Positions 1-64,000 of a stretch of 64,000 nt of DNA are shown piece by piece. The stretch comes from Candidatus Nitrosotenuis aquarius (GTDB taxonomy: Archaea > Thermoproteota > Nitrososphaeria > Nitrososphaerales > Nitrosopumilaceae). The notes below the pieces were generated by a model. That model was not told the origin of the DNA. It ran no database searches and saw nothing but the letters and a program-made list of their open reading frames with translations. The stretch spans positions 310,001-374,000 of the forward strand of contig NZ_CP024808.1 in the NCBI RefSeq assembly GCF_002787055.1. Reading direction: 5' to 3'. Made by a program: the position numbers and the translations under genes. Position 1 is the first letter of the stretch. Every line of letters begins with the position of its first letter.

Positions 1-4
1 TCTA

Positions 5-376
5 ATGGCCAAGTTTGATGATTTCTACAAAGAACTTGCAGCACTGGTAAAATCGTACACGGATAATGAAACAATGCTCAAAGTCGAGTCGGACCTCGAA
101 TCACAAATAATTCGAATTTTTGGAGAACGCGTATCCTCACTTGGCAGGGCAAAAAATGGTCTTGCAGACGCGTCAGAACTTGCCTTTACCACGGCAGAAC
201 ACCATCCATACTGGAGCTTGCTGTATAATGCATGCCAGATAGCAAAAATCACTCTGGACAAATGGGAGTCTGATCTGACGCGTGAAGAAATAGATGAGAT
301 ATCTTGGTCGTTAGACGAGCTCAAAAACACCTGTCAAAAAATACTGGCAAATCCACACAATGATCATACTCACTAG
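5..376 (+). CDS. conserved-looking hypothetical protein, 123 aa
   Basis: I do not recognise a family. The 123-residue product is mostly helical in character, charged and without membrane segments or a signal peptide, so it is probably cytosolic. The ATG lies four bases from the window edge, so a longer upstream start cannot be excluded. The stop is 34 bases before the YchF GTPase gene on the same strand, so the two may be co-transcribed. Absence of metal-binding or catalytic motifs gives no functional clue. Composition matches its neighbours, which supports a real gene. Confidence 0.7.
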   Translation: MAKFDDFYKELAALVKSYTDNETMLKVESDLESQIIRIFGERVSSLGRAKNGLADASELAFTTAEHHPYWSLLYNACQIAKITLDKWESDLTREEIDEISWSLDELKNTCQKILANPHNDHTH

Positions 377-410
377 TCAGAGATAAATAACATGAAAGGC
401 ACATCTTATC

Positions 411-1634
411 GTGCCAATAAAAATAGGGATTATCGGCAAAACAAATACTGGCAAGACCACATTCTTCAATTCCGCAACACTTTCGTCTGCAGAAATCTCG
501 ACATATCCGTTTACTACAAAAAAGCCTGAATCTGCTGCTGCAAATGCAATCGCCCTTTGTGTTCATCCCGAGTTTAATGTCTTTGATAATCCAAAAAACT
601 CTAGGTGCATTGATGGGTGGCGCTATATCCCAATTGAGCTAATTGATCTTCCTGGATTAATCAAGGATGCATGGCAAGGAAAGGGACTTGGCAACCAATT
701 TCTATCTGTTGCAGCACAATCTGACGCATTGTTGCATGTGGTGGATGTGTCTGGCGGTATTGACTCGTCTGGTAAAATTGCAGAAGCAGGAGCCGGAGAT
801 CCAATCTCTGATTTTGCAGACATAGAGGAAGAACTGATAATGTGGTATCTGAAGATTCTAGAGGGAAACCGTGACAAAGTCTCAAAGACAATACATTCGG
901 GTGTGGACAAGATAGTGGCAATTGCCGATTTATATCGGGGGATAGGCGTTAACAACTCTCATGTAAAAGAAGCATTACACTCGGCTGGAGTAGAAGATAA
1001 GGAACTTGATGACATCGGCTTTCAGGAATCCAAAAAATTTGCGACAGTGTTACGCAAAATATCCAAACCCACACTAATTGTGGCAAACAAAATTGATGTT
1101 GATGGTGCAGACAAGAACTTTGCAAGACTTCGAGAGCGATACATTGACACCATAGTGGTGCCTGCAAGCGCAGACAGCGAGCTTTCACTGCGACGCGCAG
1201 AACAAAAAGGACTCATAAAATACTCGCCAGGATCTGAACAATTTGATATCATGAAACCTGGTGAACTATCTCAAAAGCAAAAAGGAGCACTTGATTTTAT
1301 CACCAAAGAAATCATGGGAGAATACATGCGAACTGGAGTCCAATTCGCAATCAACGTTACTGTCTTTAAGCTTCTCAAAATGAATGCAATATACCCAGTA
1401 GCTGATGAAGAAAAACTTGCAGACAAGAAAGGAAATGTCTTGCCTGACCTGATTTTATTAAAAGATGGTGCCACTGTGGTTGATCTGGCAAAGGAAATCC
1501 ACACCAGTCTTACAAAGGGCTTATTATATGCAAAAGATATTCGATATAACCTGAGATTGCCCACGAATTATCAGCTGCGAGATAGAGATGTGATATCACT
1601 GGTTTCTGCATCTACTAGCAAAAAACCACATTAG
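411..1634 (+). CDS. ychF: YchF/OBG-family GTPase (redox-regulated ATPase type)
   Basis: Translation-factor-class P-loop protein of 407 residues from a GTG start. The P-loop GKTNTGKT is at residues 9-16, the G3 motif DLPGL at about 79-83 and the G4-like NKID at about 226-229. The C-terminus from about residue 330 looks like a TGS domain. Family members bind ribosomes and hydrolyse ATP or GTP; the cellular role is still unclear. The specificity motif is NKID rather than the NxxE of bacterial YchF, so GTP use is more likely in this archaeal branch. The gene converges with cysS and the two stop codons overlap by four bases. Confidence 0.92.
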   Translation: MPIKIGIIGKTNTGKTTFFNSATLSSAEISTYPFTTKKPESAAANAIALCVHPEFNVFDNPKNSRCIDGWRYIPIELIDLPGLIKDAWQGKGLGNQFLSVAAQSDALLHVVDVSGGIDSSGKIAEAGAGDPISDFADIEEELIMWYLKILEGNRDKVSKTIHSGVDKIVAIADLYRGIGVNNSHVKEALHSAGVEDKELDDIGFQESKKFATVLRKISKPTLIVANKIDVDGADKNFARLRERYIDTIVVPASADSELSLRRAEQKGLIKYSPGSEQFDIMKPGELSQKQKGALDFITKEIMGEYMRTGVQFAINVTVFKLLKMNAIYPVADEEKLADKKGNVLPDLILLKDGATVVDLAKEIHTSLTKGLLYAKDIRYNLRLPTNYQLRDRDVISLVSASTSKKPH

Positions 1635-3019
1635 GCGTCTGCCAAGATTTTTTCTTTTTTCATCCAGACTGTCTTGTTTTTGTGATCTAGCAGAACAATG
1701 TTTTGCGCAGAGATCTGGTCACGGATTTTATCCGCTTCTTGGTATTGTTTTTGTGCGCGCAATATTTCTCGTTGTTTTATGAGATTTGTAATTGATTGTT
1801 TTTCCTGGTCTGTGACCTTTTGTACTTGCAATCCTAAAACGTCCGACATGTACTCGAATTCTGGTAATGCGATATTGGCAATAGATTTTGTCATGGACTC
1901 GGAGGCCGCAATTCTGTTGATTCCCTTGATTAGCTTGAAAAATGCGTTTATTGCAAGGGCGGTGTTAAAATCAGAATCAAGTGCGGAATCAAACTCTGTT
2001 CTACACTCTGATGCCATGTTTATTATCTCGTCTGTTGGACCTGTGTCATCGGACATGATCATCTCATAATATGCTATTTCTACCTGTCTCCATTTTATGA
2101 GATTCTCTTTTAACAAATCTTCCGAATAATCAATTGCCTTGGAATAATGGCCTGAAAGACAAAAGAGTCGAATTACATTTGGGCCCCAGTTGTCCAAAAC
2201 ATGTCTTACTGATTTGATGTTTCCAAGCGATTTTGACATTTTTTCACCATTTATTGTAACCATTCCCACATGCATCCACAACTTGGCAAGTGGCTTTTTT
2301 GTCACGGCTTCTGTTTGAGCTATTTCATTCTCATGGTGAGGAAAGATCAGATCACGTCCGCCACCATGAATTTCAAATTCCTCGCCTAGATATTTGAGGC
2401 TCATCGCAGAGCATTCGATATGCCAGCCTGGTCTGCCTTTGCCCCAAGGGCTAGGCCAATTTGGTTCGGTTTCAGAAAACTTCCATAATGCAAAGTCTAG
2501 TGCATCATTTTTCGTTTCATCCACTGCTATTCTTGCACCAGCTATGAGGTCTTCGGTTTTTCTCTTTGAAAGCTTGCCATATTCTGAGAATTTTGACACT
2601 GAGTAGTAAACGCCATTTAAGGATAGATACGCATATCCAGAACTGATCAAATCCTTGATCAATTCTATTATTTCTGAGATGTGCTCAGTTGCTTTTGGGT
2701 GAGTAGTAGCACGCTTAATGTTTAATCTATCAAAATCTTCAAAATAATGATCAATGTACCTCTTACTGATCTCAAGTGGATGAATGCCTTCGGTATTTGC
2801 TCTGTTGATTATCTTGTCATCGACATCAGTAAAGTTCTGTACAAAGTTCACTTTGCACCCCCGTGCCTCCAAAAATCTTCGCAACACATCAAAGATTATG
2901 ATGGTTCTTGCATGACCTATGTGTGATTCATCATATACTGTAACTCCGCACAAATAAATTCTGATGTCATCTGATGTTATTTCTTGTTCTTTCGTGCTTA
3001 ATGTATCGTATATCTTCAA
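1631..3019 (-). CDS. cysS: cysteinyl-tRNA synthetase
   Basis: Class I aminoacyl-tRNA synthetase charging tRNA-Cys in the cytosol. The 462-residue product has the HIGH signature at residues 33-36 and KMSKS at about 260-264. It also has a cysteine at residue 24, next to the first motif, as expected for the zinc site of CysRS. The sequence HGGGRDLIFPHHENE in the middle is typical of the family. Length is normal and no domain is missing. It lies 10 bases downstream of nadE on the same strand, so the two probably form an operon. The 3' end overlaps the convergent ychF stop. Confidence 0.97.
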   Translation of the reverse strand: MKIYDTLSTKEQEITSDDIRIYLCGVTVYDESHIGHARTIIIFDVLRRFLEARGCKVNFVQNFTDVDDKIINRANTEGIHPLEISKRYIDHYFEDFDRLNIKRATTHPKATEHISEIIELIKDLISSGYAYLSLNGVYYSVSKFSEYGKLSKRKTEDLIAGARIAVDETKNDALDFALWKFSETEPNWPSPWGKGRPGWHIECSAMSLKYLGEEFEIHGGGRDLIFPHHENEIAQTEAVTKKPLAKLWMHVGMVTINGEKMSKSLGNIKSVRHVLDNWGPNVIRLFCLSGHYSKAIDYSEDLLKENLIKWRQVEIAYYEMIMSDDTGPTDEIINMASECRTEFDSALDSDFNTALAINAFFKLIKGINRIAASESMTKSIANIALPEFEYMSDVLGLQVQKVTDQEKQSITNLIKQREILRAQKQYQEADKIRDQISAQNIVLLDHKNKTVWMKKEKILADA

Positions 3020-3029
3020 CTGGGTTCCC

Positions 3030-3803
3030 TCATAATCTGTTTGGCATTGTTCTTTTATGCTCGCTGTTTTTGTATAGTTGTTGTATTTTTTGGATTTTAT
3101 CTAAATTGATGTTAGTTTCTTGGTGAATTCTGTCTGCTGGCATGTTTTTATCTATCATGCAATACAAAATGCAATCAATTTCTTCATATGGTATACCTAT
3201 TTCATTTTCTGCCAAATGTTCAGGCCAGAGATGAGGGCTGCTTTTTTTTGCTATTATGGATTCTTTCACCTGTAGATGTTTTGCAAGCTGGCGAACTTGT
3301 GTTTTGTATAGTGATACTATTGGCAAAAGATCAGCACCCCCATCACCAAATTTTGTAAAATAACCTATGAGAAACTCTGACTTGTCGCTAGAGCCTAAAA
3401 CAAGATAGTTTTTCAGGTTTGCATAATAATATAATAGATTAGCACGAATTCTTGCCCGAAGATTCCCAAGTGCCCTTTGATCTGGTTCTAGAATGTTTGC
3501 AAATTGTGAGTGAATCATGTTGATATCGATTAGTTTGTAATCAAGACCTAGTTTGTCTACGGTGTATAATGCGTCCTCGGTTTCTTCTTTTGGTGAAATC
3601 TTGCTGTCTGGCATTATTAATGCAATTGATCTTTCCTTGAATGATTTTGCACAAATGTGTGCAATTACTACAGAATCTATACCGCCTGATAACCCAAAGA
3701 CAAATCCGCCTGAACTTGCGATATATTTTCTGAGAAATGATTCAATGTTGTTTTGAATTTGAGTGTAGTTTTGAGCGATGATTTCTTTTAGAATCTTGTC
3801 CAA
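3030..3803 (-). CDS. nadE: NAD+ synthetase, ammonia-dependent type
   Basis: Catalyses the last step of NAD synthesis: deamido-NAD plus ATP and ammonia gives NAD. The 257-residue product carries the ATP-pyrophosphatase signature SGGIDS at residues 39-44 and the downstream motif GSSDKSEF typical of NadE. No N-terminal glutaminase domain is present, so it should use free ammonia, which suits an ammonia oxidiser. It is the first gene of a probable two-gene unit with cysS (10-base gap). A short intergenic gap of 35 bases separates it from the Rieske gene upstream on the same strand. Confidence 0.95.
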   Translation of the reverse strand: MDKILKEIIAQNYTQIQNNIESFLRKYIASSGGFVFGLSGGIDSVVIAHICAKSFKERSIALIMPDSKISPKEETEDALYTVDKLGLDYKLIDINMIHSQFANILEPDQRALGNLRARIRANLLYYYANLKNYLVLGSSDKSEFLIGYFTKFGDGGADLLPIVSLYKTQVRQLAKHLQVKESIIAKKSSPHLWPEHLAENEIGIPYEEIDCILYCMIDKNMPADRIHQETNINLDKIQKIQQLYKNSEHKRTMPNRL

Positions 3804-3838
3804 TAATTTGACATTGTGCTGTTGATTAAAAATCGTAT

Positions 3839-4141
3839 CTAGACGTCCATGTAGATGCCATCGTTTCTAGACTCTACCTTGTATGTCTGGAGCTTTACCC
3901 CTTTTAGATAGTCCAAAAGCTCTCCCGTCTTTATATCATAATGCCAAAAGTGAAGTGGGCATTCTACCACACAACCGTTGAGTTTTCCTGGCGCAATAGA
4001 GCCGTCCTGATGCACACATAATGCGTCGATTCCATGATAGCCATCTTGGTTGAAAATAGCTATTCTCTTGTCGCCTATTTTGACTTCAATCCCCATTCCT
4101 TTTTCGATCGAGTCTTTTTCAGCTACTTTTTGCCAGACCAT
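3839..4141 (-). CDS. Rieske [2Fe-2S] ferredoxin-like protein
   Basis: Small soluble iron-sulfur protein of 100 residues. The cluster ligands are visible as C42-x-H44 and C61-x-x-H64, the standard Rieske spacing with CPLH in the second motif. There is no transmembrane anchor, so it resembles the NirD or dioxygenase-ferredoxin type rather than the cytochrome bc1 subunit. The redox partner is unknown. It is divergent from the S-adenosylhomocysteinase gene, with 77 bases between the two chosen start codons. Confidence 0.9.
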   Translation of the reverse strand: MVWQKVAEKDSIEKGMGIEVKIGDKRIAIFNQDGYHGIDALCVHQDGSIAPGKLNGCVVECPLHFWHYDIKTGELLDYLKGVKLQTYKVESRNDGIYMDV

Positions 4142-4218
4142 TGAATTGCAACAAGTTTTGTTGGTTATTTACTTTATTGATCCGACAAAGATTTTTTAGT
4201 ATATTGAATAGGGTACGA

Positions 4219-5460
4219 ATGTTGAGTAAAGTAAAAGATGAAAGTTTAGCTGATCAGGGAAAGTTGTCTTATGAATGGGCACGAAGCCATATGCCAATTT
4301 TGGATAAAACCATCAACAGATTAAAGAAATCTCAGCCATTCAGAGGACTTACACTGGGTTTTTGTCTTCACATCACAAAAGAAACATCTGTTCTTTTGAT
4401 GGGTGCAAAAGAACTTGGAGCAGATGTAGCTGCATGCGCAGGCAATCCACTTACCACACAAGATGATATTGCGGCATTTTTGGCATCAGAAGGAATTCAT
4501 ACTTATGCTTGGAATGATGAAACTAATGAAGAATACGACTGGTGTATCGAACAAGTACTCAATCACAAACCAACCATCGTAACTGATGACGGTGCAGACA
4601 TGAATGTCAAATTACATTTTGATAAAAAATACAAGAGCATGAAAATTCTCGGTGCGACAGAAGAAACGACAGCCGGTGTGAATAGAATCAAGGCAATGGA
4701 AAAAAAAGGCAAGCTCCGATATCCTGTCATAGTAGTAAACGAAGCATACACAAAGCACATGTTCGATAATAGGTATGGTACTGGTCAATCAACAATAGAT
4801 GGATTCTTGCGCGCAATGAATCTGCTATTTGCCTCAAAGCGGGTAGTTGTTGCTGGATATGGCTGGGTGGGTCGTGGCGTTGCGGCAAGAACTCATGGAA
4901 TGGGCTGCAAGGTAATAGTGACTGAGGTAGATCCAGTAAAGGCTTTGGAAGCACACATGGATGGATTTGAAGTAATGACCATGGCAGAGGCTGCAAAAAT
5001 CGGCGATATTTTCATCACGTGCACTGGCATGCGCGACATCATAACAAAGGAACACATCTTGAAAATGAAGGATGGTGCAGTCATGGGCAATGTGGGTCAC
5101 TTTGATGTAGAAATTGACTCTGACTATTTACTAAATCAGTCTAAATCAGTGCGCGAAGTGCGACCAAACCTAGATGAATGTGTTCTACAAAATGGCAAAA
5201 AGGTCTACCTTGTCGGAAAGGGAAGGCTGGCAAACTTGGTTGCTGCAGAAGGCCATCCACCAGAGGTAATGGCACAATCATTTTCAAATCAAATAATGTC
5301 AATTCTGTATATTCTCAAAAATTACAAAAAAATCGGCAAAAGAGTGATCACAGTGCCACTGGAAATAGATACTCAGGTTGCTGCAGATGCACTGGCCGCA
5401 TTTGATGTTAAAATTGATCATCTCACCAAGAAACAAATCGCATATCGAGAGAACTGGTAA
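4219..5460 (+). CDS. ahcY: S-adenosyl-L-homocysteine hydrolase
   Basis: Splits S-adenosylhomocysteine reversibly into adenosine and homocysteine, clearing the product inhibitor of methyltransferases. NAD-binding Rossmann motif VVAGYGWVGRG and the substrate-binding DDGAD and EETTAGV motifs are clear. An open frame extends upstream to 4141, but I place the start at the ATG at 4219. From there the protein has 413 residues, the archaeal size, and begins with the conserved helical region. A TATA-like run (TTTAGTATA, about 4195-4203) sits about 20 bases before that ATG. Confidence 0.95.
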   Translation: MLSKVKDESLADQGKLSYEWARSHMPILDKTINRLKKSQPFRGLTLGFCLHITKETSVLLMGAKELGADVAACAGNPLTTQDDIAAFLASEGIHTYAWNDETNEEYDWCIEQVLNHKPTIVTDDGADMNVKLHFDKKYKSMKILGATEETTAGVNRIKAMEKKGKLRYPVIVVNEAYTKHMFDNRYGTGQSTIDGFLRAMNLLFASKRVVVAGYGWVGRGVAARTHGMGCKVIVTEVDPVKALEAHMDGFEVMTMAEAAKIGDIFITCTGMRDIITKEHILKMKDGAVMGNVGHFDVEIDSDYLLNQSKSVREVRPNLDECVLQNGKKVYLVGKGRLANLVAAEGHPPEVMAQSFSNQIMSILYILKNYKKIGKRVITVPLEIDTQVAADALAAFDVKIDHLTKKQIAYRENW

Positions 5461-5497
5461 CAAACCTTCTTAAACAATACGAACAAAACTCTTCCAA

Positions 5498-7144
5498 ATG
5501 AAACCTCGTGCAATCATTACTAGCGCCTTGCCATATGCAAATGGTGAGATCCATCTAGGACATGTGGCATCAACGTATCTGCCTGCAGATGTAACTACTA
5601 GATTTCTAAAGCAAAATGGTGTTGAAGCGTATTACATATGTGCGTCAGATGATTTTGGAACACCGATTTTGATTGCGGCCGAAAAAGAAAAGAAAACTCC
5701 GCAAGAATACGTTGCACATTGGAACAAGCGAGACTATGAGGATTTTTCGGCATTTGATATTGGGTTTGATTTGTTTTATCGTACTAGTTCTCCCGAAAAC
5801 ATTGAATTTGTTAGATATGTCTTTGATAAGCTAAAAAAGAATGGGCATATTTACGAGTCAGAAATCATACAGTTTTACTGCCAAAATGACAAAAAATTTC
5901 TCCCAGACAGATACGTCATAGGAATTTGCCCACATTGCCAGGCACCTGATCAATACTCGGATTTGTGCGAAAAATGTGGGCGCGTGCCAGAAGAAATAGG
6001 GAATCCAAAATGCGCTATATGTGGCGCAACTCCGACCAAAGAAAAGACGACACATTACTTCTTTAGGCTCAAAAATTTCGGCGATCCTTTGTTCAAGTGG
6101 TTAGAAGAAAATCAAAACTTACAAAAAGACGTGAAAAAATATGTTCAAAACTGGATAACCTCTGGACTAGTGGACTGGGATATCACCCGTGATATCTCGT
6201 GGGGCGTACCGATACCAGGTGATGAATCAAAGGTATTCTATGGATGGTTTGACAATCATCTGGCATACATTTCCTCTGCAATAAAATTCCTAAACGACAA
6301 AGGCCTGGATGGAAAAGAATTTTGGAACTCTGCTGACATCTATCACTTTATTGGCAAAGACATTGTATACCATCACTATTTGTTTTTACCAGCAATGCGG
6401 CTTGGAATCGACTCAGAGTATAAGCTGCCTGACTATATCCCTACCAGGGGACATCTTACATTACAATCAAAGAAAATCTCAAAGAGCAGAAATTGGTATA
6501 TTGGATTAAAAGAATTCTTGGAATTTTATCCATCTGACTATCTACGATATTACCTGGTTTCAATCAACCCCTACTCCCAAGATGATCTTAACTTTGACTG
6601 GGATGATTTTATGACCAGAATTAACTCTGAGCTGATTGGCAATCTGGGCAATCTAGTTAACCGCGCACTTGGATTTACTAAAAAAACATTTGATGGCGTG
6701 ATTCCAGCACCAAGTGCATATGATGACAAAGACAAGGAGGCAGAATCCAAGATCCGCACATTTGCATCGGAATTATCTGAACTAGTACAACAGAATCATC
6801 TTGACAGGGCTTTGAAGAAAGTCATGGAGTTTTCTGCATACTTTAACCAGTATTTCCAGCACAAGGAGCCATGGAAAAAAGGACCTGGAACAGAAACGTG
6901 CGTGTTTTTGGCTGCAAACGCAGTTTATTCTATATCGATAGCACTGAATTCGTTTTTGCCAAAATCATCACAAAAAATATGGGAGCAACTTGGCATGTCT
7001 GGGAATGTTTCTACAAAACCCTGGAAGTCAATTTCGGAGTTGGAGTTAAAATCTGGACACAAGCTAGGGGAAATTACGCCAATATTTGGCCGAGTGGAAG
7101 AAGCAGACATCAAAAAGCGCAAAGAAAAATTTGAAACAAAATAA
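5498..7144 (+). CDS. metG: methionyl-tRNA synthetase
   Basis: Class I synthetase charging tRNA-Met for initiation and elongation. The 548-residue protein shows HLGH at residues 19-22 and a KMSKS-equivalent KISKS at about 326-330. A zinc knuckle region starts at about residue 144 with several CxxC pairs (CPHC, CEKC, CAIC). It ends after the anticodon-binding helical domain and lacks the C-terminal EMAP/Trbp111-like domain found in some MetRS. The 3' end overlaps the start region of the downstream alpha/beta hydrolase, suggesting co-translation. Confidence 0.96.
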   Translation: MKPRAIITSALPYANGEIHLGHVASTYLPADVTTRFLKQNGVEAYYICASDDFGTPILIAAEKEKKTPQEYVAHWNKRDYEDFSAFDIGFDLFYRTSSPENIEFVRYVFDKLKKNGHIYESEIIQFYCQNDKKFLPDRYVIGICPHCQAPDQYSDLCEKCGRVPEEIGNPKCAICGATPTKEKTTHYFFRLKNFGDPLFKWLEENQNLQKDVKKYVQNWITSGLVDWDITRDISWGVPIPGDESKVFYGWFDNHLAYISSAIKFLNDKGLDGKEFWNSADIYHFIGKDIVYHHYLFLPAMRLGIDSEYKLPDYIPTRGHLTLQSKKISKSRNWYIGLKEFLEFYPSDYLRYYLVSINPYSQDDLNFDWDDFMTRINSELIGNLGNLVNRALGFTKKTFDGVIPAPSAYDDKDKEAESKIRTFASELSELVQQNHLDRALKKVMEFSAYFNQYFQHKEPWKKGPGTETCVFLAANAVYSISIALNSFLPKSSQKIWEQLGMSGNVSTKPWKSISELELKSGHKLGEITPIFGRVEEADIKKRKEKFETK

Positions 7145-7880
7145 AAGAATTCCTAGAATTTCGACTAGGGGATTTTATGATCTTTCTACTGGTAAAACAA
7201 AAAAGAACAGGTCATATGATCTTTATCCAAAAAAATTCTTTGATAATTTGTATGATGTTTCAGAAATAACAATAATGATTCATGGATTGCGCAACAACAA
7301 ATCTGGTGCACTTGCTAAATTTATGATTGCGCAATATAGATTACAGCAACTTGGATATTTGCACCCAGTAATTGGCTTTAGCTATGATTCTAACACTAGG
7401 GGGGTTCAATACAAGTCTCATGAACAACATGCTACTGATGTTGGAATCATAATTGCAAAGAAAAATGGTAAAAACCTAGCAGAGTTTCTAGTTGACATAA
7501 AAAGAAAATACCCAATGATAAAGATACGACTGATTGGTCACTCCCTTGGCTCTCAAGTGATACTTTCTACGCTTCAAAATCTAAAAAATAAACAGTTAGT
7601 GGAGGCAGCGTATATTTTTGGCGCATCAATTCCGTCTGATTCTGCAAACTTGCGGAAATATGGCACCATTATCCAAAAAACCATCCACCAGAAATTTGTC
7701 AATTATTACAGCAAGTTTGACAATGTCCTCAAATATGCATTTGAGCAAGGGTTGATTCCAGAACCGATTGGGTATTCTGGGGCTATTGGAAAAACCGTGG
7801 CTAAATATGCCCAAAAACATGTGCGCCCGGATAATCATAGATTTGCTAGCTATGCCAAAATTCTCAAGTCATACCCATAA
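7131..7880 (+). CDS. alpha/beta hydrolase-fold protein
   Basis: Predicted cytosolic serine hydrolase of about 249 residues. The nucleophile elbow GHSLG is at about residues 135-139, preceded by an oxyanion-type IMIHGLR strand-loop near the N-terminus. A late His (in NHRFASYA) could complete the triad. The frame is open from a TTG at 7086, but the TTG at 7131, overlapping metG by 14 bases, leaves less of the metG tail translated twice and is preferred. The N-terminus is very basic. Substrate is unknown; the overlap with metG points to transcriptional coupling only. Confidence 0.75.
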   Translation: MKQNKRIPRISTRGFYDLSTGKTKKNRSYDLYPKKFFDNLYDVSEITIMIHGLRNNKSGALAKFMIAQYRLQQLGYLHPVIGFSYDSNTRGVQYKSHEQHATDVGIIIAKKNGKNLAEFLVDIKRKYPMIKIRLIGHSLGSQVILSTLQNLKNKQLVEAAYIFGASIPSDSANLRKYGTIIQKTIHQKFVNYYSKFDNVLKYAFEQGLIPEPIGYSGAIGKTVAKYAQKHVRPDNHRFASYAKILKSYP

Positions 7881-7916
7881 TCTCTGAATATATTGAAGTG
7901 ATTTTGTGTTGGTGTG

Positions 7917-8837
7917 ATGACAAATTCAGTCAATTTTGTAATATTGGGTGATCAGAGCATAGCAGCCGGCCTTGGCAAAAAAGGAACCGCCACAGATATG
8001 ACCATGTATGACAAAAAAGAATCAGGAGTTATTCGTACCTATACTACACCTAGCGGGTTTCCAGACAAAATACAGCCTTTGCTTCAGACAATAAACTTGG
8101 CAGAACATGTGATATTTCATATAAACAAGCTGGACAAATTTGCCGGCGAGCAGATTGTCGCATTGGACATGTTGCAGAAAAAATCCGGACTGCTCTCTTA
8201 CACATATGATGTCGATGAAAACATGTTAAACACAATGATAAAAAATACCGTTTTGATTAATTATCCGAAAATCCAACAGGACAAAATTAAAGAAGAATCC
8301 GACAAGCTAGCACAAATCTCACAAGACGGTAGTGCGCGTGTCGTAATTGATCATTGCTTTGATGTTAAAGGAGTTGGAACTGTCATATTGGGAAAAGTGG
8401 AACGTGGAAAAATAAAACAATATGATACGCTCAAACTCTTGCCTGCAGGAATAGATGTTCTCATAAAGTCAATACAAATGCACGATGATCCCGTGGACGA
8501 AGCTGTCTCCCCAGGACGAGTAGGATTGGCAGTAAAGGGGGTAACTCCTGATCAAGTTGGAAGGGGCGATCTGCTTTGCGCTCCAGGCCCTGAACTAGTA
8601 TCCACCGAACTCGAATTGGAATTTACAAAGAGTCCATTTTACAAAGGCGGTATTGCGCCAAACCAGATGTGTCTTGTCAATATTGGTCTTCAAATCAAGC
8701 CTGCAAAGTTCGCCTCTATATCTCCACTAAAATTAACACTTGAAAAACCAGCAGTTCATAACAAAGGAGATATCTGTGTTATATTAAAGCCGGAATCTAC
8801 TAGTATACGATTGCTTGGTAGCGGCAAAATCAAATAG
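7917..8837 (+). CDS. EF-Tu/SelB-like protein with degenerate GTPase domain
   Basis: The C-terminal two thirds match domains 2 and 3 of translational GTPases; GVGTVILGKVERGKI and the downstream VSPGRVGLAVKG are typical of EF-Tu/EF1A domain 2. The first about 135 residues stand where the G domain should be. They lack an intact P-loop (GDQSIAAGLGKKG) and the DxxG motif, although an NKLD sequence remains at residues 70-73. It is probably not an active GTPase. Similar short homologues exist in other archaea and their role is unknown. GTG at 7914 is an alternative start; the ATG at 7917 follows directly. Confidence 0.8.
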   Translation: MTNSVNFVILGDQSIAAGLGKKGTATDMTMYDKKESGVIRTYTTPSGFPDKIQPLLQTINLAEHVIFHINKLDKFAGEQIVALDMLQKKSGLLSYTYDVDENMLNTMIKNTVLINYPKIQQDKIKEESDKLAQISQDGSARVVIDHCFDVKGVGTVILGKVERGKIKQYDTLKLLPAGIDVLIKSIQMHDDPVDEAVSPGRVGLAVKGVTPDQVGRGDLLCAPGPELVSTELELEFTKSPFYKGGIAPNQMCLVNIGLQIKPAKFASISPLKLTLEKPAVHNKGDICVILKPESTSIRLLGSGKIK

Positions 8838-8870
8838 AAAATTAATTACCATACTATACAATATTAGAAC

Positions 8871-8993
8871 ATGAAAGGCCTTCGGGCATGTCCAATCTGT
8901 CCTTCATGTGGCTCCAAAAAATTTGAGCGGCTTGATGGAGATGATACAGTACAGGTGAGATGTGTTTCTTGCAATAAGGTTCTGACCATATGA
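8871..8993 (+). CDS. 40-residue zinc-ribbon protein
   Basis: A very short open frame with two cysteine clusters: CPICPSC at residues 7-13 and CVSC at 31-34, about 17 residues apart, the layout of a one-knuckle zinc ribbon. The rest is a compact beta-hairpin-like sequence. The ATG is preceded by an A/T-rich box (AATTAATTA, 8840-8848) at TATA distance, implying a leaderless message. It is between the EF-Tu-like gene and ilvC on the same strand. Possible roles include nucleic-acid binding or a subunit of a larger complex; no function can be assigned. Confidence 0.7.
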   Translation: MKGLRACPICPSCGSKKFERLDGDDTVQVRCVSCNKVLTI

Positions 8994-9032
8994 TTTTGAT
9001 GGTTTTTATTGTCTATATTTTGGGATTGTATT

Positions 9033-10031
9033 ATGGCAAAGACATGGAAAGATTCCGATATTAGTTTAGATCCTATTAAAAATCAAACAATAGCAGTAAT
9101 TGGCTATGGCATCCAAGGTGATGCGCAAGCAAACAACCTCAAAGATTCCGGCCTCAAAGTTATCGTAGGCCTAAAGGAGGGTAGCCCAACATGGAACAAG
9201 GCAAAATCAGACGGCCACACCGTAATGTCTGTTGCAGAGGCTACAAAGCAAGGCGATATTGTTCACATTTTACTTCCAGACATGATCCAATCCCAAGTTT
9301 ACAAGGATGAAATTGGACCAAACCTTTCTGCTGGAAAGGCACTGTCATTTTCACACGCAGCCGCTATTCAGTGGAGCTGGATTAAGGCACCAGACAATGT
9401 TGATGTTATCATGGTTGCACCAAAAGGACCTGGCTCAAAGGTTAGAGAAACATACCAAGAAGGATTTGGAACACCTGCAATAGTTGCGGTATATCAGGAT
9501 AAAACCGGAAAGGCATGGGACAGAGTTTTAGCAATTGGCAAGGGAATTGGTTCTGCACGTGCAGGTCTGATACAAACAACGTTCAAAGAAGAAGTTGAAA
9601 CTGATTGGTTTGGCGAGCAGGCTGACCTTTGCGGCGGATGCGCATCAATGGTAACAAACGCATTTGAGACATTGGTTGAAGCAGGCTATCAACCTGAAAT
9701 TGCATACTTTGAGGTATTGCACGAACTCAAACTGATTGTGGATATGATCCAGCGATATGGAATAAACGGAATGTGGAGACGGGTATCAGAGACTGCGCGA
9801 TATGGCGGTCTGACACGAGGTCCAATGGTCATGGATAAGGAAAACAAGGCAAAGATGAAAAAAGTACTAGATATGATCCAAGATGGTACATTCAATGAAG
9901 AATGGATCTCTGAATATCGCAAAAATGGTAAAAACGCATTTGACCGCTACATGAAACAACTTGAATCCCACCAAATAGAGCAAGTTGGTAGACAAATGCG
10001 CAAAATGATGTGGCCGGATTCTAAAGAATAA
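9033..10031 (+). CDS. ilvC: ketol-acid reductoisomerase
   Basis: Second common enzyme of branched-chain amino acid synthesis: converts acetolactate or acetohydroxybutyrate to the dihydroxy acid using NAD(P)H and magnesium. The Rossmann motif GYGIQGDAQA is at about residues 24-33, and the product has the normal class I length of 332. The open frame begins with a TTG at 9009, but the ATG at 9033 gives the canonical MAKTWKD start. A T-rich TATA-like box lies near 9003-9010. Other ilv genes are not adjacent. The gene converges with the B12-binding mutase subunit with no bases between the stops. Confidence 0.96.
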   Translation: MAKTWKDSDISLDPIKNQTIAVIGYGIQGDAQANNLKDSGLKVIVGLKEGSPTWNKAKSDGHTVMSVAEATKQGDIVHILLPDMIQSQVYKDEIGPNLSAGKALSFSHAAAIQWSWIKAPDNVDVIMVAPKGPGSKVRETYQEGFGTPAIVAVYQDKTGKAWDRVLAIGKGIGSARAGLIQTTFKEEVETDWFGEQADLCGGCASMVTNAFETLVEAGYQPEIAYFEVLHELKLIVDMIQRYGINGMWRRVSETARYGGLTRGPMVMDKENKAKMKKVLDMIQDGTFNEEWISEYRKNGKNAFDRYMKQLESHQIEQVGRQMRKMMWPDSKE

Positions 10032-10454
10032 TCAGATTTTTCTTAGCTTCGCAACACCAGAATTGATGTGCTCTATGATTGCTGGCAGTGGAGATCCTGG
10101 TCCAAACACCTTGGAGACTCCAGATTTTTCCAGACCGCTCTTGTCTTCTTCTGGGATTACTCCTCCGCCTACTACTAGAACATCTTTGAGGCCTTTTTTG
10201 TGCAATTCTTTTACTACTCTTGGAAACAGTGTATTGTGAGCGCCATTTAGAAGGCTTAGTGCAATTGCATCCACATCTTCGTCTTCAGCTATTTGTGCTA
10301 CGCGCTCTGGCGTGGCAAACAAGCCTGAATAAATTACTTCCATTCCTGCATCTCGAAAAGCTCTGCATAAAACAAGTGCGCCTCTATCATGTCCGTCGAG
10401 GCCTAGTTTTGCGACTAGGATCTTGATTCGACGAGTGGCAAGCTTTTGCTTCAT
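10032..10454 (-). CDS. mcmA2: methylmalonyl-CoA mutase, B12-binding small subunit
   Basis: Cobalamin-binding half of methylmalonyl-CoA mutase, 140 residues. The base-off/His-on motif DGHDRG is at residues 20-25, with His22 the expected cobalt ligand, followed by the typical GGG(V)IP and FGPGS loops. In archaea the B12 domain and catalytic domain are separate proteins. Here the catalytic subunit is 4.2 kb away on the other strand. In thaumarchaea this enzyme turns methylmalonyl-CoA into succinyl-CoA in the 3-hydroxypropionate/4-hydroxybutyrate carbon fixation cycle. Confidence 0.95.
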   Translation of the reverse strand: MKQKLATRRIKILVAKLGLDGHDRGALVLCRAFRDAGMEVIYSGLFATPERVAQIAEDEDVDAIALSLLNGAHNTLFPRVVKELHKKGLKDVLVVGGGVIPEEDKSGLEKSGVSKVFGPGSPLPAIIEHINSGVAKLRKI

Positions 10455-10488
10455 CTGAGAGTGATTGATCGGACTGTATTTTAAAACT

Positions 10489-10671
10489 TTACAGTTTTTT
10501 ATCCCTGGTTATATCTTGCAGTCTGGCAAGCTCGTACAATATTTGGTCCCTCATTTTTTCAAGCTCCACAATCCTTTCCTTGAGCGAATATCTGGTAATC
10601 ATCTCTGCGGATAGGATAGATTTTACATGTTCTTGTTTTTTGTCGGTCTTTTCCATCCAGTCATCTAACAT
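10489..10671 (-). CDS. small coiled-coil hypothetical protein, 60 aa
   Basis: Sixty-residue, highly charged, helical protein; residues 25-55 show heptad-like spacing of I, L and M, suggesting a coiled coil. No known family is recognised. Support for a real gene is an A/T-rich box (10690-10700, TATTTTATCG-like on the minus strand) at about 25 bases from the ATG. It also sits in the same direction, 34 bases upstream of the B12-binding mutase subunit. It could be an assembly partner or unrelated. Confidence 0.55.
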   Translation of the reverse strand: MLDDWMEKTDKKQEHVKSILSAEMITRYSLKERIVELEKMRDQILYELARLQDITRDKKL

Positions 10672-10755
10672 GTATGATTTATTTCAATAATCGATAAAAT
10701 GGATGTGCTGAGTGTCAAGCTATGCACATGTTAATTTTGATCGCCGTGAACACTA

Positions 10756-13275
10756 ATGTACATAAAGCCATTTGGCACACACTGCATTGTGCAAGTAACT
10801 CCTATACACTATGATCTTACCTTTGAGCCGATTTTTTCAAATTTTACCTTTGAAGGAAAAGAGACAATAGATGTCAAAATAACAAAGCCAACTAGTACAA
10901 TTACTCTGAATTCGGCCGAGCTGAAAATAAAAAAATGCACTGTAGAGTCGGCGGGAAAATCATACGTGGGACAAACAATTCTTGATGAAAAAAATGAAGC
11001 ACTGACAATAAAAATACCTGGCAAAATTAACAAAACCGCAACAATTCGCATCGAGTTTAGCGGAATTCTAAATGATAGGCTGGTTGGATTTTATCGCAGC
11101 CAATACAAGGACAAATCCGGCAAGACAAAATACCTGGCAACTACGCAATTTGAGGCAGCTGATGCAAGGCGCGCGTTTCCGTGCTGGGATGAGCCTGCCG
11201 CAAAGGCCACATTTAGCATTTCAATAATTGCTGAATCAAATCACACTGCAATATCGAACACAAATCAGATCCTGCGAAAAAAACTGGGTAAAAAAACACT
11301 ATACAAATTTGCAAAAACGCCGATAATGTCGACATACTTGGTGTATCTTGGAGTTGGCGAGTTTGAATTTCTGAGTACCAAATCCGGCAAAGTCACAATG
11401 CGAATTGTCACAACCAAGGGCAACAGCAAAAAGGGAAAATTTGCACTGGACTTGTGCAAAAAACTGGTGCAGTCATATGAGGACTATTTTGGAATAAAAT
11501 ACCCACTGCCAAAACTAGACTTGATTGCGGTTCCTGATTTTGCATCGGGCGCAATGGAAAATTGGGGAGCAATTACATTTAGAGAGACAATTTTGTTATT
11601 TGATGAAAAGACATCATCTACGCAAACAAAGCAATACATTGCAGAGGTAGTATCGCACGAGCTAGCACACCAGTGGTTTGGCAATCTTGTGACAATGGAG
11701 TGGTGGAATGATCTGTGGCTAAACGAATCATTTGCTACATTTATGGCAACAAAGTTCGTCGACAAGTTCTATCCTGAATGGAAACTCTGGGACCAGTTCC
11801 TAGAAGATACGATGAATACTGCGATGGGACTTGATGCCCTACATTCATCGCATCCAATCGATGTCAAGGTAAACTCACCATCAGAAATCCGGGAAATCTT
11901 TGATGCCATATCATATGACAAAGGTGGATGTGTTCTCAAAATGCTAGAGAGTTTTGTTACCGAGAAAAACTTTAGGGCAGGCCTGCGAACATATCTCAAA
12001 AAATTCTCCTACAAAAACGCTCAAGGAAATGATTTATGGGATGAGATAGGCAGGGCAGCCAAAATGCCGGTTCGCTCTATGGTCAATTCATGGCTAAAGC
12101 AGACTGGATTTCCACTAGTGGATGTACAAAAACAAGGCTCGCATCTGATATTGTCGCAAAAGCGATTCATTTTAGAGAAAAAAGGCACAGCAAAAGGACT
12201 CTGGGAAATTCCTGTTGTGATCAACGACAATGGCGCAATTACAAGCAAAATACTCAGAAAAAAGCAACAAGCCATTCCGGTAAAATCTGAACAAATCTTG
12301 GTAAATCCGGGCAGAAATGGTTTCTATCGCGTAAAATACTCGCAGGACATAATGTACGAGCTAAAGGAAATGATTTTGCAAAAATCTATATCTCACATTG
12401 ATAGGTGGGCGATTCAAAACGACCTGTTTGCATTATGCGTGTCTAGCGACGGCAAGACCAGCGACTATCTTGATTTTGCATCGTCATACGAAAACGAGGA
12501 TGACTATCTGACACAATCAAACGTGTCTGGAAACCTATATGCATTATACCACAGAACCATAGATGAATCATACAATTCTGAAATCCAGCAAATAGCGCAG
12601 CGATATCTCAGAAATATGTTTGACTCACTTGGATGGGATGCGCAGCCTGGCGAGCCACACACCAATGCACTGTTGCGCAGCTTTGTGATTGCAGCCCTAG
12701 GAAAAATGGATGATGAGGAAATACTATGCGAGGCAAACAATCGCTTCAAGCAATATTTGCAAAAACCAGACTCGCTAAATCCCGACATTCAGGATACAGT
12801 GTTTTCGTTGGCGGCATGGAGTGGCGCTGTCTCTTATGACAAGCTGCTGCAATTGTACAAAAAGGCACCGTCTCAGGAGCAAAAAATAAGGTTTCTTGGC
12901 GCATTGTCCAGCTTCAAAGATCCGAAATTACTACTAAAAACGCTGGATCTGTCGCAATCAAATGATGTTCGCTCTCAAAACATGCACATTCCAATCATGC
13001 GCATATCTGCAAATCGATATGGCAAAAAAATACTATGGCCGTGGCTAAAAAAGAACTGGAAAAAGCTTCGAGTCAAAGTAGGAGTTGGCAGCCCTCTTCT
13101 AAACAGAGTAGTCTCTAGCATTTCCGCAGTGGCAGATGAATCCATGCAAGGTGAAATAAAACAATTCTTCAAGAAAAATCACACCCCTGGAACGGAGATG
13201 ACACTGTCCCAAACATTGGAGCGAATTCGAATTCACTCTCAATTCCTCAAGCAATTACGTGCAGAGTTTGCCTGA
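10756..13275 (+). CDS. M1-family zinc aminopeptidase (tricorn-factor type)
   Basis: Cytosolic metallo-aminopeptidase of 839 residues that trims peptides from the N-terminus, probably finishing proteasome products. The exopeptidase motif GAMEN is at about residues 265-269. The zinc site HELAH is at 301-305 with the third ligand in NESFA at about 324. The long helical C-terminal domain of the ERAP/tricorn-factor group is complete. There is no signal peptide. Its TGA overlaps by one base the ATG of the following membrane-anchored protein, a translational coupling. Confidence 0.95.
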   Translation: MYIKPFGTHCIVQVTPIHYDLTFEPIFSNFTFEGKETIDVKITKPTSTITLNSAELKIKKCTVESAGKSYVGQTILDEKNEALTIKIPGKINKTATIRIEFSGILNDRLVGFYRSQYKDKSGKTKYLATTQFEAADARRAFPCWDEPAAKATFSISIIAESNHTAISNTNQILRKKLGKKTLYKFAKTPIMSTYLVYLGVGEFEFLSTKSGKVTMRIVTTKGNSKKGKFALDLCKKLVQSYEDYFGIKYPLPKLDLIAVPDFASGAMENWGAITFRETILLFDEKTSSTQTKQYIAEVVSHELAHQWFGNLVTMEWWNDLWLNESFATFMATKFVDKFYPEWKLWDQFLEDTMNTAMGLDALHSSHPIDVKVNSPSEIREIFDAISYDKGGCVLKMLESFVTEKNFRAGLRTYLKKFSYKNAQGNDLWDEIGRAAKMPVRSMVNSWLKQTGFPLVDVQKQGSHLILSQKRFILEKKGTAKGLWEIPVVINDNGAITSKILRKKQQAIPVKSEQILVNPGRNGFYRVKYSQDIMYELKEMILQKSISHIDRWAIQNDLFALCVSSDGKTSDYLDFASSYENEDDYLTQSNVSGNLYALYHRTIDESYNSEIQQIAQRYLRNMFDSLGWDAQPGEPHTNALLRSFVIAALGKMDDEEILCEANNRFKQYLQKPDSLNPDIQDTVFSLAAWSGAVSYDKLLQLYKKAPSQEQKIRFLGALSSFKDPKLLLKTLDLSQSNDVRSQNMHIPIMRISANRYGKKILWPWLKKNWKKLRVKVGVGSPLLNRVVSSISAVADESMQGEIKQFFKKNHTPGTEMTLSQTLERIRIHSQFLKQLRAEFA

Positions 13276-13679
13276 TGAATAAAAAAATCGTTTTGGCATC
13301 AATTGCAACAATAATTGTATTTGGTATTGGGATTTCAGTATCGCAAAGCATCTCTGTGCAACAAAAATACCAAAACCTTCTATATCTGGATGGGACGTTT
13401 TATCCCGAAAAAAAGCTAGTAGAAATCACATTTACCGACAAGACTCAAAAAACTACCAATGTTGTGCTGGAAATATTGGGAATGGAAAAATCGTTCCAGA
13501 GAACGTTTGATGGGCACTCTTTTACCATCACAGTGCCCTTTGAAGAGGAACCGCAATATGGTTGGAAGGTAGTTCCGATCACACTGGTTGTAAATCATCC
13601 AGAGTTTGGCAAAGTTGGTGTCAAAACCGATATACATGATGTGGGCAAGTCAAGCAGTACAATCTTTACCCAACTCTAG
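13275..13679 (+). CDS. membrane-anchored hypothetical protein, 134 aa
   Basis: One N-terminal hydrophobic segment (about residues 5-25) is followed by about 110 residues with alternating beta-type sequence, so the product is probably anchored with its body outside the cell. I recognise no domain. The start overlaps the aminopeptidase stop by one base (TGATG type), implying co-translation, but a functional link with a cytosolic peptidase is not obvious. The downstream meaB begins 40 bases after its stop. Confidence 0.7.
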   Translation: MNKKIVLASIATIIVFGIGISVSQSISVQQKYQNLLYLDGTFYPEKKLVEITFTDKTQKTTNVVLEILGMEKSFQRTFDGHSFTITVPFEEEPQYGWKVVPITLVVNHPEFGKVGVKTDIHDVGKSSSTIFTQL

Positions 13680-13719
13680 TGCAACAAGAATTTATTGTAG
13701 ATGTCAAAAACTAGTTTGT

Positions 13720-14634
13720 TTGTTACTTGCTGATCTAAAAAAGGCAAAGCGTGGAGCAATTGCAAAGGCAATCTCTATTGTTGAAAATAATGAACAAGAA
13801 GCACGCAAGCTAATCAAATCGATATTCAAGACATCTGGCAAATCCGTCATAATTGGGATAACCGGACCTGCAGGTGCAGGCAAAAGCTCACTAATTAACA
13901 AGACCTCAGTCGCACTCAAAAAACTTGGGCTCAAGGCAGCCGTTCTTGCAATAGACCCGACAAGTCATGTGACGGGAGGCGCAATTTTGGGCGACCGTGT
14001 GAGAATGACTGAATCGACTGACTCTGGCACATACATTAGAAGCATAGCATCGCGCGGCGCAACAGGTGCGATATCTCGCTCTATTCGAAACAGCATTCGC
14101 GTACTAGAGTATGCTGGCTTTAATCCAATCATAATAGAAAGTGTTGGCGCAGGCCAAACAGAAGTAGAAATTTCCAATATTGCCGACATTACGGTTGTAG
14201 TGTTTAATCCTCATACTGGCGATAGCATACAAACCATCAAGGCAGGCCTGACAGAAATTGGCGACATTTACCTAGTCAACAAGTCAGACTTGGACGGCGC
14301 AACCCAGCTATTCGAATCAGTCAAGGAATTTATCGGCATGACCGAGCGAAATCCGGTGATATTGCAGACATCGGTTACAAAAAACAAGGGAATAGACGAA
14401 TTTGCCAAAAAACTAAAGGAAATGATGGAACAAAAGCTAAAAGAAAAAAAGGAACACGATGCAAGAAGGCTAGAAATTGAGCTAAAAGATATTGTTTTAA
14501 ATAATGTTAGACTCAAAATCGATGCATTGTTGGAATCTGACAAAAACTATTCCAAATATCTAAAAAAACTCCAATCAAAGGAGATGGATCCATTTGAGGC
14601 AGCAGACAAGATATCTGAGAGGATAATCAAGTGA
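13720..14634 (+). CDS. meaB: methylmalonyl-CoA mutase-associated GTPase MeaB (ArgK family)
   Basis: G3E-type P-loop GTPase that guards and reloads the cobalamin cofactor of methylmalonyl-CoA mutase. Walker A GPAGAGKSS is at about residues 49-57, followed by the family sequences AIDPTSHVTGGAILGD and ESVGAGQTEVE; NKSD is the base-specificity motif. An open frame exists from 13606, but it would overlap the previous gene by 74 bases. The TTG at 13720 gives a 304-residue protein with the usual N-terminal helix. It is four bases upstream of the mutase catalytic subunit, so operon membership supports the assignment. Confidence 0.92.
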   Translation: MLLADLKKAKRGAIAKAISIVENNEQEARKLIKSIFKTSGKSVIIGITGPAGAGKSSLINKTSVALKKLGLKAAVLAIDPTSHVTGGAILGDRVRMTESTDSGTYIRSIASRGATGAISRSIRNSIRVLEYAGFNPIIIESVGAGQTEVEISNIADITVVVFNPHTGDSIQTIKAGLTEIGDIYLVNKSDLDGATQLFESVKEFIGMTERNPVILQTSVTKNKGIDEFAKKLKEMMEQKLKEKKEHDARRLEIELKDIVLNNVRLKIDALLESDKNYSKYLKKLQSKEMDPFEAADKISERIIK

Positions 14635-14638
14635 TATT

Positions 14639-16228
14639 ATGGCGCAAAAAGAAGAACAAAAACCAAAAAAAATTCTAACCGATTCTAATTTTCCGGTAGC
14701 TCGCGTATATCATGGAACAAAAAAGAGACCAAAGGAAGAGCCCGGCAAGTATCCGTTTACCCGTGGAATTCATGCGGAAATGTACCGGGAGAGATTCTGG
14801 ACAATGCGTCAGTATTCTGGCTTTGGCGACGCCAAGCAGACCAATGAGCGCTTTAAATTCATGCTTGAAAAGGGGCAGACCGGACTTTCAATGGCATTTG
14901 ATCTTCCAACACAAATTGGCCATGATGCCGACGCTCCGCAGGCAGAAGGCGAAGTAGGAAAGGTGGGAGTTTCAATATCGTCACTCAAAGACATGTTTAC
15001 CGCATTTGATGGCATTCCACTTGGAAAGGTCAGCTCTTCTATGACGATTAATTCTACTGCATCTACGTTATTGGCATATTACATTGCAGTTGGCGAATCA
15101 CAGGGATTTGCAAGCACAGAACTTCGTGGCACTACACAAAATGACATTCTCAAAGAATACATTGCAAGAAACACGTACATCTATCCACCACAACCGTCGA
15201 TGAGACTAATTGGCGATATGATTGGATATTGCGCAAAACATGTGCCGCAATGGTATCCGGTTTCAATTTCAGGTTACCACATGAGAGAGGCTGGTTCTAC
15301 TGCCACACAAGAAGTAGCATTTACGTTGGCAAATGCAATTGCATACATTCAGACCTGCCTTGATAGGGGACTCAAAATTGATGATTTTGCGCCAAGACTG
15401 TCGTTCTTTTTCTGTTGTACTATAGAATTCTTTGAAGAAATTGCCAAGTTCAGGGTCGCAAGAAAAATCTATGCAGAGATTCTCAAAGAAAAATTCCACG
15501 CAAAGGATCCAAAATCATTACAGCTAAAATTCCACACACAAACAAGCGGCGAGTCATTGACTGCACAACAACCAGACAATAACATTGTCCGTGTGGCAAT
15601 ACAGACAATGGCGGCAGTACTTGGAGGAACCCAATCCTTGCATACTAATTCTAGAGACGAGGCATTGGCATTACCCACTGCCGAGTCTGCAAAAATAGCA
15701 CTACGAACACAACAGATTGTTGCTCATGAATCAGGCATTACCAAGACAGTAGACCCAATGGCCGGCTCATATTATCTGGAATATCTATGTGATGAAATAG
15801 AAGACGGAGTGCGCAAATACCTCAAGCAAATTGAGAAAATGGGTGGCGCGCTAAAAGCAATAGAAAAAGGATTCTTCCAATCCGAAATAAGACAAAATGC
15901 GTACAGGCTCAAAAAAGAAGTGGACTCTGGCGAGCGAGTCCTAGTTGGGGTAAACAAATTCTCTGATGAAAAAGAGTCAAAGCAGGAACTGCTTCGAATA
16001 GATGACACTGTGGAGAAAAAGCAAAGAGCGGCACTCAAAAAACTACGATCAGAGCGAGACGGAAAAAAAGTACAATACGCACTATCAAAGATGCAGTCGG
16101 CTGCAGAAAAGGAAGAAAATCTCATGCCGTTTATCTTGGATGCTGTAAAATCATATGCTACTACTGGCGAGATAAGCAACACATTCCGTCAAGTATTTGG
16201 CGAATACCGACCAAAGGAAGTGTTCTAG
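14639..16228 (+). CDS. mcmA1: methylmalonyl-CoA mutase, catalytic large subunit
   Basis: TIM-barrel subunit of the B12-dependent mutase, 529 residues, with no C-terminal B12 domain (supplied by the separate protein at 10032). Conserved substrate-channel sequences are present: MRQYSGFGDA, GLSMAFDLPTQIGHD and SGYHMREAGS. It converts (R)-methylmalonyl-CoA and succinyl-CoA. The gene follows meaB by four bases and runs directly into the epimerase gene (stop and next ATG adjacent), so meaB, mcmA1 and mce form a tight operon. Confidence 0.97.
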   Translation: MAQKEEQKPKKILTDSNFPVARVYHGTKKRPKEEPGKYPFTRGIHAEMYRERFWTMRQYSGFGDAKQTNERFKFMLEKGQTGLSMAFDLPTQIGHDADAPQAEGEVGKVGVSISSLKDMFTAFDGIPLGKVSSSMTINSTASTLLAYYIAVGESQGFASTELRGTTQNDILKEYIARNTYIYPPQPSMRLIGDMIGYCAKHVPQWYPVSISGYHMREAGSTATQEVAFTLANAIAYIQTCLDRGLKIDDFAPRLSFFFCCTIEFFEEIAKFRVARKIYAEILKEKFHAKDPKSLQLKFHTQTSGESLTAQQPDNNIVRVAIQTMAAVLGGTQSLHTNSRDEALALPTAESAKIALRTQQIVAHESGITKTVDPMAGSYYLEYLCDEIEDGVRKYLKQIEKMGGALKAIEKGFFQSEIRQNAYRLKKEVDSGERVLVGVNKFSDEKESKQELLRIDDTVEKKQRAALKKLRSERDGKKVQYALSKMQSAAEKEENLMPFILDAVKSYATTGEISNTFRQVFGEYRPKEVF

Positions 16229-16627
16229 ATGAAAATAGACCACATTGCAATTGCTGTAAATGATGTAATGGCTGCGGCAAAACAATACCAAGATGCGCTA
16301 GGTGTTGAGAAAATAATCTACGAAACAGTCGAATCCGAGGGAGTCAAGCTTGCCATAATAAAGCTGGAAAACGGCAGAATTGAGCTGATGCAGCCAACAC
16401 GCGATGACAGCCCAATTAAAAAATTCCTAGAGAAAAAAGGTGAAGGTCTGCATCATATGGCACTAGCTACTGATGACATTGAATCTGAATACCAAAGAAT
16501 GGAAGGATGCGGAATCCAGTTTTTGGGTAAAATACGACCTGGCTCTGAAGGCACAAAAATAACATTCATTCATCCAAAATCCCTAAGCGGAGTACTCACT
16601 GAACTCTGCTCTCATCCAAAGCACTAG
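16229..16627 (+). CDS. mce: methylmalonyl-CoA epimerase
   Basis: Glyoxalase/VOC-fold metal enzyme of 132 residues interconverting (S)- and (R)-methylmalonyl-CoA, so the propionyl-CoA carboxylase product can enter the mutase. Metal ligands can be placed at His5 (KIDHIAIAV), a His in GLHHMAL and the Glu of LTELC near the C-terminus. The ATG directly abuts the mutase stop codon. It is the last gene of the operon; the probable replication origin starts right after it. Confidence 0.95.
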   Translation: MKIDHIAIAVNDVMAAAKQYQDALGVEKIIYETVESEGVKLAIIKLENGRIELMQPTRDDSPIKKFLEKKGEGLHHMALATDDIESEYQRMEGCGIQFLGKIRPGSEGTKITFIHPKSLSGVLTELCSHPKH

Positions 16628-16672
16628 GGCAGAAACTTTATTGGAATCTGGCTTGCATGACATATACATGCG

Positions 16673-16686
16673 TTTCCAGTGGAGAG
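16673..16686 (+). promoter_or_regulatory. ORB-like Orc1/Cdc6 binding box
   Basis: TTTCCAGTGGAGAG closely resembles the core of archaeal origin recognition boxes (TTCCAGTGGAAAC). The G-rich tail typical of full-length ORBs is weak here (TTTTTGGTG further downstream), so it is better called a mini-ORB. A second core, CTGGAAA, lies inverted at 16725-16731. Confidence 0.6.
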
Positions 16687-16752
16687 TAATTATTTTTGGT
16701 GTCAAAACTGGCTAGATTTTGTGCCTGGAAAATGGGTTTTAGGCACGGATTA

Positions 16753-16807
16753 TTAGAATTTTCTAACCATAATCGGAATTATTCCGAGAATAATGAGAAT
16801 TATTCTC
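16753..16807. repeat. three phased palindromes upstream of cdc6
   Basis: Three perfect inverted repeats follow one another: TTAGAA-TT-TTCTAA (16753-16766), CGGAAT-T-ATTCCG (16774-16786) and GAGAAT-T-ATTCTC (16795-16807). Their centres are 20.5 and 21 bases apart, two turns of the helix, so all would face the same side of the DNA. The half-site GAGAAT recurs at 16786-16791 and 16817-16822. The third palindrome lies where the TATA box of a leaderless cdc6 message would be. They could be operators for autoregulation or part of the origin. Confidence 0.75.
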
Positions 16808-16823
16808 AAAATGATGGAGAATC

Positions 16824-18086
16824 ATGAAAAAATCCGATATTGACGCCATTGTGGACAAAATAGACAAGGAGAACAGTATTTTCAAGAACAAGGCAGCCCT
16901 TGACGTTCTTCGGACCCCAAAACGCGTCATTGGAAGAAATAAAGAAGTGGAGAGCCTGATCCGGTTTTTTGTCTCATACAAGCAGGGTACAATTCCACCT
17001 TTTGTCTCAGTATATGGGAGGAGTGGTTCTGGCAAGTCCACGCTTGTGAGATTTGTATGTGAAAGTCTTGATGATATTGCACTTTGTTTTGTGAATCTGA
17101 GAAGCGCCAAGACACTCTTTGAGTGTGCCAACTTGATTCTCTCTGAGCTTGGAGCAGAAGCGCTGCCAAGTGCAAAGGGTCTTGGAGCAGTGGTCTTGGC
17201 AATCAAGGACGCAATTGCGTCATATTTGCAAGATGCAAAAAAACATGTCATCATTTTAGCGTTGGATGAATTTGACATGATTTTTTACGACAAGCGTAAC
17301 AAGCCGTCTGATTTTATGTACAAGCTAGTGGTTCTATGCGAGCAGCTAAAAAAGGAAAAAAATTATCAATTATGCATTGTTGGAATATCAAACAATGTAG
17401 TGTCTGAATATGATCTAGATGAGCGAGTCCGCTCAAGAATTGGCAACTCGGAGGTGTATTTTCCAGCATATGGGTATGAAGAAATCCTGGAGATTCTTCG
17501 TATGTGTTCCAAGGAGGCCTTTAATGAAATGGATGATGTTATTTTGCAGCACTGCGCCAAACTTAGCTCACAAGACCATGGGGATGCCAGGCGCGCAATT
17601 GATCTTTTGCGAGTCGGAGCAGAAATTGCTGGCGCTAAAAACCAGGCATTATCCACAAAACACGTCGATCAGGCCTATGCCAAATTGCAAAATGACCGAA
17701 TATCTGAGATAATGAGTCGCACAACCTCACAATTCAAGTATGTCTGTAGAGCAATTGTGTATCTGAGCTATATCATGGGATTGGAGATGGCTCATACCTC
17801 AAAAATCTATGATGAATACAAGCTTATTGCCCCAAAAGAATCGCAGCTGACGTATCGCAGAATATCTGAAATTCTAAATGACATTGAAAACACCGGCATA
17901 GTGACATCGCAGGTGCATTCTAGAGGACGCCATGGATACGGCAAGCAGTACAAACTCGAATTTTCTCCAAACTTTATCGGACCTGCAATTAATTCTGTAT
18001 GGTGGGATAATCTGGTCAAAATGAAGAAACAAATGGAAGAATCAAAACAGTATGACAAGGAAAAAAAGTTGAGTCAAAGTATTTGA
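16824..18086 (+). CDS. cdc6: Orc1/Cdc6 replication initiator
   Basis: AAA+ ATPase of 420 residues that marks the origin and loads MCM. Walker A GRSGSGKST is at about 65-73 and Walker B LALDEFDMI at about 150-158. Arginine-rich sensor sequences follow (DERVRSRIG, GDARRAID). The C-terminal about 100 residues form the winged-helix DNA-binding domain (YRRISEILNDIENTGIV). The start at 16824 follows an array of palindromes. Archaeal orc1/cdc6 genes usually sit beside the origin they recognise, matching the symmetric region just upstream. Confidence 0.96.
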   Translation: MKKSDIDAIVDKIDKENSIFKNKAALDVLRTPKRVIGRNKEVESLIRFFVSYKQGTIPPFVSVYGRSGSGKSTLVRFVCESLDDIALCFVNLRSAKTLFECANLILSELGAEALPSAKGLGAVVLAIKDAIASYLQDAKKHVIILALDEFDMIFYDKRNKPSDFMYKLVVLCEQLKKEKNYQLCIVGISNNVVSEYDLDERVRSRIGNSEVYFPAYGYEEILEILRMCSKEAFNEMDDVILQHCAKLSSQDHGDARRAIDLLRVGAEIAGAKNQALSTKHVDQAYAKLQNDRISEIMSRTTSQFKYVCRAIVYLSYIMGLEMAHTSKIYDEYKLIAPKESQLTYRRISEILNDIENTGIVTSQVHSRGRHGYGKQYKLEFSPNFIGPAINSVWWDNLVKMKKQMEESKQYDKEKKLSQSI

Positions 18087-18093
18087 TGGATTT

Positions 18094-18195
18094 ATGAGAG
18101 GTAAGCAGTATCATCAAGCGAGCCCTGAAGTGAGAGAACATTTGAACAAATTTTACGATGCGTCGTTCTCAGAGTTTTTTGGTAAAGACAAATAA
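18094..18195 (+). CDS. possible 33-residue peptide
   Basis: Short open frame beginning eight bases after the cdc6 stop, on the same strand. The product is polar and soluble with a helical middle (SPEVREHLNKFYDASF). Position and protein-like composition support it weakly. I recognise no family, and a chance frame of this size is possible. Confidence 0.3.
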   Translation: MRGKQYHQASPEVREHLNKFYDASFSEFFGKDK

Positions 18196-18209
18196 TCTCA
18201 GATGCTTTG

Positions 18210-18668
18210 TTAGATGCGTTTTCTTTTCTTGTTTTTTGCCTTTTGTATTTTATAATCTAGGTTGACAATTTGTTTTAGGTATATCTTTAATTTTGCATCT
18301 AGTATTTTTCGTGCCTTTTGCTCCCTTGAAGCTATGCTTGTATATTGATTGGCAACTTCAAAAAACGAGTTTGCCTTGCCAATGTTGTGCTTTTTCCATT
18401 GGTGGATGAATTTTTGCCGTAAGGGCTTTGCTTGGAGTACTATGTTGCACCAGTCTTGACCTTCGGTGCATACTATTGTTTGCAATTGCTTTTTTTTGCT
18501 TGGATTCGTTTTTTTCTGAGATTTGAAGCTGAGCTCATGCTCTATATTGCGAAATTTGTTTAAAAATACCGGCAGTCGTATTTTGTGCCTTGCAATCTTA
18601 ATGAAACAATTGAAATTGTCTTTCAATGAGGGCATTCGATGTTGCGTCATGATGAGAAATATTTGCAT
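18210..18668 (-). CDS. basic hypothetical protein, up to 152 aa
   Basis: Unrecognised, strongly basic protein rich in K, R and Q, ending in a lysine/arginine tail, so nucleic-acid contact is possible. It has no zinc or catalytic motif beyond two isolated cysteines. In-frame Met codons at 18650 and 18635 are alternative starts. A T/A-rich box near 18691 lies at TATA distance from the first ATG. Codon choice looks less typical of the surrounding genes, with many A/T-ending lysine and isoleucine codons. It sits next to the origin in a poorly conserved stretch. Confidence 0.45.
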   Translation of the reverse strand: MQIFLIMTQHRMPSLKDNFNCFIKIARHKIRLPVFLNKFRNIEHELSFKSQKKTNPSKKKQLQTIVCTEGQDWCNIVLQAKPLRQKFIHQWKKHNIGKANSFFEVANQYTSIASREQKARKILDAKLKIYLKQIVNLDYKIQKAKNKKRKRI

Positions 18669-18691
18669 TTTTTAGCAATTTTGACAAAAAT

Positions 18692-18943
18692 ATGGAGCCG
18701 CCTAGATATGAGGCTCTGCAGGCATGGAAGACAAAAGGATTCCACCGCAAGATGATGAAGCGTCGTTTTGATAGATACATGCCACAGGAGAAACAAGGCA
18801 GAGGCCATATTTTCTGTGATCAAAAGAATGTTGGGAGGATATGTAATGTCAAGACATATCAAAACTCAGAACAGAGAGACAATGTGCAGAATTGCCAGAA
18901 ATTACATAGTGATTTTTGGGTGGTTTCTAGAGCCACGATTTAA
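18692..18943 (+). CDS. hypothetical protein, 83 aa, uncertain
   Basis: Open frame divergent from the basic protein at 18210. The first 40 residues are basic and polar (for example HRKMMKRRFDRYM); the rest has scattered cysteines without a regular spacing. No family is recognised. Overlapping minus-strand frames exist but have even less protein-like composition. It may be a decayed gene or a lineage-specific small protein. Confidence 0.35.
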   Translation: MEPPRYEALQAWKTKGFHRKMMKRRFDRYMPQEKQGRGHIFCDQKNVGRICNVKTYQNSEQRDNVQNCQKLHSDFWVVSRATI

Positions 18944-19122
18944 TTAAAATAATTAAATGAGCATTGAATTTTCTTATCTTTCTACTACCTTCTAATTAAA
19001 AGAAAGTTCGTGTCTAGGCTATATTTTATGGAGGGAAAGTGTAAAATCTCAATTCCTAACTATATACACCTACAAACTATGTGTGATACAAATTTGAACC
19101 AGATCCAATGAATGGTGCTATC
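18944..19122. other. A/T-rich intergenic stretch, no clear gene
   Basis: Between the uncertain 83-residue frame and the end of the HTH-CBS regulator. It contains AATTAAAATAATTAAAT-type sequence near 18940-18958 and a frame for only 27 residues (19028-19111, preceded by TATATTTT). I see no tRNA-like fold, terminator hairpin or repeat. Confidence 0.5.
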
Positions 19123-19680
19123 CTACTCCAACATCTTTAATGTGTCTGACGCTGTAATGATTCCGATGATTTTGCCTGTCTTTGCAACCAAAATGCATTT
19201 TGAGTATCGAATTAATGGTACTAGTGCCCTAGCTGGTGTTTGGTGGTCCACAATGGGCGGTCTTGCCTCCATGACGTCTGCTAGCCTGATTTTCTTCCAT
19301 GATGATTCATCGCTGTCTGCCAGATGTTTTACCACGCCATCTTCACTAATTGCCCCAACTGGCTCACCGCCGCTGAAAATTGGAATTTGACTAATTGACA
19401 TGCTTCTCATCTTGTGTATTGCATCATGAAGCGAGTCTGTTGGTTTTAGCTTGACAATATCTTTACTGCAAATATCGCCTGCTTTGTTTGGATCTGCCCT
19501 GCCTTCAAGAGTAGCCAGACTGTCAAAGATTCGCTTTGCAGTTTCATAACTGGGTTGGCTTCGACCGGATTCTATCTGGTTTATCATTGATGTGCTAACC
19601 CCAGTCATTTTTGCAAGTTCTTTTTGTGTTATGCCAATCTTTGTTCTTGCCTGCTTTATGCTGTCGATTCTTGGAAGCAT
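19123..19680 (-). CDS. HTH (XRE-type) regulator with paired CBS domains
   Basis: Predicted DNA-binding regulator of 185 residues sensing an adenosine-type ligand. Residues about 7-60 form a Cro/CI helix-turn-helix (ITQKELAKMTGVSTSMINQIESG). From about 65 to the end there are two CBS motifs (DICSKDIVKLKPTDSL and ADVMEARPPIVDHQ, then a final GIITASDTLKML). Such fusions are common in archaea; CBS pairs bind AMP, ATP, SAM or similar. It is monocistronic, its target is unknown, and no obvious operator palindrome is seen at its own start. Confidence 0.9.
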   Translation of the reverse strand: MLPRIDSIKQARTKIGITQKELAKMTGVSTSMINQIESGRSQPSYETAKRIFDSLATLEGRADPNKAGDICSKDIVKLKPTDSLHDAIHKMRSMSISQIPIFSGGEPVGAISEDGVVKHLADSDESSWKKIRLADVMEARPPIVDHQTPARALVPLIRYSKCILVAKTGKIIGIITASDTLKMLE

Positions 19681-19736
19681 AATTGTATGCTGAGTAATAA
19701 TCCTATGAAGTTTACTGCATCAAATTCATATTCGTA

Positions 19737-20312
19737 ATGGCAAAACAGAACTTGATGGGCCTTTTTGGAGGAATTGGAAAAAAATACCCAGACTGCAAAA
19801 CCACTGAGAATTGGTTTTACAAGGGAAACTCTTTTGCATCGTCTGGCAACTATGAAGAGGCAATTCGATGCTTTGATGAGGCAATCAAACTTGACATTAA
19901 AAATTCTCAGGCCTGGAACAACAAGGGCTTTGCACTAGATGAATCTGGCAAAACAAAAAAGGCAATTCCATGTTATGATGTGGCACTAAAGATAAACCCA
20001 AAAAATGCCGATGCATGGTACAACAAGGGCACAGCAATTGGAAAAATAGGCAAGTTTGATGAATCCATCAAGTACTTTGATGAGGCAATCAAGCTAAACA
20101 AAAACAACTCATTGGCTTGGAATGGCAAGGGCTTTGCACTAGGAAAAACAAAAAACCTAGATGAAGCAATTTCATGTTTTGATGAAGCAATCAAGCTAAA
20201 CCCTAACTATTTTGATGCTTGGTACAACAAAGGCTTTGCACTAAAGATTATGGGACGAACAGAAGAGTCTGACAAGTGTTTTGAGCGCGCAACCGCACTA
20301 AAGCAGAGATAA
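19737..20312 (+). CDS. tetratricopeptide-repeat protein
   Basis: Soluble scaffold of 191 residues with about five consecutive 34-residue TPR units from about residue 20. Each contains the pattern AW-NKG-AL and EAI-C-D-A-KL-P-N. The repeats are nearly identical to each other, which suggests recent internal duplication. TPR arrays bind peptides or partner proteins; no catalytic domain is attached. It is divergent from the HTH-CBS regulator with 56 bases between, so the two may share regulatory DNA. Confidence 0.9.
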   Translation: MAKQNLMGLFGGIGKKYPDCKTTENWFYKGNSFASSGNYEEAIRCFDEAIKLDIKNSQAWNNKGFALDESGKTKKAIPCYDVALKINPKNADAWYNKGTAIGKIGKFDESIKYFDEAIKLNKNNSLAWNGKGFALGKTKNLDEAISCFDEAIKLNPNYFDAWYNKGFALKIMGRTEESDKCFERATALKQR

Positions 20313-20539
20313 TTGAAAAAGTGAGGATATCTGGTAGAACACGGTCGACAGATGATATCCTCACCTGATTTGGTTGGTCTTGGCTGGTCCTGACTCGGTA
20401 TTTCCGAATGAACCTTGGATTACCTGTGCAGTTTAACAAATAAAGGCTTACGTAGGAATTATCAGTGAACAATTTAGATTTGTTGTTCAAAAAAAACACA
20501 CTAGTTTTCAAACTCTTCTAAAATCATATCGAATCTACA
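20313..20539. other. non-coding stretch with strong inverted repeat
   Basis: A 227-base gap between the TPR gene and the receiver gene. It carries a perfect 11-base inverted repeat, GTGAGGATATC at 20321-20331 and GATATCCTCAC at 20354-20364, separated by 22 bases. A small TCGG/CCGA hairpin follows at about 20395-20407. No T-run follows the large hairpin, so it is not a standard terminator. A structured RNA or a binding site is possible. The 3' third is A/T-rich and probably holds the promoter of the receiver gene. Confidence 0.6.
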
Positions 20540-20932
20540 TTGAACATATTGATAGCAGAAGACAACAAGTTTACCGCAAGGCAATACAAAATATTGTTGG
20601 AAAAAATGGGGCACAAGGTAATAACAACTGAAGATGGAAGCGAATGCGTCAAAAAATACAAAGAGGCATTATCAAAATCCGAGTTTGACTCGCTTGATGA
20701 ATCTCCATTTGATTTGGTGTTGTTGGATCATAACATGCCTAAAAAAACTGGCGCGCAGGCCGCAAAAGAAATACTGGCAAAAAACCCTGATCAGAAAATT
20801 CTTTTTGTCACTGCATATCAGAGATGGGCAGTAGAGGATGACACTGACGAACTATTTGACAAAATTGTACTGCTGGAAAAACCATTCACATTGGGGCAAT
20901 TATCCCGTAAAATAGAGTCGTTTAGCGTCTAG
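20540..20932 (+). CDS. stand-alone CheY-like receiver
   Basis: Single receiver domain of 130 residues without an output domain, from a TTG start. The acidic pair is E7-D8, the phospho-acceptor Asp63 (LLDHNMP), the switch Thr in FVTAYQ at about 97 and the Lys in LLEKPF near 118. It should be phosphorylated by a histidine kinase, none of which is in this window. It resembles the receiver at 55964. The 3' end overlaps the convergent PPDK gene by 11 bases. Confidence 0.93.
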   Translation: MNILIAEDNKFTARQYKILLEKMGHKVITTEDGSECVKKYKEALSKSEFDSLDESPFDLVLLDHNMPKKTGAQAAKEILAKNPDQKILFVTAYQRWAVEDDTDELFDKIVLLEKPFTLGQLSRKIESFSV

Positions 20933-23606
20933 ATTTTTTCTTGGTCTTTTTAGGAGATTTTGCAGAATTTTGTATTTTTGCCTGAGCTGCTGCTACTATG
21001 GCAATTGGAATTCTATGTGGTGATGCACTAACGTAGGATACACCGGCATTGTGGAAGAACTTGATAGAGTTAGGGTCTCCTCCATGCTCTCCGCATACGC
21101 CTATTTCGATTCCCGGCTTGACGGATTTTCCATTTGCAATTGCTATTTTGACTAGGCTTCCAACTCCGTTTACATCGACTGTCTGGAATGGGTTGCGCTC
21201 TAGGACCTCTTTTTCTAGATATTCTGGAAGGAATTTGCCCTCGACGTCCTCTCTTGAGAAGCTAAATACTGCTTGGGTTAGATCATTTGTACCAAAGCTG
21301 AAAAATTCGGCGGTATTTGCTAATTCATGCGATGTGAGGCATCCTCGGACTACCTCCAGCATTGTTCCAAAGTTTATCTTTAGTTTTAGTCCGTGTTTTG
21401 TTTCTACTTCTGATTTTACCTTGTCATAAATTGATTTGATGTGGTTTAGCTCCGCTACGCTTCCAACCTGGGGGATCATTATTTGTGGATAGGCGTTTAC
21501 TTTTTGTTTTGCCAGCTCAGCGGCCGCTTCAAAGACTGCTCGAATTTGCATTTCATAGATTTCTGGATATGTAATACCAACACGTACTCCGCGGTGGCCC
21601 ATCATTGGGTTTATCTCTGCAAGTTCTTTTGCTCGAGCCAGAATTATCTTGGCTTCTTCTAGGTCTGGCGATCCGGTCTGCTTTTCCAGCTTGTGGATTT
21701 TATTGATTAGTTCTTCTGGGTTTGGCAGGAATTCGTGCAGTGGCGGGTCTAGCAGTCGTATTGTAACTTTGTAGCCTTCCATTGCTTTTAGAATCTGGAT
21801 AAAGTCGCTTTTTTGTAACTCTTGAAGTTTGATTAGGTGTTCTTTTCGCTCTTGGACAGATTTTGCCATGATTAGCTTGACAAACAATCCTAGTCTGTCT
21901 GCCGCATTGAACATTCGCTCTGTTCTGCACAGTCCTATTCCCTCGGCACCATATTTTCTTGCTAATTGTGCTCCTTCAGGCGTGTCGGCATTTGCTCTGA
22001 TTCCAATTGTTTTTGTTTTTTGTGCCCACTCTAGTATGGTTTTGAAATCTTCGGTTATTTTTGGTTCTATTGTTGGGACCTCTCCTGTATAGACGTCACC
22101 CTGTGAGCCATCGATTGTTATTGCATCGCCTTCATGTATTGTGATGTTTCCAACAATTGCCTGCTTTGCCTCTGGAGAGATTTTCATGTCTGCACATCCT
22201 ACGATGCATGGCTTGCCCATTCCTCGAGCTACTACTGCGGCATGAGATGTCTTGCCTCCGCGACTAGTCAAAATTCCAACTGATGCAAAAAATGCCGGAA
22301 CATCTTCTGGTTTTGTTTCTTCTCGCACTAGGATTACTTTGGCACCGTTTTCGCCCATTGCGACTGCTCGCTTTACATCAAATACTGCTATGCCACTTGC
22401 CGCACCAGGCGATGCTGCAATTCCTCGAACTACTTTTTGGAATTGCTTTGCTTTTTCAACATCAATTGTTTTGTGGAGCAGTTGCTCTAGCTGGTCTGCA
22501 TTGAGTCTCATTAACGCTCTGTCTTTATTGATGAGTTTTTCTTTTACCATGTCTACTGATGTTTTGATCATGGCCTGAGCATTCATTTTTGCAGAACGTG
22601 TCTGGAGTAGGTAGAATTTACCCTGCTCGACTGTGAATTCTATGTCTTGTGGTTCTTTGTAGTGTTTTTCTAGTCTTTTGCAGGTCTTTAGCAATAATTC
22701 ATAACTTCTTGGCATTTCTGTTCTCATCTCATCTATTGGCTTTGGAGTCCTAACACCTGCTACGACGTCTTCGCCCTGCGCATTGACTAGGTAATCCCCA
22801 AAGATGTGGTTTGTTCCATCTCCCGGATTTCTGGTAAATACTACGCCAGTTGCGGAGTCATTGCCCATGTTGCCAAACGCCATTGCCACCACATTTACGG
22901 CAGTGCCGTCTGCAATGTCTTTTGTAATGTGGTTTTTCTCTCTGTATACAATGGCACGCTCTCCCATCCAACTGTTAAAGACTGCCATTACTGCTAGTTG
23001 TAATTGCTCATCTGGGTTTGATGGGAATGGTTTGCCTGTGTGATCTTGGCAAATCTGCTTGTATTGTGATACTATGCTTCTAAGCGACTGCTCGTTTAGG
23101 TCACTGTCTATTGTGACTCCTTGTTTTTTCTTGGCTTCATCTAGGATGTGGTCGAATTTTTTGTCATTGACGCCAAAGACTACTTTGCCAAAAAGTTGCA
23201 CAAATCTACGATAAGAATCCCATGCAAATCTTGGGTTGTTTGTCTTCTGAGATAATGCTTCAACTGTGATGTCGTTTAGTCCCAAGTTCAGAATTGTATC
23301 CATCATGCCAGGCATCGATAATGCGGCACCGGAGCGCACTGATACCAGTAATGGGTTCTCAGAAGAATTCCATTTCTTTTTTGTAATTTTTTCTAGCTTG
23401 GCAATGTTCTTTTTTACCTGAATCCATAATTCCTTTGGAACTGTCTTGTTGTTTTGATAGTATAACTTGCAAACATCGGTTGTTATGGTAAATCCCTGTG
23501 GCACTGGCAGCTTGAGCTGTGTCATCTCGCAGAGCCCTGCGCCTTTTCCGCCTAGGAGTTTTTTGTTTTTGCCGTCTCCCTCATCAAAGAAATAAACCAT
23601 TTTCAT
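20922..23606 (-). CDS. ppdK: pyruvate, phosphate dikinase
   Basis: Interconverts pyruvate, ATP and Pi with phosphoenolpyruvate, AMP and PPi, the entry to gluconeogenesis in thaumarchaea. The ATP-grasp region starts with GGKGAGLCEM. The phospho-carrier His is in GGKTSHAAVVARG at about residue 453, and the catalytic Cys in GVCGEHGG near 836. The frame is open to 23663, but the Met at 23606 starts the conserved MKMVYFF sequence and avoids overlapping tpiA; the product has 894 residues. It ends in a lysine-rich tail. It lies 22 bases after tpiA, probably co-transcribed. Confidence 0.96.
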   Translation of the reverse strand: MKMVYFFDEGDGKNKKLLGGKGAGLCEMTQLKLPVPQGFTITTDVCKLYYQNNKTVPKELWIQVKKNIAKLEKITKKKWNSSENPLLVSVRSGAALSMPGMMDTILNLGLNDITVEALSQKTNNPRFAWDSYRRFVQLFGKVVFGVNDKKFDHILDEAKKKQGVTIDSDLNEQSLRSIVSQYKQICQDHTGKPFPSNPDEQLQLAVMAVFNSWMGERAIVYREKNHITKDIADGTAVNVVAMAFGNMGNDSATGVVFTRNPGDGTNHIFGDYLVNAQGEDVVAGVRTPKPIDEMRTEMPRSYELLLKTCKRLEKHYKEPQDIEFTVEQGKFYLLQTRSAKMNAQAMIKTSVDMVKEKLINKDRALMRLNADQLEQLLHKTIDVEKAKQFQKVVRGIAASPGAASGIAVFDVKRAVAMGENGAKVILVREETKPEDVPAFFASVGILTSRGGKTSHAAVVARGMGKPCIVGCADMKISPEAKQAIVGNITIHEGDAITIDGSQGDVYTGEVPTIEPKITEDFKTILEWAQKTKTIGIRANADTPEGAQLARKYGAEGIGLCRTERMFNAADRLGLFVKLIMAKSVQERKEHLIKLQELQKSDFIQILKAMEGYKVTIRLLDPPLHEFLPNPEELINKIHKLEKQTGSPDLEEAKIILARAKELAEINPMMGHRGVRVGITYPEIYEMQIRAVFEAAAELAKQKVNAYPQIMIPQVGSVAELNHIKSIYDKVKSEVETKHGLKLKINFGTMLEVVRGCLTSHELANTAEFFSFGTNDLTQAVFSFSREDVEGKFLPEYLEKEVLERNPFQTVDVNGVGSLVKIAIANGKSVKPGIEIGVCGEHGGDPNSIKFFHNAGVSYVSASPHRIPIAIVAAAQAKIQNSAKSPKKTKKKSRR

Positions 23607-23628
23607 TATTTTATCACGGATTTTTCTA

Positions 23629-24294
23629 TCAATTTGAAGGTGTTTTAAGCATTGCCTTGGCAAATTCCTCTACGATCGCACTCCAGTTTTTTGCCTTGAC
23701 AATACCGCTTGCCACAAGTATGCCTGAGGAGCCAAGCTCGATTGCCTTTCTTACATCTTGACCTGACACAATCCCCGCACCGCAAAGCAGCTTGGTAGAG
23801 TTTTTTGCATTTTTTACTGCCTGGACTGACTTGGTTATCAGCTCTGGTTGCTCTGTTGATACTGCCTTGCCTGATCCAATCAGTTCTGGTGGCTCTATTG
23901 CAATATAGTCTGGATTTAGCTTGGCGTATCTTGTGGCCTCTTTTGTATCTTGAACACAAACTACGGAGACTAGTCCTAAATTCCGAAATCGATCAACTAA
24001 TTCCTCAATGTCTTTTGGCGGAATTCTGTGCTCCGAGTGGTTTATCAGAGATCCTGCTATCTTGGATTTTTTTAAAAGCTCGGGTATGACAAATCCTGTG
24101 GTGCTGCCCACTTTGGCATTGTCTGTATGTTGGGCAAGGATTGGGCCTGAATATTTTACTCCTAACAGATGATGTGGCGGGGCGATTGCTATTTTGATCT
24201 TGTACTTTTTTGCTATTTTATCAGCAACCAATGCGAGTTTGGCCGATTTTACACCAGCGATTTCGTCATAATTTTTGTAATTGATGATAAACAA
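23629..24294 (-). CDS. tpiA: triosephosphate isomerase (archaeal type)
   Basis: Interconverts dihydroxyacetone phosphate and glyceraldehyde 3-phosphate. At 221 residues it is the shortened, tetrameric archaeal form. Substrate residues N5 and K7 are in the first strand (IINYKNY), the catalytic His86 is in NHSEHR, and the catalytic Glu134 is in AIEPPELIG. Phosphate-binding GAGI and VASG loops are near the C-terminus. It lies between a TrmB-type regulator and PPDK in the same direction, grouping gluconeogenic genes. Confidence 0.96.
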   Translation of the reverse strand: MFIINYKNYDEIAGVKSAKLALVADKIAKKYKIKIAIAPPHHLLGVKYSGPILAQHTDNAKVGSTTGFVIPELLKKSKIAGSLINHSEHRIPPKDIEELVDRFRNLGLVSVVCVQDTKEATRYAKLNPDYIAIEPPELIGSGKAVSTEQPELITKSVQAVKNAKNSTKLLCGAGIVSGQDVRKAIELGSSGILVASGIVKAKNWSAIVEEFAKAMLKTPSN

Positions 24295-24339
24295 GATCTT
24301 TGTGTTGTTGGCTAGCTGAGCTATTTATTGTTTATAGGA

Positions 24340-25305
24340 CTATAATTCTACTGGAATGGCACTCTTCCAGATGAATGTGCACAAGGTAAAGATGTTGTCT
24401 GTCATCTCATCCGAGTTTGTAAACAATGCGCATTCTGCATCGGTATTTTCGTGCAGATTACCCTTTATTGCTGAATCCGACATTAGCAGCTTGCCGCTTA
24501 GTGGACAACTCTTTGAGACCGAAATTCTTCCCTTTGATGGCAACTTTCCAATTCGAACCTCACTTGCGCCAAATCGCTTTATGAATAGCCTCATCTTGTC
24601 TGGGATTTCATCTACAATTAGCCTTACTGAGCCGCCGTTACGCTCTGTTTGCTTTATTCTCTCTGGAATTGTTGTGTGATATAGCTTGGAGACGTCCTCT
24701 AGGGTGGTGATCAAATAGAAAACATCGGTGTTGTTCTCCAACATTCGTTCTATTTGCGATGTAATGTTCTCAATTCCCTGTATGATTCTAAATGTCGGTG
24801 TGGTTGATTTTGTGTCTGAGCTGCTAATGTCTTTGATTTTGTCAATTAGTTTTTTGCCGTCCTTTCTAATTCGGTTGATCTCTTCTTCCTTTTTCTTGAG
24901 TGTTATTGATAATAATTCGTCTGGCTCTGATGCAATGCAAAGCTTTGGTGATGAAAATGATATTGATACTATACCATTGCTTGAGAGCTTGTCTATTGTT
25001 CGATATGTTTTGGCTCTATCTACACTGATTTCTTTGGCAAGTGCACTTGCAGTGATAGGCCCTGTTCGCAATAAGTTAAGATAGATTTTGATTTCAAGCT
25101 CGTCCAAATCCAAAATTGCTGATAATTCTCCTGCCAACTCCTCAACATATGGATTGTGAGTCTTTGACATTTCTGGATCTGACTTGCTCAGCGATAGATC
25201 CTCCATGGGATCTGTCTGGTTATTACGTATTAACGACGTTCTCTGTTTTTTTCGAACGGACAATTTTTCTTCCCCCACGGCTGTAACTGTGCATTTGAGT
25301 GTCAT
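24340..25305 (-). CDS. TrmB-family transcriptional regulator
   Basis: Regulator of 321 residues. A winged HTH typical of TrmB is at about residues 75-125 (LDELEIKIYLNLLRTGPITASALAKE and DRAKTYRTIDKL). A coiled linker (KKKEEEINRIRK) and a C-terminal effector domain follow. An unusual lysine/arginine-rich N-terminal extension of about 50 residues precedes the HTH. TrmB proteins sense sugars and control glycolytic and gluconeogenic genes in other archaea. Here it is 45 bases upstream of tpiA and ppdK, in line with such a role. An AT-rich TATA-like box (TAAATTATACG on minus, 25334-25344) lies about 33 bases before the ATG. Confidence 0.9.
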   Translation of the reverse strand: MTLKCTVTAVGEEKLSVRKKQRTSLIRNNQTDPMEDLSLSKSDPEMSKTHNPYVEELAGELSAILDLDELEIKIYLNLLRTGPITASALAKEISVDRAKTYRTIDKLSSNGIVSISFSSPKLCIASEPDELLSITLKKKEEEINRIRKDGKKLIDKIKDISSSDTKSTTPTFRIIQGIENITSQIERMLENNTDVFYLITTLEDVSKLYHTTIPERIKQTERNGGSVRLIVDEIPDKMRLFIKRFGASEVRIGKLPSKGRISVSKSCPLSGKLLMSDSAIKGNLHENTDAECALFTNSDEMTDNIFTLCTFIWKSAIPVEL

Positions 25306-25351
25306 TTTCTCTTATCTATAAAATGACTTGCGTATAATTTATCAGTGAGAT

Positions 25352-25372
25352 GATGTTTTTTTGCACAACATC
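25352..25372. promoter_or_regulatory. inverted repeat upstream of the TrmB gene
   Basis: GATGTT (25352-25357) and AACATC (25367-25372) form a 6-base inverted repeat with a 9-base spacer. It sits just upstream of the TATA-like box of the TrmB-family gene. It could be its own operator, but it differs from the published TrmB and TGM sites of Thermococcales, so this is inference. Confidence 0.4.
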
Positions 25373-25410
25373 TGATCGTATGCTACTATTATTGTACAGA
25401 TTTGAGGAAT

Positions 25411-26310
25411 TTACAGTACGTTAAACGCAATTACTGCAATTATTATCATAATTATGATGTGTTTTATGCCTGAAACATACGAGCCGGTACCGATTTTGCC
25501 TGCGGCCAGGCCTCCAAAGACCGACTCTATTACCGCCATGTTAAACAATATGGCGTCTAGCTCTTTGATTTCCACCCCTGCCAGAGCTGAGAAGACATTG
25601 CTTGATTTTGGTATGTCTGTTGTGACTAGTAATTGCTTTACCGAGTCTATTTGCGTGAAAAATTGTGATGACAAGATCACAGATATTGCAATAAAGACCG
25701 CATATGCAATGTATATTGTGTATGTGTATGGTTGAAGCGCTGATTTTCTTTCTTTTTCTAGATTTCTAAGCTCAGTTACGTGTTTTTGGATTGTTTCTAG
25801 GTTTTCAGAGATGTTTCCGCCATTTTTGTATGCTATTTCTAGTAATACAATAACACGTTTTGCCATGCGAGTTCCTGCCCTTTTTGCAAAATTATCAAAG
25901 GCCTCGCTAATTGGCATGCCCCAGCTGATGTTTGCCTTCATGTTTTTGAGCAAGGGATTCAGGTTACCCATGTTTCTTTCCGGAACCATTTGTATTGCCT
26001 GGATGAGGTTTGAGCCGCTTTGAATAGAGCTTACCAAGGACAGCAAAAACAATGGCAAATGCCTGTCGATACTTTCTCTTCGCTGAACCTCCTTTAGTTG
26101 TAGTAATGTCAGTGGGATGACTCCTGCAAGTATTCCGAAAATAATTCCTACGTCTCTGGTTATTAGCTGAATTGAACCTGAAAGGTAAAAACTACTGGAT
26201 ATTACAAAGGTGCTTGCAACTGCTGAAATTATTGAAATTCTGAATTTTTCCGACTTTGTAATGGGCAGCTTTGGCATCTCTGGTGTTTTTTGGAGTGTTT
26301 TTGTGCTCAT
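25411..26310 (-). CDS. type II/IV secretion F-type membrane protein (TadC-like), second copy
   Basis: Polytopic platform protein of a type IV pilus or Tad-like machine, 299 residues. A T2SF domain lies in the middle (SGSNLIQAIQMVPERNMGNLNPLL and GTRMAKRVIVLLEIAYKNGGN). Four or so hydrophobic segments are visible: two near residues 25-70, one near 200 and one at the C-terminus. It begins three bases after the other T2SF gene (26314) and is third in the ATPase-platform-platform operon. Paired platform proteins of about 300 residues recall TadB and TadC. Confidence 0.88.
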   Translation of the reverse strand: MSTKTLQKTPEMPKLPITKSEKFRISIISAVASTFVISSSFYLSGSIQLITRDVGIIFGILAGVIPLTLLQLKEVQRRESIDRHLPLFLLSLVSSIQSGSNLIQAIQMVPERNMGNLNPLLKNMKANISWGMPISEAFDNFAKRAGTRMAKRVIVLLEIAYKNGGNISENLETIQKHVTELRNLEKERKSALQPYTYTIYIAYAVFIAISVILSSQFFTQIDSVKQLLVTTDIPKSSNVFSALAGVEIKELDAILFNMAVIESVFGGLAAGKIGTGSYVSGIKHIIIMIIIAVIAFNVL

Positions 26311-26313
26311 TTT

Positions 26314-27228
26314 CTACCTCTTTGGAACCATCGAATGCATCATTAGCAGTAAAACCACGCCGAACAACGGCACCATCACATAAGTTAACATGTTCATTAG
26401 TGTGATGAGATCAAAGCCTCCCAAATCTGGACTCATAATTGCCATAATGGATAGCATGATGACTGCCATCAGAGGAAAGACAATTAGCAAAATTGTATAC
26501 ATTTCCGACATTATGCCAAGAGATTCCGTTGAGCGCTTTACGCTAATCTTTTTTTCTTCTAGGTGTACTTTTGCTGTGGCCAAAAAATACTCTCTTAGGT
26601 TTCCACCGGCCTTGAATGTGATGATTGCGCCTTCGAGCAATTCGGAGTATGGTCCCTTGGGTGTGCGCCTGATCAAGTCATTAATTGCAGTTACTACATC
26701 CATTCCTAAAATATCGATATTTCTTGTAACAAATCTCGCATCCTTGACGATTTCTTCATTGGATTTTTCCTGTGAAATTGACTTGAATACTCCTTCTAGC
26801 GACAAACCACTTGCGCACAATGTGGCCATATATCCAATATAGTGTGGGATCTCTTCTCGAAGCTTGTCTGATCTAGTCTTGGCATTCAGCAATGGTAATG
26901 CTTGCATTCCCATAAACGTCATCAGTCCCAATCCGACAGAGCCTACTCCTGTAAGAAGTGCCGCAATCATTGGCTCGAAATTAAAGATCAGCGATATTGC
27001 AATAGATGTGATCAGTCCGACAATCATTGCGATAAATCCGGTCATCACCATGCTTGCGACAAACACCTCGAACGGAACGGGCATCATTGCCTGCTTGATG
27101 CTAACTCGGAGCCTGGGTAGCCTTGGATACAAAAATCCAATGTGGTGATTTAGTATCTTGTAGCTGAACACCTGGAATGAAGATGGCTGATGCTGGGGCT
27201 CTGTATCTGACTTTAGCAGACCCATCAA
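26314..27228 (-). CDS. type II/IV secretion F-type membrane protein (TadB-like), first copy
   Basis: Platform protein of 304 residues with paired hydrophobic segments at about 55-75 and 85-115 and again at about 240-300, flanking a cytosolic T2SF domain. Family motifs include HYIGYMATLCASGLSLEGV and GNLREYFLATAKVHLEEK. Its start overlaps the ATPase stop by four bases (ATGA type), so the two are translationally coupled. With the following gene it forms the inner-membrane core on which the ATPase acts to assemble prepilins encoded on the opposite strand. Confidence 0.88.
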   Translation of the reverse strand: MMGLLKSDTEPQHQPSSFQVFSYKILNHHIGFLYPRLPRLRVSIKQAMMPVPFEVFVASMVMTGFIAMIVGLITSIAISLIFNFEPMIAALLTGVGSVGLGLMTFMGMQALPLLNAKTRSDKLREEIPHYIGYMATLCASGLSLEGVFKSISQEKSNEEIVKDARFVTRNIDILGMDVVTAINDLIRRTPKGPYSELLEGAIITFKAGGNLREYFLATAKVHLEEKKISVKRSTESLGIMSEMYTILLIVFPLMAVIMLSIMAIMSPDLGGFDLITLMNMLTYVMVPLFGVVLLLMMHSMVPKR

Positions 27229-28880
27229 TTTTCTATCACCATTCTTTTTTTCTCGTAAAATCTATCTGAATTTGAATAAAATTCTAAAATGTTCTCCATT
27301 ACTGCCTTGTGACTTCGAATATTATTCTGTGAAAGCCATTCTAATGCTGTTTTTCGTTTTTTGAACTCATAAGCAATTTGATCATCTGTGACGCCAGTCT
27401 TTTCCTTGATTTTTTCCAAAACAAGACTGTTTCCAAAATATTCGTGTACGTCATCATTTGGATTCCATCTGAAAATATCATGCGTCTTTATCTCACCAGT
27501 CTTGTCGTCCAGCCCTTGTATCTCGGATATTTTGATAATCCTTCTAATTGATTTGTCGTTGATTCGTAGTTTTAGTTGTAAGGTGATCAGATCTAGCGTG
27601 TTTGCAATCAATGCTTTTGGTACATCCATTGGTGATGATACTAATCTGGTCAGTGTTGCCTCTATCGAATCTGCGTGAATGGATGAGAATCCTCCATGGC
27701 CAGTTGCCATTGCCTGAAAAAGTGTGTATGCCTCTCTGCCCCTTGTTTCACCGACTATGAGGATGTCAGGCCTCTGTCTTAGAGCTGCTCTAAGCAAGTC
27801 AAATTGCGTGATTTCACCTATCTGCCCATCGGTAAAGTTTTGCCTAGATACTGCCGGAATCCAGTTTTCGTGTAGCAAGTTAAGCTCATGCGTGTCTTCA
27901 ATGCTGACTATTTTTTGCCCTGGACGAATAAACGAGGATAACGAGTTCAAAAGTGTAGTCTTGCCACTTGCGGTGCCTCCAGCAACTAGCATCGTGGAAT
28001 TGTTTTCTACCACATACCACAGATAGGCCGCTTCATGAATTGAAATGGTCTTGAATCTAATCAAATCTACTATGGTAATTGGGTCTGCGCGAAAGCGTCT
28101 AATGGTAAACGTACTTCCTCGTTTGGTAATCTCGCTTCCAAGAGTCAGGTTGATTCTAGAGCCGTCGGGAAGCGATGCGTCAACTATGGGGTTTGCCAAA
28201 GACGCATGTTTGCCTCCAATATATGACATTTTTTGGACAAAATTATTCAACTCATCATCATTTTCGTACACGATGTTTGTAGGGACTGACTCGAATTCTC
28301 TGTGCCAAATGTATAGTGGGACGTTTACTCCGTCACAGCTAATCTCTTCAATTAGATGATCACGCATGAGCGGCTCGATTTTTCCAAGATAAACAAAATC
28401 TCTAATTGCATAATATGTTATCTTTGATAGGCTACGTGTTGGTATCTCCATGTTGTATTTTTTAATTAGCTCCAAAATTTTGGATTTTAGCTCACGCGCA
28501 GCGTCTTTTTTTGTTTTGATAGAATTTAATGAAATGTCCAACTCGGAAATTAGCAGTTTTTTTATGACCTTAAAGTTGATTTCATCTGTTTTGCTTAATT
28601 GTGGCTCTATTATGACATAGCGCAAACCGTTTTTTGATGTTGGGTCTTTGATTAGGCCTGCATAAATTTCCGCATCGTCAAACTCTATTTTGTTTAGTGT
28701 CTTGAATTTTGGAACCAGATCCTGTATCTCTGATGAGTCAAGATTCACATTTGTGCTAAGTGAGGCGTCCTGTCTTGCTACTGGCTTTTCTTTTTTTATT
28801 GTGAATTTAGAAAAATCAAACGGCGAAGTCTTTTTTATCCTGATAAAAGGCGTGCCTCTTTGAGCCTTAGCTAGGTCCAT
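27225..28880 (-). CDS. pilus assembly/secretion ATPase (TadA/VirB11-like)
   Basis: Hexameric traffic ATPase powering pilus assembly. Walker A GGTASGKTTLLN is at about residues 300-311, the Asp box around SIEDTHELNLLH, Walker B ILIVGETRGREA at about 370, and the His box in ATGHGGFSSIHAD. The frame is open to 29138, but the upstream part is cysteine-rich nonsense overlapping the divergent gene. The ATG at 28880 gives a 551-residue protein of normal type. The 94 bases to the TTG of the divergent TackOD1-like gene probably hold both promoters. Confidence 0.93.
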   Translation of the reverse strand: MDLAKAQRGTPFIRIKKTSPFDFSKFTIKKEKPVARQDASLSTNVNLDSSEIQDLVPKFKTLNKIEFDDAEIYAGLIKDPTSKNGLRYVIIEPQLSKTDEINFKVIKKLLISELDISLNSIKTKKDAARELKSKILELIKKYNMEIPTRSLSKITYYAIRDFVYLGKIEPLMRDHLIEEISCDGVNVPLYIWHREFESVPTNIVYENDDELNNFVQKMSYIGGKHASLANPIVDASLPDGSRINLTLGSEITKRGSTFTIRRFRADPITIVDLIRFKTISIHEAAYLWYVVENNSTMLVAGGTASGKTTLLNSLSSFIRPGQKIVSIEDTHELNLLHENWIPAVSRQNFTDGQIGEITQFDLLRAALRQRPDILIVGETRGREAYTLFQAMATGHGGFSSIHADSIEATLTRLVSSPMDVPKALIANTLDLITLQLKLRINDKSIRRIIKISEIQGLDDKTGEIKTHDIFRWNPNDDVHEYFGNSLVLEKIKEKTGVTDDQIAYEFKKRKTALEWLSQNNIRSHKAVMENILEFYSNSDRFYEKKRMVIEN

Positions 28881-28974
28881 TGTGAGGTATAGTCGGCAAA
28901 TTACACATAAGAGATTGTGAGTGCAAATGAACAGCACCCCCTTTACATTTTTGAAAACGACTTGAATTCTAGTA

Positions 28975-30072
28975 TTGTTCCAGATAGGAAAGAATGTTCT
29001 CAAAGGCAAGACCGATCCCAAGTCCCAAAAATTAGAGTCAGTCAAGGAGCAGAAAAAGGCCAGAGTTTCAGCCTCGGAAGCGGCAGAACTTGCTCGTTGG
29101 CAGGAACAAAACGAGGAAAAAATAACAATTTTCATCAAAAAAGCAAAGGATAGCTATAACGGACTGCTTGTTCCTGAGGTCAACTACAAGGAAGCCTCAT
29201 TCAGCTATAGAATATTTCGTGAGCTTGATGACAAATTCGATATAGAGTTTCTGGATAATTTGGCAAATCTTGGCATGTTTGAAAAACTAGTCAACAACAA
29301 ATTCTTGGTTTGTCCTGAACACCAATCTTCGTTTCTCATAAGCGTTCGGGTTGGTTGCCCAAAATGTAATTCAATTAATGTTGAAAAACTACATTTGCTA
29401 GAGCATAAGGCATGCGGCTTTATCTCTGAGAAAAAACATTATGAACCACAGCCTGATGGGCAGCTAAAATGCCCCTCTTGTAAAAAACTAATAAAAAACC
29501 AAGAAAAAGAACTGCGATTACCCGCTGCGTGGTATCTGTGTAATGATTGCAATGACAAGTTCGATGAGGCAAAGATCAGCCTTCATTGCAACGAATTCAA
29601 TCATGATTTTACTGCAAGTCAGGCATCGTCAGTTGCATTGTATAATTATGTTTTAACTGACTATGAGGCCAAGTCGAATTTAGACCAATCCAAGCTAAAA
29701 TCCGAAATCTCCAAAATTTTATCAAAGCGTGGTTATGCTGTAAATGAAAACTATACTACAAAGGGAAAAAGCGGACTTGATCATAGCGTGGATATTGTTG
29801 GGTCTGATAAATCCGACCCAGCGGTGTTTATCTTTGTTAAAAATTCGTCTGAGAACAATTCCGAAGTAGATTCACGGCTAATTCAAATCCTTGACACTGC
29901 TCCAAAAATAGCGATTCTTGTTGGTTTTAGCTCCATTTCTGAAAAAACAGTATCAATTGCATCAAAGTACAATCTTTCTATTGTGTCATCACAAAACATT
30001 GACGAGATTGCAGCCGAGATTGATACAATTCTTGCATCAAAGGCCAAAAAGGCAGAGGCAAGAGAGAATTGA
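28975..30072 (+). CDS. zinc-ribbon TackOD1-like protein with nuclease-like C-terminus
   Basis: Soluble 365-residue protein from a TTG start. After a basic coiled N-terminus, the middle (about residues 95-205) holds ordered Cys/His pairs: CPEH, CPKC, a lone HKACGF, CPSC and CNDC. This is the layout of the thaumarchaeal output domain TackOD1. The last about 130 residues (LKSEISKILSKRGYAV, then SGLDHSVDIVG and FIFVKN) resemble the restriction-endonuclease-like fold of Mrr proteins, but the usual ExK is VxK, so activity is doubtful. It overlaps the first prepilin gene, linking it to the pilus. Confidence 0.7.
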   Translation: MFQIGKNVLKGKTDPKSQKLESVKEQKKARVSASEAAELARWQEQNEEKITIFIKKAKDSYNGLLVPEVNYKEASFSYRIFRELDDKFDIEFLDNLANLGMFEKLVNNKFLVCPEHQSSFLISVRVGCPKCNSINVEKLHLLEHKACGFISEKKHYEPQPDGQLKCPSCKKLIKNQEKELRLPAAWYLCNDCNDKFDEAKISLHCNEFNHDFTASQASSVALYNYVLTDYEAKSNLDQSKLKSEISKILSKRGYAVNENYTTKGKSGLDHSVDIVGSDKSDPAVFIFVKNSSENNSEVDSRLIQILDTAPKIAILVGFSSISEKTVSIASKYNLSIVSSQNIDEIAAEIDTILASKAKKAEAREN

Positions 30073-30560
30073 TTGGAAAAACTCGCCCTAGACGCGCCGT
30101 AAGCCAAATTCTAGGCACACTTTTCATGCTTGCAATTACTGTTCCAATAGGCACAGTGATTGTGAGCAAGGGCCTAAACGAAGTGGGTGACATCAACAAC
30201 AGGCTTGCAAGTGGAGTCACGTTTCAAAACGAACGAGGACAAGAAGACATTGTCTTTGAGCATGTTAGATTCAATCCTACTGGAAATCAGGTCACAATTT
30301 CAATAAGAAATGTTGGTACAACTGATTCTGTTATATCAAAAATAACAATGGTCAAAACCGACACTCAAGATTTAATATTTAATAATAACATTGCATTAAG
30401 TGTTCAACCAAAAATTGGAGTCGATGTGTTGACTGTCGGTAATTTGCAATTTACCGGCAGATGGGATGATCCTAACTATCGTGATGATGAATACAAAATT
30501 GGTTTGACTACTGAGCTGGGCAATTTTTTTGAATTTACTGCGAGGCCGTACAACACATGA
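30069..30560 (+). CDS. type IV prepilin-like protein, 163 aa
   Basis: Probable pilus subunit exported and cut by an archaeal prepilin peptidase. The class III signal sequence has the basic stretch KTRPRRA followed directly by a hydrophobic segment (VSQILGTLFMLAITVPIGTVIV). Cleavage would be just after RRA. The rest is beta-rich, as in archaellins and pilins. The TTG start overlaps the upstream zinc-ribbon gene stop. First of three prepilin genes in tandem, overlapping the next by four bases. Confidence 0.88.
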   Translation: MIGKTRPRRAVSQILGTLFMLAITVPIGTVIVSKGLNEVGDINNRLASGVTFQNERGQEDIVFEHVRFNPTGNQVTISIRNVGTTDSVISKITMVKTDTQDLIFNNNIALSVQPKIGVDVLTVGNLQFTGRWDDPNYRDDEYKIGLTTELGNFFEFTARPYNT

Positions 30561-31213
30561 TGAAATCAAGGCGTGCAATATCTGAGATTTTTGCAACCTT
30601 GATGTTGCTTGGAATAACTGCAATTGGCTCTGTAATGCTTGCAAGTCTAGTGCAGGGCTCTGGTATTAGCTCACAGGACAGCAATACTCAAAGAAACAAC
30701 GTTGCGTCGTATGCAATACGACTAATCGGATATGATACGCGAGACTCTAATGATCTTTTAGGGATAACGACACTTGATAACAAATTTGATCAACGAATAT
30801 GCACTATAGCATGTAATATCACGCCCAATAATACACCGCAAAACTCTGGAACAGAATTTGTTGTGTTGCAGATACAAAACACTAGTCCAGATCTGGTCTA
30901 CTTGGAAGGAGTTCAAATCAATAATGTGTTGCATACTTGGGATACAAGTACTGGTGGAAGATCTCTGGATGCGAGCGCAAACGACTTTACAGGAAAGTAC
31001 CCACAAAACGGTAAATTCAGTATTCTTTCTGCCTCTGGCTTGGTCCAGAAAAATGACAATACTCTATCCGAAGACGAACAAGTCCGAGTGGTAGTCAAAC
31101 TAAGCAAAGATTTGAGCACGGATGTCTCCCTTACGAAACCAATACTGATTCAGATTGATTTTGGTGGAGCGAGAACCTCAGACCACGTAATACTCAGCGG
31201 AGAGATACGATGA
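30557..31213 (+). CDS. type IV prepilin-like protein, 218 aa
   Basis: Second prepilin of the cluster. The short leader MMKSRRA is followed by the hydrophobic helix ISEIFATLMLLGITAIGSVML. The Glu three residues after the predicted cut resembles the Glu5 used in pilin assembly. The mature part is mostly polar beta structure with two nearby cysteines (CTIAC). ATG-in-TGA overlaps on both sides show tight translational coupling. It may be a minor pilin. Confidence 0.88.
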   Translation: MMKSRRAISEIFATLMLLGITAIGSVMLASLVQGSGISSQDSNTQRNNVASYAIRLIGYDTRDSNDLLGITTLDNKFDQRICTIACNITPNNTPQNSGTEFVVLQIQNTSPDLVYLEGVQINNVLHTWDTSTGGRSLDASANDFTGKYPQNGKFSILSASGLVQKNDNTLSEDEQVRVVVKLSKDLSTDVSLTKPILIQIDFGGARTSDHVILSGEIR

Positions 31214-32931
31214 GGCGAGGAATATCTACCGTTATTGGCTCTGTATTCTTTTTGGTATTGATGACGGCTGGATTGTCAGTATCATATCTTGTAATTGAAA
31301 CCCAGTCTGATATGATACAGGCCCAGCAAACAATAGCAGATTCTGAAATCAAAAAGATACAGGAAAAATACTTTTTATCCGTATCCTCAGATAGCACTGA
31401 CTCTAATCGATTGGCAGTATACGTCAAAAATCAAGGAACAAATCCACTTCACATTGAAAGTCTGTGGATTGTAAACAAAACGCAACCAACCCAGCCTGCG
31501 CAGAAATTTGATGTAGACTATACTGACTCTGTCTTGGCCCCAGGATATGGTACGGACATTTTACAAAACAACCCAATGTACATGAGTCCTGGAATTTATG
31601 ACATCAAGACAATATCGACGATTGGTACAATTAAAACGACCGAGGTAAACGTTGGTGGAGCAAATCACATCAAGGCAAAGCTGATCATGAATCCGCCTGA
31701 TGTTAGATTGGGTGAGAATGCAACCGCAATACTATTTGTGACAAATACTGGGCCTACAAAACTGTTGAATGTCACCGCAGGACCGATCATTATATCGCCG
31801 TCATCCGCAGTATTGGCATCATCCCCAATTGTTCAGATGAAGTCTGATCTGGCCCCTGCAGAATCTGCCGTCTTGTCATGGAAATACAGGTTGCTCAGCC
31901 CTGCTGGAACCAATGTCACATTTTCTACATATGCTACAGGAATTGATGAACCAACCAAGGTAACAATGCAAAGCTCTACTGAAAAAGGCATGGTCTTTAT
32001 GCGTGATAATTCAGAGCCTGGCTCTATAGTGTCATCTGATCTTTTTGCAAGACCTGAAATGTACGTGATAATGCCAAACACGTTTGGTGACACCAATGAC
32101 AAAGGATTATGGGGAGTAAATGTCATCAATCCGACAAGTCAGCCGATCTATGTCTCAAAGCTGGTAATTAGTGCACAAACATCTCCTGCAAATAGTAATG
32201 ATGAAATCTTTAACAGTGGCTGCAGTGCGCAGACGATTTATCCATCTGTGAATAATTGGTCTTGTCCTACCTCAAATCAACTGATGTGGAAAAATACTGT
32301 GACGCCTCAACTGATAGGACCGAAATCTGTCGGTACATTTCTAGTCAAAGTTGATCCTGGTAACATTGGTGGTAGCGGAATAGAACCTGAAACCATTATT
32401 GTGCAAACAAATGTGTTTACCACTCTTGGTCAATTTGGCAAGGCAGCGTATGGAACATCAATTAGAACATCGTCATCAATCCCAAATGTCTATCTATCCA
32501 AAGTTGTTGATTCTACCGCAAATACAAACATTTTTGCAAATATGACAAACGTTCCACCTGGCTCGATTCAGACATTTAATGTAGTTCTTGCTGATTTAGA
32601 AGCCGCAACCGGAAATCGAATCAGTGCTGGTTCACGCCTAATCATAAACATGCCCAGTGGTTGGACCACTCCTGTTGTTACCGGGAATACTGGGTTTACA
32701 ATTCAGCCCACCCAAACATTTCCAGATGGTTCTTCACAAATTGTAGGCATACTAAACGCTGATCTGACCGGTGCTGGTGGGACAGGTAAAACTATAACAT
32801 TTACTTCAATTGCTCCACCAATATCTGATACTAGGATGTATGTGATGTATGTTCTAGCAGACGGATATGTCAATGGAAACATTGTCATGGGTCCACTTGC
32901 GGAGGTAGTCTTGCGTGTATCTGCGACTTAG
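31210..32931 (+). CDS. large prepilin-like protein with Ig-like/CARDB ectodomain, 573 aa
   Basis: Third prepilin. The leader is only MRRG, followed by the hydrophobic helix ISTVIGSVFFLVLMTAGLSVSYLV. The mature body is much longer than a normal pilin. It contains beta-sandwich repeats typical of CARDB or DUF11-like adhesion modules (LGENATAILFVTNTGPTKLLNVTAG). It probably caps the filament or acts as an adhesin. It overlaps the previous gene by four bases. The long polar C-terminus has no second membrane segment. Confidence 0.85.
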   Translation: MRRGISTVIGSVFFLVLMTAGLSVSYLVIETQSDMIQAQQTIADSEIKKIQEKYFLSVSSDSTDSNRLAVYVKNQGTNPLHIESLWIVNKTQPTQPAQKFDVDYTDSVLAPGYGTDILQNNPMYMSPGIYDIKTISTIGTIKTTEVNVGGANHIKAKLIMNPPDVRLGENATAILFVTNTGPTKLLNVTAGPIIISPSSAVLASSPIVQMKSDLAPAESAVLSWKYRLLSPAGTNVTFSTYATGIDEPTKVTMQSSTEKGMVFMRDNSEPGSIVSSDLFARPEMYVIMPNTFGDTNDKGLWGVNVINPTSQPIYVSKLVISAQTSPANSNDEIFNSGCSAQTIYPSVNNWSCPTSNQLMWKNTVTPQLIGPKSVGTFLVKVDPGNIGGSGIEPETIIVQTNVFTTLGQFGKAAYGTSIRTSSSIPNVYLSKVVDSTANTNIFANMTNVPPGSIQTFNVVLADLEAATGNRISAGSRLIINMPSGWTTPVVTGNTGFTIQPTQTFPDGSSQIVGILNADLTGAGGTGKTITFTSIAPPISDTRMYVMYVLADGYVNGNIVMGPLAEVVLRVSAT

Positions 32932-32932
32932 A

Positions 32933-33007
32933 ATGTCCTTGGGGCATGGATCTGGAAGATTATTTCGCTATGACAAGAAGCGTGGTCTAATCGCTGTCCG
33001 AATCTAA
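32933..33007 (+). CDS. possible 24-residue basic peptide
   Basis: Frame starting one base after the stop of the large prepilin and ending before the nuclease gene. The product is glycine- and arginine-rich (GHGSGRLFRYDKKRG). Its tight position in the operon is the only support; it could be chance. Confidence 0.2.
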   Translation: MSLGHGSGRLFRYDKKRGLIAVRI

Positions 33008-33015
33008 AATATCAA

Positions 33016-33612
33016 TTGAGGTATCTGACATTGTTAAAGACTAAGATATTTGCTTTGTCGCTGATTCTTGCAGGATTGATAGCATTGCTGACATCGCTGA
33101 GCTATACAAATTCTGAGATCAGCCCTGTGACCAACATACCTAGAATAGAAGTGCCTGAGATACACACATCCGAAATCAAACTACCTATAGTTGGCAGTGC
33201 CAAGCTAACAAACATCGATAATTCTCAAATTGTTAATTCTACCAATACTTGTCTTGGTGTTGAATTGTGTACCACTGACACAATAATCAAAATAATAGAT
33301 GGTGATACAATCTACACTACACACCACAAAGTCCGACTAGCGCTTGTAGATGCGCCTGAAAAATATGATTCTGGGTTTTCAGATGCTAAATCATTTACAA
33401 ACAATCTGTGTCCGGTAGGCTCAACTATATTCATAGACCAAGATGATAGACAAAAAACGGATCAGTATGGAAGAATGGTTGCCAAAGTGACCTGTTCTAA
33501 CATAAATCTCAATGAAGCTCTGCTAGAAAACAAACATGCCACAATTACCAAGTTGTTCTGCAAGAAAAGTGAATTTGCATTAGAGTCTTGGGCTATGAGA
33601 TTTGGTTGCTAG
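33016..33612 (+). CDS. membrane-anchored staphylococcal-type nuclease
   Basis: SNase-fold nuclease of 198 residues from a TTG start (TTG at 33031 is an alternative). Residues about 8-30 are hydrophobic, so the enzyme is tethered and probably outside the cell. The SNase domain starts at about residue 90 (IKIIDGDTI). Catalytic residues can be matched: Arg in VRLALVDAPE, Asp and Glu of the same motif, and the second Arg in DQYGRMVAKV. It follows the prepilin genes by 84 bases on the same strand. It may degrade external DNA or process DNA taken up by pili. Confidence 0.85.
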   Translation: MRYLTLLKTKIFALSLILAGLIALLTSLSYTNSEISPVTNIPRIEVPEIHTSEIKLPIVGSAKLTNIDNSQIVNSTNTCLGVELCTTDTIIKIIDGDTIYTTHHKVRLALVDAPEKYDSGFSDAKSFTNNLCPVGSTIFIDQDDRQKTDQYGRMVAKVTCSNINLNEALLENKHATITKLFCKKSEFALESWAMRFGC

Positions 33613-33624
33613 TGTAGGTCAGAA

Positions 33625-33771
33625 TCAGGCCTTTTTTGCCCATTTCTTTGGCTTTTTCTTGAAAATTCGTCTGCATCCGTTGCAGCAAAAAAAGTATTTT
33701 TTCCCATCATGCTCGTATGATACTGCTAGGGATTCATCCATTTCAATTCCACATACAGGATCTACTGGCAC
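33625..33771 (-). CDS. YHS-domain protein, 48 aa
   Basis: Very short protein from a GTG start with an in-frame stop just upstream (after three codons), so the start is well fixed. It has the YHS pattern: VDPVCGIEMDE, then YFFCCNGCRRIFKKKP, and a lysine-rich tail. YHS domains bind metals such as copper or heavy metals and occur in metal transport and sensing. A TATA box, TATAAATAG on the minus strand (33792-33800), lies about 25 bases upstream, giving a leaderless message. Copper is central to thaumarchaeal respiration, so a copper role is plausible but unproven. Confidence 0.85.
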   Translation of the reverse strand: MPVDPVCGIEMDESLAVSYEHDGKKYFFCCNGCRRIFKKKPKKWAKKA

Positions 33772-33790
33772 AAAGTATCGCTAATTATTT

Positions 33791-33800
33791 TCTATTTATA
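33791..33800 (-). promoter_or_regulatory. TATA box of the YHS-domain gene
   Basis: TATAAATAGA read on the minus strand, centred 25 bases before the GTG at 33771. This fits a leaderless transcript and confirms that the small gene is real. Confidence 0.65.
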
Positions 33801-33802
33801 CA

Positions 33803-34750
33803 TTAAGAGATCTGCAACATTATTGATTTTAGCTCGTCGATTGTTTTTGCAAGCATTATTCCAGAGCGAAACTTGGCGCCCTGTCGCAGACCTTTGGTAA
33901 ATCGCATTGCCTGCTGTCTGATGTTTGCAAATTTGATTTTGTATTGTGCTGCATAATCCAAATACTTGCAAAACATTTCCGTTCTGTTTTTTTGTGAGTA
34001 TTTCTTGTATGTTCCTGTCTTGAGATAATCGTTTATCTGCTCAAACAAAAATGGATTTCCCATCGCACCTCGGCCTATCATGATATAATCACAGCCTGTC
34101 TCATCAATCATTTTTTTGGCAAGTTCTGGAGTTGTAATGTCGCCGTTTCCGACAACTGGGATGTCTACTGCTTGTTTTAGTTCTTTGATTAAAGACCAAT
34201 CCGATTCGCCCGAATATCCTTGTTTTACTGTTCTAGCATGTAACGTTATCATCTGTACTCCTGCGCGCTCTGCAATACCTGCAATGTCCTTGAATACTAG
34301 ATTGTCATCAACCCCTGCGCGCATTTTCAGCGTGACTGGCTTGTCGGTTGATTTGACTAGTGTTTCTAGAATTTTTCGAGTTAGGCTGAGGTTTTGCAAC
34401 AATGCTCCACCTGCCATTTGTTGAGTGATGTGCGGTGCTGGGCATCCCATGTTATAATCAATGATGTCAAAATATGGTCCAACTATTTTGGCTGCTTTTT
34501 CCAGTGATTCCAAGTCGGAGCCAAACAGTTGTACTGCGAGAGGCCTCTCTTTGTAGGAATACTCGATAAACTCGGAAATGTCTTGGTTTTGCGCCTGGAG
34601 CTGTTTTCCTTTAGCAATTATTGCATGAATGCTTGTGAGCTCAGTCACCACTAGTCCTGCGCCCATTTCTTTGCAAATCAATCGTAAGGCAGGATCGCTT
34701 ACTCCAGCCATGGGTGCCAAAAAGGCACGACTAGAAAATTGGGGCAGCAT
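33803..34750 (-). CDS. dus: tRNA-dihydrouridine synthase
   Basis: FMN-dependent enzyme of 315 residues reducing uridines in tRNA. The N-terminal TIM barrel begins LAPMAGVSDPALR. The catalytic Cys103 is in NMGCPAPHI. Substrate and FMN contacts are in LKMRAGVDD, ITLHARTVKQGYSG, VVGNGDI and MIGRGAMGNPF. The helical C-terminal RNA-binding domain is short but present. It lies upstream of the YHS gene on the same strand, but the latter has its own promoter. Confidence 0.95.
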   Translation of the reverse strand: MLPQFSSRAFLAPMAGVSDPALRLICKEMGAGLVVTELTSIHAIIAKGKQLQAQNQDISEFIEYSYKERPLAVQLFGSDLESLEKAAKIVGPYFDIIDYNMGCPAPHITQQMAGGALLQNLSLTRKILETLVKSTDKPVTLKMRAGVDDNLVFKDIAGIAERAGVQMITLHARTVKQGYSGESDWSLIKELKQAVDIPVVGNGDITTPELAKKMIDETGCDYIMIGRGAMGNPFLFEQINDYLKTGTYKKYSQKNRTEMFCKYLDYAAQYKIKFANIRQQAMRFTKGLRQGAKFRSGIMLAKTIDELKSIMLQIS

Positions 34751-34848
34751 GATTTTTGCCGTTTTAGTTATTATATAAAATCAAGCAAACTATTCCGTTC
34801 GACTCAAACACACCAACAAAAATACTCTCACATTTTGCAAAAATTGTG

Positions 34849-35523
34849 ATGAATCGCAGAGGTCTGACATTTTGGTATAATACAGCACTTGTTACTTTTG
34901 GTGTTGTAGCATTAGGAATCACTTGGTCTGTTATGAGCTCGGGATTTTCATCCAGTGATGTGATGAAAGAAGTGGTAGAAGAGGCCGTGCAAGATTCTGC
35001 AAATAATCTGCAGGTAATAGGAAAGATCACGGGCTCTGCAGATGTGTCTGATGCTAAAATCAAGGTTACCTCTACTCCAATTACAGCTACTACGACAGGC
35101 CTAGTAGACATGAGGCCTCAGAACATCAAGGTAACATACAAGATAATCAAGCTTGGAAGCCACGAGATCAGCTATGAAGATATCTATTCTGGAATGTTGG
35201 ATGGTACTGCCTCCTCGCTTGGCGATGCACTCATCAAGGCAAAAGAACAAGGGCTAATCTCGGCAAATCCAAACATGGATGAAAAACCAGACACCACTAG
35301 CGCATTTTTGTATTGGGTCATACAACAAAATGACGATGTTTTTCTGGAAAGCAACGAAATTGCAAATCTGGTAGTTGTGTATTCTGATAAAGACAGACCA
35401 ATATCTAGTGAATTCATCAAGCTTCAAGTGGAGGAAAGTGAAGGAATGCTGCTTGACATACAGCGAACAATTCCGACAATCTCTGGCAGTGTCGTAGATC
35501 TTGGCGGCAAAATAAAGAATTAG
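34849..35523 (+). CDS. archaellin-like (flagellin-type) protein
   Basis: Class III signal peptide MNRRG followed by a hydrophobic helix (LTFWYNTALVTFGVVALGITW) marks a filament protein. The C-terminal sequence from VVVYSDKDRPISSEF to GSVVDLG resembles archaellin C-termini. It has 224 residues from the ATG at 34849 (the GTG at 34846 is also possible). It is a single gene here with no fla/arl motor genes nearby, so assembly would depend on genes elsewhere. It could instead be a pilin with an archaellin-like fold. Confidence 0.65.
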   Translation: MNRRGLTFWYNTALVTFGVVALGITWSVMSSGFSSSDVMKEVVEEAVQDSANNLQVIGKITGSADVSDAKIKVTSTPITATTTGLVDMRPQNIKVTYKIIKLGSHEISYEDIYSGMLDGTASSLGDALIKAKEQGLISANPNMDEKPDTTSAFLYWVIQQNDDVFLESNEIANLVVVYSDKDRPISSEFIKLQVEESEGMLLDIQRTIPTISGSVVDLGGKIKN

Positions 35524-36620
35524 TTGGTGAATTTCTTTATCAAATCAGTAAATTCTGATTCTGACAAAGGAGGAATTTTCATTATCTGCAGGTTTTGGTC
35601 AACATGACTCTGGGTTTTTTGTCCTACTAGTGGCGCCAATACTCCTGGAGTTGAGCGAATGAATTGGAGACATCGAAGCGATGGCTGTGCAATATTTGCA
35701 AACTCTGGTATTGTTCCTGGAGCAAGCAGTCTTCCCTGCATCAGAGGAACACTGGTAAAGACTCCTATACCAAGTGATGTTGCGGCATTTAGGAGAGATA
35801 CGTCTGTGCCAGAGATCTGCTGTGACTTTAGCATAAAGGCTTGGTCATAATACAAATTGTATGGCAACTGGATGAACCTAAAGCCGTGATTTTCTCCTCC
35901 AACCTTTTTTGCCAATTCGACGGTATCGTACAATGACAAGTATTGTGGACTGTCTTTTGAGACCCTGTAACACTCCCATGTTGCCATGCCATAGTATCGA
36001 ATTTTTCCATCTGTTCTCATTTTTTCATAAAATGCAAAGACATCCTGTAGATTTTGCAAAAACTGCTGGCGAGGAATGTCTGGCTGGCCTTCAACTGCAT
36101 TGTGTAGATACATTAGATCAATACATTCCAAGCCCAGGTTCTTTAGACTTCGATTTAGCTGGTCATGCAAGTACGGTATTGTCATGCAGTGATATCCAGA
36201 TGAAATGTCGTTTGCCTTGATTGTGCCTGGCTTTGCATACTCGCGCTGTATGTATGCCCAGAATTCTTCTTTGATGTCTGCGTCATTTGTGACATAGCCG
36301 TTTTTTGTGCTCACAAAAATCTGGTCTCGGTCTATTTTGCCTTGTGAAATCAGGGATGCGATTGCCTTTCCTACGGAACGTTCTGCCTTTTGTGCCCTAT
36401 AATTAATGGCAGTGTCAATTACATTGATTCCAGACAAGACTGATTTTTTGATTGCTTCTTCCACAAGTGCATCTGTTTGTGAATCTGGATTGCCAAGGTA
36501 TGTCCCAATTCCCACATTTGATAGGGTGAGGTTTTGTATTGTTTTGTAGTTTTGCGGAATTGCGCCAGGCCTAGTTGAGAATTTTTTTGTTCCTTCTGGC
36601 GTGGCAGAGCCTGCAATCAT
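35520..36620 (-). CDS. aldo/keto reductase family protein
   Basis: NAD(P)H-dependent oxidoreductase of 366 residues. The TIM barrel shows GIGTYLG, the catalytic Asp and Tyr region in DTAINYRAQKAERSVG, the Lys in FVSTKNGYV and the His in LMYLHNAVEG. Substrate is not predictable. It is larger than the typical 280-330 residues because of an insertion around residues 130-160. It converges with the archaellin-like gene (stops overlap by four bases) and lies 24 bases downstream of the UbiA-type gene. Confidence 0.88.
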   Translation of the reverse strand: MIAGSATPEGTKKFSTRPGAIPQNYKTIQNLTLSNVGIGTYLGNPDSQTDALVEEAIKKSVLSGINVIDTAINYRAQKAERSVGKAIASLISQGKIDRDQIFVSTKNGYVTNDADIKEEFWAYIQREYAKPGTIKANDISSGYHCMTIPYLHDQLNRSLKNLGLECIDLMYLHNAVEGQPDIPRQQFLQNLQDVFAFYEKMRTDGKIRYYGMATWECYRVSKDSPQYLSLYDTVELAKKVGGENHGFRFIQLPYNLYYDQAFMLKSQQISGTDVSLLNAATSLGIGVFTSVPLMQGRLLAPGTIPEFANIAQPSLRCLQFIRSTPGVLAPLVGQKTQSHVDQNLQIMKIPPLSESEFTDLIKKFTN

Positions 36621-36644
36621 GTTTGAATTTCCAATTTGTTTGAT

Positions 36645-37544
36645 TTAACTGTTGGTTACTATGGCAATTATTATGCTAATTACAAACAATGCTCCGGTAA
36701 TTCTAGAGAACAAAATCGTTGCCTTCATCGTAAGAACAAATTCCTCTAAACTGTCAATTGATTTTTTGATTTTTTTGCTAGATTGTATTGTCAATGGGAT
36801 GGTAGTAAACACCATTGCGCTGTATATTGGCAACAGATCAAAGATGATTCCAAATGTGATTAGGCCATATGCTACACACGGGAAAACCAAATACAGATTC
36901 GCTGCACGCGATTTGCCAAGTACGATAACTAACGTCTTTCTTCCTTTTTGTTTGTCTGCATCATGATCTGGAAATGATGTGATAAACAAGACAAACGAAG
37001 ATAATGCCCCTGCAACAATTCCTGCCAAAATGTTTGCAGGTAAGATTTGCTCTGTTTGGATAAACATCGTGCCAAGTACAATCATGGTTCCTTTAATGCC
37101 AACAAAGATTTCGCCAAGGCCTGAATCCACTATTTTTGTCGAGTAAAAATAGATGGACACAATTGCAAATCCAAGAATTGCAGCAATAATCCAGCCATGA
37201 ACAATGACGAAATACGCGCCTGCAAATGAGCCCAAAACAAGGCAAATTATGCCTGCATAATACACCGTGGAAGGCTTTAGCAAGCCTTCTGGAAGCACCC
37301 CAGTTCCTCCGGAGAACTTGGTTCGCTTTGTTATTGCATCGATTCCTCGCTTGTAATCTGAATAATCGTTTAGAAGATCAACGCTTGCATGCAACAACAC
37401 AACGCCCCCCATTGTGATTGCGGCCGATATTGCATCTATCGATTTTGTCTGCCAATATGATAACGCAAGACCAAGTGATACTGCAATTACCGATGCTAAA
37501 AGAAACTTTATTCTAATTACGCGGAACCAAACTGAAATGCTCAT
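36645..37544 (-). CDS. UbiA-family prenyltransferase (MenA-like)
   Basis: Integral membrane enzyme of 299 residues attaching a prenyl chain to an aromatic or glycerol acceptor. The first Asp-rich motif, NDYSDYKRGID, is at residues 59-69, and the second, DHDADKQKG, at about 190-198. About eight hydrophobic segments are visible. The closest general type is MenA, so a role in quinone synthesis is possible, but archaeal lipid synthesis uses the same family. It overlaps the upstream DUF2203-type gene by four bases. Confidence 0.85.
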   Translation of the reverse strand: MSISVWFRVIRIKFLLASVIAVSLGLALSYWQTKSIDAISAAITMGGVVLLHASVDLLNDYSDYKRGIDAITKRTKFSGGTGVLPEGLLKPSTVYYAGIICLVLGSFAGAYFVIVHGWIIAAILGFAIVSIYFYSTKIVDSGLGEIFVGIKGTMIVLGTMFIQTEQILPANILAGIVAGALSSFVLFITSFPDHDADKQKGRKTLVIVLGKSRAANLYLVFPCVAYGLITFGIIFDLLPIYSAMVFTTIPLTIQSSKKIKKSIDSLEEFVLTMKATILFSRITGALFVISIIIAIVTNS

Positions 37545-37945
37545 ACAAGAGATTCGTCGCTTACGCTTAATGGTTTTCGCCCCATAAAGCCAACGTCTTT
37601 CTCATGCCAAAATTTTATCTCAGTTTCACCTTCTTTCCAGCACAGCCAAACATCCTCATCAAATCTTTTTGATGGAAAGTCAAGCAGCCCCTCTTCTATG
37701 CTTTTTAGTATCACTCCAGAGTTTTCAAGCTCTTCTACTGCAACATAGAATTTTGTGACTGCCGAGTTTAGCTGTTTTTTTAGTGTGGCATAGTCTCCTA
37801 GATTAAATGACATGCCCATTTGCGAGTTTAGTTGAGCTTCTATTTTTTGCACTTCGGCTCGCTGTCTTTGTAGCGCTTTGAATTTTTGAATTACATTGGG
37901 CAATGCTGCATTTGCTTCTTGAATCGTAAAATAGGTGGGCAACAT
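37541..37945 (-). CDS. DUF2203-like protein
   Basis: Soluble protein of 134 residues with a helical N-terminus (YFTIQEANAALPNVIQKFKALQRQRAEVQKIE). The C-terminal half has the conserved pattern LLDFPSKRFDEDVWLCWKEGE and IKFWHE. This matches a family of unknown function (DUF2203) found in bacteria and archaea. A TTG at 37951 is an alternative start; the ATG at 37945 is chosen. It overlaps the prenyltransferase start by four bases, so the two are co-expressed. Confidence 0.8.
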   Translation of the reverse strand: MLPTYFTIQEANAALPNVIQKFKALQRQRAEVQKIEAQLNSQMGMSFNLGDYATLKKQLNSAVTKFYVAVEELENSGVILKSIEEGLLDFPSKRFDEDVWLCWKEGETEIKFWHEKDVGFMGRKPLSVSDESLV

Positions 37946-38027
37946 TTCCAATGCAAAATATCGTCATTAAAAGGATTGTTGTGGATTTCTCTGCAAATTT
38001 ATTACCAATCACATTCCCACAAATGAC

Positions 38028-38312
38028 GTGAGCGAAGAGCAACAACTAGAAGAGCTGATCAATCAAACCTTGGATGGAACCCTTTCTGCAATACCAGTCT
38101 ACATGCAGGAAATAGAGCAAAACAAGGCAGAACTACACGTAGAAAATGTACGTGAATTTGTATTTGGAGTGATAATGGGCATGTCGCTAGGAATGGCAAG
38201 CACGGCTATTGCTGCCATGAGAAACGGAATGCCATCAGAAGAAGACCAAATCAAGGTGCGCGACATTGTTTATTCTAAAATTCCACAAATCCGCGAGAGG
38301 ATCTATAGTTGA
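38028..38312 (+). CDS. small conserved-looking hypothetical protein, 94 aa
   Basis: Acidic, mostly helical protein with a glycine/methionine-rich hydrophobic stretch (FGVIMGMSLGMASTAIAAM, about residues 46-64). That stretch could be one membrane helix or a buried helix. No family is recognised. The GTG start is divergent from the DUF2203 gene with 82 bases between. The end overlaps the next gene by four bases, so it is probably co-translated with the flavin-fold protein. Confidence 0.7.
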   Translation: MSEEQQLEELINQTLDGTLSAIPVYMQEIEQNKAELHVENVREFVFGVIMGMSLGMASTAIAAMRNGMPSEEDQIKVRDIVYSKIPQIRERIYS

Positions 38313-38704
38313 ATTTTTCACCCAAAGAAAAAAAATTCCTACACGCAATCGAGGAGGCAAGATTTGCAACCGTAAACGGCACAATTCCTCACGTCAAGCC
38401 AGTGTCGTTTATTTTCCATGATGATTCATTTTATCTTGCAACCGATTACAAAACCCGAACATACAAGAATGTAGCAAAAAACCCAAAGGCAGCAATATCA
38501 ATTGATGTTTACAAGCCAGGAGGACACAAGGCAGTTCTGGCACAAGGAAAAATCAAAATCATAGAACATGGTCCTGAATTTAAAAAAATATATGAAAAAT
38601 TTTTTGAAAAATTTGAGTGGGTTCGACGTGATCCGTGGAAAGAAGACGAGGCTCCGTTTTTGAAGCTAATCCCAACAACCAAGACTTCTTGGGGATTATC
38701 ATAA
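38309..38704 (+). CDS. pyridoxamine-phosphate-oxidase-fold protein
   Basis: Split-barrel FMN-binding-fold protein of 131 residues. The N-terminus ([26 protein letters not shown]) and [22 protein letters not shown] are typical of the family that includes PNPOx-like oxidases and F420- or heme-binding proteins. The exact cofactor and substrate cannot be read. The TTG start overlaps the preceding stop. The parvulin gene follows 31 bases later. Confidence 0.88.
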
Positions 38705-38735
38705 GATTTTTCAATCCCGATTACAAACTTGTATC

Positions 38736-39014
38736 ATGGCAGACAAGATAAAATGCTCACACATTTTGGTTGAAAAACAAAGTCAGGCACTTGCCGTACT
38801 AGAACGACTAAAAAAAGGAGAAAAATTTGCAGACCTGGCAAAAGAACTCTCGCTAGATACTGGATGTGGAAAACGCGGGGGGGATCTTGGTTACTTTGGG
38901 CGCGGAAGAATGGTCAAGCCATTTGAGGCGACTGCATTTGCATTGACAGTAGGCCAAGTATCAGAGCCTGTAAAGACAGAGTTTGGCTATCACATAATCA
39001 AGCGATTTGCCTAA
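38736..39014 (+). CDS. parvulin-type peptidyl-prolyl isomerase
   Basis: Single-domain cis-trans prolyl isomerase of 92 residues without a signal peptide, so cytosolic. The domain begins [12 protein letters not shown] and includes [24 protein letters not shown] and the C-terminal FGYHIIKR, all parvulin hallmarks. Parvulins of this small size are typical of thaumarchaea. It converges with the helicase gene; stops overlap by four bases. Confidence 0.95.
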
Positions 39015-40513
39015 AAGTACGCGTCAAGGCCTGCCGGTGTATTTTCTGACTGCTTTTGTAGGTCTTTTGTGAGTCTCTCGCCCATGGTTTGAGCGGACTT
39101 CATCTTTCGCTGCCCAACCCAGTAATATGCCTCATCTATTGTTCCCTTGGCAATTAGCACTGTCAGGTTTCCAGCAGATTTTCTTCCGGTTCGACCCTTT
39201 CTCTGCACAAATCTGATAGAGCTTGGAACATTGTCAAAGAAAATGACATCATTTACCTCTGAAATGTCAAGGCCTTCTTCACCCACACGAGTTGCAATCA
39301 ATACCTGATATTTTCCGTCTCGGAATTTTTGCACCGTTTCTACCTGTTGTTTTTGTTTGAGGCCTGTCTCACCTGCCTTGCCAATCAAAAATCCGGCAGA
39401 CACTCCAAGATTCACCAGCTTGTCGTGTATGATCTCAACAGAATCCCGGTAGCTTGTAAACACGATTGCGCGGCCTGACAACCCTTTGATGATTTCGGCA
39501 AGCTTGACAATTTTGCTATGCTCTATTCCTTTTTTCTGTGCATCTTTGGCATATGCCAGTGCACGAATAAAATTAGAATCATTCTCAAACAGATCCTTTA
39601 TTCCTACTCCCTTCTTTTCTCGTGTTCTATCACAGAATCTCAAAAATGACGTCACTCCATGAGATTCCAAAATGTTCAGGGCATAGTGCAGTCGTATTGC
39701 AGTAAACAGCGGTTTTGCCGCCCGCCTGTTTTGCCGTATCACAAAATCCCTGGCTCGCAATAATTGCGACAGTGAAACATTGGCAGACAACCGCAATCCG
39801 CATTTTGTTAATTCATGGTGTCGCACTTCCAAAGCTTTTCTCAGGTAGAATTGGACTTCTTTCATTTCTTGAGGTAGGTCAACTTTGACCCAGTTTGTGT
39901 TTGTTTTCTGTATGTGTGGCGCAACATCAGGGCTGTCTTCTGTTTTTTGTGCAACATTTGCAATACGCAACGTTGTGATGATTTCCGTTGCCTTGTCTTT
40001 TTCAGCAGGGAGAGTGGCAGTCATGCCCATAATGCGCACGTTTTTGCCTGCAAATCTTTGCGCTATGCCAGAATACGCATAGTCACCTATGGTGCGGTGC
40101 GCCTCATCAAATATCACCAAAGAAAACTGGTCTACTGATACTATTCCTCTGTCTAGATCATTTTTTGTAATTTCTGGCGTGGCGCAAATGACAGAGTTTG
40201 CCCAGGATTTCTTTCGTTTTGCTAGCGTGTCTTCGCCTGTCAACAATCCAATATCATCCAGATTCAAATTATTTTTTAGAAATTCATAATGCTGGTTTGT
40301 CAAGACACGAGTTGGTGCCAAAAACAAAACTCCGCCAGTACCACGAGACAAGTATTCTGCTATTACTTGTAATGCCACCGTGGTCTTGCCAAGGCCTGTG
40401 GGCAATACGATCAAACAGTTCTCAGATTTTGCCTGATTTGCCAGTGAGACCTGGTATTCGCGGGACTCGACTTGGTTTGGCTTGATGAATTTATGAGTAA
40501 TGTATTCTGTCAA
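39011..40513 (-). CDS. Hef/Mph1-type superfamily 2 helicase
   Basis: DNA helicase for stalled forks and branched DNA. The Walker A PTGLGKT is at residues 38-44, DEAH at about 138, motif III in GMTATLP and motif VI as QRKGRTGR. The archaeal XPF-type nuclease domain found in euryarchaeal Hef is absent, so only the helicase half is here. The frame is open to 40594, but the TTG at 40513 gives a better start (500 residues). The last residues, AGLDAYF, resemble a PCNA-interacting box. Confidence 0.9.
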
Positions 40514-40602
40514 ACAACAATGATTTTGCGATCTTTGAATTTTATAGTTTCGAGTCACTAAATGCAATCCAGAGGTTAATTCTGAATGAAACAATGGATC
40601 GA

Positions 40603-40613
40603 CCTAAATATTG
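40603..40613 (+). promoter_or_regulatory. TATA-like box of the dCMP deaminase gene
   Basis: CCTAAATATTG is centred about 25 bases before the ATG at 40633, as expected for a leaderless archaeal transcript. Confidence 0.5.
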
Positions 40614-40632
40614 AATTATCGCACCATGATTC

Positions 40633-41154
40633 ATGTGTGCAAGCTTTGAGCGCCCTAGCTGGGATGAATACTTTATGCTACAGGCAGAGCTTGCCAAGCT
40701 TCGATCCAACTGCATGACGCGCCAAGTTGGAGCAGTAATTGTTAGAAATAATCGCCAAATCGCAACAGGATACAACGGAACGCCGCCAGGCGTAAAGAAT
40801 TGTTTTGAGGGAGGATGCAAGCGGTGCCAGCTTAGGATGGAAGGCAAAATCGAATCCGGCGCATCACTTGATAGATGTCTGTGTAACCATGCAGAGGCAA
40901 ATGCGATAATGCACTGTGCCATAATGGGAATAGAGGCAGGAACCAAGGACGCTACGCTATACACGACGTTTGTTCCGTGCCTGGAATGCTCCAAGATGGC
41001 AATCACCATAGGTGTAAAAAGAATAGTGTGCTTGGATACATACCCGGAAACGGATTATGACCTAATGAATGATGCAGGAATTGAAATCATAAGATTGGAC
41101 AAAAAAAAGGTTCAACGCTGGGCATCCACATTACTAGATGAGCCAAAGCGGTAA
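40633..41154 (+). CDS. deoxycytidylate deaminase
   Basis: Zinc enzyme of 173 residues that deaminates dCMP to dUMP, supplying thymidylate synthesis. Zinc ligands and catalytic Glu are in NHAEAN (His86, Glu88) and PCLEC (Cys116, Cys119). The N-terminal part includes extra cysteines (CFEGGCKRC) and the long insert typical of ComEB/dCMP deaminases. It sits six bases upstream of the DNA polymerase gene, joining nucleotide supply with replication. Confidence 0.95.
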   Translation: MCASFERPSWDEYFMLQAELAKLRSNCMTRQVGAVIVRNNRQIATGYNGTPPGVKNCFEGGCKRCQLRMEGKIESGASLDRCLCNHAEANAIMHCAIMGIEAGTKDATLYTTFVPCLECSKMAITIGVKRIVCLDTYPETDYDLMNDAGIEIIRLDKKKVQRWASTLLDEPKR

Positions 41155-41160
41155 TGGATA

Positions 41161-44100
41161 ATGCAAGTACAAGAACAGACACTAAAAACACTTGGCCCAT
41201 CACTTTTGGTTTCAGCAACATATGACAACCAAAAACAAGCAGCAATTCTGAAATTCTATGATCCGCAATCACAAAAAGTGATTTTATGGGCAGATGAAAT
41301 TGGCCATAAACCATATTGTTACTCTAAATTACATCCAGAGGAGCTATCGTTTCTTAACAACAGAAAAGACATCATAAAGATAGAGTCTGTCAAAAGAAAA
41401 GACTTTCTCAAGGACAAAGAATCCGAAGTATCAAAAATCATAGTGACTGATCCTCTGGCAATTGGCGGAACCCAGACAGACAAGAGCATTCGAAACATCA
41501 TAGAAACATGGGAGTCTGACATCAAATATTACGAAAACTATCTGTATGATCGAGGACTAATTGTAGGAAGATTCTACGAGATCAAAGACGGCAAAATACT
41601 CCCTCATGACTTTGAGGTAACAGAAGATGTTGCACTTGCAATGAAGAGCCTACTATTGGATGTAAACACTGCAAAGGGAATTGTAAACACAAAGGAGTTT
41701 CAGGAATATATTTCCCAGTGGGCAGAGCTACTCAACCAACCAATTCCAAAAATAAAACGACTCAGCATAGATATTGAAGTAGAATCTGAAATTGGAAGAA
41801 TACCAGACCCAAAGATAGCTGAAAAGAGAATCACTGCAGTTGGATTTGAAGGAACGGACGGACTACGACAGATCTTTGTGTTACGCAAGGATGGCTCAAC
41901 TGATGGTAAAAACGAGCTTCCAGAAGGAGTCAAAGCGACATTTTACGCACAAAATAACGAAAAGAAAATGATAGAGGACACGTTTAGAATAATTGCAGAA
42001 TATCCCTTTGTCATAACGTACAACGGTGATGAATTTGACATGCCATATTTGTACAACAGGGCAGAAAGGCTTGGCATCAAAAATTCCGACAACCCACTAT
42101 ACATGATGCGAGATTCTGCCACACTAAAGCATGGAGTTCACATTGACTTGTATAGGACAATGTCGAATAGATCATTTCAGATCTATGCATTCTCTCACAA
42201 GTATACTGATTTTTCACTAAACAGTGTATCTATGGCATTACTCGGTGAGTCAAAGCTTGACTATGGGGTAGATCTGGACCAGCTGACAAACTACCAGCTT
42301 GCCAGCTATTGTTACAATGATTCTCGCATTACATACAAGCTTACAAGCTTTAACAATGATCTGCTGATGAACCTTCTTGTTGTAATATCAAGAATTGCAA
42401 GAATGCCAATTGACGATATTGCAAGAATGGGAGTATCACAGTGGATTCGAAGTCTGCTATATTATGAGCACAGACAGCGAAATGCGCTAATTCCAAGGCG
42501 CGAAGAACTGGACGCAAAGTCTCAGGGAGTAATGAATGATGCAGTAATCAAGGACAAAAAATATCGTGGAGGACTAGTAATAGATCCTGTTGAGGGGATT
42601 CACTTTAATGTCACAGTAATGGACTTTGCTTGCTTTGATGACAAAACCGAGATATTGACAGTTGATGGATGGAAAACATACAACACATTAAAGAAAGGAG
42701 ACATTGCATTATCTGTCAATTTAAGGACGAATATTGTAGAAAATGACCCCATAAAAGACGTATTTAGGTATAATTACAAAGGTAAGATATTCAGAATAAA
42801 AACACCAAGAAAATTAGATTTTGTTTTTACACCCAACCACAGAGTCATCTACAATGCAAAGGTCGGTGGCAATAAATGGAAATGGAATAAAAAACTACAG
42901 GTTGAAGAAATACAAAAAATCAACAGATATCACATCGCATTACCATGTTTTGGCGAATGGGTAGGAAAAGAAGGAGAAAAAATAAAAATCAGTAATTTTG
43001 TTTTTGAGACCAAATTATGGTTTGAATTTCTTGGTAGATTTCTAGGTGATGGATACCTAAGCAACAGATCTATTCACATATATGAAAACATAAAAAATCG
43101 AGATAAAATAAACAATCTCTGCAGCATAATTACAAAGCTAGGTTTTATACCAAAAAAAACCATAATTGCAAAAAAACACAGTATCACCATATCCATACAC
43201 AATTCGCGTCTTGTTGAATCATTACGTGATCTTTTAGATGGAAAAACACACAGTAAAGATCGTCACATACCAGTCGAATACCTCGATTATTCAATCAAAT
43301 ACCTACAATGTTTGCTAAAAGGACTAATGGATTCTGATGGAAGTACAACTAAAGAGGGAGATAAAACATACTCCACAATTAACAAAAACCTTGCCGATAG
43401 TTTTCAACTGTTGGCATTAAAATGTGGATACAATTGTTCAATAAACAAAAGAATCAGTAATGGATTCGGAAAAAAGACTCGTTATTACTTATGTGTGTTG
43501 TCTGGATTTAGACAAAAAAAATCCTCGTTTGTAGTATCAAAACAACACCACCACATCACCACAAAACAATATGATGGAAAAATATGGTGTGCTAGTACAA
43601 AAAATACAACATTAATCATTAGACGAAACGGCAGGGTCATAGTGACCGGAAATTCACTGTACCCAAGCATAATCAAGGTTAGAAATATTTCATACGAAAC
43701 CGTCAGATGTGTTCACGACGAATGTAAAAAAAATATCATACCAGATACAAATCACTGGGCATGCACAAAACGAAATGGACTGACATCTATGTTGATTGGT
43801 TCTCTTCGTGATCTTCGCGTGAATTATTATAAAAATTTAGCAAAAAATGCAAAGACGTTAGAACAAAAAGAACAATACACAGTAGTCAGTCAAGCACTTA
43901 AGGTAATTCTCAATGCAAGCTATGGGGTCATGGGTGCAGAGATTTTTCCATTGTATTTTCTTCCAGCAGCTGAAGCTACAACTGCAGTCGGCAGATACAT
44001 AATTGTAGAGACAATTAAAGAATGTAAAACAGTTGGAATAGAAGTTTTGTACGGAGACACAGACAGTATTTTCAATAAAAACCCAACACGTGAGCAAATT

Positions 44101-44730
44101 CAAAAAGTAATTGAATACATCAAGAAAGAATATGGTGTTGATCTTGAAATCGACAAGGAATATCGATACGTTGTGTTAAGTAACAGAAAGAAAAACTATC
44201 TTGGAGTAACAAAAGATGGCAAAGTGGATGTCAAGGGACTGACTGGCAAAAAATCCCATACGCCGCCATTTATCAGAAATTTATTTACCGAAATATTGAG
44301 CATACTGTCAAAGGTACAGACTGCCCAAGATTTCGAGGCGGCAAAAAAAGAGATCAGCCAAAAAATCTCAACATGTGCAACCAAGGTTAAGGAAAGAAAG
44401 ATTCCAATTCCAGAACTTGCATTCAATGTCATGATAAGCAAAGCTCCATCAGAATACGACAAAACCATCCCGCAGCACATTCGAGCAGCCAAACTGCTAG
44501 AACAGCAACGTGAGATAAAGCGTGGTGATATCATATCCTATGTGAAAATACTTAACAAACCAGGCGTAAAACCCGTAGAAATGGCGCGCCCTGACGAGAT
44601 TGATTCTGAAAAATATATGGAATTCATGGAATCCACATTGGATCAAATCACATCATCGATGGATTTGGATTTTGACAGCATGGTTGGCAAACCAAAACAA
44701 ACTGGCCTGGACCAATTTTTCTGGAATTAG
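41161..44730 (+). CDS. polB: family B DNA polymerase with in-frame intein
   Basis: Replicative DNA polymerase; precursor of 1189 residues, about 848 after splicing. Exonuclease motifs are in LSIDIEVESEIG, ITYNGDEFDMPYL and the later YCYNDSRITY. Polymerase motifs are SLYPSI (A; split by the intein), LNASYGVMG (B) and YGDTDS (C). The last residues, QTGLDQFF, form a canonical PCNA-interacting box. The intein lies between residues 491 and 831, immediately before the Ser of SLYPSI. It follows the dCMP deaminase gene by six bases and probably shares its promoter. Confidence 0.97.
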   Translation: MQVQEQTLKTLGPSLLVSATYDNQKQAAILKFYDPQSQKVILWADEIGHKPYCYSKLHPEELSFLNNRKDIIKIESVKRKDFLKDKESEVSKIIVTDPLAIGGTQTDKSIRNIIETWESDIKYYENYLYDRGLIVGRFYEIKDGKILPHDFEVTEDVALAMKSLLLDVNTAKGIVNTKEFQEYISQWAELLNQPIPKIKRLSIDIEVESEIGRIPDPKIAEKRITAVGFEGTDGLRQIFVLRKDGSTDGKNELPEGVKATFYAQNNEKKMIEDTFRIIAEYPFVITYNGDEFDMPYLYNRAERLGIKNSDNPLYMMRDSATLKHGVHIDLYRTMSNRSFQIYAFSHKYTDFSLNSVSMALLGESKLDYGVDLDQLTNYQLASYCYNDSRITYKLTSFNNDLLMNLLVVISRIARMPIDDIARMGVSQWIRSLLYYEHRQRNALIPRREELDAKSQGVMNDAVIKDKKYRGGLVIDPVEGIHFNVTVMDFACFDDKTEILTVDGWKTYNTLKKGDIALSVNLRTNIVENDPIKDVFRYNYKGKIFRIKTPRKLDFVFTPNHRVIYNAKVGGNKWKWNKKLQVEEIQKINRYHIALPCFGEWVGKEGEKIKISNFVFETKLWFEFLGRFLGDGYLSNRSIHIYENIKNRDKINNLCSIITKLGFIPKKTIIAKKHSITISIHNSRLVESLRDLLDGKTHSKDRHIPVEYLDYSIKYLQCLLKGLMDSDGSTTKEGDKTYSTINKNLADSFQLLALKCGYNCSINKRISNGFGKKTRYYLCVLSGFRQKKSSFVVSKQHHHITTKQYDGKIWCASTKNTTLIIRRNGRVIVTGNSLYPSIIKVRNISYETVRCVHDECKKNIIPDTNHWACTKRNGLTSMLIGSLRDLRVNYYKNLAKNAKTLEQKEQYTVVSQALKVILNASYGVMGAEIFPLYFLPAAEATTAVGRYIIVETIKECKTVGIEVLYGDTDSIFNKNPTREQIQKVIEYIKKEYGVDLEIDKEYRYVVLSNRKKNYLGVTKDGKVDVKGLTGKKSHTPPFIRNLFTEILSILSKVQTAQDFEAAKKEISQKISTCATKVKERKIPIPELAFNVMISKAPSEYDKTIPQHIRAAKLLEQQREIKRGDIISYVKILNKPGVKPVEMARPDEIDSEKYMEFMESTLDQITSSMDLDFDSMVGKPKQTGLDQFFWN
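42631..43653 (+). mobile_element. intein with LAGLIDADG homing endonuclease inside polB
   Basis: In-frame protein-splicing element of 341 residues inserted in polymerase motif A between Ala490 and the Ser of SLYPSI. The N-terminal splice block starts with Cys1 (CFDDKTEILTVDGWK). The C-terminal block ends IRRNGRVIVTGN followed by extein Ser+1; the residue before Asn is Gly instead of the common His. Two dodecapeptide motifs, FLGRFLGDGY and LLKGLMDSDG, mark an apparently intact homing endonuclease. The DNA is visibly richer in A than the flanking extein, a sign of a different origin. Confidence 0.95.
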
Positions 44731-44798
44731 ATATATCTAGCTGCTGTGATTTCCGCACAACACTTGCCTTAACAGCACGCCAGCATGAATACCATACA

Positions 44799-45404
44799 AT
44801 GAATACATACGTCAAGAACCGACGACTTCATTCACGCAGAGGAGTAGCCCCAGTCATTGCTACGCTGTTGCTAGTTGCAATAGCAGTGGTAGGCGGAGCA
44901 ATCGTCTTTGCGTACTCGCAAAACTTCTTTAGCTCATCACAGCTGAGCGGAAGACCAACAATTGAGGCAGTCAAGATTCTTGGTTATGATGCAAGAGCAA
45001 TCCCAACAATTGTCAATCAAAATGGCGTTGCATTTACAACTGCAGGAGGAGATGCTGATGCACTAAAAGAAGTAGACGAAGAGATAGCAGTCTATGTCAA
45101 AAATGATTCTGTCCAATCTATCACTATAGGTGAATTAAGATTTGGAGGCCAGACATACACGTATACTACCAATCCAGCAACACTAGGAGCTTTAACTGCA
45201 GGACAATATACCATTGCGGGAAGCGGTGCCGGTGACGGTATCATAAACAATCCCGTTGCAGAAGTTCTACCTGGGCAAACACTCAGTGTAGTTGTAGCAC
45301 TTAGCGAAGACATGAAGTCAGGACGAGACACACAATTCAAGATTACCACTACCAACGGAGCCGTATTCGTAGGCACCGTTGTGATAGGACAACAGAGTGG
45401 TTAA
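44799..45404 (+). CDS. type IV prepilin-like protein, 201 aa
   Basis: Prepilin with leader NRRLHSRRG and the hydrophobic helix VAPVIATLLLVAIAVVGGAIVFAYS, the signature of the archaeal pilin family with the RRGVAPVIAT start. The mature part has polar beta strands with many Thr, Ala and Gly, as in surface filaments. It is 68 bases after polB. The large surface protein starts 33 bases after its stop, so the two are probably co-transcribed. A short ATG frame at 44785 stops at once and is not the start. Confidence 0.88.
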   Translation: MNTYVKNRRLHSRRGVAPVIATLLLVAIAVVGGAIVFAYSQNFFSSSQLSGRPTIEAVKILGYDARAIPTIVNQNGVAFTTAGGDADALKEVDEEIAVYVKNDSVQSITIGELRFGGQTYTYTTNPATLGALTAGQYTIAGSGAGDGIINNPVAEVLPGQTLSVVVALSEDMKSGRDTQFKITTTNGAVFVGTVVIGQQSG

Positions 45405-45424
45405 TCCTCTCTTTTTCTTTTTAT

Positions 45425-45429
45425 GGAGG
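45425..45429 (+). promoter_or_regulatory. Shine-Dalgarno sequence of the surface protein gene
   Basis: GGAGG with an 8-base spacer to the ATG at 45438. It decides between this ATG and the upstream ATG at 45423, whose second and third codons contain the GGAGG. Shine-Dalgarno sites of this strength are rare in the window, where leaderless or overlapping starts dominate. Confidence 0.7.
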
Positions 45430-45437
45430 CACAAAAA

Positions 45438-47960
45438 ATGATAAAAACCTCTGAAAAAGCCTTTTTGATTTTATCAATAATGTTCATCATGTTGTCTGGA
45501 AACCTTGTCATGGTTTCCGCACAGCAAGAAAACTCTAATCTAATTTTAAGAATTGACATAAGCCCATCAAGCATAGAACAAACACAAGATGTGCACAAAA
45601 TAGGCCATGTTTGGCTTGAAAACAAATTGGGAAATCCAATCGCACTTCCTAATGATATTGTGATAAACTTGGAATCTGACAATTCTCAAATAATCTCAAT
45701 TCCACAGACAATTACAATTCCAGCAAACTCTGAGCATGCTGTTTTTGATCTATCTAGTACTGGAATCAAAGGACAGGCAAAGATCTTTGCCTCGTATGGT
45801 GATCAGACCGTGTTTGATACAGTATTTGTCGGCGACAGAGATGTTGACATTACAAATGACTTGCATTTGGTGATTAATTTGCCAACATCTGAGATGAATG
45901 TAAACTCGCAGATGCCATTTTCGCTATATCTGGAAAATTCCGAAGGCGTTGTAGCACAGGCGCCATTTGACATACCAGTATCAATAGAATATGAAGACAG
46001 CCTGGTGACTGTTGAATCACATGATCTAATCATCAAAAAAGGAAATAGCTATGTTTGGGGCACAATAACTACAAAAGACAAAGTAGGTAACGCGTTTGTT
46101 CGAGCATCATCGGACAAGCTAGGTGCCGACGAGGCAAAAGAAATCAAGATTTCATCGTCTGCACCGGCATCACTTGCAGTAAATATCTTCCCAGAGCAAA
46201 TCCCGGCAACGTTAACACGTGATATTGAAATCATTGTAAGCCTCATTGATTCTGATGGCTTACCGACGCTTGCACAACAAGACATCAAGTTGGAATTCTT
46301 CTCAGATGATATATCGGTGGATAATCAGCTGGACAAAAAAATCAAAGAGCAAAGCCTTGATGGCCTCATAAGAAAAGGCGAATTTAGTTATCACTTTAGT
46401 CCTAGTCTTGATTTTTTCAAAGAAAATCAAACCATAACAATTGGCGCCTCTACTAAGGGCTTGGGCGTAGCTACAGACACATTTGATACAGTAAAGCCAA
46501 TTACCACCACCAATCCTGTGGCAGAAAACAAGACCATGGCAATATTTACACTAGGCCAAATCCCGACCAAATCGCAAGCTGTCGTGGTATACCAGATAGG
46601 AATGCTGGCAGAAAAGGAAGACGATGAAGAGACTGGAACCATAACAACCGAAGAAGAGGAAGAACGGGTCTTTTTCCCGTTGATAATAAATGAAAACTAT
46701 GGTTCTACTGGCAGCCAACAAAAGATAAACATCATTTCCAGCAACGAGCTTTTGCTCAAAGTACTGGATGCCGGTTTGATTACTGCAGCATCATCCCATG
46801 GAACCGCAATAATACAGACAGGCCAAGAGACAGGCCAAGTCTCTGTATCGTCCACCATAAAGGGAATTGGATCTGCCACCACCACAACTGAGACAATAAA
46901 CACATTACGACAAGAACAAACAATGCTGTTTTCACCAACAGGTGCAAATTCTATCTTATTTGATAATAATGGCAGGTTTGATTTCTTTGTGATATCACTT
47001 GATACCAAGGGAAGGCCGACTCAGGTGGAAAACCAGATCCGATACCTGATAACACCAATTAATGAGATAGTCGCAATAGAAAAACCAAATACATTTGCAC
47101 ACGTAAATTTCCAAGGGAGCACAATCCAGTCTGAAGATGAAGGCACTATGATAATCAAGACAGTGCCAATCGGAGAATCGGCAGATGTTAGGCTGGAGGC
47201 ACAAAACACATTCACAAAAGAGCCCACTGCCAAGCTTACACTTGCTGTACCGCACCAAACAATGAATCCTGATGAGTCATACTCTGGCATAATTCAAGTA
47301 GTGGATTTTAATGACAATCCTGCTGTACTCAAAAGTGATCTTAGGGTAAAGCTAGACACAACAGAGCTAGGCATATTGCAGATGCCAGAAAACGTCATAA
47401 TCCCAACAGGCAAGTCTTTTGTGGAATTTCCGCTTGGTACTACTGATAAAATTGGAAGCACCATGATCTTGGCAAGTGGAAAGGGAATTGTAAGTGATGA
47501 TTATGATGTTGAGGTAAAGACACTAGCAACAAAGCTCAAGATAAGCATTGGAAGCGTTGAGGAACCCGTGCAGCTAGAGACGCCGACAGAGCTTAAAATC
47601 TACGTTGATGATGAAACCCAAAGTGCAGTAAGTGGCGCTACGATCAAGGTGATATCGACAGACTCTTCCATTATGCCGGATGTCATAACAACTGATTCTA
47701 GTGGAACTGCAACAATTCAATTCAATCCAAAGACTGCGCCCAAGATATCACTGGAGATCTTGGCCACTGCGGAGGGATACTCTGAGGATTCAAAGAAAAT
47801 CGACTTTGATGTAAGCGGAACAGTAGAGGATACCAGAACAGAGCTTCCACCTTGGATAATTTATGGTGCAATAGGGGGAATTGTTGCAATTGGCGGCGGT
47901 GTTTTTGCATTTTTGCGCAAGCCAAAGAAACAACAGGATGAAGACGAAATCTACGAATAG
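45438..47960 (+). CDS. large surface protein with Ig-like repeats and C-terminal anchor
   Basis: Exported protein of 840 residues. An N-terminal hydrophobic signal (residues about 8-27, ending VSAQQ) is followed by about seven beta-sandwich repeats of roughly 100 residues. Each has NP-type turns and GNA/GSA-type strands, as in invasin/BIg2-type modules (for example SGATIKVISTDSS near the end). A C-terminal helix (WIIYGAIGGIVAIGGGVFAFL) and a short charged tail KPKKQQDEDE anchor it. Probable S-layer-associated or adhesion protein. It lies downstream of a prepilin, so filament attachment is possible. Confidence 0.85.
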   Translation: MIKTSEKAFLILSIMFIMLSGNLVMVSAQQENSNLILRIDISPSSIEQTQDVHKIGHVWLENKLGNPIALPNDIVINLESDNSQIISIPQTITIPANSEHAVFDLSSTGIKGQAKIFASYGDQTVFDTVFVGDRDVDITNDLHLVINLPTSEMNVNSQMPFSLYLENSEGVVAQAPFDIPVSIEYEDSLVTVESHDLIIKKGNSYVWGTITTKDKVGNAFVRASSDKLGADEAKEIKISSSAPASLAVNIFPEQIPATLTRDIEIIVSLIDSDGLPTLAQQDIKLEFFSDDISVDNQLDKKIKEQSLDGLIRKGEFSYHFSPSLDFFKENQTITIGASTKGLGVATDTFDTVKPITTTNPVAENKTMAIFTLGQIPTKSQAVVVYQIGMLAEKEDDEETGTITTEEEEERVFFPLIINENYGSTGSQQKINIISSNELLLKVLDAGLITAASSHGTAIIQTGQETGQVSVSSTIKGIGSATTTTETINTLRQEQTMLFSPTGANSILFDNNGRFDFFVISLDTKGRPTQVENQIRYLITPINEIVAIEKPNTFAHVNFQGSTIQSEDEGTMIIKTVPIGESADVRLEAQNTFTKEPTAKLTLAVPHQTMNPDESYSGIIQVVDFNDNPAVLKSDLRVKLDTTELGILQMPENVIIPTGKSFVEFPLGTTDKIGSTMILASGKGIVSDDYDVEVKTLATKLKISIGSVEEPVQLETPTELKIYVDDETQSAVSGATIKVISTDSSIMPDVITTDSSGTATIQFNPKTAPKISLEILATAEGYSEDSKKIDFDVSGTVEDTRTELPPWIIYGAIGGIVAIGGGVFAFLRKPKKQQDEDEIYE

Positions 47961-48890
47961 CTATATTGGGAATCTGCCGCACATCCTGCAGAATCTAGAG
48001 TTTTCCTCTATCATACCACGACAGTCTGGACAAAAATTATCATGAGACTGCTTTAGAGTGTGGTATTTTTTGAAAATCTCATAGTAATGCATGGATTCCT
48101 TGGTTCTGATGGTTACGTTGTCGCTTGACTTGATTTTTCTTGCCTTTTCAAAGAATACGTCATCTGGAATTGCCCAATCAAAGAATCCTGTCAATCCTTG
48201 GGTTCCGGCGCCTTCCTGCATGGGGGATTTTTGGCGCCACACTATGCTGTTTGGAATTGTATTTTCAAAGGTCTTTCTTAGGATGAATTTGCCGTATTTT
48301 TTGTCATCATGCGTCCCTACTAGGTCGCCTGGTGACAGACCGCTTGCAAATTCCACTACATCCTGATGGCAAAACGGTGATTCGACTGTCACTCCAAGTG
48401 CCTTTCCTATTTTTTGTGATGGAAAATGCATGATTTTTGCAATTCTTGCTAGGTCTTTTTTTAATTCGTCGTCTGATTTTGACATTAGAAAATTATATCC
48501 CGCAAAGAGCTCGTCTGCACCGTCACCTGTTATTATTTTGTCAAATCCCTGTTTTTTTACCTCAGATATTGCCAAGTATGGCACCACATTGTTTCGAATT
48601 TCAATGTCGTTGAAATTGCCTAGGATCTTAATTGTCTGCTCTATTGCGTCAAGGATCTGCAAGATATCGTACATGTATGTGGATAACGGCAATCCGAACT
48701 CCTTTGCCGCCATTTGTGAATATGTCAGATCATGTGCAATGTGATCCTTTGATATTATGACAAGGCAGTCTGGCTTTTTTTCCTTGAGCAGATATGCAAG
48801 AATTGTGCTGTCTAATCCACCAGACAGTGCCAAGTGTTTTGCTGTACAGGAATTTGCTGCATTGTATAACAGCTCAAAAATCTTTTGCAT
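47961..48890 (-). CDS. asparagine-synthase-like ATP-pyrophosphatase with C-terminal zinc ribbon
   Basis: Protein of 309 residues with the PP-loop SGGLDSTI (about residues 22-29) and the downstream GDGADELFAGYN of asparagine synthase B C-terminal domains. The N-terminal glutaminase half is missing, so the nitrogen source must be ammonia or a partner. The last 30 residues form a zinc ribbon (CPDC, then CRMCG). The substrate may not be aspartate. ATG at 48914 is an alternative start. The gene converges with the surface protein gene, with no bases between the stops. Confidence 0.82.
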   Translation of the reverse strand: MQKIFELLYNAANSCTAKHLALSGGLDSTILAYLLKEKKPDCLVIISKDHIAHDLTYSQMAAKEFGLPLSTYMYDILQILDAIEQTIKILGNFNDIEIRNNVVPYLAISEVKKQGFDKIITGDGADELFAGYNFLMSKSDDELKKDLARIAKIMHFPSQKIGKALGVTVESPFCHQDVVEFASGLSPGDLVGTHDDKKYGKFILRKTFENTIPNSIVWRQKSPMQEGAGTQGLTGFFDWAIPDDVFFEKARKIKSSDNVTIRTKESMHYYEIFKKYHTLKQSHDNFCPDCRGMIEENSRFCRMCGRFPI

Positions 48891-48993
48891 TGTGTTGTTG
48901 TGTAAAAAAATCAATTAAGGTTTTTGCGATTAGCTGAAGCTAGTTTTGATTCAACAATTCTTGATTAGAAATTTTGTAAAATTCATTGTTAAC

Positions 48994-49002
48994 TTTAAAT
49001 AG
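48994..49002 (+). promoter_or_regulatory. TATA box of the HTH regulator gene
   Basis: TTTAAATAG centred 27 bases before the ATG at 49025. It supports that ATG rather than the longer frame from 48986, which would start upstream of the transcript. Confidence 0.6.
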
Positions 49003-49024
49003 ATTAAACAAGGACTTTTGCATA

Positions 49025-49441
49025 ATGTTACTTCCTGCCGAAATAGAATCAAAGACGCTGATTCCAGCACTGCGTGCAATCTTGGCAAAAAAGCTTGCCG
49101 AGGACCACAAAGTTCGAGAAGACGAAATATCAAAAATGCTTGGAGTAACACAGGCGGCAATAAGCAACTACATCCGTGGAACGCGCGGTGATCCAAAACT
49201 AATCGAAAAACTAGTCTCTGACAAGCAAGTATCTGAGATGATAAACGAGCTTTCCGACAGACTGTCATCAGATATGGCATATACGCCATCAAGCCTGGCA
49301 AAATTCATCAGCCTTTGCAATTACATCAAATCTAGTCTGTTGATCTGCGAGATTCACCACAAACTAGAATCAAACATTGATGAGGCAATCTGCAAGGAAT
49401 GTGAAAACATGCTGCTAAAGGGCCCAGGCTCTGTATACTAG
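49025..49441 (+). CDS. archaeal HTH transcriptional regulator
   Basis: Predicted DNA-binding protein of 138 residues. The helix-turn-helix is at about residues 28-50 (EDEISKMLGVTQAAISNYIRG), followed by a helical dimerisation region. Two CxxC-spaced or nearby cysteines near the C-terminus (CKECENM) may bind metal or form a redox switch. The start is chosen from the TATA box 27 bases upstream. It converges with the Alba-like gene; stops overlap by four bases. Target genes are unknown. Confidence 0.88.
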   Translation: MLLPAEIESKTLIPALRAILAKKLAEDHKVREDEISKMLGVTQAAISNYIRGTRGDPKLIEKLVSDKQVSEMINELSDRLSSDMAYTPSSLAKFISLCNYIKSSLLICEIHHKLESNIDEAICKECENMLLKGPGSVY

Positions 49442-49725
49442 GTCTTTGAAATAGAAATTTCTATTGTGGATAGCATCCTTTTGCCAAACTCGCTTTCCGA
49501 GTCCAGCTTGATGTGGTCCAGCTTGCAGGAATTATGAAGCATTTTTTCCACTATGATATTTGCAATGGCAACTGCGGCCGGTATGTTGAGTCCTTTTGCA
49601 AGCAAGACTGCCTTGCCATGTTTATTTATGATAGTAAATACATCAAGTGCGGATGGCATTATTGGATCGTTTCTTACAAAATACGTGTATGGAGGATGTT
49701 GGGCGATCTGTTTTGTTTCTTCCAT
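49438..49725 (-). CDS. Alba-like nucleic-acid-binding protein
   Basis: Small protein of 95 residues with the Alba fold: a beta strand (YTYFVRNDPIMPSALDVFTIINKHGKAVLLAKGLNIP is the core region) and a helix AAVAIANIIVEKML. Alba proteins coat DNA and RNA. The lysine of the conserved loop appears as AKGLNIP rather than the KxKGRAI seen in canonical Alba, so binding strength may differ. ATG at 49734 is an alternative start. It is 60 bases downstream of rpoK on the same strand. Confidence 0.85.
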   Translation of the reverse strand: MEETKQIAQHPPYTYFVRNDPIMPSALDVFTIINKHGKAVLLAKGLNIPAAVAIANIIVEKMLHNSCKLDHIKLDSESEFGKRMLSTIEISISKT

Positions 49726-49785
49726 ACTAATCATTCAGTCTCTCCCAAAAATTAATTCTATTAAGTTTTGTCGACGATTCATCCA

Positions 49786-50286
49786 CTAGTTAAAATAATC
49801 AATTGGGATGTTTTGGTAATCCCCGTTTGGCAATCTTCTTTTAATGACAATTGGTATTGCGTAATCGTCAAGCTCTTTTAGTGCAATGTCTAGTGAGGTT
49901 CTGGCGTCTGCTGGAATCTCGATGAATGGCGGTGCTCCCTGTGATAATTGTAATGCGCGTGCGCCCAAAATTCTCGCCTTTTCAAATCTGGTCAGGTTTG
50001 GTGGTCCTATTGCTATCTTGCCTTTGCCTGCAAGCGGGATTTCTGTTATTTCGTGGACTGGGTCTATGTCGATGATTTCGCGAGTTTCCATTGCCTTGAT
50101 TTTTTTGTCCAGTTCTGCTCGCTCGTCGTCTGTTAGCTCTTTGGTCTCGAAAATCTTCTTGTATGCGTTGATGGCATCCTCCATCGTGGTGTCTTCTGCC
50201 ATCTCTTCGCCAGCTGGTCTGACAAATTCAGGTTCTTCCTCTATTTCTTCTGGAGCTTCAATCTCAACTTCTTCAGGATCCGACAA
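49786..50286 (-). CDS. rpoK: RNA polymerase subunit K (Rpo6) with long acidic N-terminus
   Basis: Subunit of archaeal RNA polymerase, homologue of RPB6/omega. The core of about 65 residues is at the C-terminus (LTRFEKARILGARALQLSQGAPP and ALKELDDYAIPIVIKRRLP). It is preceded by about 97 residues, the first 30 very acidic. Most archaeal RpoK lack this, but eukaryotic RPB6 has an acidic N-terminus. The frame is open to a TTG at 50364, but the TTG at 50286 lies 27 bases after a TATA box centred at 50313, so I choose it (166 residues). Confidence 0.9.
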   Translation of the reverse strand: MSDPEEVEIEAPEEIEEEPEFVRPAGEEMAEDTTMEDAINAYKKIFETKELTDDERAELDKKIKAMETREIIDIDPVHEITEIPLAGKGKIAIGPPNLTRFEKARILGARALQLSQGAPPFIEIPADARTSLDIALKELDDYAIPIVIKRRLPNGDYQNIPIDYFN

Positions 50287-50308
50287 GTGAAAAAACTCTC
50301 TAATGCGG

Positions 50309-50317
50309 TTATATATT
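50309..50317. promoter_or_regulatory. shared bidirectional TATA element
   Basis: TTATATATT, nearly symmetrical, lies exactly 27 bases from the TTG of rpoK (minus, 50286) and 27 bases from a TTG at 50340 (plus). One TATA box may therefore serve both divergent genes. This placement also decides the rpoK start. Confidence 0.55.
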
Positions 50318-50369
50318 CCAATTCGCGCAATCTGGTGTATTGAGCGCAGGTACAGTATCGACAACTAGG

Positions 50370-50720
50370 ATGATTCTGGAGATCAGGGGCAAATCAAAGC
50401 TAGACTGCGAGCTGAAAAGACACCTCTCCCCAAAAACAGTTGGAATAATCATGAGATCCCTGCCGCTTGATGGCAATGCGCACTTTATGGGCCAAAACAT
50501 TGTCTATTTTGAAACAAAGGTAAATTCTGGAATAGAGCGACAGAAAAAGGAATTCAAAAAAGGCGACATTGCTTTTACTCCTGCGGGCTCTAGCATCTGT
50601 TTGTTTGTGTCCGATGTTGTCACATCAAAGCCACTAACGCCAATTGGGAAAATTCTCACAAATGTTGATGCGCTAAAAGATGTAACGTCTGGCGATGTGA
50701 TTTCGCTGTATCTAGGCTGA
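50370..50720 (+). CDS. cyclophilin-like fold protein (DUF369/COG2164 type)
   Basis: Protein of 116 residues with a beta-barrel cyclophilin-like fold: ILEIRGKSKLDCELKRHLSPKTVG and KKGDIAFTPAGSSICLF are characteristic. It lacks the active-site residues of prolyl isomerases, and no activity is established. TTG at 50340 is an alternative start 27 bases from the TATA box; the ATG at 50370 starts at the first strand of the fold. It converges with the S25e gene (stops overlap by nine bases). Confidence 0.8.
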   Translation: MILEIRGKSKLDCELKRHLSPKTVGIIMRSLPLDGNAHFMGQNIVYFETKVNSGIERQKKEFKKGDIAFTPAGSSICLFVSDVVTSKPLTPIGKILTNVDALKDVTSGDVISLYLG

Positions 50721-51035
50721 CTGGTAAATCCAGTGCCCTGAAAATCCGCCTGCTCGCTTTACTGCTCCCTTTTTGAGCAAGCCGACAAGGCATGCGTTTG
50801 CAGCAGAGATCTTGACTCCTGTCTGCTTTGCTAGTTCTTGGATGGTAAGATAATTGTTTGATTTTATGAGCTTGAGTGCTTGGTCTTCGGCTAGAATAAC
50901 TGTGATTTCGGCTTTTCTTTCTGTCTTTTCTCCCTTTTTGTCTTTCTTGTCTTTTTTGCCTCCAGCATCTTTTGCCTTGGAGTCATCTTGCGATTTTTCC
51001 ATGGCTGCTGCTCCCTTTTTCTTTGCTCCGCCCAT
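50712..51035 (-). CDS. rps25e: 30S ribosomal protein S25e
   Basis: Small ribosomal subunit protein shared by archaea and eukaryotes. The 107-residue product has a lysine-rich disordered N-terminus (GGKKDKKDKKGEKTE) followed by the winged-helix core (EITVILAEDQALKLIKSNNYLTIQELAKQTGVKISAANACL region). The frame is open to 51086, but the ATG at 51035 is 26 bases from a clear TATA box. S25e is present in thaumarchaea and most crenarchaea and absent from many euryarchaea, which fits the taxonomic call. Confidence 0.93.
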   Translation of the reverse strand: MGGAKKKGAAAMEKSQDDSKAKDAGGKKDKKDKKGEKTERKAEITVILAEDQALKLIKSNNYLTIQELAKQTGVKISAANACLVGLLKKGAVKRAGGFSGHWIYQSA

Positions 51036-51056
51036 GTGTCTTGTGCAAAATACTCC

Positions 51057-51066
51057 ATTTATAAAC
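51057..51066 (-). promoter_or_regulatory. TATA box of the S25e gene
   Basis: GTTTATAAAT read on the minus strand, centred 26 bases before the ATG at 51035. It fixes the S25e start and implies a leaderless message. Confidence 0.7.
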
Positions 51067-51152
51067 GATAGAGCACATGATTGCAAAAATATTATCCGTA
51101 CGAAAAAAACACACTAGTCTTACTATACAATAGTATAACAAGTCAAATTATA

Positions 51153-51509
51153 ATGGCCAGAAGGTACATCAACCGTAATACCAAGGAGCATTTTAAGCGA
51201 CTTGCAAGTTATGATGATTCCCCAAAGCATGTTACGGAAAAGGGGCCTGCCATTCCAGAATTTGACGAGACACTAAAGCCAAAGAGAATAATCTATCTCA
51301 AGGATATGGAATCTCATCCAAGTACGTTTGAGGATGTGGTCAATGAAAAGATTACCGATCTGTGCAATGTAGCAGAGGAGACAAGCCAATACATAAAACA
51401 GGTCAATGACCATCTGGACAAGCAAAAGATCAAAATAGAAGAGCTCAAAAAGCTGCAAAAAACCTACGAATCTCAGATGCGCAGCCTTGAAGGAAAGTCT
51501 GAAAATTAA
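51153..51509 (+). CDS. coiled-coil hypothetical protein, 118 aa
   Basis: Basic N-terminus (MARRYINRNTKEHFKR), a central segment with KPKRIIYLKD, and a C-terminal coiled coil of about 45 residues (heptads in VNDHLDKQKIKIEELKKLQKTYESQM). No family recognised. The frame opens at 51081, but the ATG at 51153 is preceded by an AT-rich box (TACTATACAATAG, 51121-51133), so I choose it. It is divergent from S25e and convergent with the receiver gene (stops overlap by four bases). Confidence 0.7.
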   Translation: MARRYINRNTKEHFKRLASYDDSPKHVTEKGPAIPEFDETLKPKRIIYLKDMESHPSTFEDVVNEKITDLCNVAEETSQYIKQVNDHLDKQKIKIEELKKLQKTYESQMRSLEGKSEN

Positions 51510-51886
51510 ATTCTTCCGTGCTTGCTTAGTGCGATTGCCATCTGTGATGAATCAAACGGTTTTAGGATATAATCAATTGCACCTGCTCGCATCGCGTCCT
51601 GTACAATGTGGATTTTTCCAGTGGATGAGACCATTACTACTTTGGCGTTTGGGTCTAGCTTTTTTATTGCGCGCAAAGCCTGGATTCCGTCTGCCTTTGG
51701 CATCAAAATATCCATTGTAACCAGGGTTGGATGGAATTCTTTGTATTTTATTACTGCCTCTATTCCGTCTCCTGCTTCTATGATTTTGTTGGAAAGATGA
51801 TTTTGCTCAACTATGGTTCTAATGGCTCGCCTTGTAAATGGGGAATCATCCACTATCATAATTGATGGCTCGTAATCTTCGCTCAT
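51506..51886 (-). CDS. stand-alone CheY-like receiver
   Basis: Single receiver domain of 126 residues. The acidic pair is in IMIVDDSPFTRRAIR (D12-D13), the phospho-acceptor Asp in LVTMDILMPKADG at about 58, the Ser/Thr switch in MVSSTG and the Lys in LKPFDSSQ. It is the CheY type seen in archaeal chemotaxis and signal networks, but no che genes are nearby. The start overlaps the stop of the four-CBS gene by four bases, so receiver and CBS protein are co-translated. Confidence 0.95.
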   Translation of the reverse strand: MSEDYEPSIMIVDDSPFTRRAIRTIVEQNHLSNKIIEAGDGIEAVIKYKEFHPTLVTMDILMPKADGIQALRAIKKLDPNAKVVMVSSTGKIHIVQDAMRAGAIDYILKPFDSSQMAIALSKHGRI

Positions 51887-52728
51887 TTTAGATCCGCCAG
51901 TGCATGTAACACGTTTGATTTGTTGAGGATTCCAATCATTTCTCCGTCCTTTTGTACTCCTATAGAGTCGATTTTCTCATCTAGGAGCAGTTTTGCGGCA
52001 TCGCGCATTGTGTAGTTTGAGGGTATTGTGATTAGCCCCTCAGTCATTATTTCACCAGTTATCTGCGCACCGACAAACCCTGACTCTGACCATAATCCGT
52101 CATCGTCGGAATAGTTGGAATCGTGGACTATGCTGAGCTTGTCCGTCGCTAAGCTTGTCCTGAAAATGTCGCCATTTGTTATGATTCCAAGCGGATTGTT
52201 GTTGTCTGTGACTACAACTCTGGATATATCACAGGTGATCATCTTTTTGAGAATCTCGTGAATTTTAGAGTGGTGCGGCGCTGCAAAAAAGCTCACCGTC
52301 ATGTAATCAGAGACCTTGGATGTGCCCGGATCTGTGGCGACAAAATAATTGATCAAATCGCTTTTAGTCACAATTCCTTCGAGCCTGTCCTTGGAGCCAA
52401 TTCCAAGTGAGCTTATCTTGTTTATCATCATCATCTGTGCTGCCTGCTTGCATGTCATTGTATCCACGACAAAGCAAATCTGGTTCATTATTTCCGATGC
52501 ATAGATCTCATCTAGTTTTCTTTTACTCCTGTCAATGTACAAAAATCGAATAATGTCCTTGTCGCTAATTACGCCTACCGGCTTTTGGCCATTATTTACA
52601 AAGATCTTGCTTATCTTGTTTGCGACCATGTGAAATATTGCGTCCTGCATGGTCTGGTTTTCCTGAACCATGATGACATCAGTGCTTTTTATCTCCGATA
52701 TGGTGTCCTCCTGCTCTGCGCGTAACAT
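51883..52728 (-). CDS. four-CBS-domain protein
   Basis: Soluble regulatory protein of 281 residues composed of two CBS pairs. Motifs are STDVIMVQENQTMQDA, ASEIMNQICFVVDTMT, VSDYMTVSFFAAPHHSKI and GEIMTEGLITIPSNYTM, each followed by a GIITxxD-type strand. CBS pairs bind adenosine nucleotides and sense energy or SAM state. No DNA-binding domain is attached. It is coupled to the receiver gene (four-base overlap), so the pair may convert energy state into a signalling output. Confidence 0.93.
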   Translation of the reverse strand: MLRAEQEDTISEIKSTDVIMVQENQTMQDAIFHMVANKISKIFVNNGQKPVGVISDKDIIRFLYIDRSKRKLDEIYASEIMNQICFVVDTMTCKQAAQMMMINKISSLGIGSKDRLEGIVTKSDLINYFVATDPGTSKVSDYMTVSFFAAPHHSKIHEILKKMITCDISRVVVTDNNNPLGIITNGDIFRTSLATDKLSIVHDSNYSDDDGLWSESGFVGAQITGEIMTEGLITIPSNYTMRDAAKLLLDEKIDSIGVQKDGEMIGILNKSNVLHALADLK

Positions 52729-52769
52729 CTATTCTAATTGGGCAATTTGGAAATTTTATCTCCCAGTTA

Positions 52770-52786
52770 GTTTGTTTCAAACAAAC
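52770..52786. promoter_or_regulatory. palindrome between divergent genes
   Basis: GTTTGTTT-C-AAACAAAC, a perfect 8-base inverted repeat with one central base. It lies between the four-CBS gene (start 52728) and the small zinc protein gene (start 52828), just upstream of the latter's TATA box. The layout is that of a repressor or activator site. Confidence 0.55.
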
Positions 52787-52797
52787 ATCAAGTCCAA

Positions 52798-52808
52798 CTA
52801 TAAATAAT
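52798..52808 (+). promoter_or_regulatory. TATA box of the small zinc protein gene
   Basis: CTATAAATAAT, centred 25 bases before the ATG at 52828, a near-consensus archaeal TATA box and evidence for a leaderless message. Confidence 0.7.
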
Positions 52809-52827
52809 ATAAGTCCGCAGAAAACCC

Positions 52828-53040
52828 ATGGGAATTGTATCCAAAGGCGCAAAGTGCAATGTTGATGGATGCTCCAACGATGGGGCTCGCTCTTTGAACT
52901 CATCCAAGGTGGAAAACGCTGGACTGCGACTCAACACGTCTGCAAAAAAGGCAATCCTGTGCAAGGAGCACTATAAGGAATGGAAAAAAGAAACCAAAGA
53001 CGACCGCGACCTGGAGCGAGCTAGATTCGATAGATTCTAG
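52828..53040 (+). CDS. small zinc-binding hypothetical protein, 70 aa
   Basis: Basic, soluble protein of 70 residues. Four probable zinc ligands: Cys10 and Cys15 in CNVDGC, then Cys45 and His48 in LCKEHYKEWKKE. The N-terminal half resembles a treble-clef or short ribbon; the tail is highly charged. It has its own strong TATA box and faces away from the four-CBS gene. Probably nucleic-acid or protein binding; no family name is recognised. Confidence 0.8.
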   Translation: MGIVSKGAKCNVDGCSNDGARSLNSSKVENAGLRLNTSAKKAILCKEHYKEWKKETKDDRDLERARFDRF

Positions 53041-53144
53041 TATTTTTAATTTTGAACTGTTTTTTGTTTATTCTGTCTTTGTGATGTGCAACTGGATTCT
53101 GATTTCAATAATGTTATAATGATTATTGTGATGTGTATGATACA

Positions 53145-53477
53145 ATGAAAATCATCGACATGACAAATCCAGACAGAATAAACCGAGATCCCGATGACGT
53201 AATTGTGCTAGTCGAGTCGGGAAATTTCAAAGAACAAGGATTTGTGATAAAAAAAATCACACTGCGCCTATTTGTCGAAAAAAACGACACAAAACTAGGC
53301 AACTATTCCTTGATTACCTCTCTTGTGGAAACGGATCAAGGGGATGTGGAGATGATCTACGATGAGGGGTATAGGGGAGAAAACGCACTGAACCGTGCTG
53401 CAAGTTTTTTGATGAATAATCTTGGATTATCCAGCATAATACTTCGCTCTGTGATTGCGTTGCAATCCAAAAGCTAG
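53145..53477 (+). CDS. hypothetical protein, 110 aa
   Basis: Soluble protein with alternating strands and helices and many acidic residues (DRINRDPDDVIVLVESGNF). No membrane segment or metal site. I recognise no family. The ATG at 53145 is preferred over the GTG at 53133 because an AT-rich box (ATGTTATAATG, 53111-53121) lies about 28 bases upstream. It is followed by a universal stress protein gene 58 bases later on the same strand. Confidence 0.7.
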   Translation: MKIIDMTNPDRINRDPDDVIVLVESGNFKEQGFVIKKITLRLFVEKNDTKLGNYSLITSLVETDQGDVEMIYDEGYRGENALNRAASFLMNNLGLSSIILRSVIALQSKS

Positions 53478-53535
53478 ATGTTCATCTCTGATAATTGTCG
53501 ATTTTATTATTAATCAATAAATTATAGTACAATAA

Positions 53536-53961
53536 ATGGCAGACAAAATACAAAAAATTCTGGTGCCGCTGGATGGCTCTGATAACTCGCTTCGCGGCCT
53601 CAGACACGCAATCACTGTTGCGCAACCGACGGGTGCTACAATAACCGGGCTGTATGTTGTGAACATACATCCAAAAGAGGTAATACGATTCAATCCGCAG
53701 CAGAGAAAAAAGGAAATCTCTTTTGCGGAACGAGTGATTGCAGAGGCAACAAACCTGGCGGCAAGGTCTGGCGTGAATTTCAAGCCAAAGACAGACTCGG
53801 GCAATCCTGCGGAAAAGATAACAAAGATGGCAAACGACGGCGACTATGATCTTGTAGTGATTGGCTCGCGCGGCAGAGGGGCAAGAAAAGAGATGTTCCT
53901 TGGAAGCGTTTCCAATCATGTCTTGCACAAAGCAGATGCACCAGTAATGATAGTCAAATAG
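53536..53961 (+). CDS. universal stress protein (UspA family)
   Basis: Cytosolic nucleotide-binding protein of 141 residues. The N-terminal strand ILVPLDGSDNS and the ATP-binding loop GSRGRGARKEMFLGSVS (G-x2-G-x9-G-S pattern) near residues 115-131 are standard. It is an ATP-binding type. UspA proteins respond to stress or growth arrest. It is probably transcribed on its own; a box ATTATAGTA (53523-53531) lies close upstream. Confidence 0.95.
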   Translation: MADKIQKILVPLDGSDNSLRGLRHAITVAQPTGATITGLYVVNIHPKEVIRFNPQQRKKEISFAERVIAEATNLAARSGVNFKPKTDSGNPAEKITKMANDGDYDLVVIGSRGRGARKEMFLGSVSNHVLHKADAPVMIVK

Positions 53962-54021
53962 ATCGCGACACTTTCTTTTTTGTCGTAACACTTAATTCAA
54001 TAACGCAGAGTTCTTCACATT

Positions 54022-55902
54022 ATGCGAATACTACAGCTACACTGCGACAGTATAGAGTACAATCCTACTAAAAAAGAGATAAAATCGGCAGAAGAAATCA
54101 CACCAGAACCAAAAAGACTAGAAGAGGTAGTTGTGGTATTTGTAGCAATAGAAAACGGCGATGATTCCGAAATTGCGCAAAAGGCAATATCTGAAATAAA
54201 AACCAGCATGGGCAAAGTTGGCTGCAAAAAGTTACTGCTATACCCATATGCACATTTATCGTCAAATTTGGCAGCACCAAGTACTGCACTATCATTACTA
54301 AAGGAAATGGAGTCTCTTGCATCTGATCTAGAAGTGTCGCACGCCCCGTTTGGCTGGACAAAATCATACAATGTCAAGGTAAAGGGACACCCACTGGCAG
54401 AGAGCTCCAAGGTGTTTTCCAAGGATGTTGCACCTCATGATCACGGACATGTACACGATGATGAGGGCCAGGCATCCGAGGCTCTAAAGTCAGAATCTAA
54501 AATCAAATCATTTTGGTATATTTTATCACCAGACGGTACCATGACAGAGGTTGACAAGTTTAACTTTGCAAAACATGAAAAACTCGAAATCTTGGCAAAA
54601 TACGAGGCTGCCAAGAAAAGGGCAGTAGACGAGCCACCACCACACGTCAAGCTTATGAAGAAAATGGCAATAGCTGACTACGAGCCGGCGTCCGACTCGG
54701 GCAACATGAGGTTTTATCCAAACGGCCGACTAATCAAGTCCTTACTGGAGCGATTCGTCACAGACCAGGTAAAGGAATATGGCGGCCTCGAAGTAGAGAC
54801 GCCAATCATGTATGATTCACACCACCCAAGCATGGAGAGCTACTTTAACCGCTTCCCGGCACGACAATACAATATCAACACGGAAGGCAAGCAACTCTTT
54901 TTGAGATTTGCAGCATGCTTTGGCCAGTTCCTAATGGCAAACGACTTTCAAATATCATACAAGAACATGCCGATGAAGCTGTACGAGCTTACCCGGTATA
55001 GCTTCAGAAGGGAGCAATCAGGGGAGCTGGTTGGACTGCGAAGACTGCGAGCATTTACTATGCCTGACTGCCATGCATTCTGTACCGACATTCCTCAGGC
55101 AATAGAGGAATTCCGAAAGCGATTTGACCTGTCTCGAAATGTCCTCAAAGAAGTAGGAATCGACGACTCTGATTATGAGATGGCAATCAGGTTCACGGAG
55201 GAATTTTACAATGAGAACAAGGCCTACATTGAGGAGCTGGTCAGAAAGATGGGAAAACCAGTGCTGGTAGAGATGTGGAAGGAGCGATTTTTCTATTTTG
55301 TGCTAAAATGGGAATTCAACTATGTGGATAATTTGGGAAAGGCTTCTGCATTGTCCACTGACCAGATAGATGTGGAAAACGGCGCTCGCTATGGAATTCG
55401 ATACTTTGATGAATCCAACACTCCACACCATCCCATAATACTGCACAACTCGCCAAGCGGCGCAATAGAGCGAGTAATCTATGCGTTATTGGAAAAAGCC
55501 GCACTGGACCAAAAGGAGGGAAGAAAGGCGCAATTTCCACTGTGGCTTGCCCCAACACAGGTCAGAATAATACCACTCAAGGATGAATTTGTCAAATATT
55601 GCGACGACCTAGCAGACAGGCTCAGCTCATCAGATATTCGCGTCGACATTGATGACCGAAATGAGACACTTGGCAAGAGAATTCGCGAATCCGAAACAGA
55701 ATGGATCCAGTACACATTGGTAATAGGAGAAAAAGAAATCGGCAAGGCAAATCTGTCCATACGTGACAGAAAGACAGGAAATGTCAGGGAATTATCATTT
55801 GAGGAGTTTGTCTCTGAGATAAAAGATCAAACCAAAGGCAAGCCCTTTACAAAACTAAACCTGCCAAGGTACTTATCGAAAAGACCGCAGATAATGGTCT
55901 GA
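54022..55902 (+). CDS. thrS: threonyl-tRNA synthetase (archaeal type)
   Basis: Class II synthetase of 626 residues. The first about 140 residues are the archaeal N-terminal editing domain related to D-Tyr-tRNA deacylase (MRILQLHCDSIEY). The catalytic core starts near residue 230 (MRFYPNGRLIKSLLERF). Motif 2 is in YSFRREQSGEL with the zinc/threonine site nearby, and the anticodon-binding domain ends the protein. The acidic His-rich stretch DHGHVHDDEG near 140 is a linker oddity. Charges tRNA-Thr and removes mischarged serine. Confidence 0.96.
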   Translation: MRILQLHCDSIEYNPTKKEIKSAEEITPEPKRLEEVVVVFVAIENGDDSEIAQKAISEIKTSMGKVGCKKLLLYPYAHLSSNLAAPSTALSLLKEMESLASDLEVSHAPFGWTKSYNVKVKGHPLAESSKVFSKDVAPHDHGHVHDDEGQASEALKSESKIKSFWYILSPDGTMTEVDKFNFAKHEKLEILAKYEAAKKRAVDEPPPHVKLMKKMAIADYEPASDSGNMRFYPNGRLIKSLLERFVTDQVKEYGGLEVETPIMYDSHHPSMESYFNRFPARQYNINTEGKQLFLRFAACFGQFLMANDFQISYKNMPMKLYELTRYSFRREQSGELVGLRRLRAFTMPDCHAFCTDIPQAIEEFRKRFDLSRNVLKEVGIDDSDYEMAIRFTEEFYNENKAYIEELVRKMGKPVLVEMWKERFFYFVLKWEFNYVDNLGKASALSTDQIDVENGARYGIRYFDESNTPHHPIILHNSPSGAIERVIYALLEKAALDQKEGRKAQFPLWLAPTQVRIIPLKDEFVKYCDDLADRLSSSDIRVDIDDRNETLGKRIRESETEWIQYTLVIGEKEIGKANLSIRDRKTGNVRELSFEEFVSEIKDQTKGKPFTKLNLPRYLSKRPQIMV

Positions 55903-55963
55903 TTCGTGTCTGTTTGGATCGAACACAGGTTACTAAATTAACGCTAGATGTGAATTTCATAAT

Positions 55964-56353
55964 GTGAACATCTTGGTTGCCGAAGACAGTGTTGCGTACG
56001 GAGTATTGTACCAAGAGATATTCCAGTCCAAGGGACATACAGTCCGGCTCACATTTGATGGGCAAGAATGCCTATCGGAATATTGCGCAAGACCCACATC
56101 ATATGACATGGTTATTCTGGACTATAGCATGCCAAAGATGAACGGATTGGAGGCTGCCAAAGAAATCTTTGCCAAAAACAAAAACCAAAACATTTGTTTT
56201 ATTAGCAGCTTCGGCGATGAGCTGGAATCAAAGCTTGCCGATCTTGAATGGGGCAACAGAGTCCACTTTGTCGAAAAGCCATTCAGCTCTGCCAGTCTGG
56301 TAAAAAAAGTAGAAAGACAATTCAAAGAGTCCGGCCACAAGGTCATAGCATAG
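55964..56353 (+). CDS. stand-alone CheY-like receiver
   Basis: Single receiver domain of 129 residues from a GTG start. The acidic pair is E7-D8, the phospho-acceptor Asp in MVILDYSMPKMNG at about 53, the switch residue in CFISSFG (Ser) and the Lys in FVEKPFSS. It resembles the receiver at 20540 in its first 35 residues (NILVAED and GHTV), so the two are probably paralogues. No kinase or output gene is nearby. It lies 61 bases after thrS and 30 before speB. Confidence 0.93.
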   Translation: MNILVAEDSVAYGVLYQEIFQSKGHTVRLTFDGQECLSEYCARPTSYDMVILDYSMPKMNGLEAAKEIFAKNKNQNICFISSFGDELESKLADLEWGNRVHFVEKPFSSASLVKKVERQFKESGHKVIA

Positions 56354-56383
56354 TATATTTTCTAGTGATTTTCTGAAAATACA

Positions 56384-57250
56384 ATGAGCTATCTGGACTT
56401 GTATCTTAACAAGGACCCGCTGATTATCAGTCCAGGCGATGCTAAAACTCCGGTTGCCACTGTTTATGGAATTCCTTTTGATTCAACGCATTCTTACAAG
56501 CCGGGGTGCAGGTTTGGCCCTGACGCAATCCGCAAGGCCTTTAACAATATAGAGATTTTCCACCCAGACTTGGGAGTTGACCTGGAAGGCGTGGCAATAG
56601 AAGACTTGGGAAACGCAATGCACACTGCAAATGTAGAAGAAATGCTGGATATGGTTGGCAAACTCACCGCAGAGCTTACAAAAAAAGATAGGTTGCTGAT
56701 TATTCTGGGAGGCGAGCACTCGCTGACCTATGGCACATACATGAATGTTCCAAAGGAAACTGGCTATATCGTATTTGATGCGCACTATGACCTGCGAGAC
56801 GGATATGCGGGAGAGGAATATTCCCATGCATCATACCTGAGAAGAGTGGTGGAGAAAAAAGGCGCAGACAAGATAATCCATGTTGGTGCGCGCTCTTTTG
56901 TAAAAGAAGAGCTTGCATTTCTAAAAGAAAACAAGATTCGCACCATTACTGACAGAGATATTCGAGAGGGTAAAGGCCCAAAGATGGTCAAGGACGCACT
57001 CTCTACATTTGACAAGACCTATGTCAGTGTGGATTTGGACGTGTTGGATCCTGCGTTTGCCCCCGGCGTTGGCAACCCAGAGGCAGTAGGAATTACATCA
57101 CGCGAACTATTTGACATGATATATTCAATGCAGGATCGAAAAATCTCCGTTCTGGACGTGGTGGAACTAAATCCGACATATGACAATGGCGCTACGGCAT
57201 CGCTTGCAGCCAAGCTGTTATCTACCATGGTTGCCATGAATTTTAAATAG
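56384..57250 (+). CDS. speB: agmatinase/arginase-family ureohydrolase
   Basis: Binuclear manganese hydrolase of 288 residues, probably splitting agmatine into putrescine and urea. Metal ligands: His in GGEHSLTYG, the Asp/His/Asp set in FDAHYDLRD, and the Asp pair in SVDLDVLDPAFAPGVG. Substrate could also be arginine or guanidinobutyrate; the family is not decided by these motifs. Urea formed here could feed ammonia supply in an ammonia oxidiser. It is followed 22 bases later by a CDP-alcohol transferase. Confidence 0.92.
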   Translation: MSYLDLYLNKDPLIISPGDAKTPVATVYGIPFDSTHSYKPGCRFGPDAIRKAFNNIEIFHPDLGVDLEGVAIEDLGNAMHTANVEEMLDMVGKLTAELTKKDRLLIILGGEHSLTYGTYMNVPKETGYIVFDAHYDLRDGYAGEEYSHASYLRRVVEKKGADKIIHVGARSFVKEELAFLKENKIRTITDRDIREGKGPKMVKDALSTFDKTYVSVDLDVLDPAFAPGVGNPEAVGITSRELFDMIYSMQDRKISVLDVVELNPTYDNGATASLAAKLLSTMVAMNFK

Positions 57251-57272
57251 AATCGGAAATCATTCCACGACA

Positions 57273-57866
57273 TTGCTTAATAATTTTAGGGAATCGCTAA
57301 AGCCGGCACTGGAAAAGCTTGGCGCAAAGTTTGGCGCAATCGGCCTCTCTCCTGACTTTTGGACAGGCGTGGGTCTTGCATTTGCTTTCTTGTCTGCCAC
57401 AGCATATGGCCTAAACCAGTACATTTCTCCGTATTTTTCTGCTGCAATAATCGGCGGCGTACTGCTTTTGGTTTCTGGGTTTTTTGACATGGTTGACGGC
57501 CAAGTTGCTCGATACACAAAAAAGGTCACAAAAAGGGGCGGGTTCCTAGATTCCGTATTTGATAAAATTGCCGAGGTTGCAATCTTTGCGGGGTTATTGG
57601 TGGGCGGATTTGCAGAGCCAATCTGGGTCTTGCTTGCTATCACACTATCGTTATTGGTAAGCTATGCAAGGTCTCGCGCAGAATCCCTTGGAATCAAACT
57701 GCAGGGAATTGGGATTGGCGAGCGCGCAGAAAGACTGCTAGTAATTGCCATAATTGGCATGATTCCGGGATTGATGCCGTATGCCATAGGCATTGTAATT
57801 GTAATTGCAGGAATAACGTTCATTCAGAGAATTATCGTAACGTCCAAAAACATTAAAGAAGACTAG
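57273..57866 (+). CDS. CDP-alcohol phosphotransferase (archaetidylinositol-phosphate synthase type)
   Basis: Integral membrane enzyme of 197 residues for archaeal phospholipid heads. The family motif D-x2-DG-x2-AR-x8-G-x3-D-x3-D is visible from DMVDGQVAR to GGFLDSVFDK (about residues 69-96). About five to six hydrophobic helices surround it. It transfers a phospho-alcohol (probably inositol phosphate) to CDP-archaeol. TTG start. The end overlaps the S26e stop on the other strand by four bases. Confidence 0.9.
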   Translation: MLNNFRESLKPALEKLGAKFGAIGLSPDFWTGVGLAFAFLSATAYGLNQYISPYFSAAIIGGVLLLVSGFFDMVDGQVARYTKKVTKRGGFLDSVFDKIAEVAIFAGLLVGGFAEPIWVLLAITLSLLVSYARSRAESLGIKLQGIGIGERAERLLVIAIIGMIPGLMPYAIGIVIVIAGITFIQRIIVTSKNIKED

Positions 57867-58150
57867 TACAGCTTGCCTGTCTGTCTTCTGGAATCAGCAG
57901 ATCTGATCTTTAGTATGCCAAAGTGAATTGCACATGACACGCAGTACCATTTGAGAACCTTTGGCGATGCAATGTATGCCCCCTGTGCCCGCAGTTCTTT
58001 TGCAAGCGATGCCTCCACCAGGTTTAGCCTGGATGTGACTTTTTTTGCCTTGTCTTTAGGAACTGTAGCGCCACAATTTGTGCACTGGATACGGTCAGAA
58101 GAGCCCTTTCCACCCTTTCGTCGTCCCCTACTTGCACGCTTTAATGGCAT
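57863..58150 (-). CDS. rps26e: 30S ribosomal protein S26e
   Basis: Small-subunit ribosomal protein with an archaeal/eukaryotic distribution, 95 residues. The lysine/arginine-rich start is followed by a zinc ribbon: CTNCG near 23-27 and CVSC near 71-74, then HFGILKIRS. In eukaryotes S26e sits near the mRNA exit channel. It is found in thaumarchaea and most crenarchaea, but not in most euryarchaea. A TATA box lies 26 bases upstream of the ATG. Confidence 0.95.
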   Translation of the reverse strand: MPLKRASRGRRKGGKGSSDRIQCTNCGATVPKDKAKKVTSRLNLVEASLAKELRAQGAYIASPKVLKWYCVSCAIHFGILKIRSADSRRQTGKLY

Positions 58151-58170
58151 GGCTTTCCCTTCCGAGTGCC

Positions 58171-58180
58171 TCTTTATAAT
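58171..58180 (-). promoter_or_regulatory. TATA box of the S26e gene
   Basis: ATTATAAAGA on the minus strand, centred 26 bases before the ATG at 58150. Its spacing matches the other ribosomal TATA box at 51057. Confidence 0.65.
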
Positions 58181-58190
58181 CTTGATGTGA

Positions 58191-59939
58191 TTACTGTGAT
58201 ACTAGATACACCGCAAACTTGTTTTCTGCATCTATTGTGTAATTTGCGATTTTCTCAAACTTGTATCCTTTGATGTCTTTGACTTTTTGGTACAGTGATT
58301 CACCGATTACAAGCGTGTTTGGTTTTGCAAGCGAGTTTATCTTCGAGCAGGTGTTTACCGTAGAGCCAAAAATGTCATCGATTGCAGACGTTGCGACTAT
58401 TGCCACCCTGACTGGGCCAAACATTGCAGATATCCTATAGCTTACCTCAGGCAGGTTTTCTGCTCCTAGTGCCCGGTTGATTGTGGTTCTAGCCTCGATT
58501 AGTTTCATGCAGCAATGTAGCATTTCCTCAAATGGGGTCTGCTCTTCAGAGTCTGTCTTTGGGAAATAATACAGTAATGCGTCGCCAATGTTTTTGACTA
58601 CGACTCCGTGGTTTTGCGTAATTGCAGTTGCTGCCGAGTTCAAAAATATGGAATAAAACTTGCTAGTCTCCATGTCTGATAGTTTTGATGTGAGTTTTGT
58701 AGAGCCGACAATGTCTACAAAGCAGACGCAATAATTGGAGCTGTACTGGGAAAACTGTAGCAGTATGTCTTTTTGCTGCTTGATTATGTCCTCTCGCTCT
58801 TTGATTTTGAGAAGAGAATCCTGAATCTGCTCTGCCATCTGGTCAAATGAGCGCGAAAGCTGGCCTATCTCGTCGTCGGTCTTGATGTTAGTCCTGACGT
58901 TAAAGTCTCCGTTTGCTACTTGGTTTGCGGCATTTTTGAGCTTAATTATTGGCTTTGATATCAGCTTTGATAGAAAATACGCGGCAACTCCTACTACAAC
59001 AGTAATGATTGCGCCAAGGACAATTATTTTGTCTCGAAGGTCTGCTACTGGCTCAAAGACTTCGACTTCGTCAATTTCTACTATCATGCTCATCCCAAGG
59101 CTCTTCATGCAGTTTGATGCGCCAAGGACTGGCATCCCACGATAGTCGTTGTGTATGCCAAAGTAGATCTGGCCGTCCGCTAGGCAGTGCTTGAGTGGCT
59201 CGGTGTCTACTTTTTGCACAAACGGCGCATTTGGAATAAACCTGGACTCTGATATCATGTATCCATACTGGCTTACAAGATAGGCCTCACCTGTCTGGCC
59301 TAGGCCCTTTCTGTTTAGTAGTACACTGTCGATTTGGTTTGTGTTTGCTGTGATTATTGCAACGCCTGAAGGGGATTGGTCTTTTGGTTTTTCAAATATG
59401 GGTGCGGCAGTTACAATTTTTCGCTTGCCGTCGGCACCAAGAATTATCTGCGTAAATGGCTCTTTTGCCCCGCGAACAAAGATCGGATCGGACAGATAGT
59501 CTTTTTTGTTTTTCGTGTTGATGAGTGCAAATAATCGCTCTCCGTCAATTCCTACAATTTCCACGTTTTCTAGGTCGTCTAGGCCTCCAATGCTTGCCTC
59601 AAATGCCTGAACCTCGATTAAAAAGTCCATTCGTTTTTGCGCAATTGTCCCTGCAAGAATCTGCGCGTCTTCGATTTGGTTTAGCTCCGAGACTAGCAGC
59701 TTTATCATGGGGTTTGTGGTAATTACTTGCATTTCCTGGATTTTGGATTTCATGGTGCCTTCTATGGCGCTGCCTCGAATTGCGGCCTCGCCTATTAGCT
59801 GGTTTGTTGCCCGCTCGCCCAAAATTATGGTAGCATAATGAAATGAAAAGAAAATAGTCACGCCTATCCCAATCAATGAAACTGCCATGACCAAGGAGAC
59901 CAGCTTTTTGTCCAGGGTCACCGGAATTGGCTTTCTCAC
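58191..59939 (-). CDS. Cache-HAMP-class III nucleotide cyclase
   Basis: Membrane sensor enzyme of 582 residues. A first hydrophobic helix (about residues 14-36) is followed by an extracellular Cache-like sensor of about 265 residues. A second helix (IIVLGAIITVVVGVAAYFL, about 305-325), a HAMP domain (SKPIIKLKNAANQVANGDFNV) and a cytosolic class III cyclase domain (about 405-582) follow. Metal-binding Asp are in CVCFVDIVGSTKL and IGDALLYYF. It likely makes cAMP or a related signal in response to an external ligand. No receiver or effector gene is adjacent. Confidence 0.92.
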   Translation of the reverse strand: MRKPIPVTLDKKLVSLVMAVSLIGIGVTIFFSFHYATIILGERATNQLIGEAAIRGSAIEGTMKSKIQEMQVITTNPMIKLLVSELNQIEDAQILAGTIAQKRMDFLIEVQAFEASIGGLDDLENVEIVGIDGERLFALINTKNKKDYLSDPIFVRGAKEPFTQIILGADGKRKIVTAAPIFEKPKDQSPSGVAIITANTNQIDSVLLNRKGLGQTGEAYLVSQYGYMISESRFIPNAPFVQKVDTEPLKHCLADGQIYFGIHNDYRGMPVLGASNCMKSLGMSMIVEIDEVEVFEPVADLRDKIIVLGAIITVVVGVAAYFLSKLISKPIIKLKNAANQVANGDFNVRTNIKTDDEIGQLSRSFDQMAEQIQDSLLKIKEREDIIKQQKDILLQFSQYSSNYCVCFVDIVGSTKLTSKLSDMETSKFYSIFLNSAATAITQNHGVVVKNIGDALLYYFPKTDSEEQTPFEEMLHCCMKLIEARTTINRALGAENLPEVSYRISAMFGPVRVAIVATSAIDDIFGSTVNTCSKINSLAKPNTLVIGESLYQKVKDIKGYKFEKIANYTIDAENKFAVYLVSQ

Positions 59940-60022
59940 AGCCTTGGACCTATTCCCTTGGAATATCTCTTTTTCTAAGATTACTAGCTTAGATTTATGC
60001 TAGTTCGGGTATGGTATAGTAG

Positions 60023-60139
60023 ATGCGAGGCCTCTGCCATTTCTGCCTAAGGTCAAACGTGGAAATTGTAATAGAGCGGGGACAGATTATCTGCCCTGAC
60101 TGTCTTCAAAAGCAAAAAACTAAATCCGAACCGAATTGA
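60023..60139 (+). CDS. 38-residue zinc-finger-like protein
   Basis: Very short frame with two zinc-ligand pairs: CHFC at residues 5-8 and CPDC at 24-27, 15 residues apart, with a strand-like middle (NVEIVIERGQII). This is the layout of a single zinc ribbon, similar in size to the protein at 8871. It sits nine bases upstream of the PfkB-type kinase on the same strand, and probably shares its transcript. No function can be assigned. Confidence 0.65.
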   Translation: MRGLCHFCLRSNVEIVIERGQIICPDCLQKQKTKSEPN

Positions 60140-60148
60140 GCTGGTACC

Positions 60149-61018
60149 GTGAAGCTTGGAATTTTTTCCCACTGTACAATAGATGAAATCAACATCGGTG
60201 GAAACCTGTATGAGAGGCCTGGCGGACCTGCATGCTATTGCGGTGTGGCTGCAAAAAACATGGGTTTTGATGTGGAATTGTACACAAAGTTTGGCCCTGA
60301 CTATACCAATGTAGAGTATTTGCAAAAAAACAAGATAAAGTTTGAAAACGCGCAATCGCAAAAAAACACCACGCGATTCAGATTGGACATCTCTGGCGCA
60401 GAAAGAACACTATGGATAAAAAATCTCTGCGACAAAATTGATTACGCCAAAACAAAAGCAGACGGAATTCTGATCAGCCCAGTATTTGATGAAATATCTG
60501 TGGAGGTACTGCAAAAGATAAAATCCGATTCTGGCTTTGTGGCATTGGACCCTCAGGGCTTCTTGCGAAGAAAAGGCCCAGACGGGCTGGTGTCATTTGA
60601 GAGAACAAGCCTTGAGCTTGACGACATAACCGTTCTCAAGTCGGACCCAAACGAGGTGTACCAGCTGACTGGAATAGAGGGAATTGAGGGGGCAAAAACA
60701 CTGCACAAAAAGATAGAGCACTTGCTATACACTAACAAGCGCGAAGTCTCACTGTTTTACAAAAACAGGCAGTACTCCATTACTTTGCCAAACATGGACA
60801 TTTACGACACTGTCGGAGTTGGTGACATTTTTACTGCCACATATTGCTGTGCAATGCTCAAAGAAAAGGACGCATTGTGGGCACTAAGCTTTGCAGGAGG
60901 TGCTGCACAGGCTGCCCTGGAATCAAAAGAGGTGGGCCTAGACAAGATTCCGCAGAGAGGCCAAACTCAGGTCAACGCCTCATACTACTATAATATAATG
61001 AAGTTCAAGGACGTCTAA
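60149..61018 (+). CDS. PfkB/ribokinase-family kinase
   Basis: Sugar or nucleoside kinase of 289 residues from a GTG start. The N-terminal motif GGNLYERPGGPACYCGVAAK binds substrate. The C-terminal signature DTVGVGDIFTA at about 222-232 holds the catalytic Asp and the anion hole. Substrate cannot be read; in archaea the family includes ribokinase-, nucleoside- and sugar-kinase-type enzymes. The start is nine bases after the small zinc protein. NAD kinase follows 33 bases later. Confidence 0.88.
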   Translation: MKLGIFSHCTIDEINIGGNLYERPGGPACYCGVAAKNMGFDVELYTKFGPDYTNVEYLQKNKIKFENAQSQKNTTRFRLDISGAERTLWIKNLCDKIDYAKTKADGILISPVFDEISVEVLQKIKSDSGFVALDPQGFLRRKGPDGLVSFERTSLELDDITVLKSDPNEVYQLTGIEGIEGAKTLHKKIEHLLYTNKREVSLFYKNRQYSITLPNMDIYDTVGVGDIFTATYCCAMLKEKDALWALSFAGGAAQAALESKEVGLDKIPQRGQTQVNASYYYNIMKFKDV

Positions 61019-61051
61019 GCTTTTATTATTACAAGAAAACCTAGCTTTTCT

Positions 61052-62047
61052 GTGCAAATAGGAATCTCTGGTGTTACACCAACAGACATTGCAGTAAAGA
61101 CAATCAAGACTGTCTTGGATGACTATGGACTGTCATCTAGATATGTGGGATACAAGCCGCAAAAAGACCTCGACTGCGTAATTGTTACTGGTGGCGACAG
61201 GGGAGTGCGCAATTATTTTCACAAGACCCAGGATGCACAGGTCCCAGTCCTTGGCGTCGGAGAATCCGAATCAAGCGGGTTTTTGGCCCAAATTGATCTA
61301 AAGGAATTCTCCTCTATAGTAAACAGGATAAAAAAATTAGACTATGAAACATCGGAATTCTCAAGAATTGCAGTCAAAATTGACGGAAAGCCTGCCTATC
61401 CAGTGTTGAATGATGTTGCAGTGTTTTCATCAAAGAGCGCCATGTTAATGGAACATGTGTTGCGCGTAAACCATGAGGAAGTCTGGCATGATTCCAGCGA
61501 CGGCGTCATTATATCGACTCCGATTGGCTCGTCTGCATATTCCATGTCTGCTGGGGGCCCAATGATATTTCAGGACTCGCCAGTATTTGGCATAGTGTCT
61601 GTGAACTCGCTAGACACCACCCGCAGGCCGCTCATCGTCCACGACACTAGCATTATCGAAGTAGATGACATTTCATCTCGATTGTTCTGTGAAGTGGTAA
61701 TGGACGGAGTCGACAGATTCAGAATAAACAACACACTAGAATGCACAAAATCCGTGCCGTCCGCACGAGTAATCAAAATAAAAAAGGACTCTACTGCCGT
61801 TTCCGCGCTAACAAAAAAGGTCAAGCTGGCAGAGGACCTACTAAACATGCCTCCAAGTTCAAAGCTGCTGCTCAAGACATTGGAATTTGAGGGCACCATG
61901 ACGCAGCGCGATCTGGTGACAAAGACCCTGCTTCCTGATAGAACTGTACGCCTGGCACTACGACACTTACTTGACAAAGGTTATGTCAAAAAGAAAATCT
62001 CTATGCGGGACTCTAGGCAGAAAATCTACGAAATATCAAAGACCTAG
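61052..62047 (+). CDS. nadK: NAD kinase fused to a C-terminal winged helix
   Basis: Makes NADP from NAD, 331 residues. The NAD-kinase motifs NDVAVF and DGVIISTPIGSSAYSMSAGGP are clear, but the usual GGDGT is changed to GGDRG at about residues 48-52. The last about 70 residues (KLLLKTLEFEGTMTQRDLVTKTLLPDRTVRLALRHLLDKGYV) form a winged HTH. The fusion suggests that the enzyme or a fragment binds DNA or senses redox state. GTG start. It converges with pyrG, stops overlapping by four bases. Confidence 0.88.
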   Translation: MQIGISGVTPTDIAVKTIKTVLDDYGLSSRYVGYKPQKDLDCVIVTGGDRGVRNYFHKTQDAQVPVLGVGESESSGFLAQIDLKEFSSIVNRIKKLDYETSEFSRIAVKIDGKPAYPVLNDVAVFSSKSAMLMEHVLRVNHEEVWHDSSDGVIISTPIGSSAYSMSAGGPMIFQDSPVFGIVSVNSLDTTRRPLIVHDTSIIEVDDISSRLFCEVVMDGVDRFRINNTLECTKSVPSARVIKIKKDSTAVSALTKKVKLAEDLLNMPPSSKLLLKTLEFEGTMTQRDLVTKTLLPDRTVRLALRHLLDKGYVKKKISMRDSRQKIYEISKT

Positions 62048-63642
62048 CTTGCCGAAGCCCGGACAAAGGCCTCAAAGGACTCTTCTGGAAAGCCTGGCCT
62101 ACTGTTGAATTCCGGATGGAATTGCACACCAAAATAGAACTTGTGCGATGGAATCTCTAGCATTTCCATTCTCTTTGAATTATCAGATTCTGCTGAAAAT
62201 ACTAGGCCTTTTTTCTCAAATTCCTGTAGGTATTTTGTGTTGATTTCGTATCTGTGTCTGTGTCGTCTTGAGACATGAGTTGCATTGTATGTTTTTGCTG
62301 CAATTGTGTTTGGTTTTATTGTAATATCATGTGCACCTAGTCGTAGCGTTCCACCAAGATTTGACATTGTCTTTTGCTCTGGCAGCAAGTCCACAACTGG
62401 ATGTGTAGTGTTTGGGTCTAGCTCTGTTGAGTTTGCATCGGAATAATTCAGCACATGTCTGCCAAACGCGACTGCAGCTAGCTGAAATCCAAAACAGATT
62501 CCTAGGTATGGTATGTTTTTCTCTCGCGCAAAGTTTGCTGTTTTTATTATTCCTTCTACGCCACGTGATCCAAATCCTCCCGGCACTAAGATGCCGTTGT
62601 ATTTTGATAGTGCATCGACGTTTCCGTTAATTCCTTCAGAGTCAATCCAGTCTATAGATATGGATTTTCCAATTTTAGCTCCTGCGTGCTTTAGTGCGTG
62701 GTTTACGCTCACATAGCTGTCTGCTAATGTGACATATTTTCCAACCATTGCTATTTTGATCTCGCCGTCTTTTTGCTGCATTGACTGGACTATGCTATTC
62801 CAGTTGTCCCAGTTTGCAGCCGAGTTTATCATGCCGACCTTGGCAAACTTTGTAAATATTTTATCGACTATACCCTGTTCGTAGAGAATTTGCGGAACTG
62901 AAAATATTGATGACACGTCATGACATGAGAACACATCGCTTGCCGTAACGTTGGTGAACATGGAGATTTTCTTTTTTGTTGATTCCAAGAGTGGCTCTGT
63001 GCACCGAACTGCCATAAAGTCTGGCTGGATACCTATTCTTCGCAGCTCTTGGACGGAATGCTGCGTCGGCTTGGTCTTTTGCTCGCCTACTACATCCAGT
63101 GATGGAGCCAGGGTAACATGGACAAACAATACACCTTGCGGCCCTTCCTCTAGTCTCATCTGTCGCAATGCCTCTAGGAATGGCAGTGATTCAATGTCTC
63201 CTACCGTTCCACCACACTCTACGACAAGAAAGTCGAGCTTTTCATCTTCTGCTATTTTGTGGATTCTCTTTTTGATTTCGTCTGTAATGTGTGGAATAAT
63301 CTGGACGCATGCACCTAGGTATTCGCCTCGGCGTTCTGCCTCTATTACTGCGGAATAAATCTGGGCAGTCGTGATGTTGTGGGTTTTTTTGAGGTTTTGG
63401 TTTAGGAATCGCTCATAATTTCCAATGTCCATGTCGCACTCGCCCCCGTCATCTGTGACATATACTTCGCCGTGGGCTACTGGGTTCATTGTTCCTGCAT
63501 CATAGTTCAGGTATGGGTCTATTTTGACGCAAGAAACCCTCTGGTTTGATAATTGTAATAGTTTTGCAATAGAAGATGTGACTACGCCCTTGCCTAGGCC
63601 AGACATGACACCGCCTGTAACAAAAATGAACTTTGTCTGCAC
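62044..63642 (-). CDS. pyrG: CTP synthase
   Basis: Glutamine-dependent amination of UTP to CTP, 532 residues, normal length. The N-terminal synthetase domain opens with FIFVTGGVMSGLGKG and has DPYLNYDAGTMNP. The C-terminal class I glutaminase has its Cys in YLGICFGFQLAA (about residue 379) and the His and Glu in GVQFHPEF. All catalytic motifs are intact. It is monocistronic, divergent from the transporter gene with 65 bases between. Confidence 0.97.
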   Translation of the reverse strand: MQTKFIFVTGGVMSGLGKGVVTSSIAKLLQLSNQRVSCVKIDPYLNYDAGTMNPVAHGEVYVTDDGGECDMDIGNYERFLNQNLKKTHNITTAQIYSAVIEAERRGEYLGACVQIIPHITDEIKKRIHKIAEDEKLDFLVVECGGTVGDIESLPFLEALRQMRLEEGPQGVLFVHVTLAPSLDVVGEQKTKPTQHSVQELRRIGIQPDFMAVRCTEPLLESTKKKISMFTNVTASDVFSCHDVSSIFSVPQILYEQGIVDKIFTKFAKVGMINSAANWDNWNSIVQSMQQKDGEIKIAMVGKYVTLADSYVSVNHALKHAGAKIGKSISIDWIDSEGINGNVDALSKYNGILVPGGFGSRGVEGIIKTANFAREKNIPYLGICFGFQLAAVAFGRHVLNYSDANSTELDPNTTHPVVDLLPEQKTMSNLGGTLRLGAHDITIKPNTIAAKTYNATHVSRRHRHRYEINTKYLQEFEKKGLVFSAESDNSKRMEMLEIPSHKFYFGVQFHPEFNSRPGFPEESFEAFVRASAS

Positions 63643-63707
63643 ATTTGGATAAGGAAAATGATATTTTTATTTCTTTTTTTGCGGATATGCTTTAATCAGC
63701 ACGGTTT

Positions 63708-63986
63708 ATGTCTCAAAGAATGATCGAAGACGTCTGGGTGACAATTCTTGGGAGCGTGGCAGCAGCTCTTGTTACCGGAAGCTTTGTGCCACAAGTGATT
63801 CGTGGCTATAGGACAAAGAGCCTCAACGACGTGTCGTATTGGTTAATGATTACAATATGCGTTGGATTGTCTTTGTGGATTGGATATGGAATAATAAAAC
63901 AAGACTGGGTCATAATCGGCGCAAACATTAGCACTATAGCGCTAAACGTGATGTTGCTTGCCTTGAAGGTAAAATACTCAAAATAG
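63708..63986 (+). CDS. SemiSWEET/PQ-loop transporter
   Basis: Integral membrane half-transporter of 92 residues with three hydrophobic helices and the PQ motif in the first (SFVPQVIRGYRTKSLNDVSYW). SemiSWEET proteins dimerise to move sugars down a gradient. The size and the Pro in the first helix match the bacterial/archaeal group. The substrate in an autotroph is unclear; other PQ-loop proteins move amino acids. The gene ends 14 bases before the window edge. Confidence 0.92.
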   Translation: MSQRMIEDVWVTILGSVAAALVTGSFVPQVIRGYRTKSLNDVSYWLMITICVGLSLWIGYGIIKQDWVIIGANISTIALNVMLLALKVKYSK

Positions 63987-64000
63987 CTATTTTGTAGCTG

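Follow-up and report, generated by a model that had tools for sequence, protein, structure and literature searches.

An intein in motif A of PolB1

The window, by which we mean the whole 64,000-nucleotide stretch of DNA that was analysed, contains a polB open reading frame at 41161-44730 on the plus strand, which encodes 1189 amino acids and whose translation continues without a stop through an insert of 341 amino acids at 42631-43653. The product is a B-family polymerase that matches the NCBIfam archaeal DNA polymerase I, and Pfam searches returned DNA_pol_B and exonuclease domain matches in the exteins. The N-extein of PolB1 (41161-42630, 490 amino acids) comprises the exonuclease domain (PF03104) up to MDFA, and the C-extein (43654-44730, including the stop codon) comprises the palm and thumb with motifs B and C (PF00136). 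The insert itself matched LAGLIDADG_3 (E 2.7e-8) and Intein_splicing (E 7e-6), the latter match falling short of the curated cut-off. In homologous polB genes of the same genus, precisely the 42631-43653 segment is missing and MDFASLYPSI reads uninterrupted, indicating that the insert is not a chance feature of the reading frame. An earlier note, made from the sequence alone, had placed an intein in motif A of DNA polymerase B, and the exact coordinates, the intact frame and the absence of the segment from sister alleles bear this out. The note had the element interrupting the SLYPSI motif; the interruption is real, and the exact motif is DFASLYPSI, whose Ser directly follows the insert (MDFA/SLYPSI, where the slash marks the insertion point).

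Elsewhere in the window, the minus strand at 58191-59939 encodes a sensor-like protein with dCache, HAMP and nucleotide cyclase domains, a combination that to our knowledge is uncommon for an archaeon.

Splicing and endonuclease residues of the insert

The residues expected of a class 1 intein are in place in this in-frame insert, which sits at a precise site and is missing from homologous alleles: Cys1 (codon 42631-42633), T67-P-N-H70 as the TxxH of block B, Asn341 (codon 43651-43653) and the Ser+1 nucleophile (codon TCA, 43654-43656). Cys1 and block B belong to the N-terminal splicing (HINT) half, at approximately 42631-42945, and occupy alignment columns that are invariant or nearly so. The homing endonuclease domain, at approximately 42946-43530, carries both of the LAGLIDADG dodecapeptides that had been noticed earlier, LGRFLGDGYL at 43030-43059 and LKGLMDSDGS at 43315-43344, each with the acidic residue ahead of the last Gly that is characteristic of the LAGLIDADG (DOD) type. 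The two acidic residues, Asp140 and Asp236, are invariant in all three allelic copies, and the domain matches PF14528. The C-terminal splicing half (43531-43653) contains block F, YDGKIWC, with Cys320 at position F:4, and block G, VIVTGN. Asp is the commonest residue at F:4, followed by Cys (PMC4031507). Cys320 and Thr339 (G:5) would also fit a class 3 intein, a possibility that we ruled out on the presence of Cys1 and of Val, not Trp, at B:12.

An AlphaFold2 model of the intein, built from a 19-sequence alignment (mean pLDDT 89.5, pTM 0.88), predicts a HINT fold for the insert. Its best matches among solved structures in the PDB were the TliVMA intein (7qsu, E 6e-20) and PI-SceI, with E values ranging from 6e-20 to 2e-16; the endonuclease domain matched the folds of I-DmoI and PI-SceI. 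The best viral fold matches of the model were phage inteins.

The C-terminal half lacks both the penultimate His, which is replaced by Gly340, and the block F His. Penultimate His is common in class 1 inteins and not obligatory, and its absence is no bar to membership. The same double absence is found in several relatives. Since both histidines that help Asn cyclisation are missing, splicing could be slow. The TGN end before Ser+1 had been correctly reported by the earlier note, which held it to be unusual compared with HN; this second part did not survive comparison. Of 59 relatives, taken from viral contigs and from same-class genomes, 52 have Gly-Asn at the end and two have His-Asn. Most of the viral relatives were recovered by peptide patterns at the intein start, a procedure that did not select for the last two residues. 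Penultimate Gly is likewise found in phage class 1 inteins, among which the Bethlehem RDF intein splices, and changing its Gly to His slowed splicing (PMC5050341). On both counts, the Gly-Asn end is typical of the class and no anomaly. We conclude that the insert is a real, intact and probably active class 1 intein with a homing endonuclease.

Occupancy of motif A and motif C within the genus

The motif A intein occurs in three of the 15 genomes of the genus, which we take to be Nitrosotenuis, that could be scored (G000, G007 and G006), two further genomes being unscorable at this site. The other 12 have an empty site; intein-free alleles in close strains had been proposed as a check. G000 is the host genome, a single contig of 1,697,207 bp that is 99.97% complete, in which a search with the Intein_splicing family found no other intein. 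In a 400-genome sample of the class, the three genus copies were the only strong matches; the remaining ones were distant or partial, lay in other genes and were about 22-38% identical.

A second intein, starting with Ser1 and ending in His-Asn, occupies motif C (YGD/TDS) in G002, G006, G008, G009 and G016; its end is visible in G003, and it also occurs outside the genus. In G006, a single polB gene (L083, contig C129) holds two full inteins, one at motif A (340 amino acids) and one at motif C (327 amino acids). The polB gene of G003 (L099, contig C148) is fragmentary: it shows the last part of a motif C intein, and the match includes an in-frame TAA that may be an assembly fault.

A mosaic flank downstream of the intein

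Codon-aligned exteins form a mosaic among the polB alleles of the genus (codon numbers in this alignment are two above those of PolB, with two upstream residues kept). Outside a tract downstream of the intein, G000 is nearest to G015 and G002, and G007 is nearest to G011 and G009. Within codons 492-705, G000 and G007 are nearest to each other. This tract, which extends about 640 bp past the intein (43654-44292, limits approximate), groups the two as one clade with 100/100 support, against the host phylogeny. Placement of G000 with G015 and G002 was rejected in the tract (AU 6e-5), as was placement of G007 with G011 and G009 (AU 4e-7); conversely, the G000-G007 pair was rejected in codons 1-360 (AU 4e-27) and 706-850 (AU 4e-6). 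The clustering of shared sites was matched in 0 of 10000 permutations. The interval enriched in such sites spans 42244-44292, and its decisive part lies downstream of the intein.

The three carriers all use TCN for Ser+1, whereas AGY is found in all 11 empty alleles compared and in 22 of 24 PolB loci outside the genus. At eight other conserved serines nearby, the codon family never switches. No single silent change converts TCN to AGY or the reverse, so the most plausible reading is that the Ser+1 codon was carried along with the intein. Comparison of these alleles thus reveals a co-conversion footprint next to the intein. As both G000 and G007 depart from their own relatives in the tract, its simplest reading is an unsampled donor related to the genus. 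A search for a donor of the converted flank outside the genus found none: within the family, G007 matches best (94%), followed by a match of 89% from the same genus. In G006 the intein is present but the long downstream tract is not, which suggests that its copy represents a separate event.

The converted tract also alters the codons around the motif C site (44041-44082 and the G007 counterpart), which specify TDSIFNKN as against TDSLFVKN or similar. Both tract carriers are without a motif C intein, which some of their sister species have.

Mobility and alternative explanations

The element is very likely a bifunctional class 1 intein that splices and that homes into motif A with co-conversion of its flank. 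Cys1 would attack the Ala-Cys bond, aided by T67 and H70; the N-extein would then pass to Ser+1, Asn341 would cyclise unaided by a penultimate His, which is usually present, and ligation of the exteins would give MDFASLYPSI. The LAGLIDADG domain would cleave motif A of a polB allele that lacks the intein, and repair templated by an occupied copy would install the intein together with its flank. The ability to home, which the earlier note had expected, draws support from the patchy distribution, purifying selection and the co-conversion footprint; this sequence-based support for mobility is indirect but strong.

A different explanation is that the intein splices and is immobile, its endonuclease being inactive, and that an old ancestral intein was lost many times while ordinary recombination, which is known in archaea, moved polB segments between species. 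The long branch leading to these copies (1.22 changes per site) and dS values near 1 between the three of them would agree with this, as they indicate that the copies are not very recent, and in principle the tract could reflect recombination that was not driven by the endonuclease. However, purifying selection acts on the endonuclease part (dN/dS about 0.12), which keeps both catalytic Asp residues. Simple pairwise estimates between intein copies, which are rough with dS near 1, put dN/dS at 0.10-0.13 for both the endonuclease and the N-terminal splicing parts; in the C-terminal splicing half, which is the most conserved part of the intein, it is 0.03-0.10. Moreover, the exchanged flank lies directly beside the intein, and in each of the three carriers the Ser+1 codon has accompanied it. 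We therefore regard an immobile intein as improbable. Homing of a polB intein into a plasmid target has been described in Haloferax (PMC3024317). The GC content of the intein is 0.326 compared with 0.38-0.39 in the exteins.

Far less credible is a defective insert, with PolB not made as one protein and PolD carrying out replication so that a broken PolB is tolerated. The host (ESSENTIALITY) encodes one PolB and the PolD large subunit, the helper histidines are missing, and PolB is dispensable in some archaea, namely Methanococcus maripaludis and Thermococcus kodakarensis, although essential in Halobacterium (PMC3984812). Against such a defect, the reading frame has no stop or frameshift, the exteins are under strong purifying selection (dN/dS 0.04-0.06), and it is the C-terminal splicing half that is best conserved within the intein. 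Selection on the exteins shows that a working PolB is important over the long term. It falls short of establishing the earlier proposition that an essential host protein demands efficient splicing, given the presence of PolD and the dispensability of PolB elsewhere. A second intact polB, which would have made this copy dispensable, was sought throughout the host genome, and only the one PolB match was found. In most Thaumarchaeota, PolB1 is the only active B-family polymerase (PMC4104785).

Purely vertical inheritance, with the likeness of the G000 and G007 flanks due to convergent selection on a polymerase palm whose catalytic motifs lie in the tract and are open to selection, is equally hard to credit and already disfavoured: the grouping is supported in nucleotides, with the TCN/AGY serine codons part of that signal, and the tract rejects each of the two host placements.

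Relation to known inteins

In a tree of 63 inteins, the three genus copies group as a single clade, set on a long branch. The deep structure of this tree is weak and its bootstrap unsettled; the nearest group (96/88) comprises inteins of related Nitrososphaeria (L123, L116, L121, L015 and L125). These are Gly-Asn inteins whose hosts look like NAD synthetase and NAD-dependent epimerase by flanking motifs only. By both sequence and fold, the broad relation of the motif A intein to phage-type inteins is clear. No viral contig encoding anything closely related to the PolB C-extein turned up in a search, and no viral carrier of the polB allele was seen.

An intein with an endonuclease is a known kind of genetic parasite, and what this locus adds is an unusually clear natural homing footprint. 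Thaumarchaeal PolB1 inteins were noted in 2014 only for Nitrososphaera gargensis (PMC4104785). The alleles described here preserve a natural record, backed by statistics, of homing between species in which the flank was co-converted, with the Ser+1 codon as a marker; within the one genus, polB may hold the motif A intein, the motif C intein, both or neither. With this combination, the way in which adjacent inteins interfere with one another (PMC10643990) can be studied in organisms that grow slowly and are difficult to manipulate. We tentatively suggest, as a possibility short of an even chance, that motif A of ammonia-oxidiser PolB1 was invaded by a phage-type Gly-Asn intein lineage independent of euryarchaeal pol-a, and that homing moves long polymerase segments between species and can overwrite the neighbouring motif C site.

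The polB-a (Pol-a) inteins of Euryarchaeota, found in Thermococcales and Halobacteria and including Tko Pol-1, lie in motif A before SLYPSI and carry a LAGLIDADG endonuclease. The insertion described here fits the polB-a allele by site, falling in motif A immediately before SLYPSI, which we take to define that site. However, the euryarchaeal host is PolB3 whereas the thaumarchaeal host is PolB1, and the Tko Pol-1 intein presumably ends in His-Asn, in contrast to the Gly-Asn end of the thaumarchaeal PolB1 intein. The polB-a allele has been surveyed (PMC4071816).

Two inteins have been reported in the PolB1 of N. gargensis (PMC4104785). In the genome that we take to be this species (G146, 2,833,868 bp; L219), PolB1 has an intein running from Cys1 to CGN at WE/SDIKYHENY, in the N-terminal part, and a motif C intein at YGD/TDS, so neither lies at motif A. 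The first of these, with Ser+1, shares the host gene with the motif A intein, yet is a distant homologue, about 30% identical. It is placed apart in the tree, although a sister relation of the two is not rejected (AU 0.217), and an ectopic move between the WE/SD site and motif A is neither supported nor excluded. The Ser1 pol-c inteins of Nitrosotenuis and relatives share gene and genus with the motif A intein, and G006 has both; their Ser1 start, His-Asn end and motif C site nevertheless mark them as a different intein. The probable NadE and NAD-dependent epimerase inteins are nearest in the tree, yet occupy other host genes at about 27% identity. Finally, the phage Gly-Asn class 1 inteins of terminase, portal and other genes, such as Bethlehem RDF (PMC5050341), share the CFDDKTEI start, a block F with Cys, VRRNG and the Gly-Asn end; they reach at best 27-31% identity to the polB intein and a fold TM of up to 0.84, whereas their host genes and sites differ from polB motif A.
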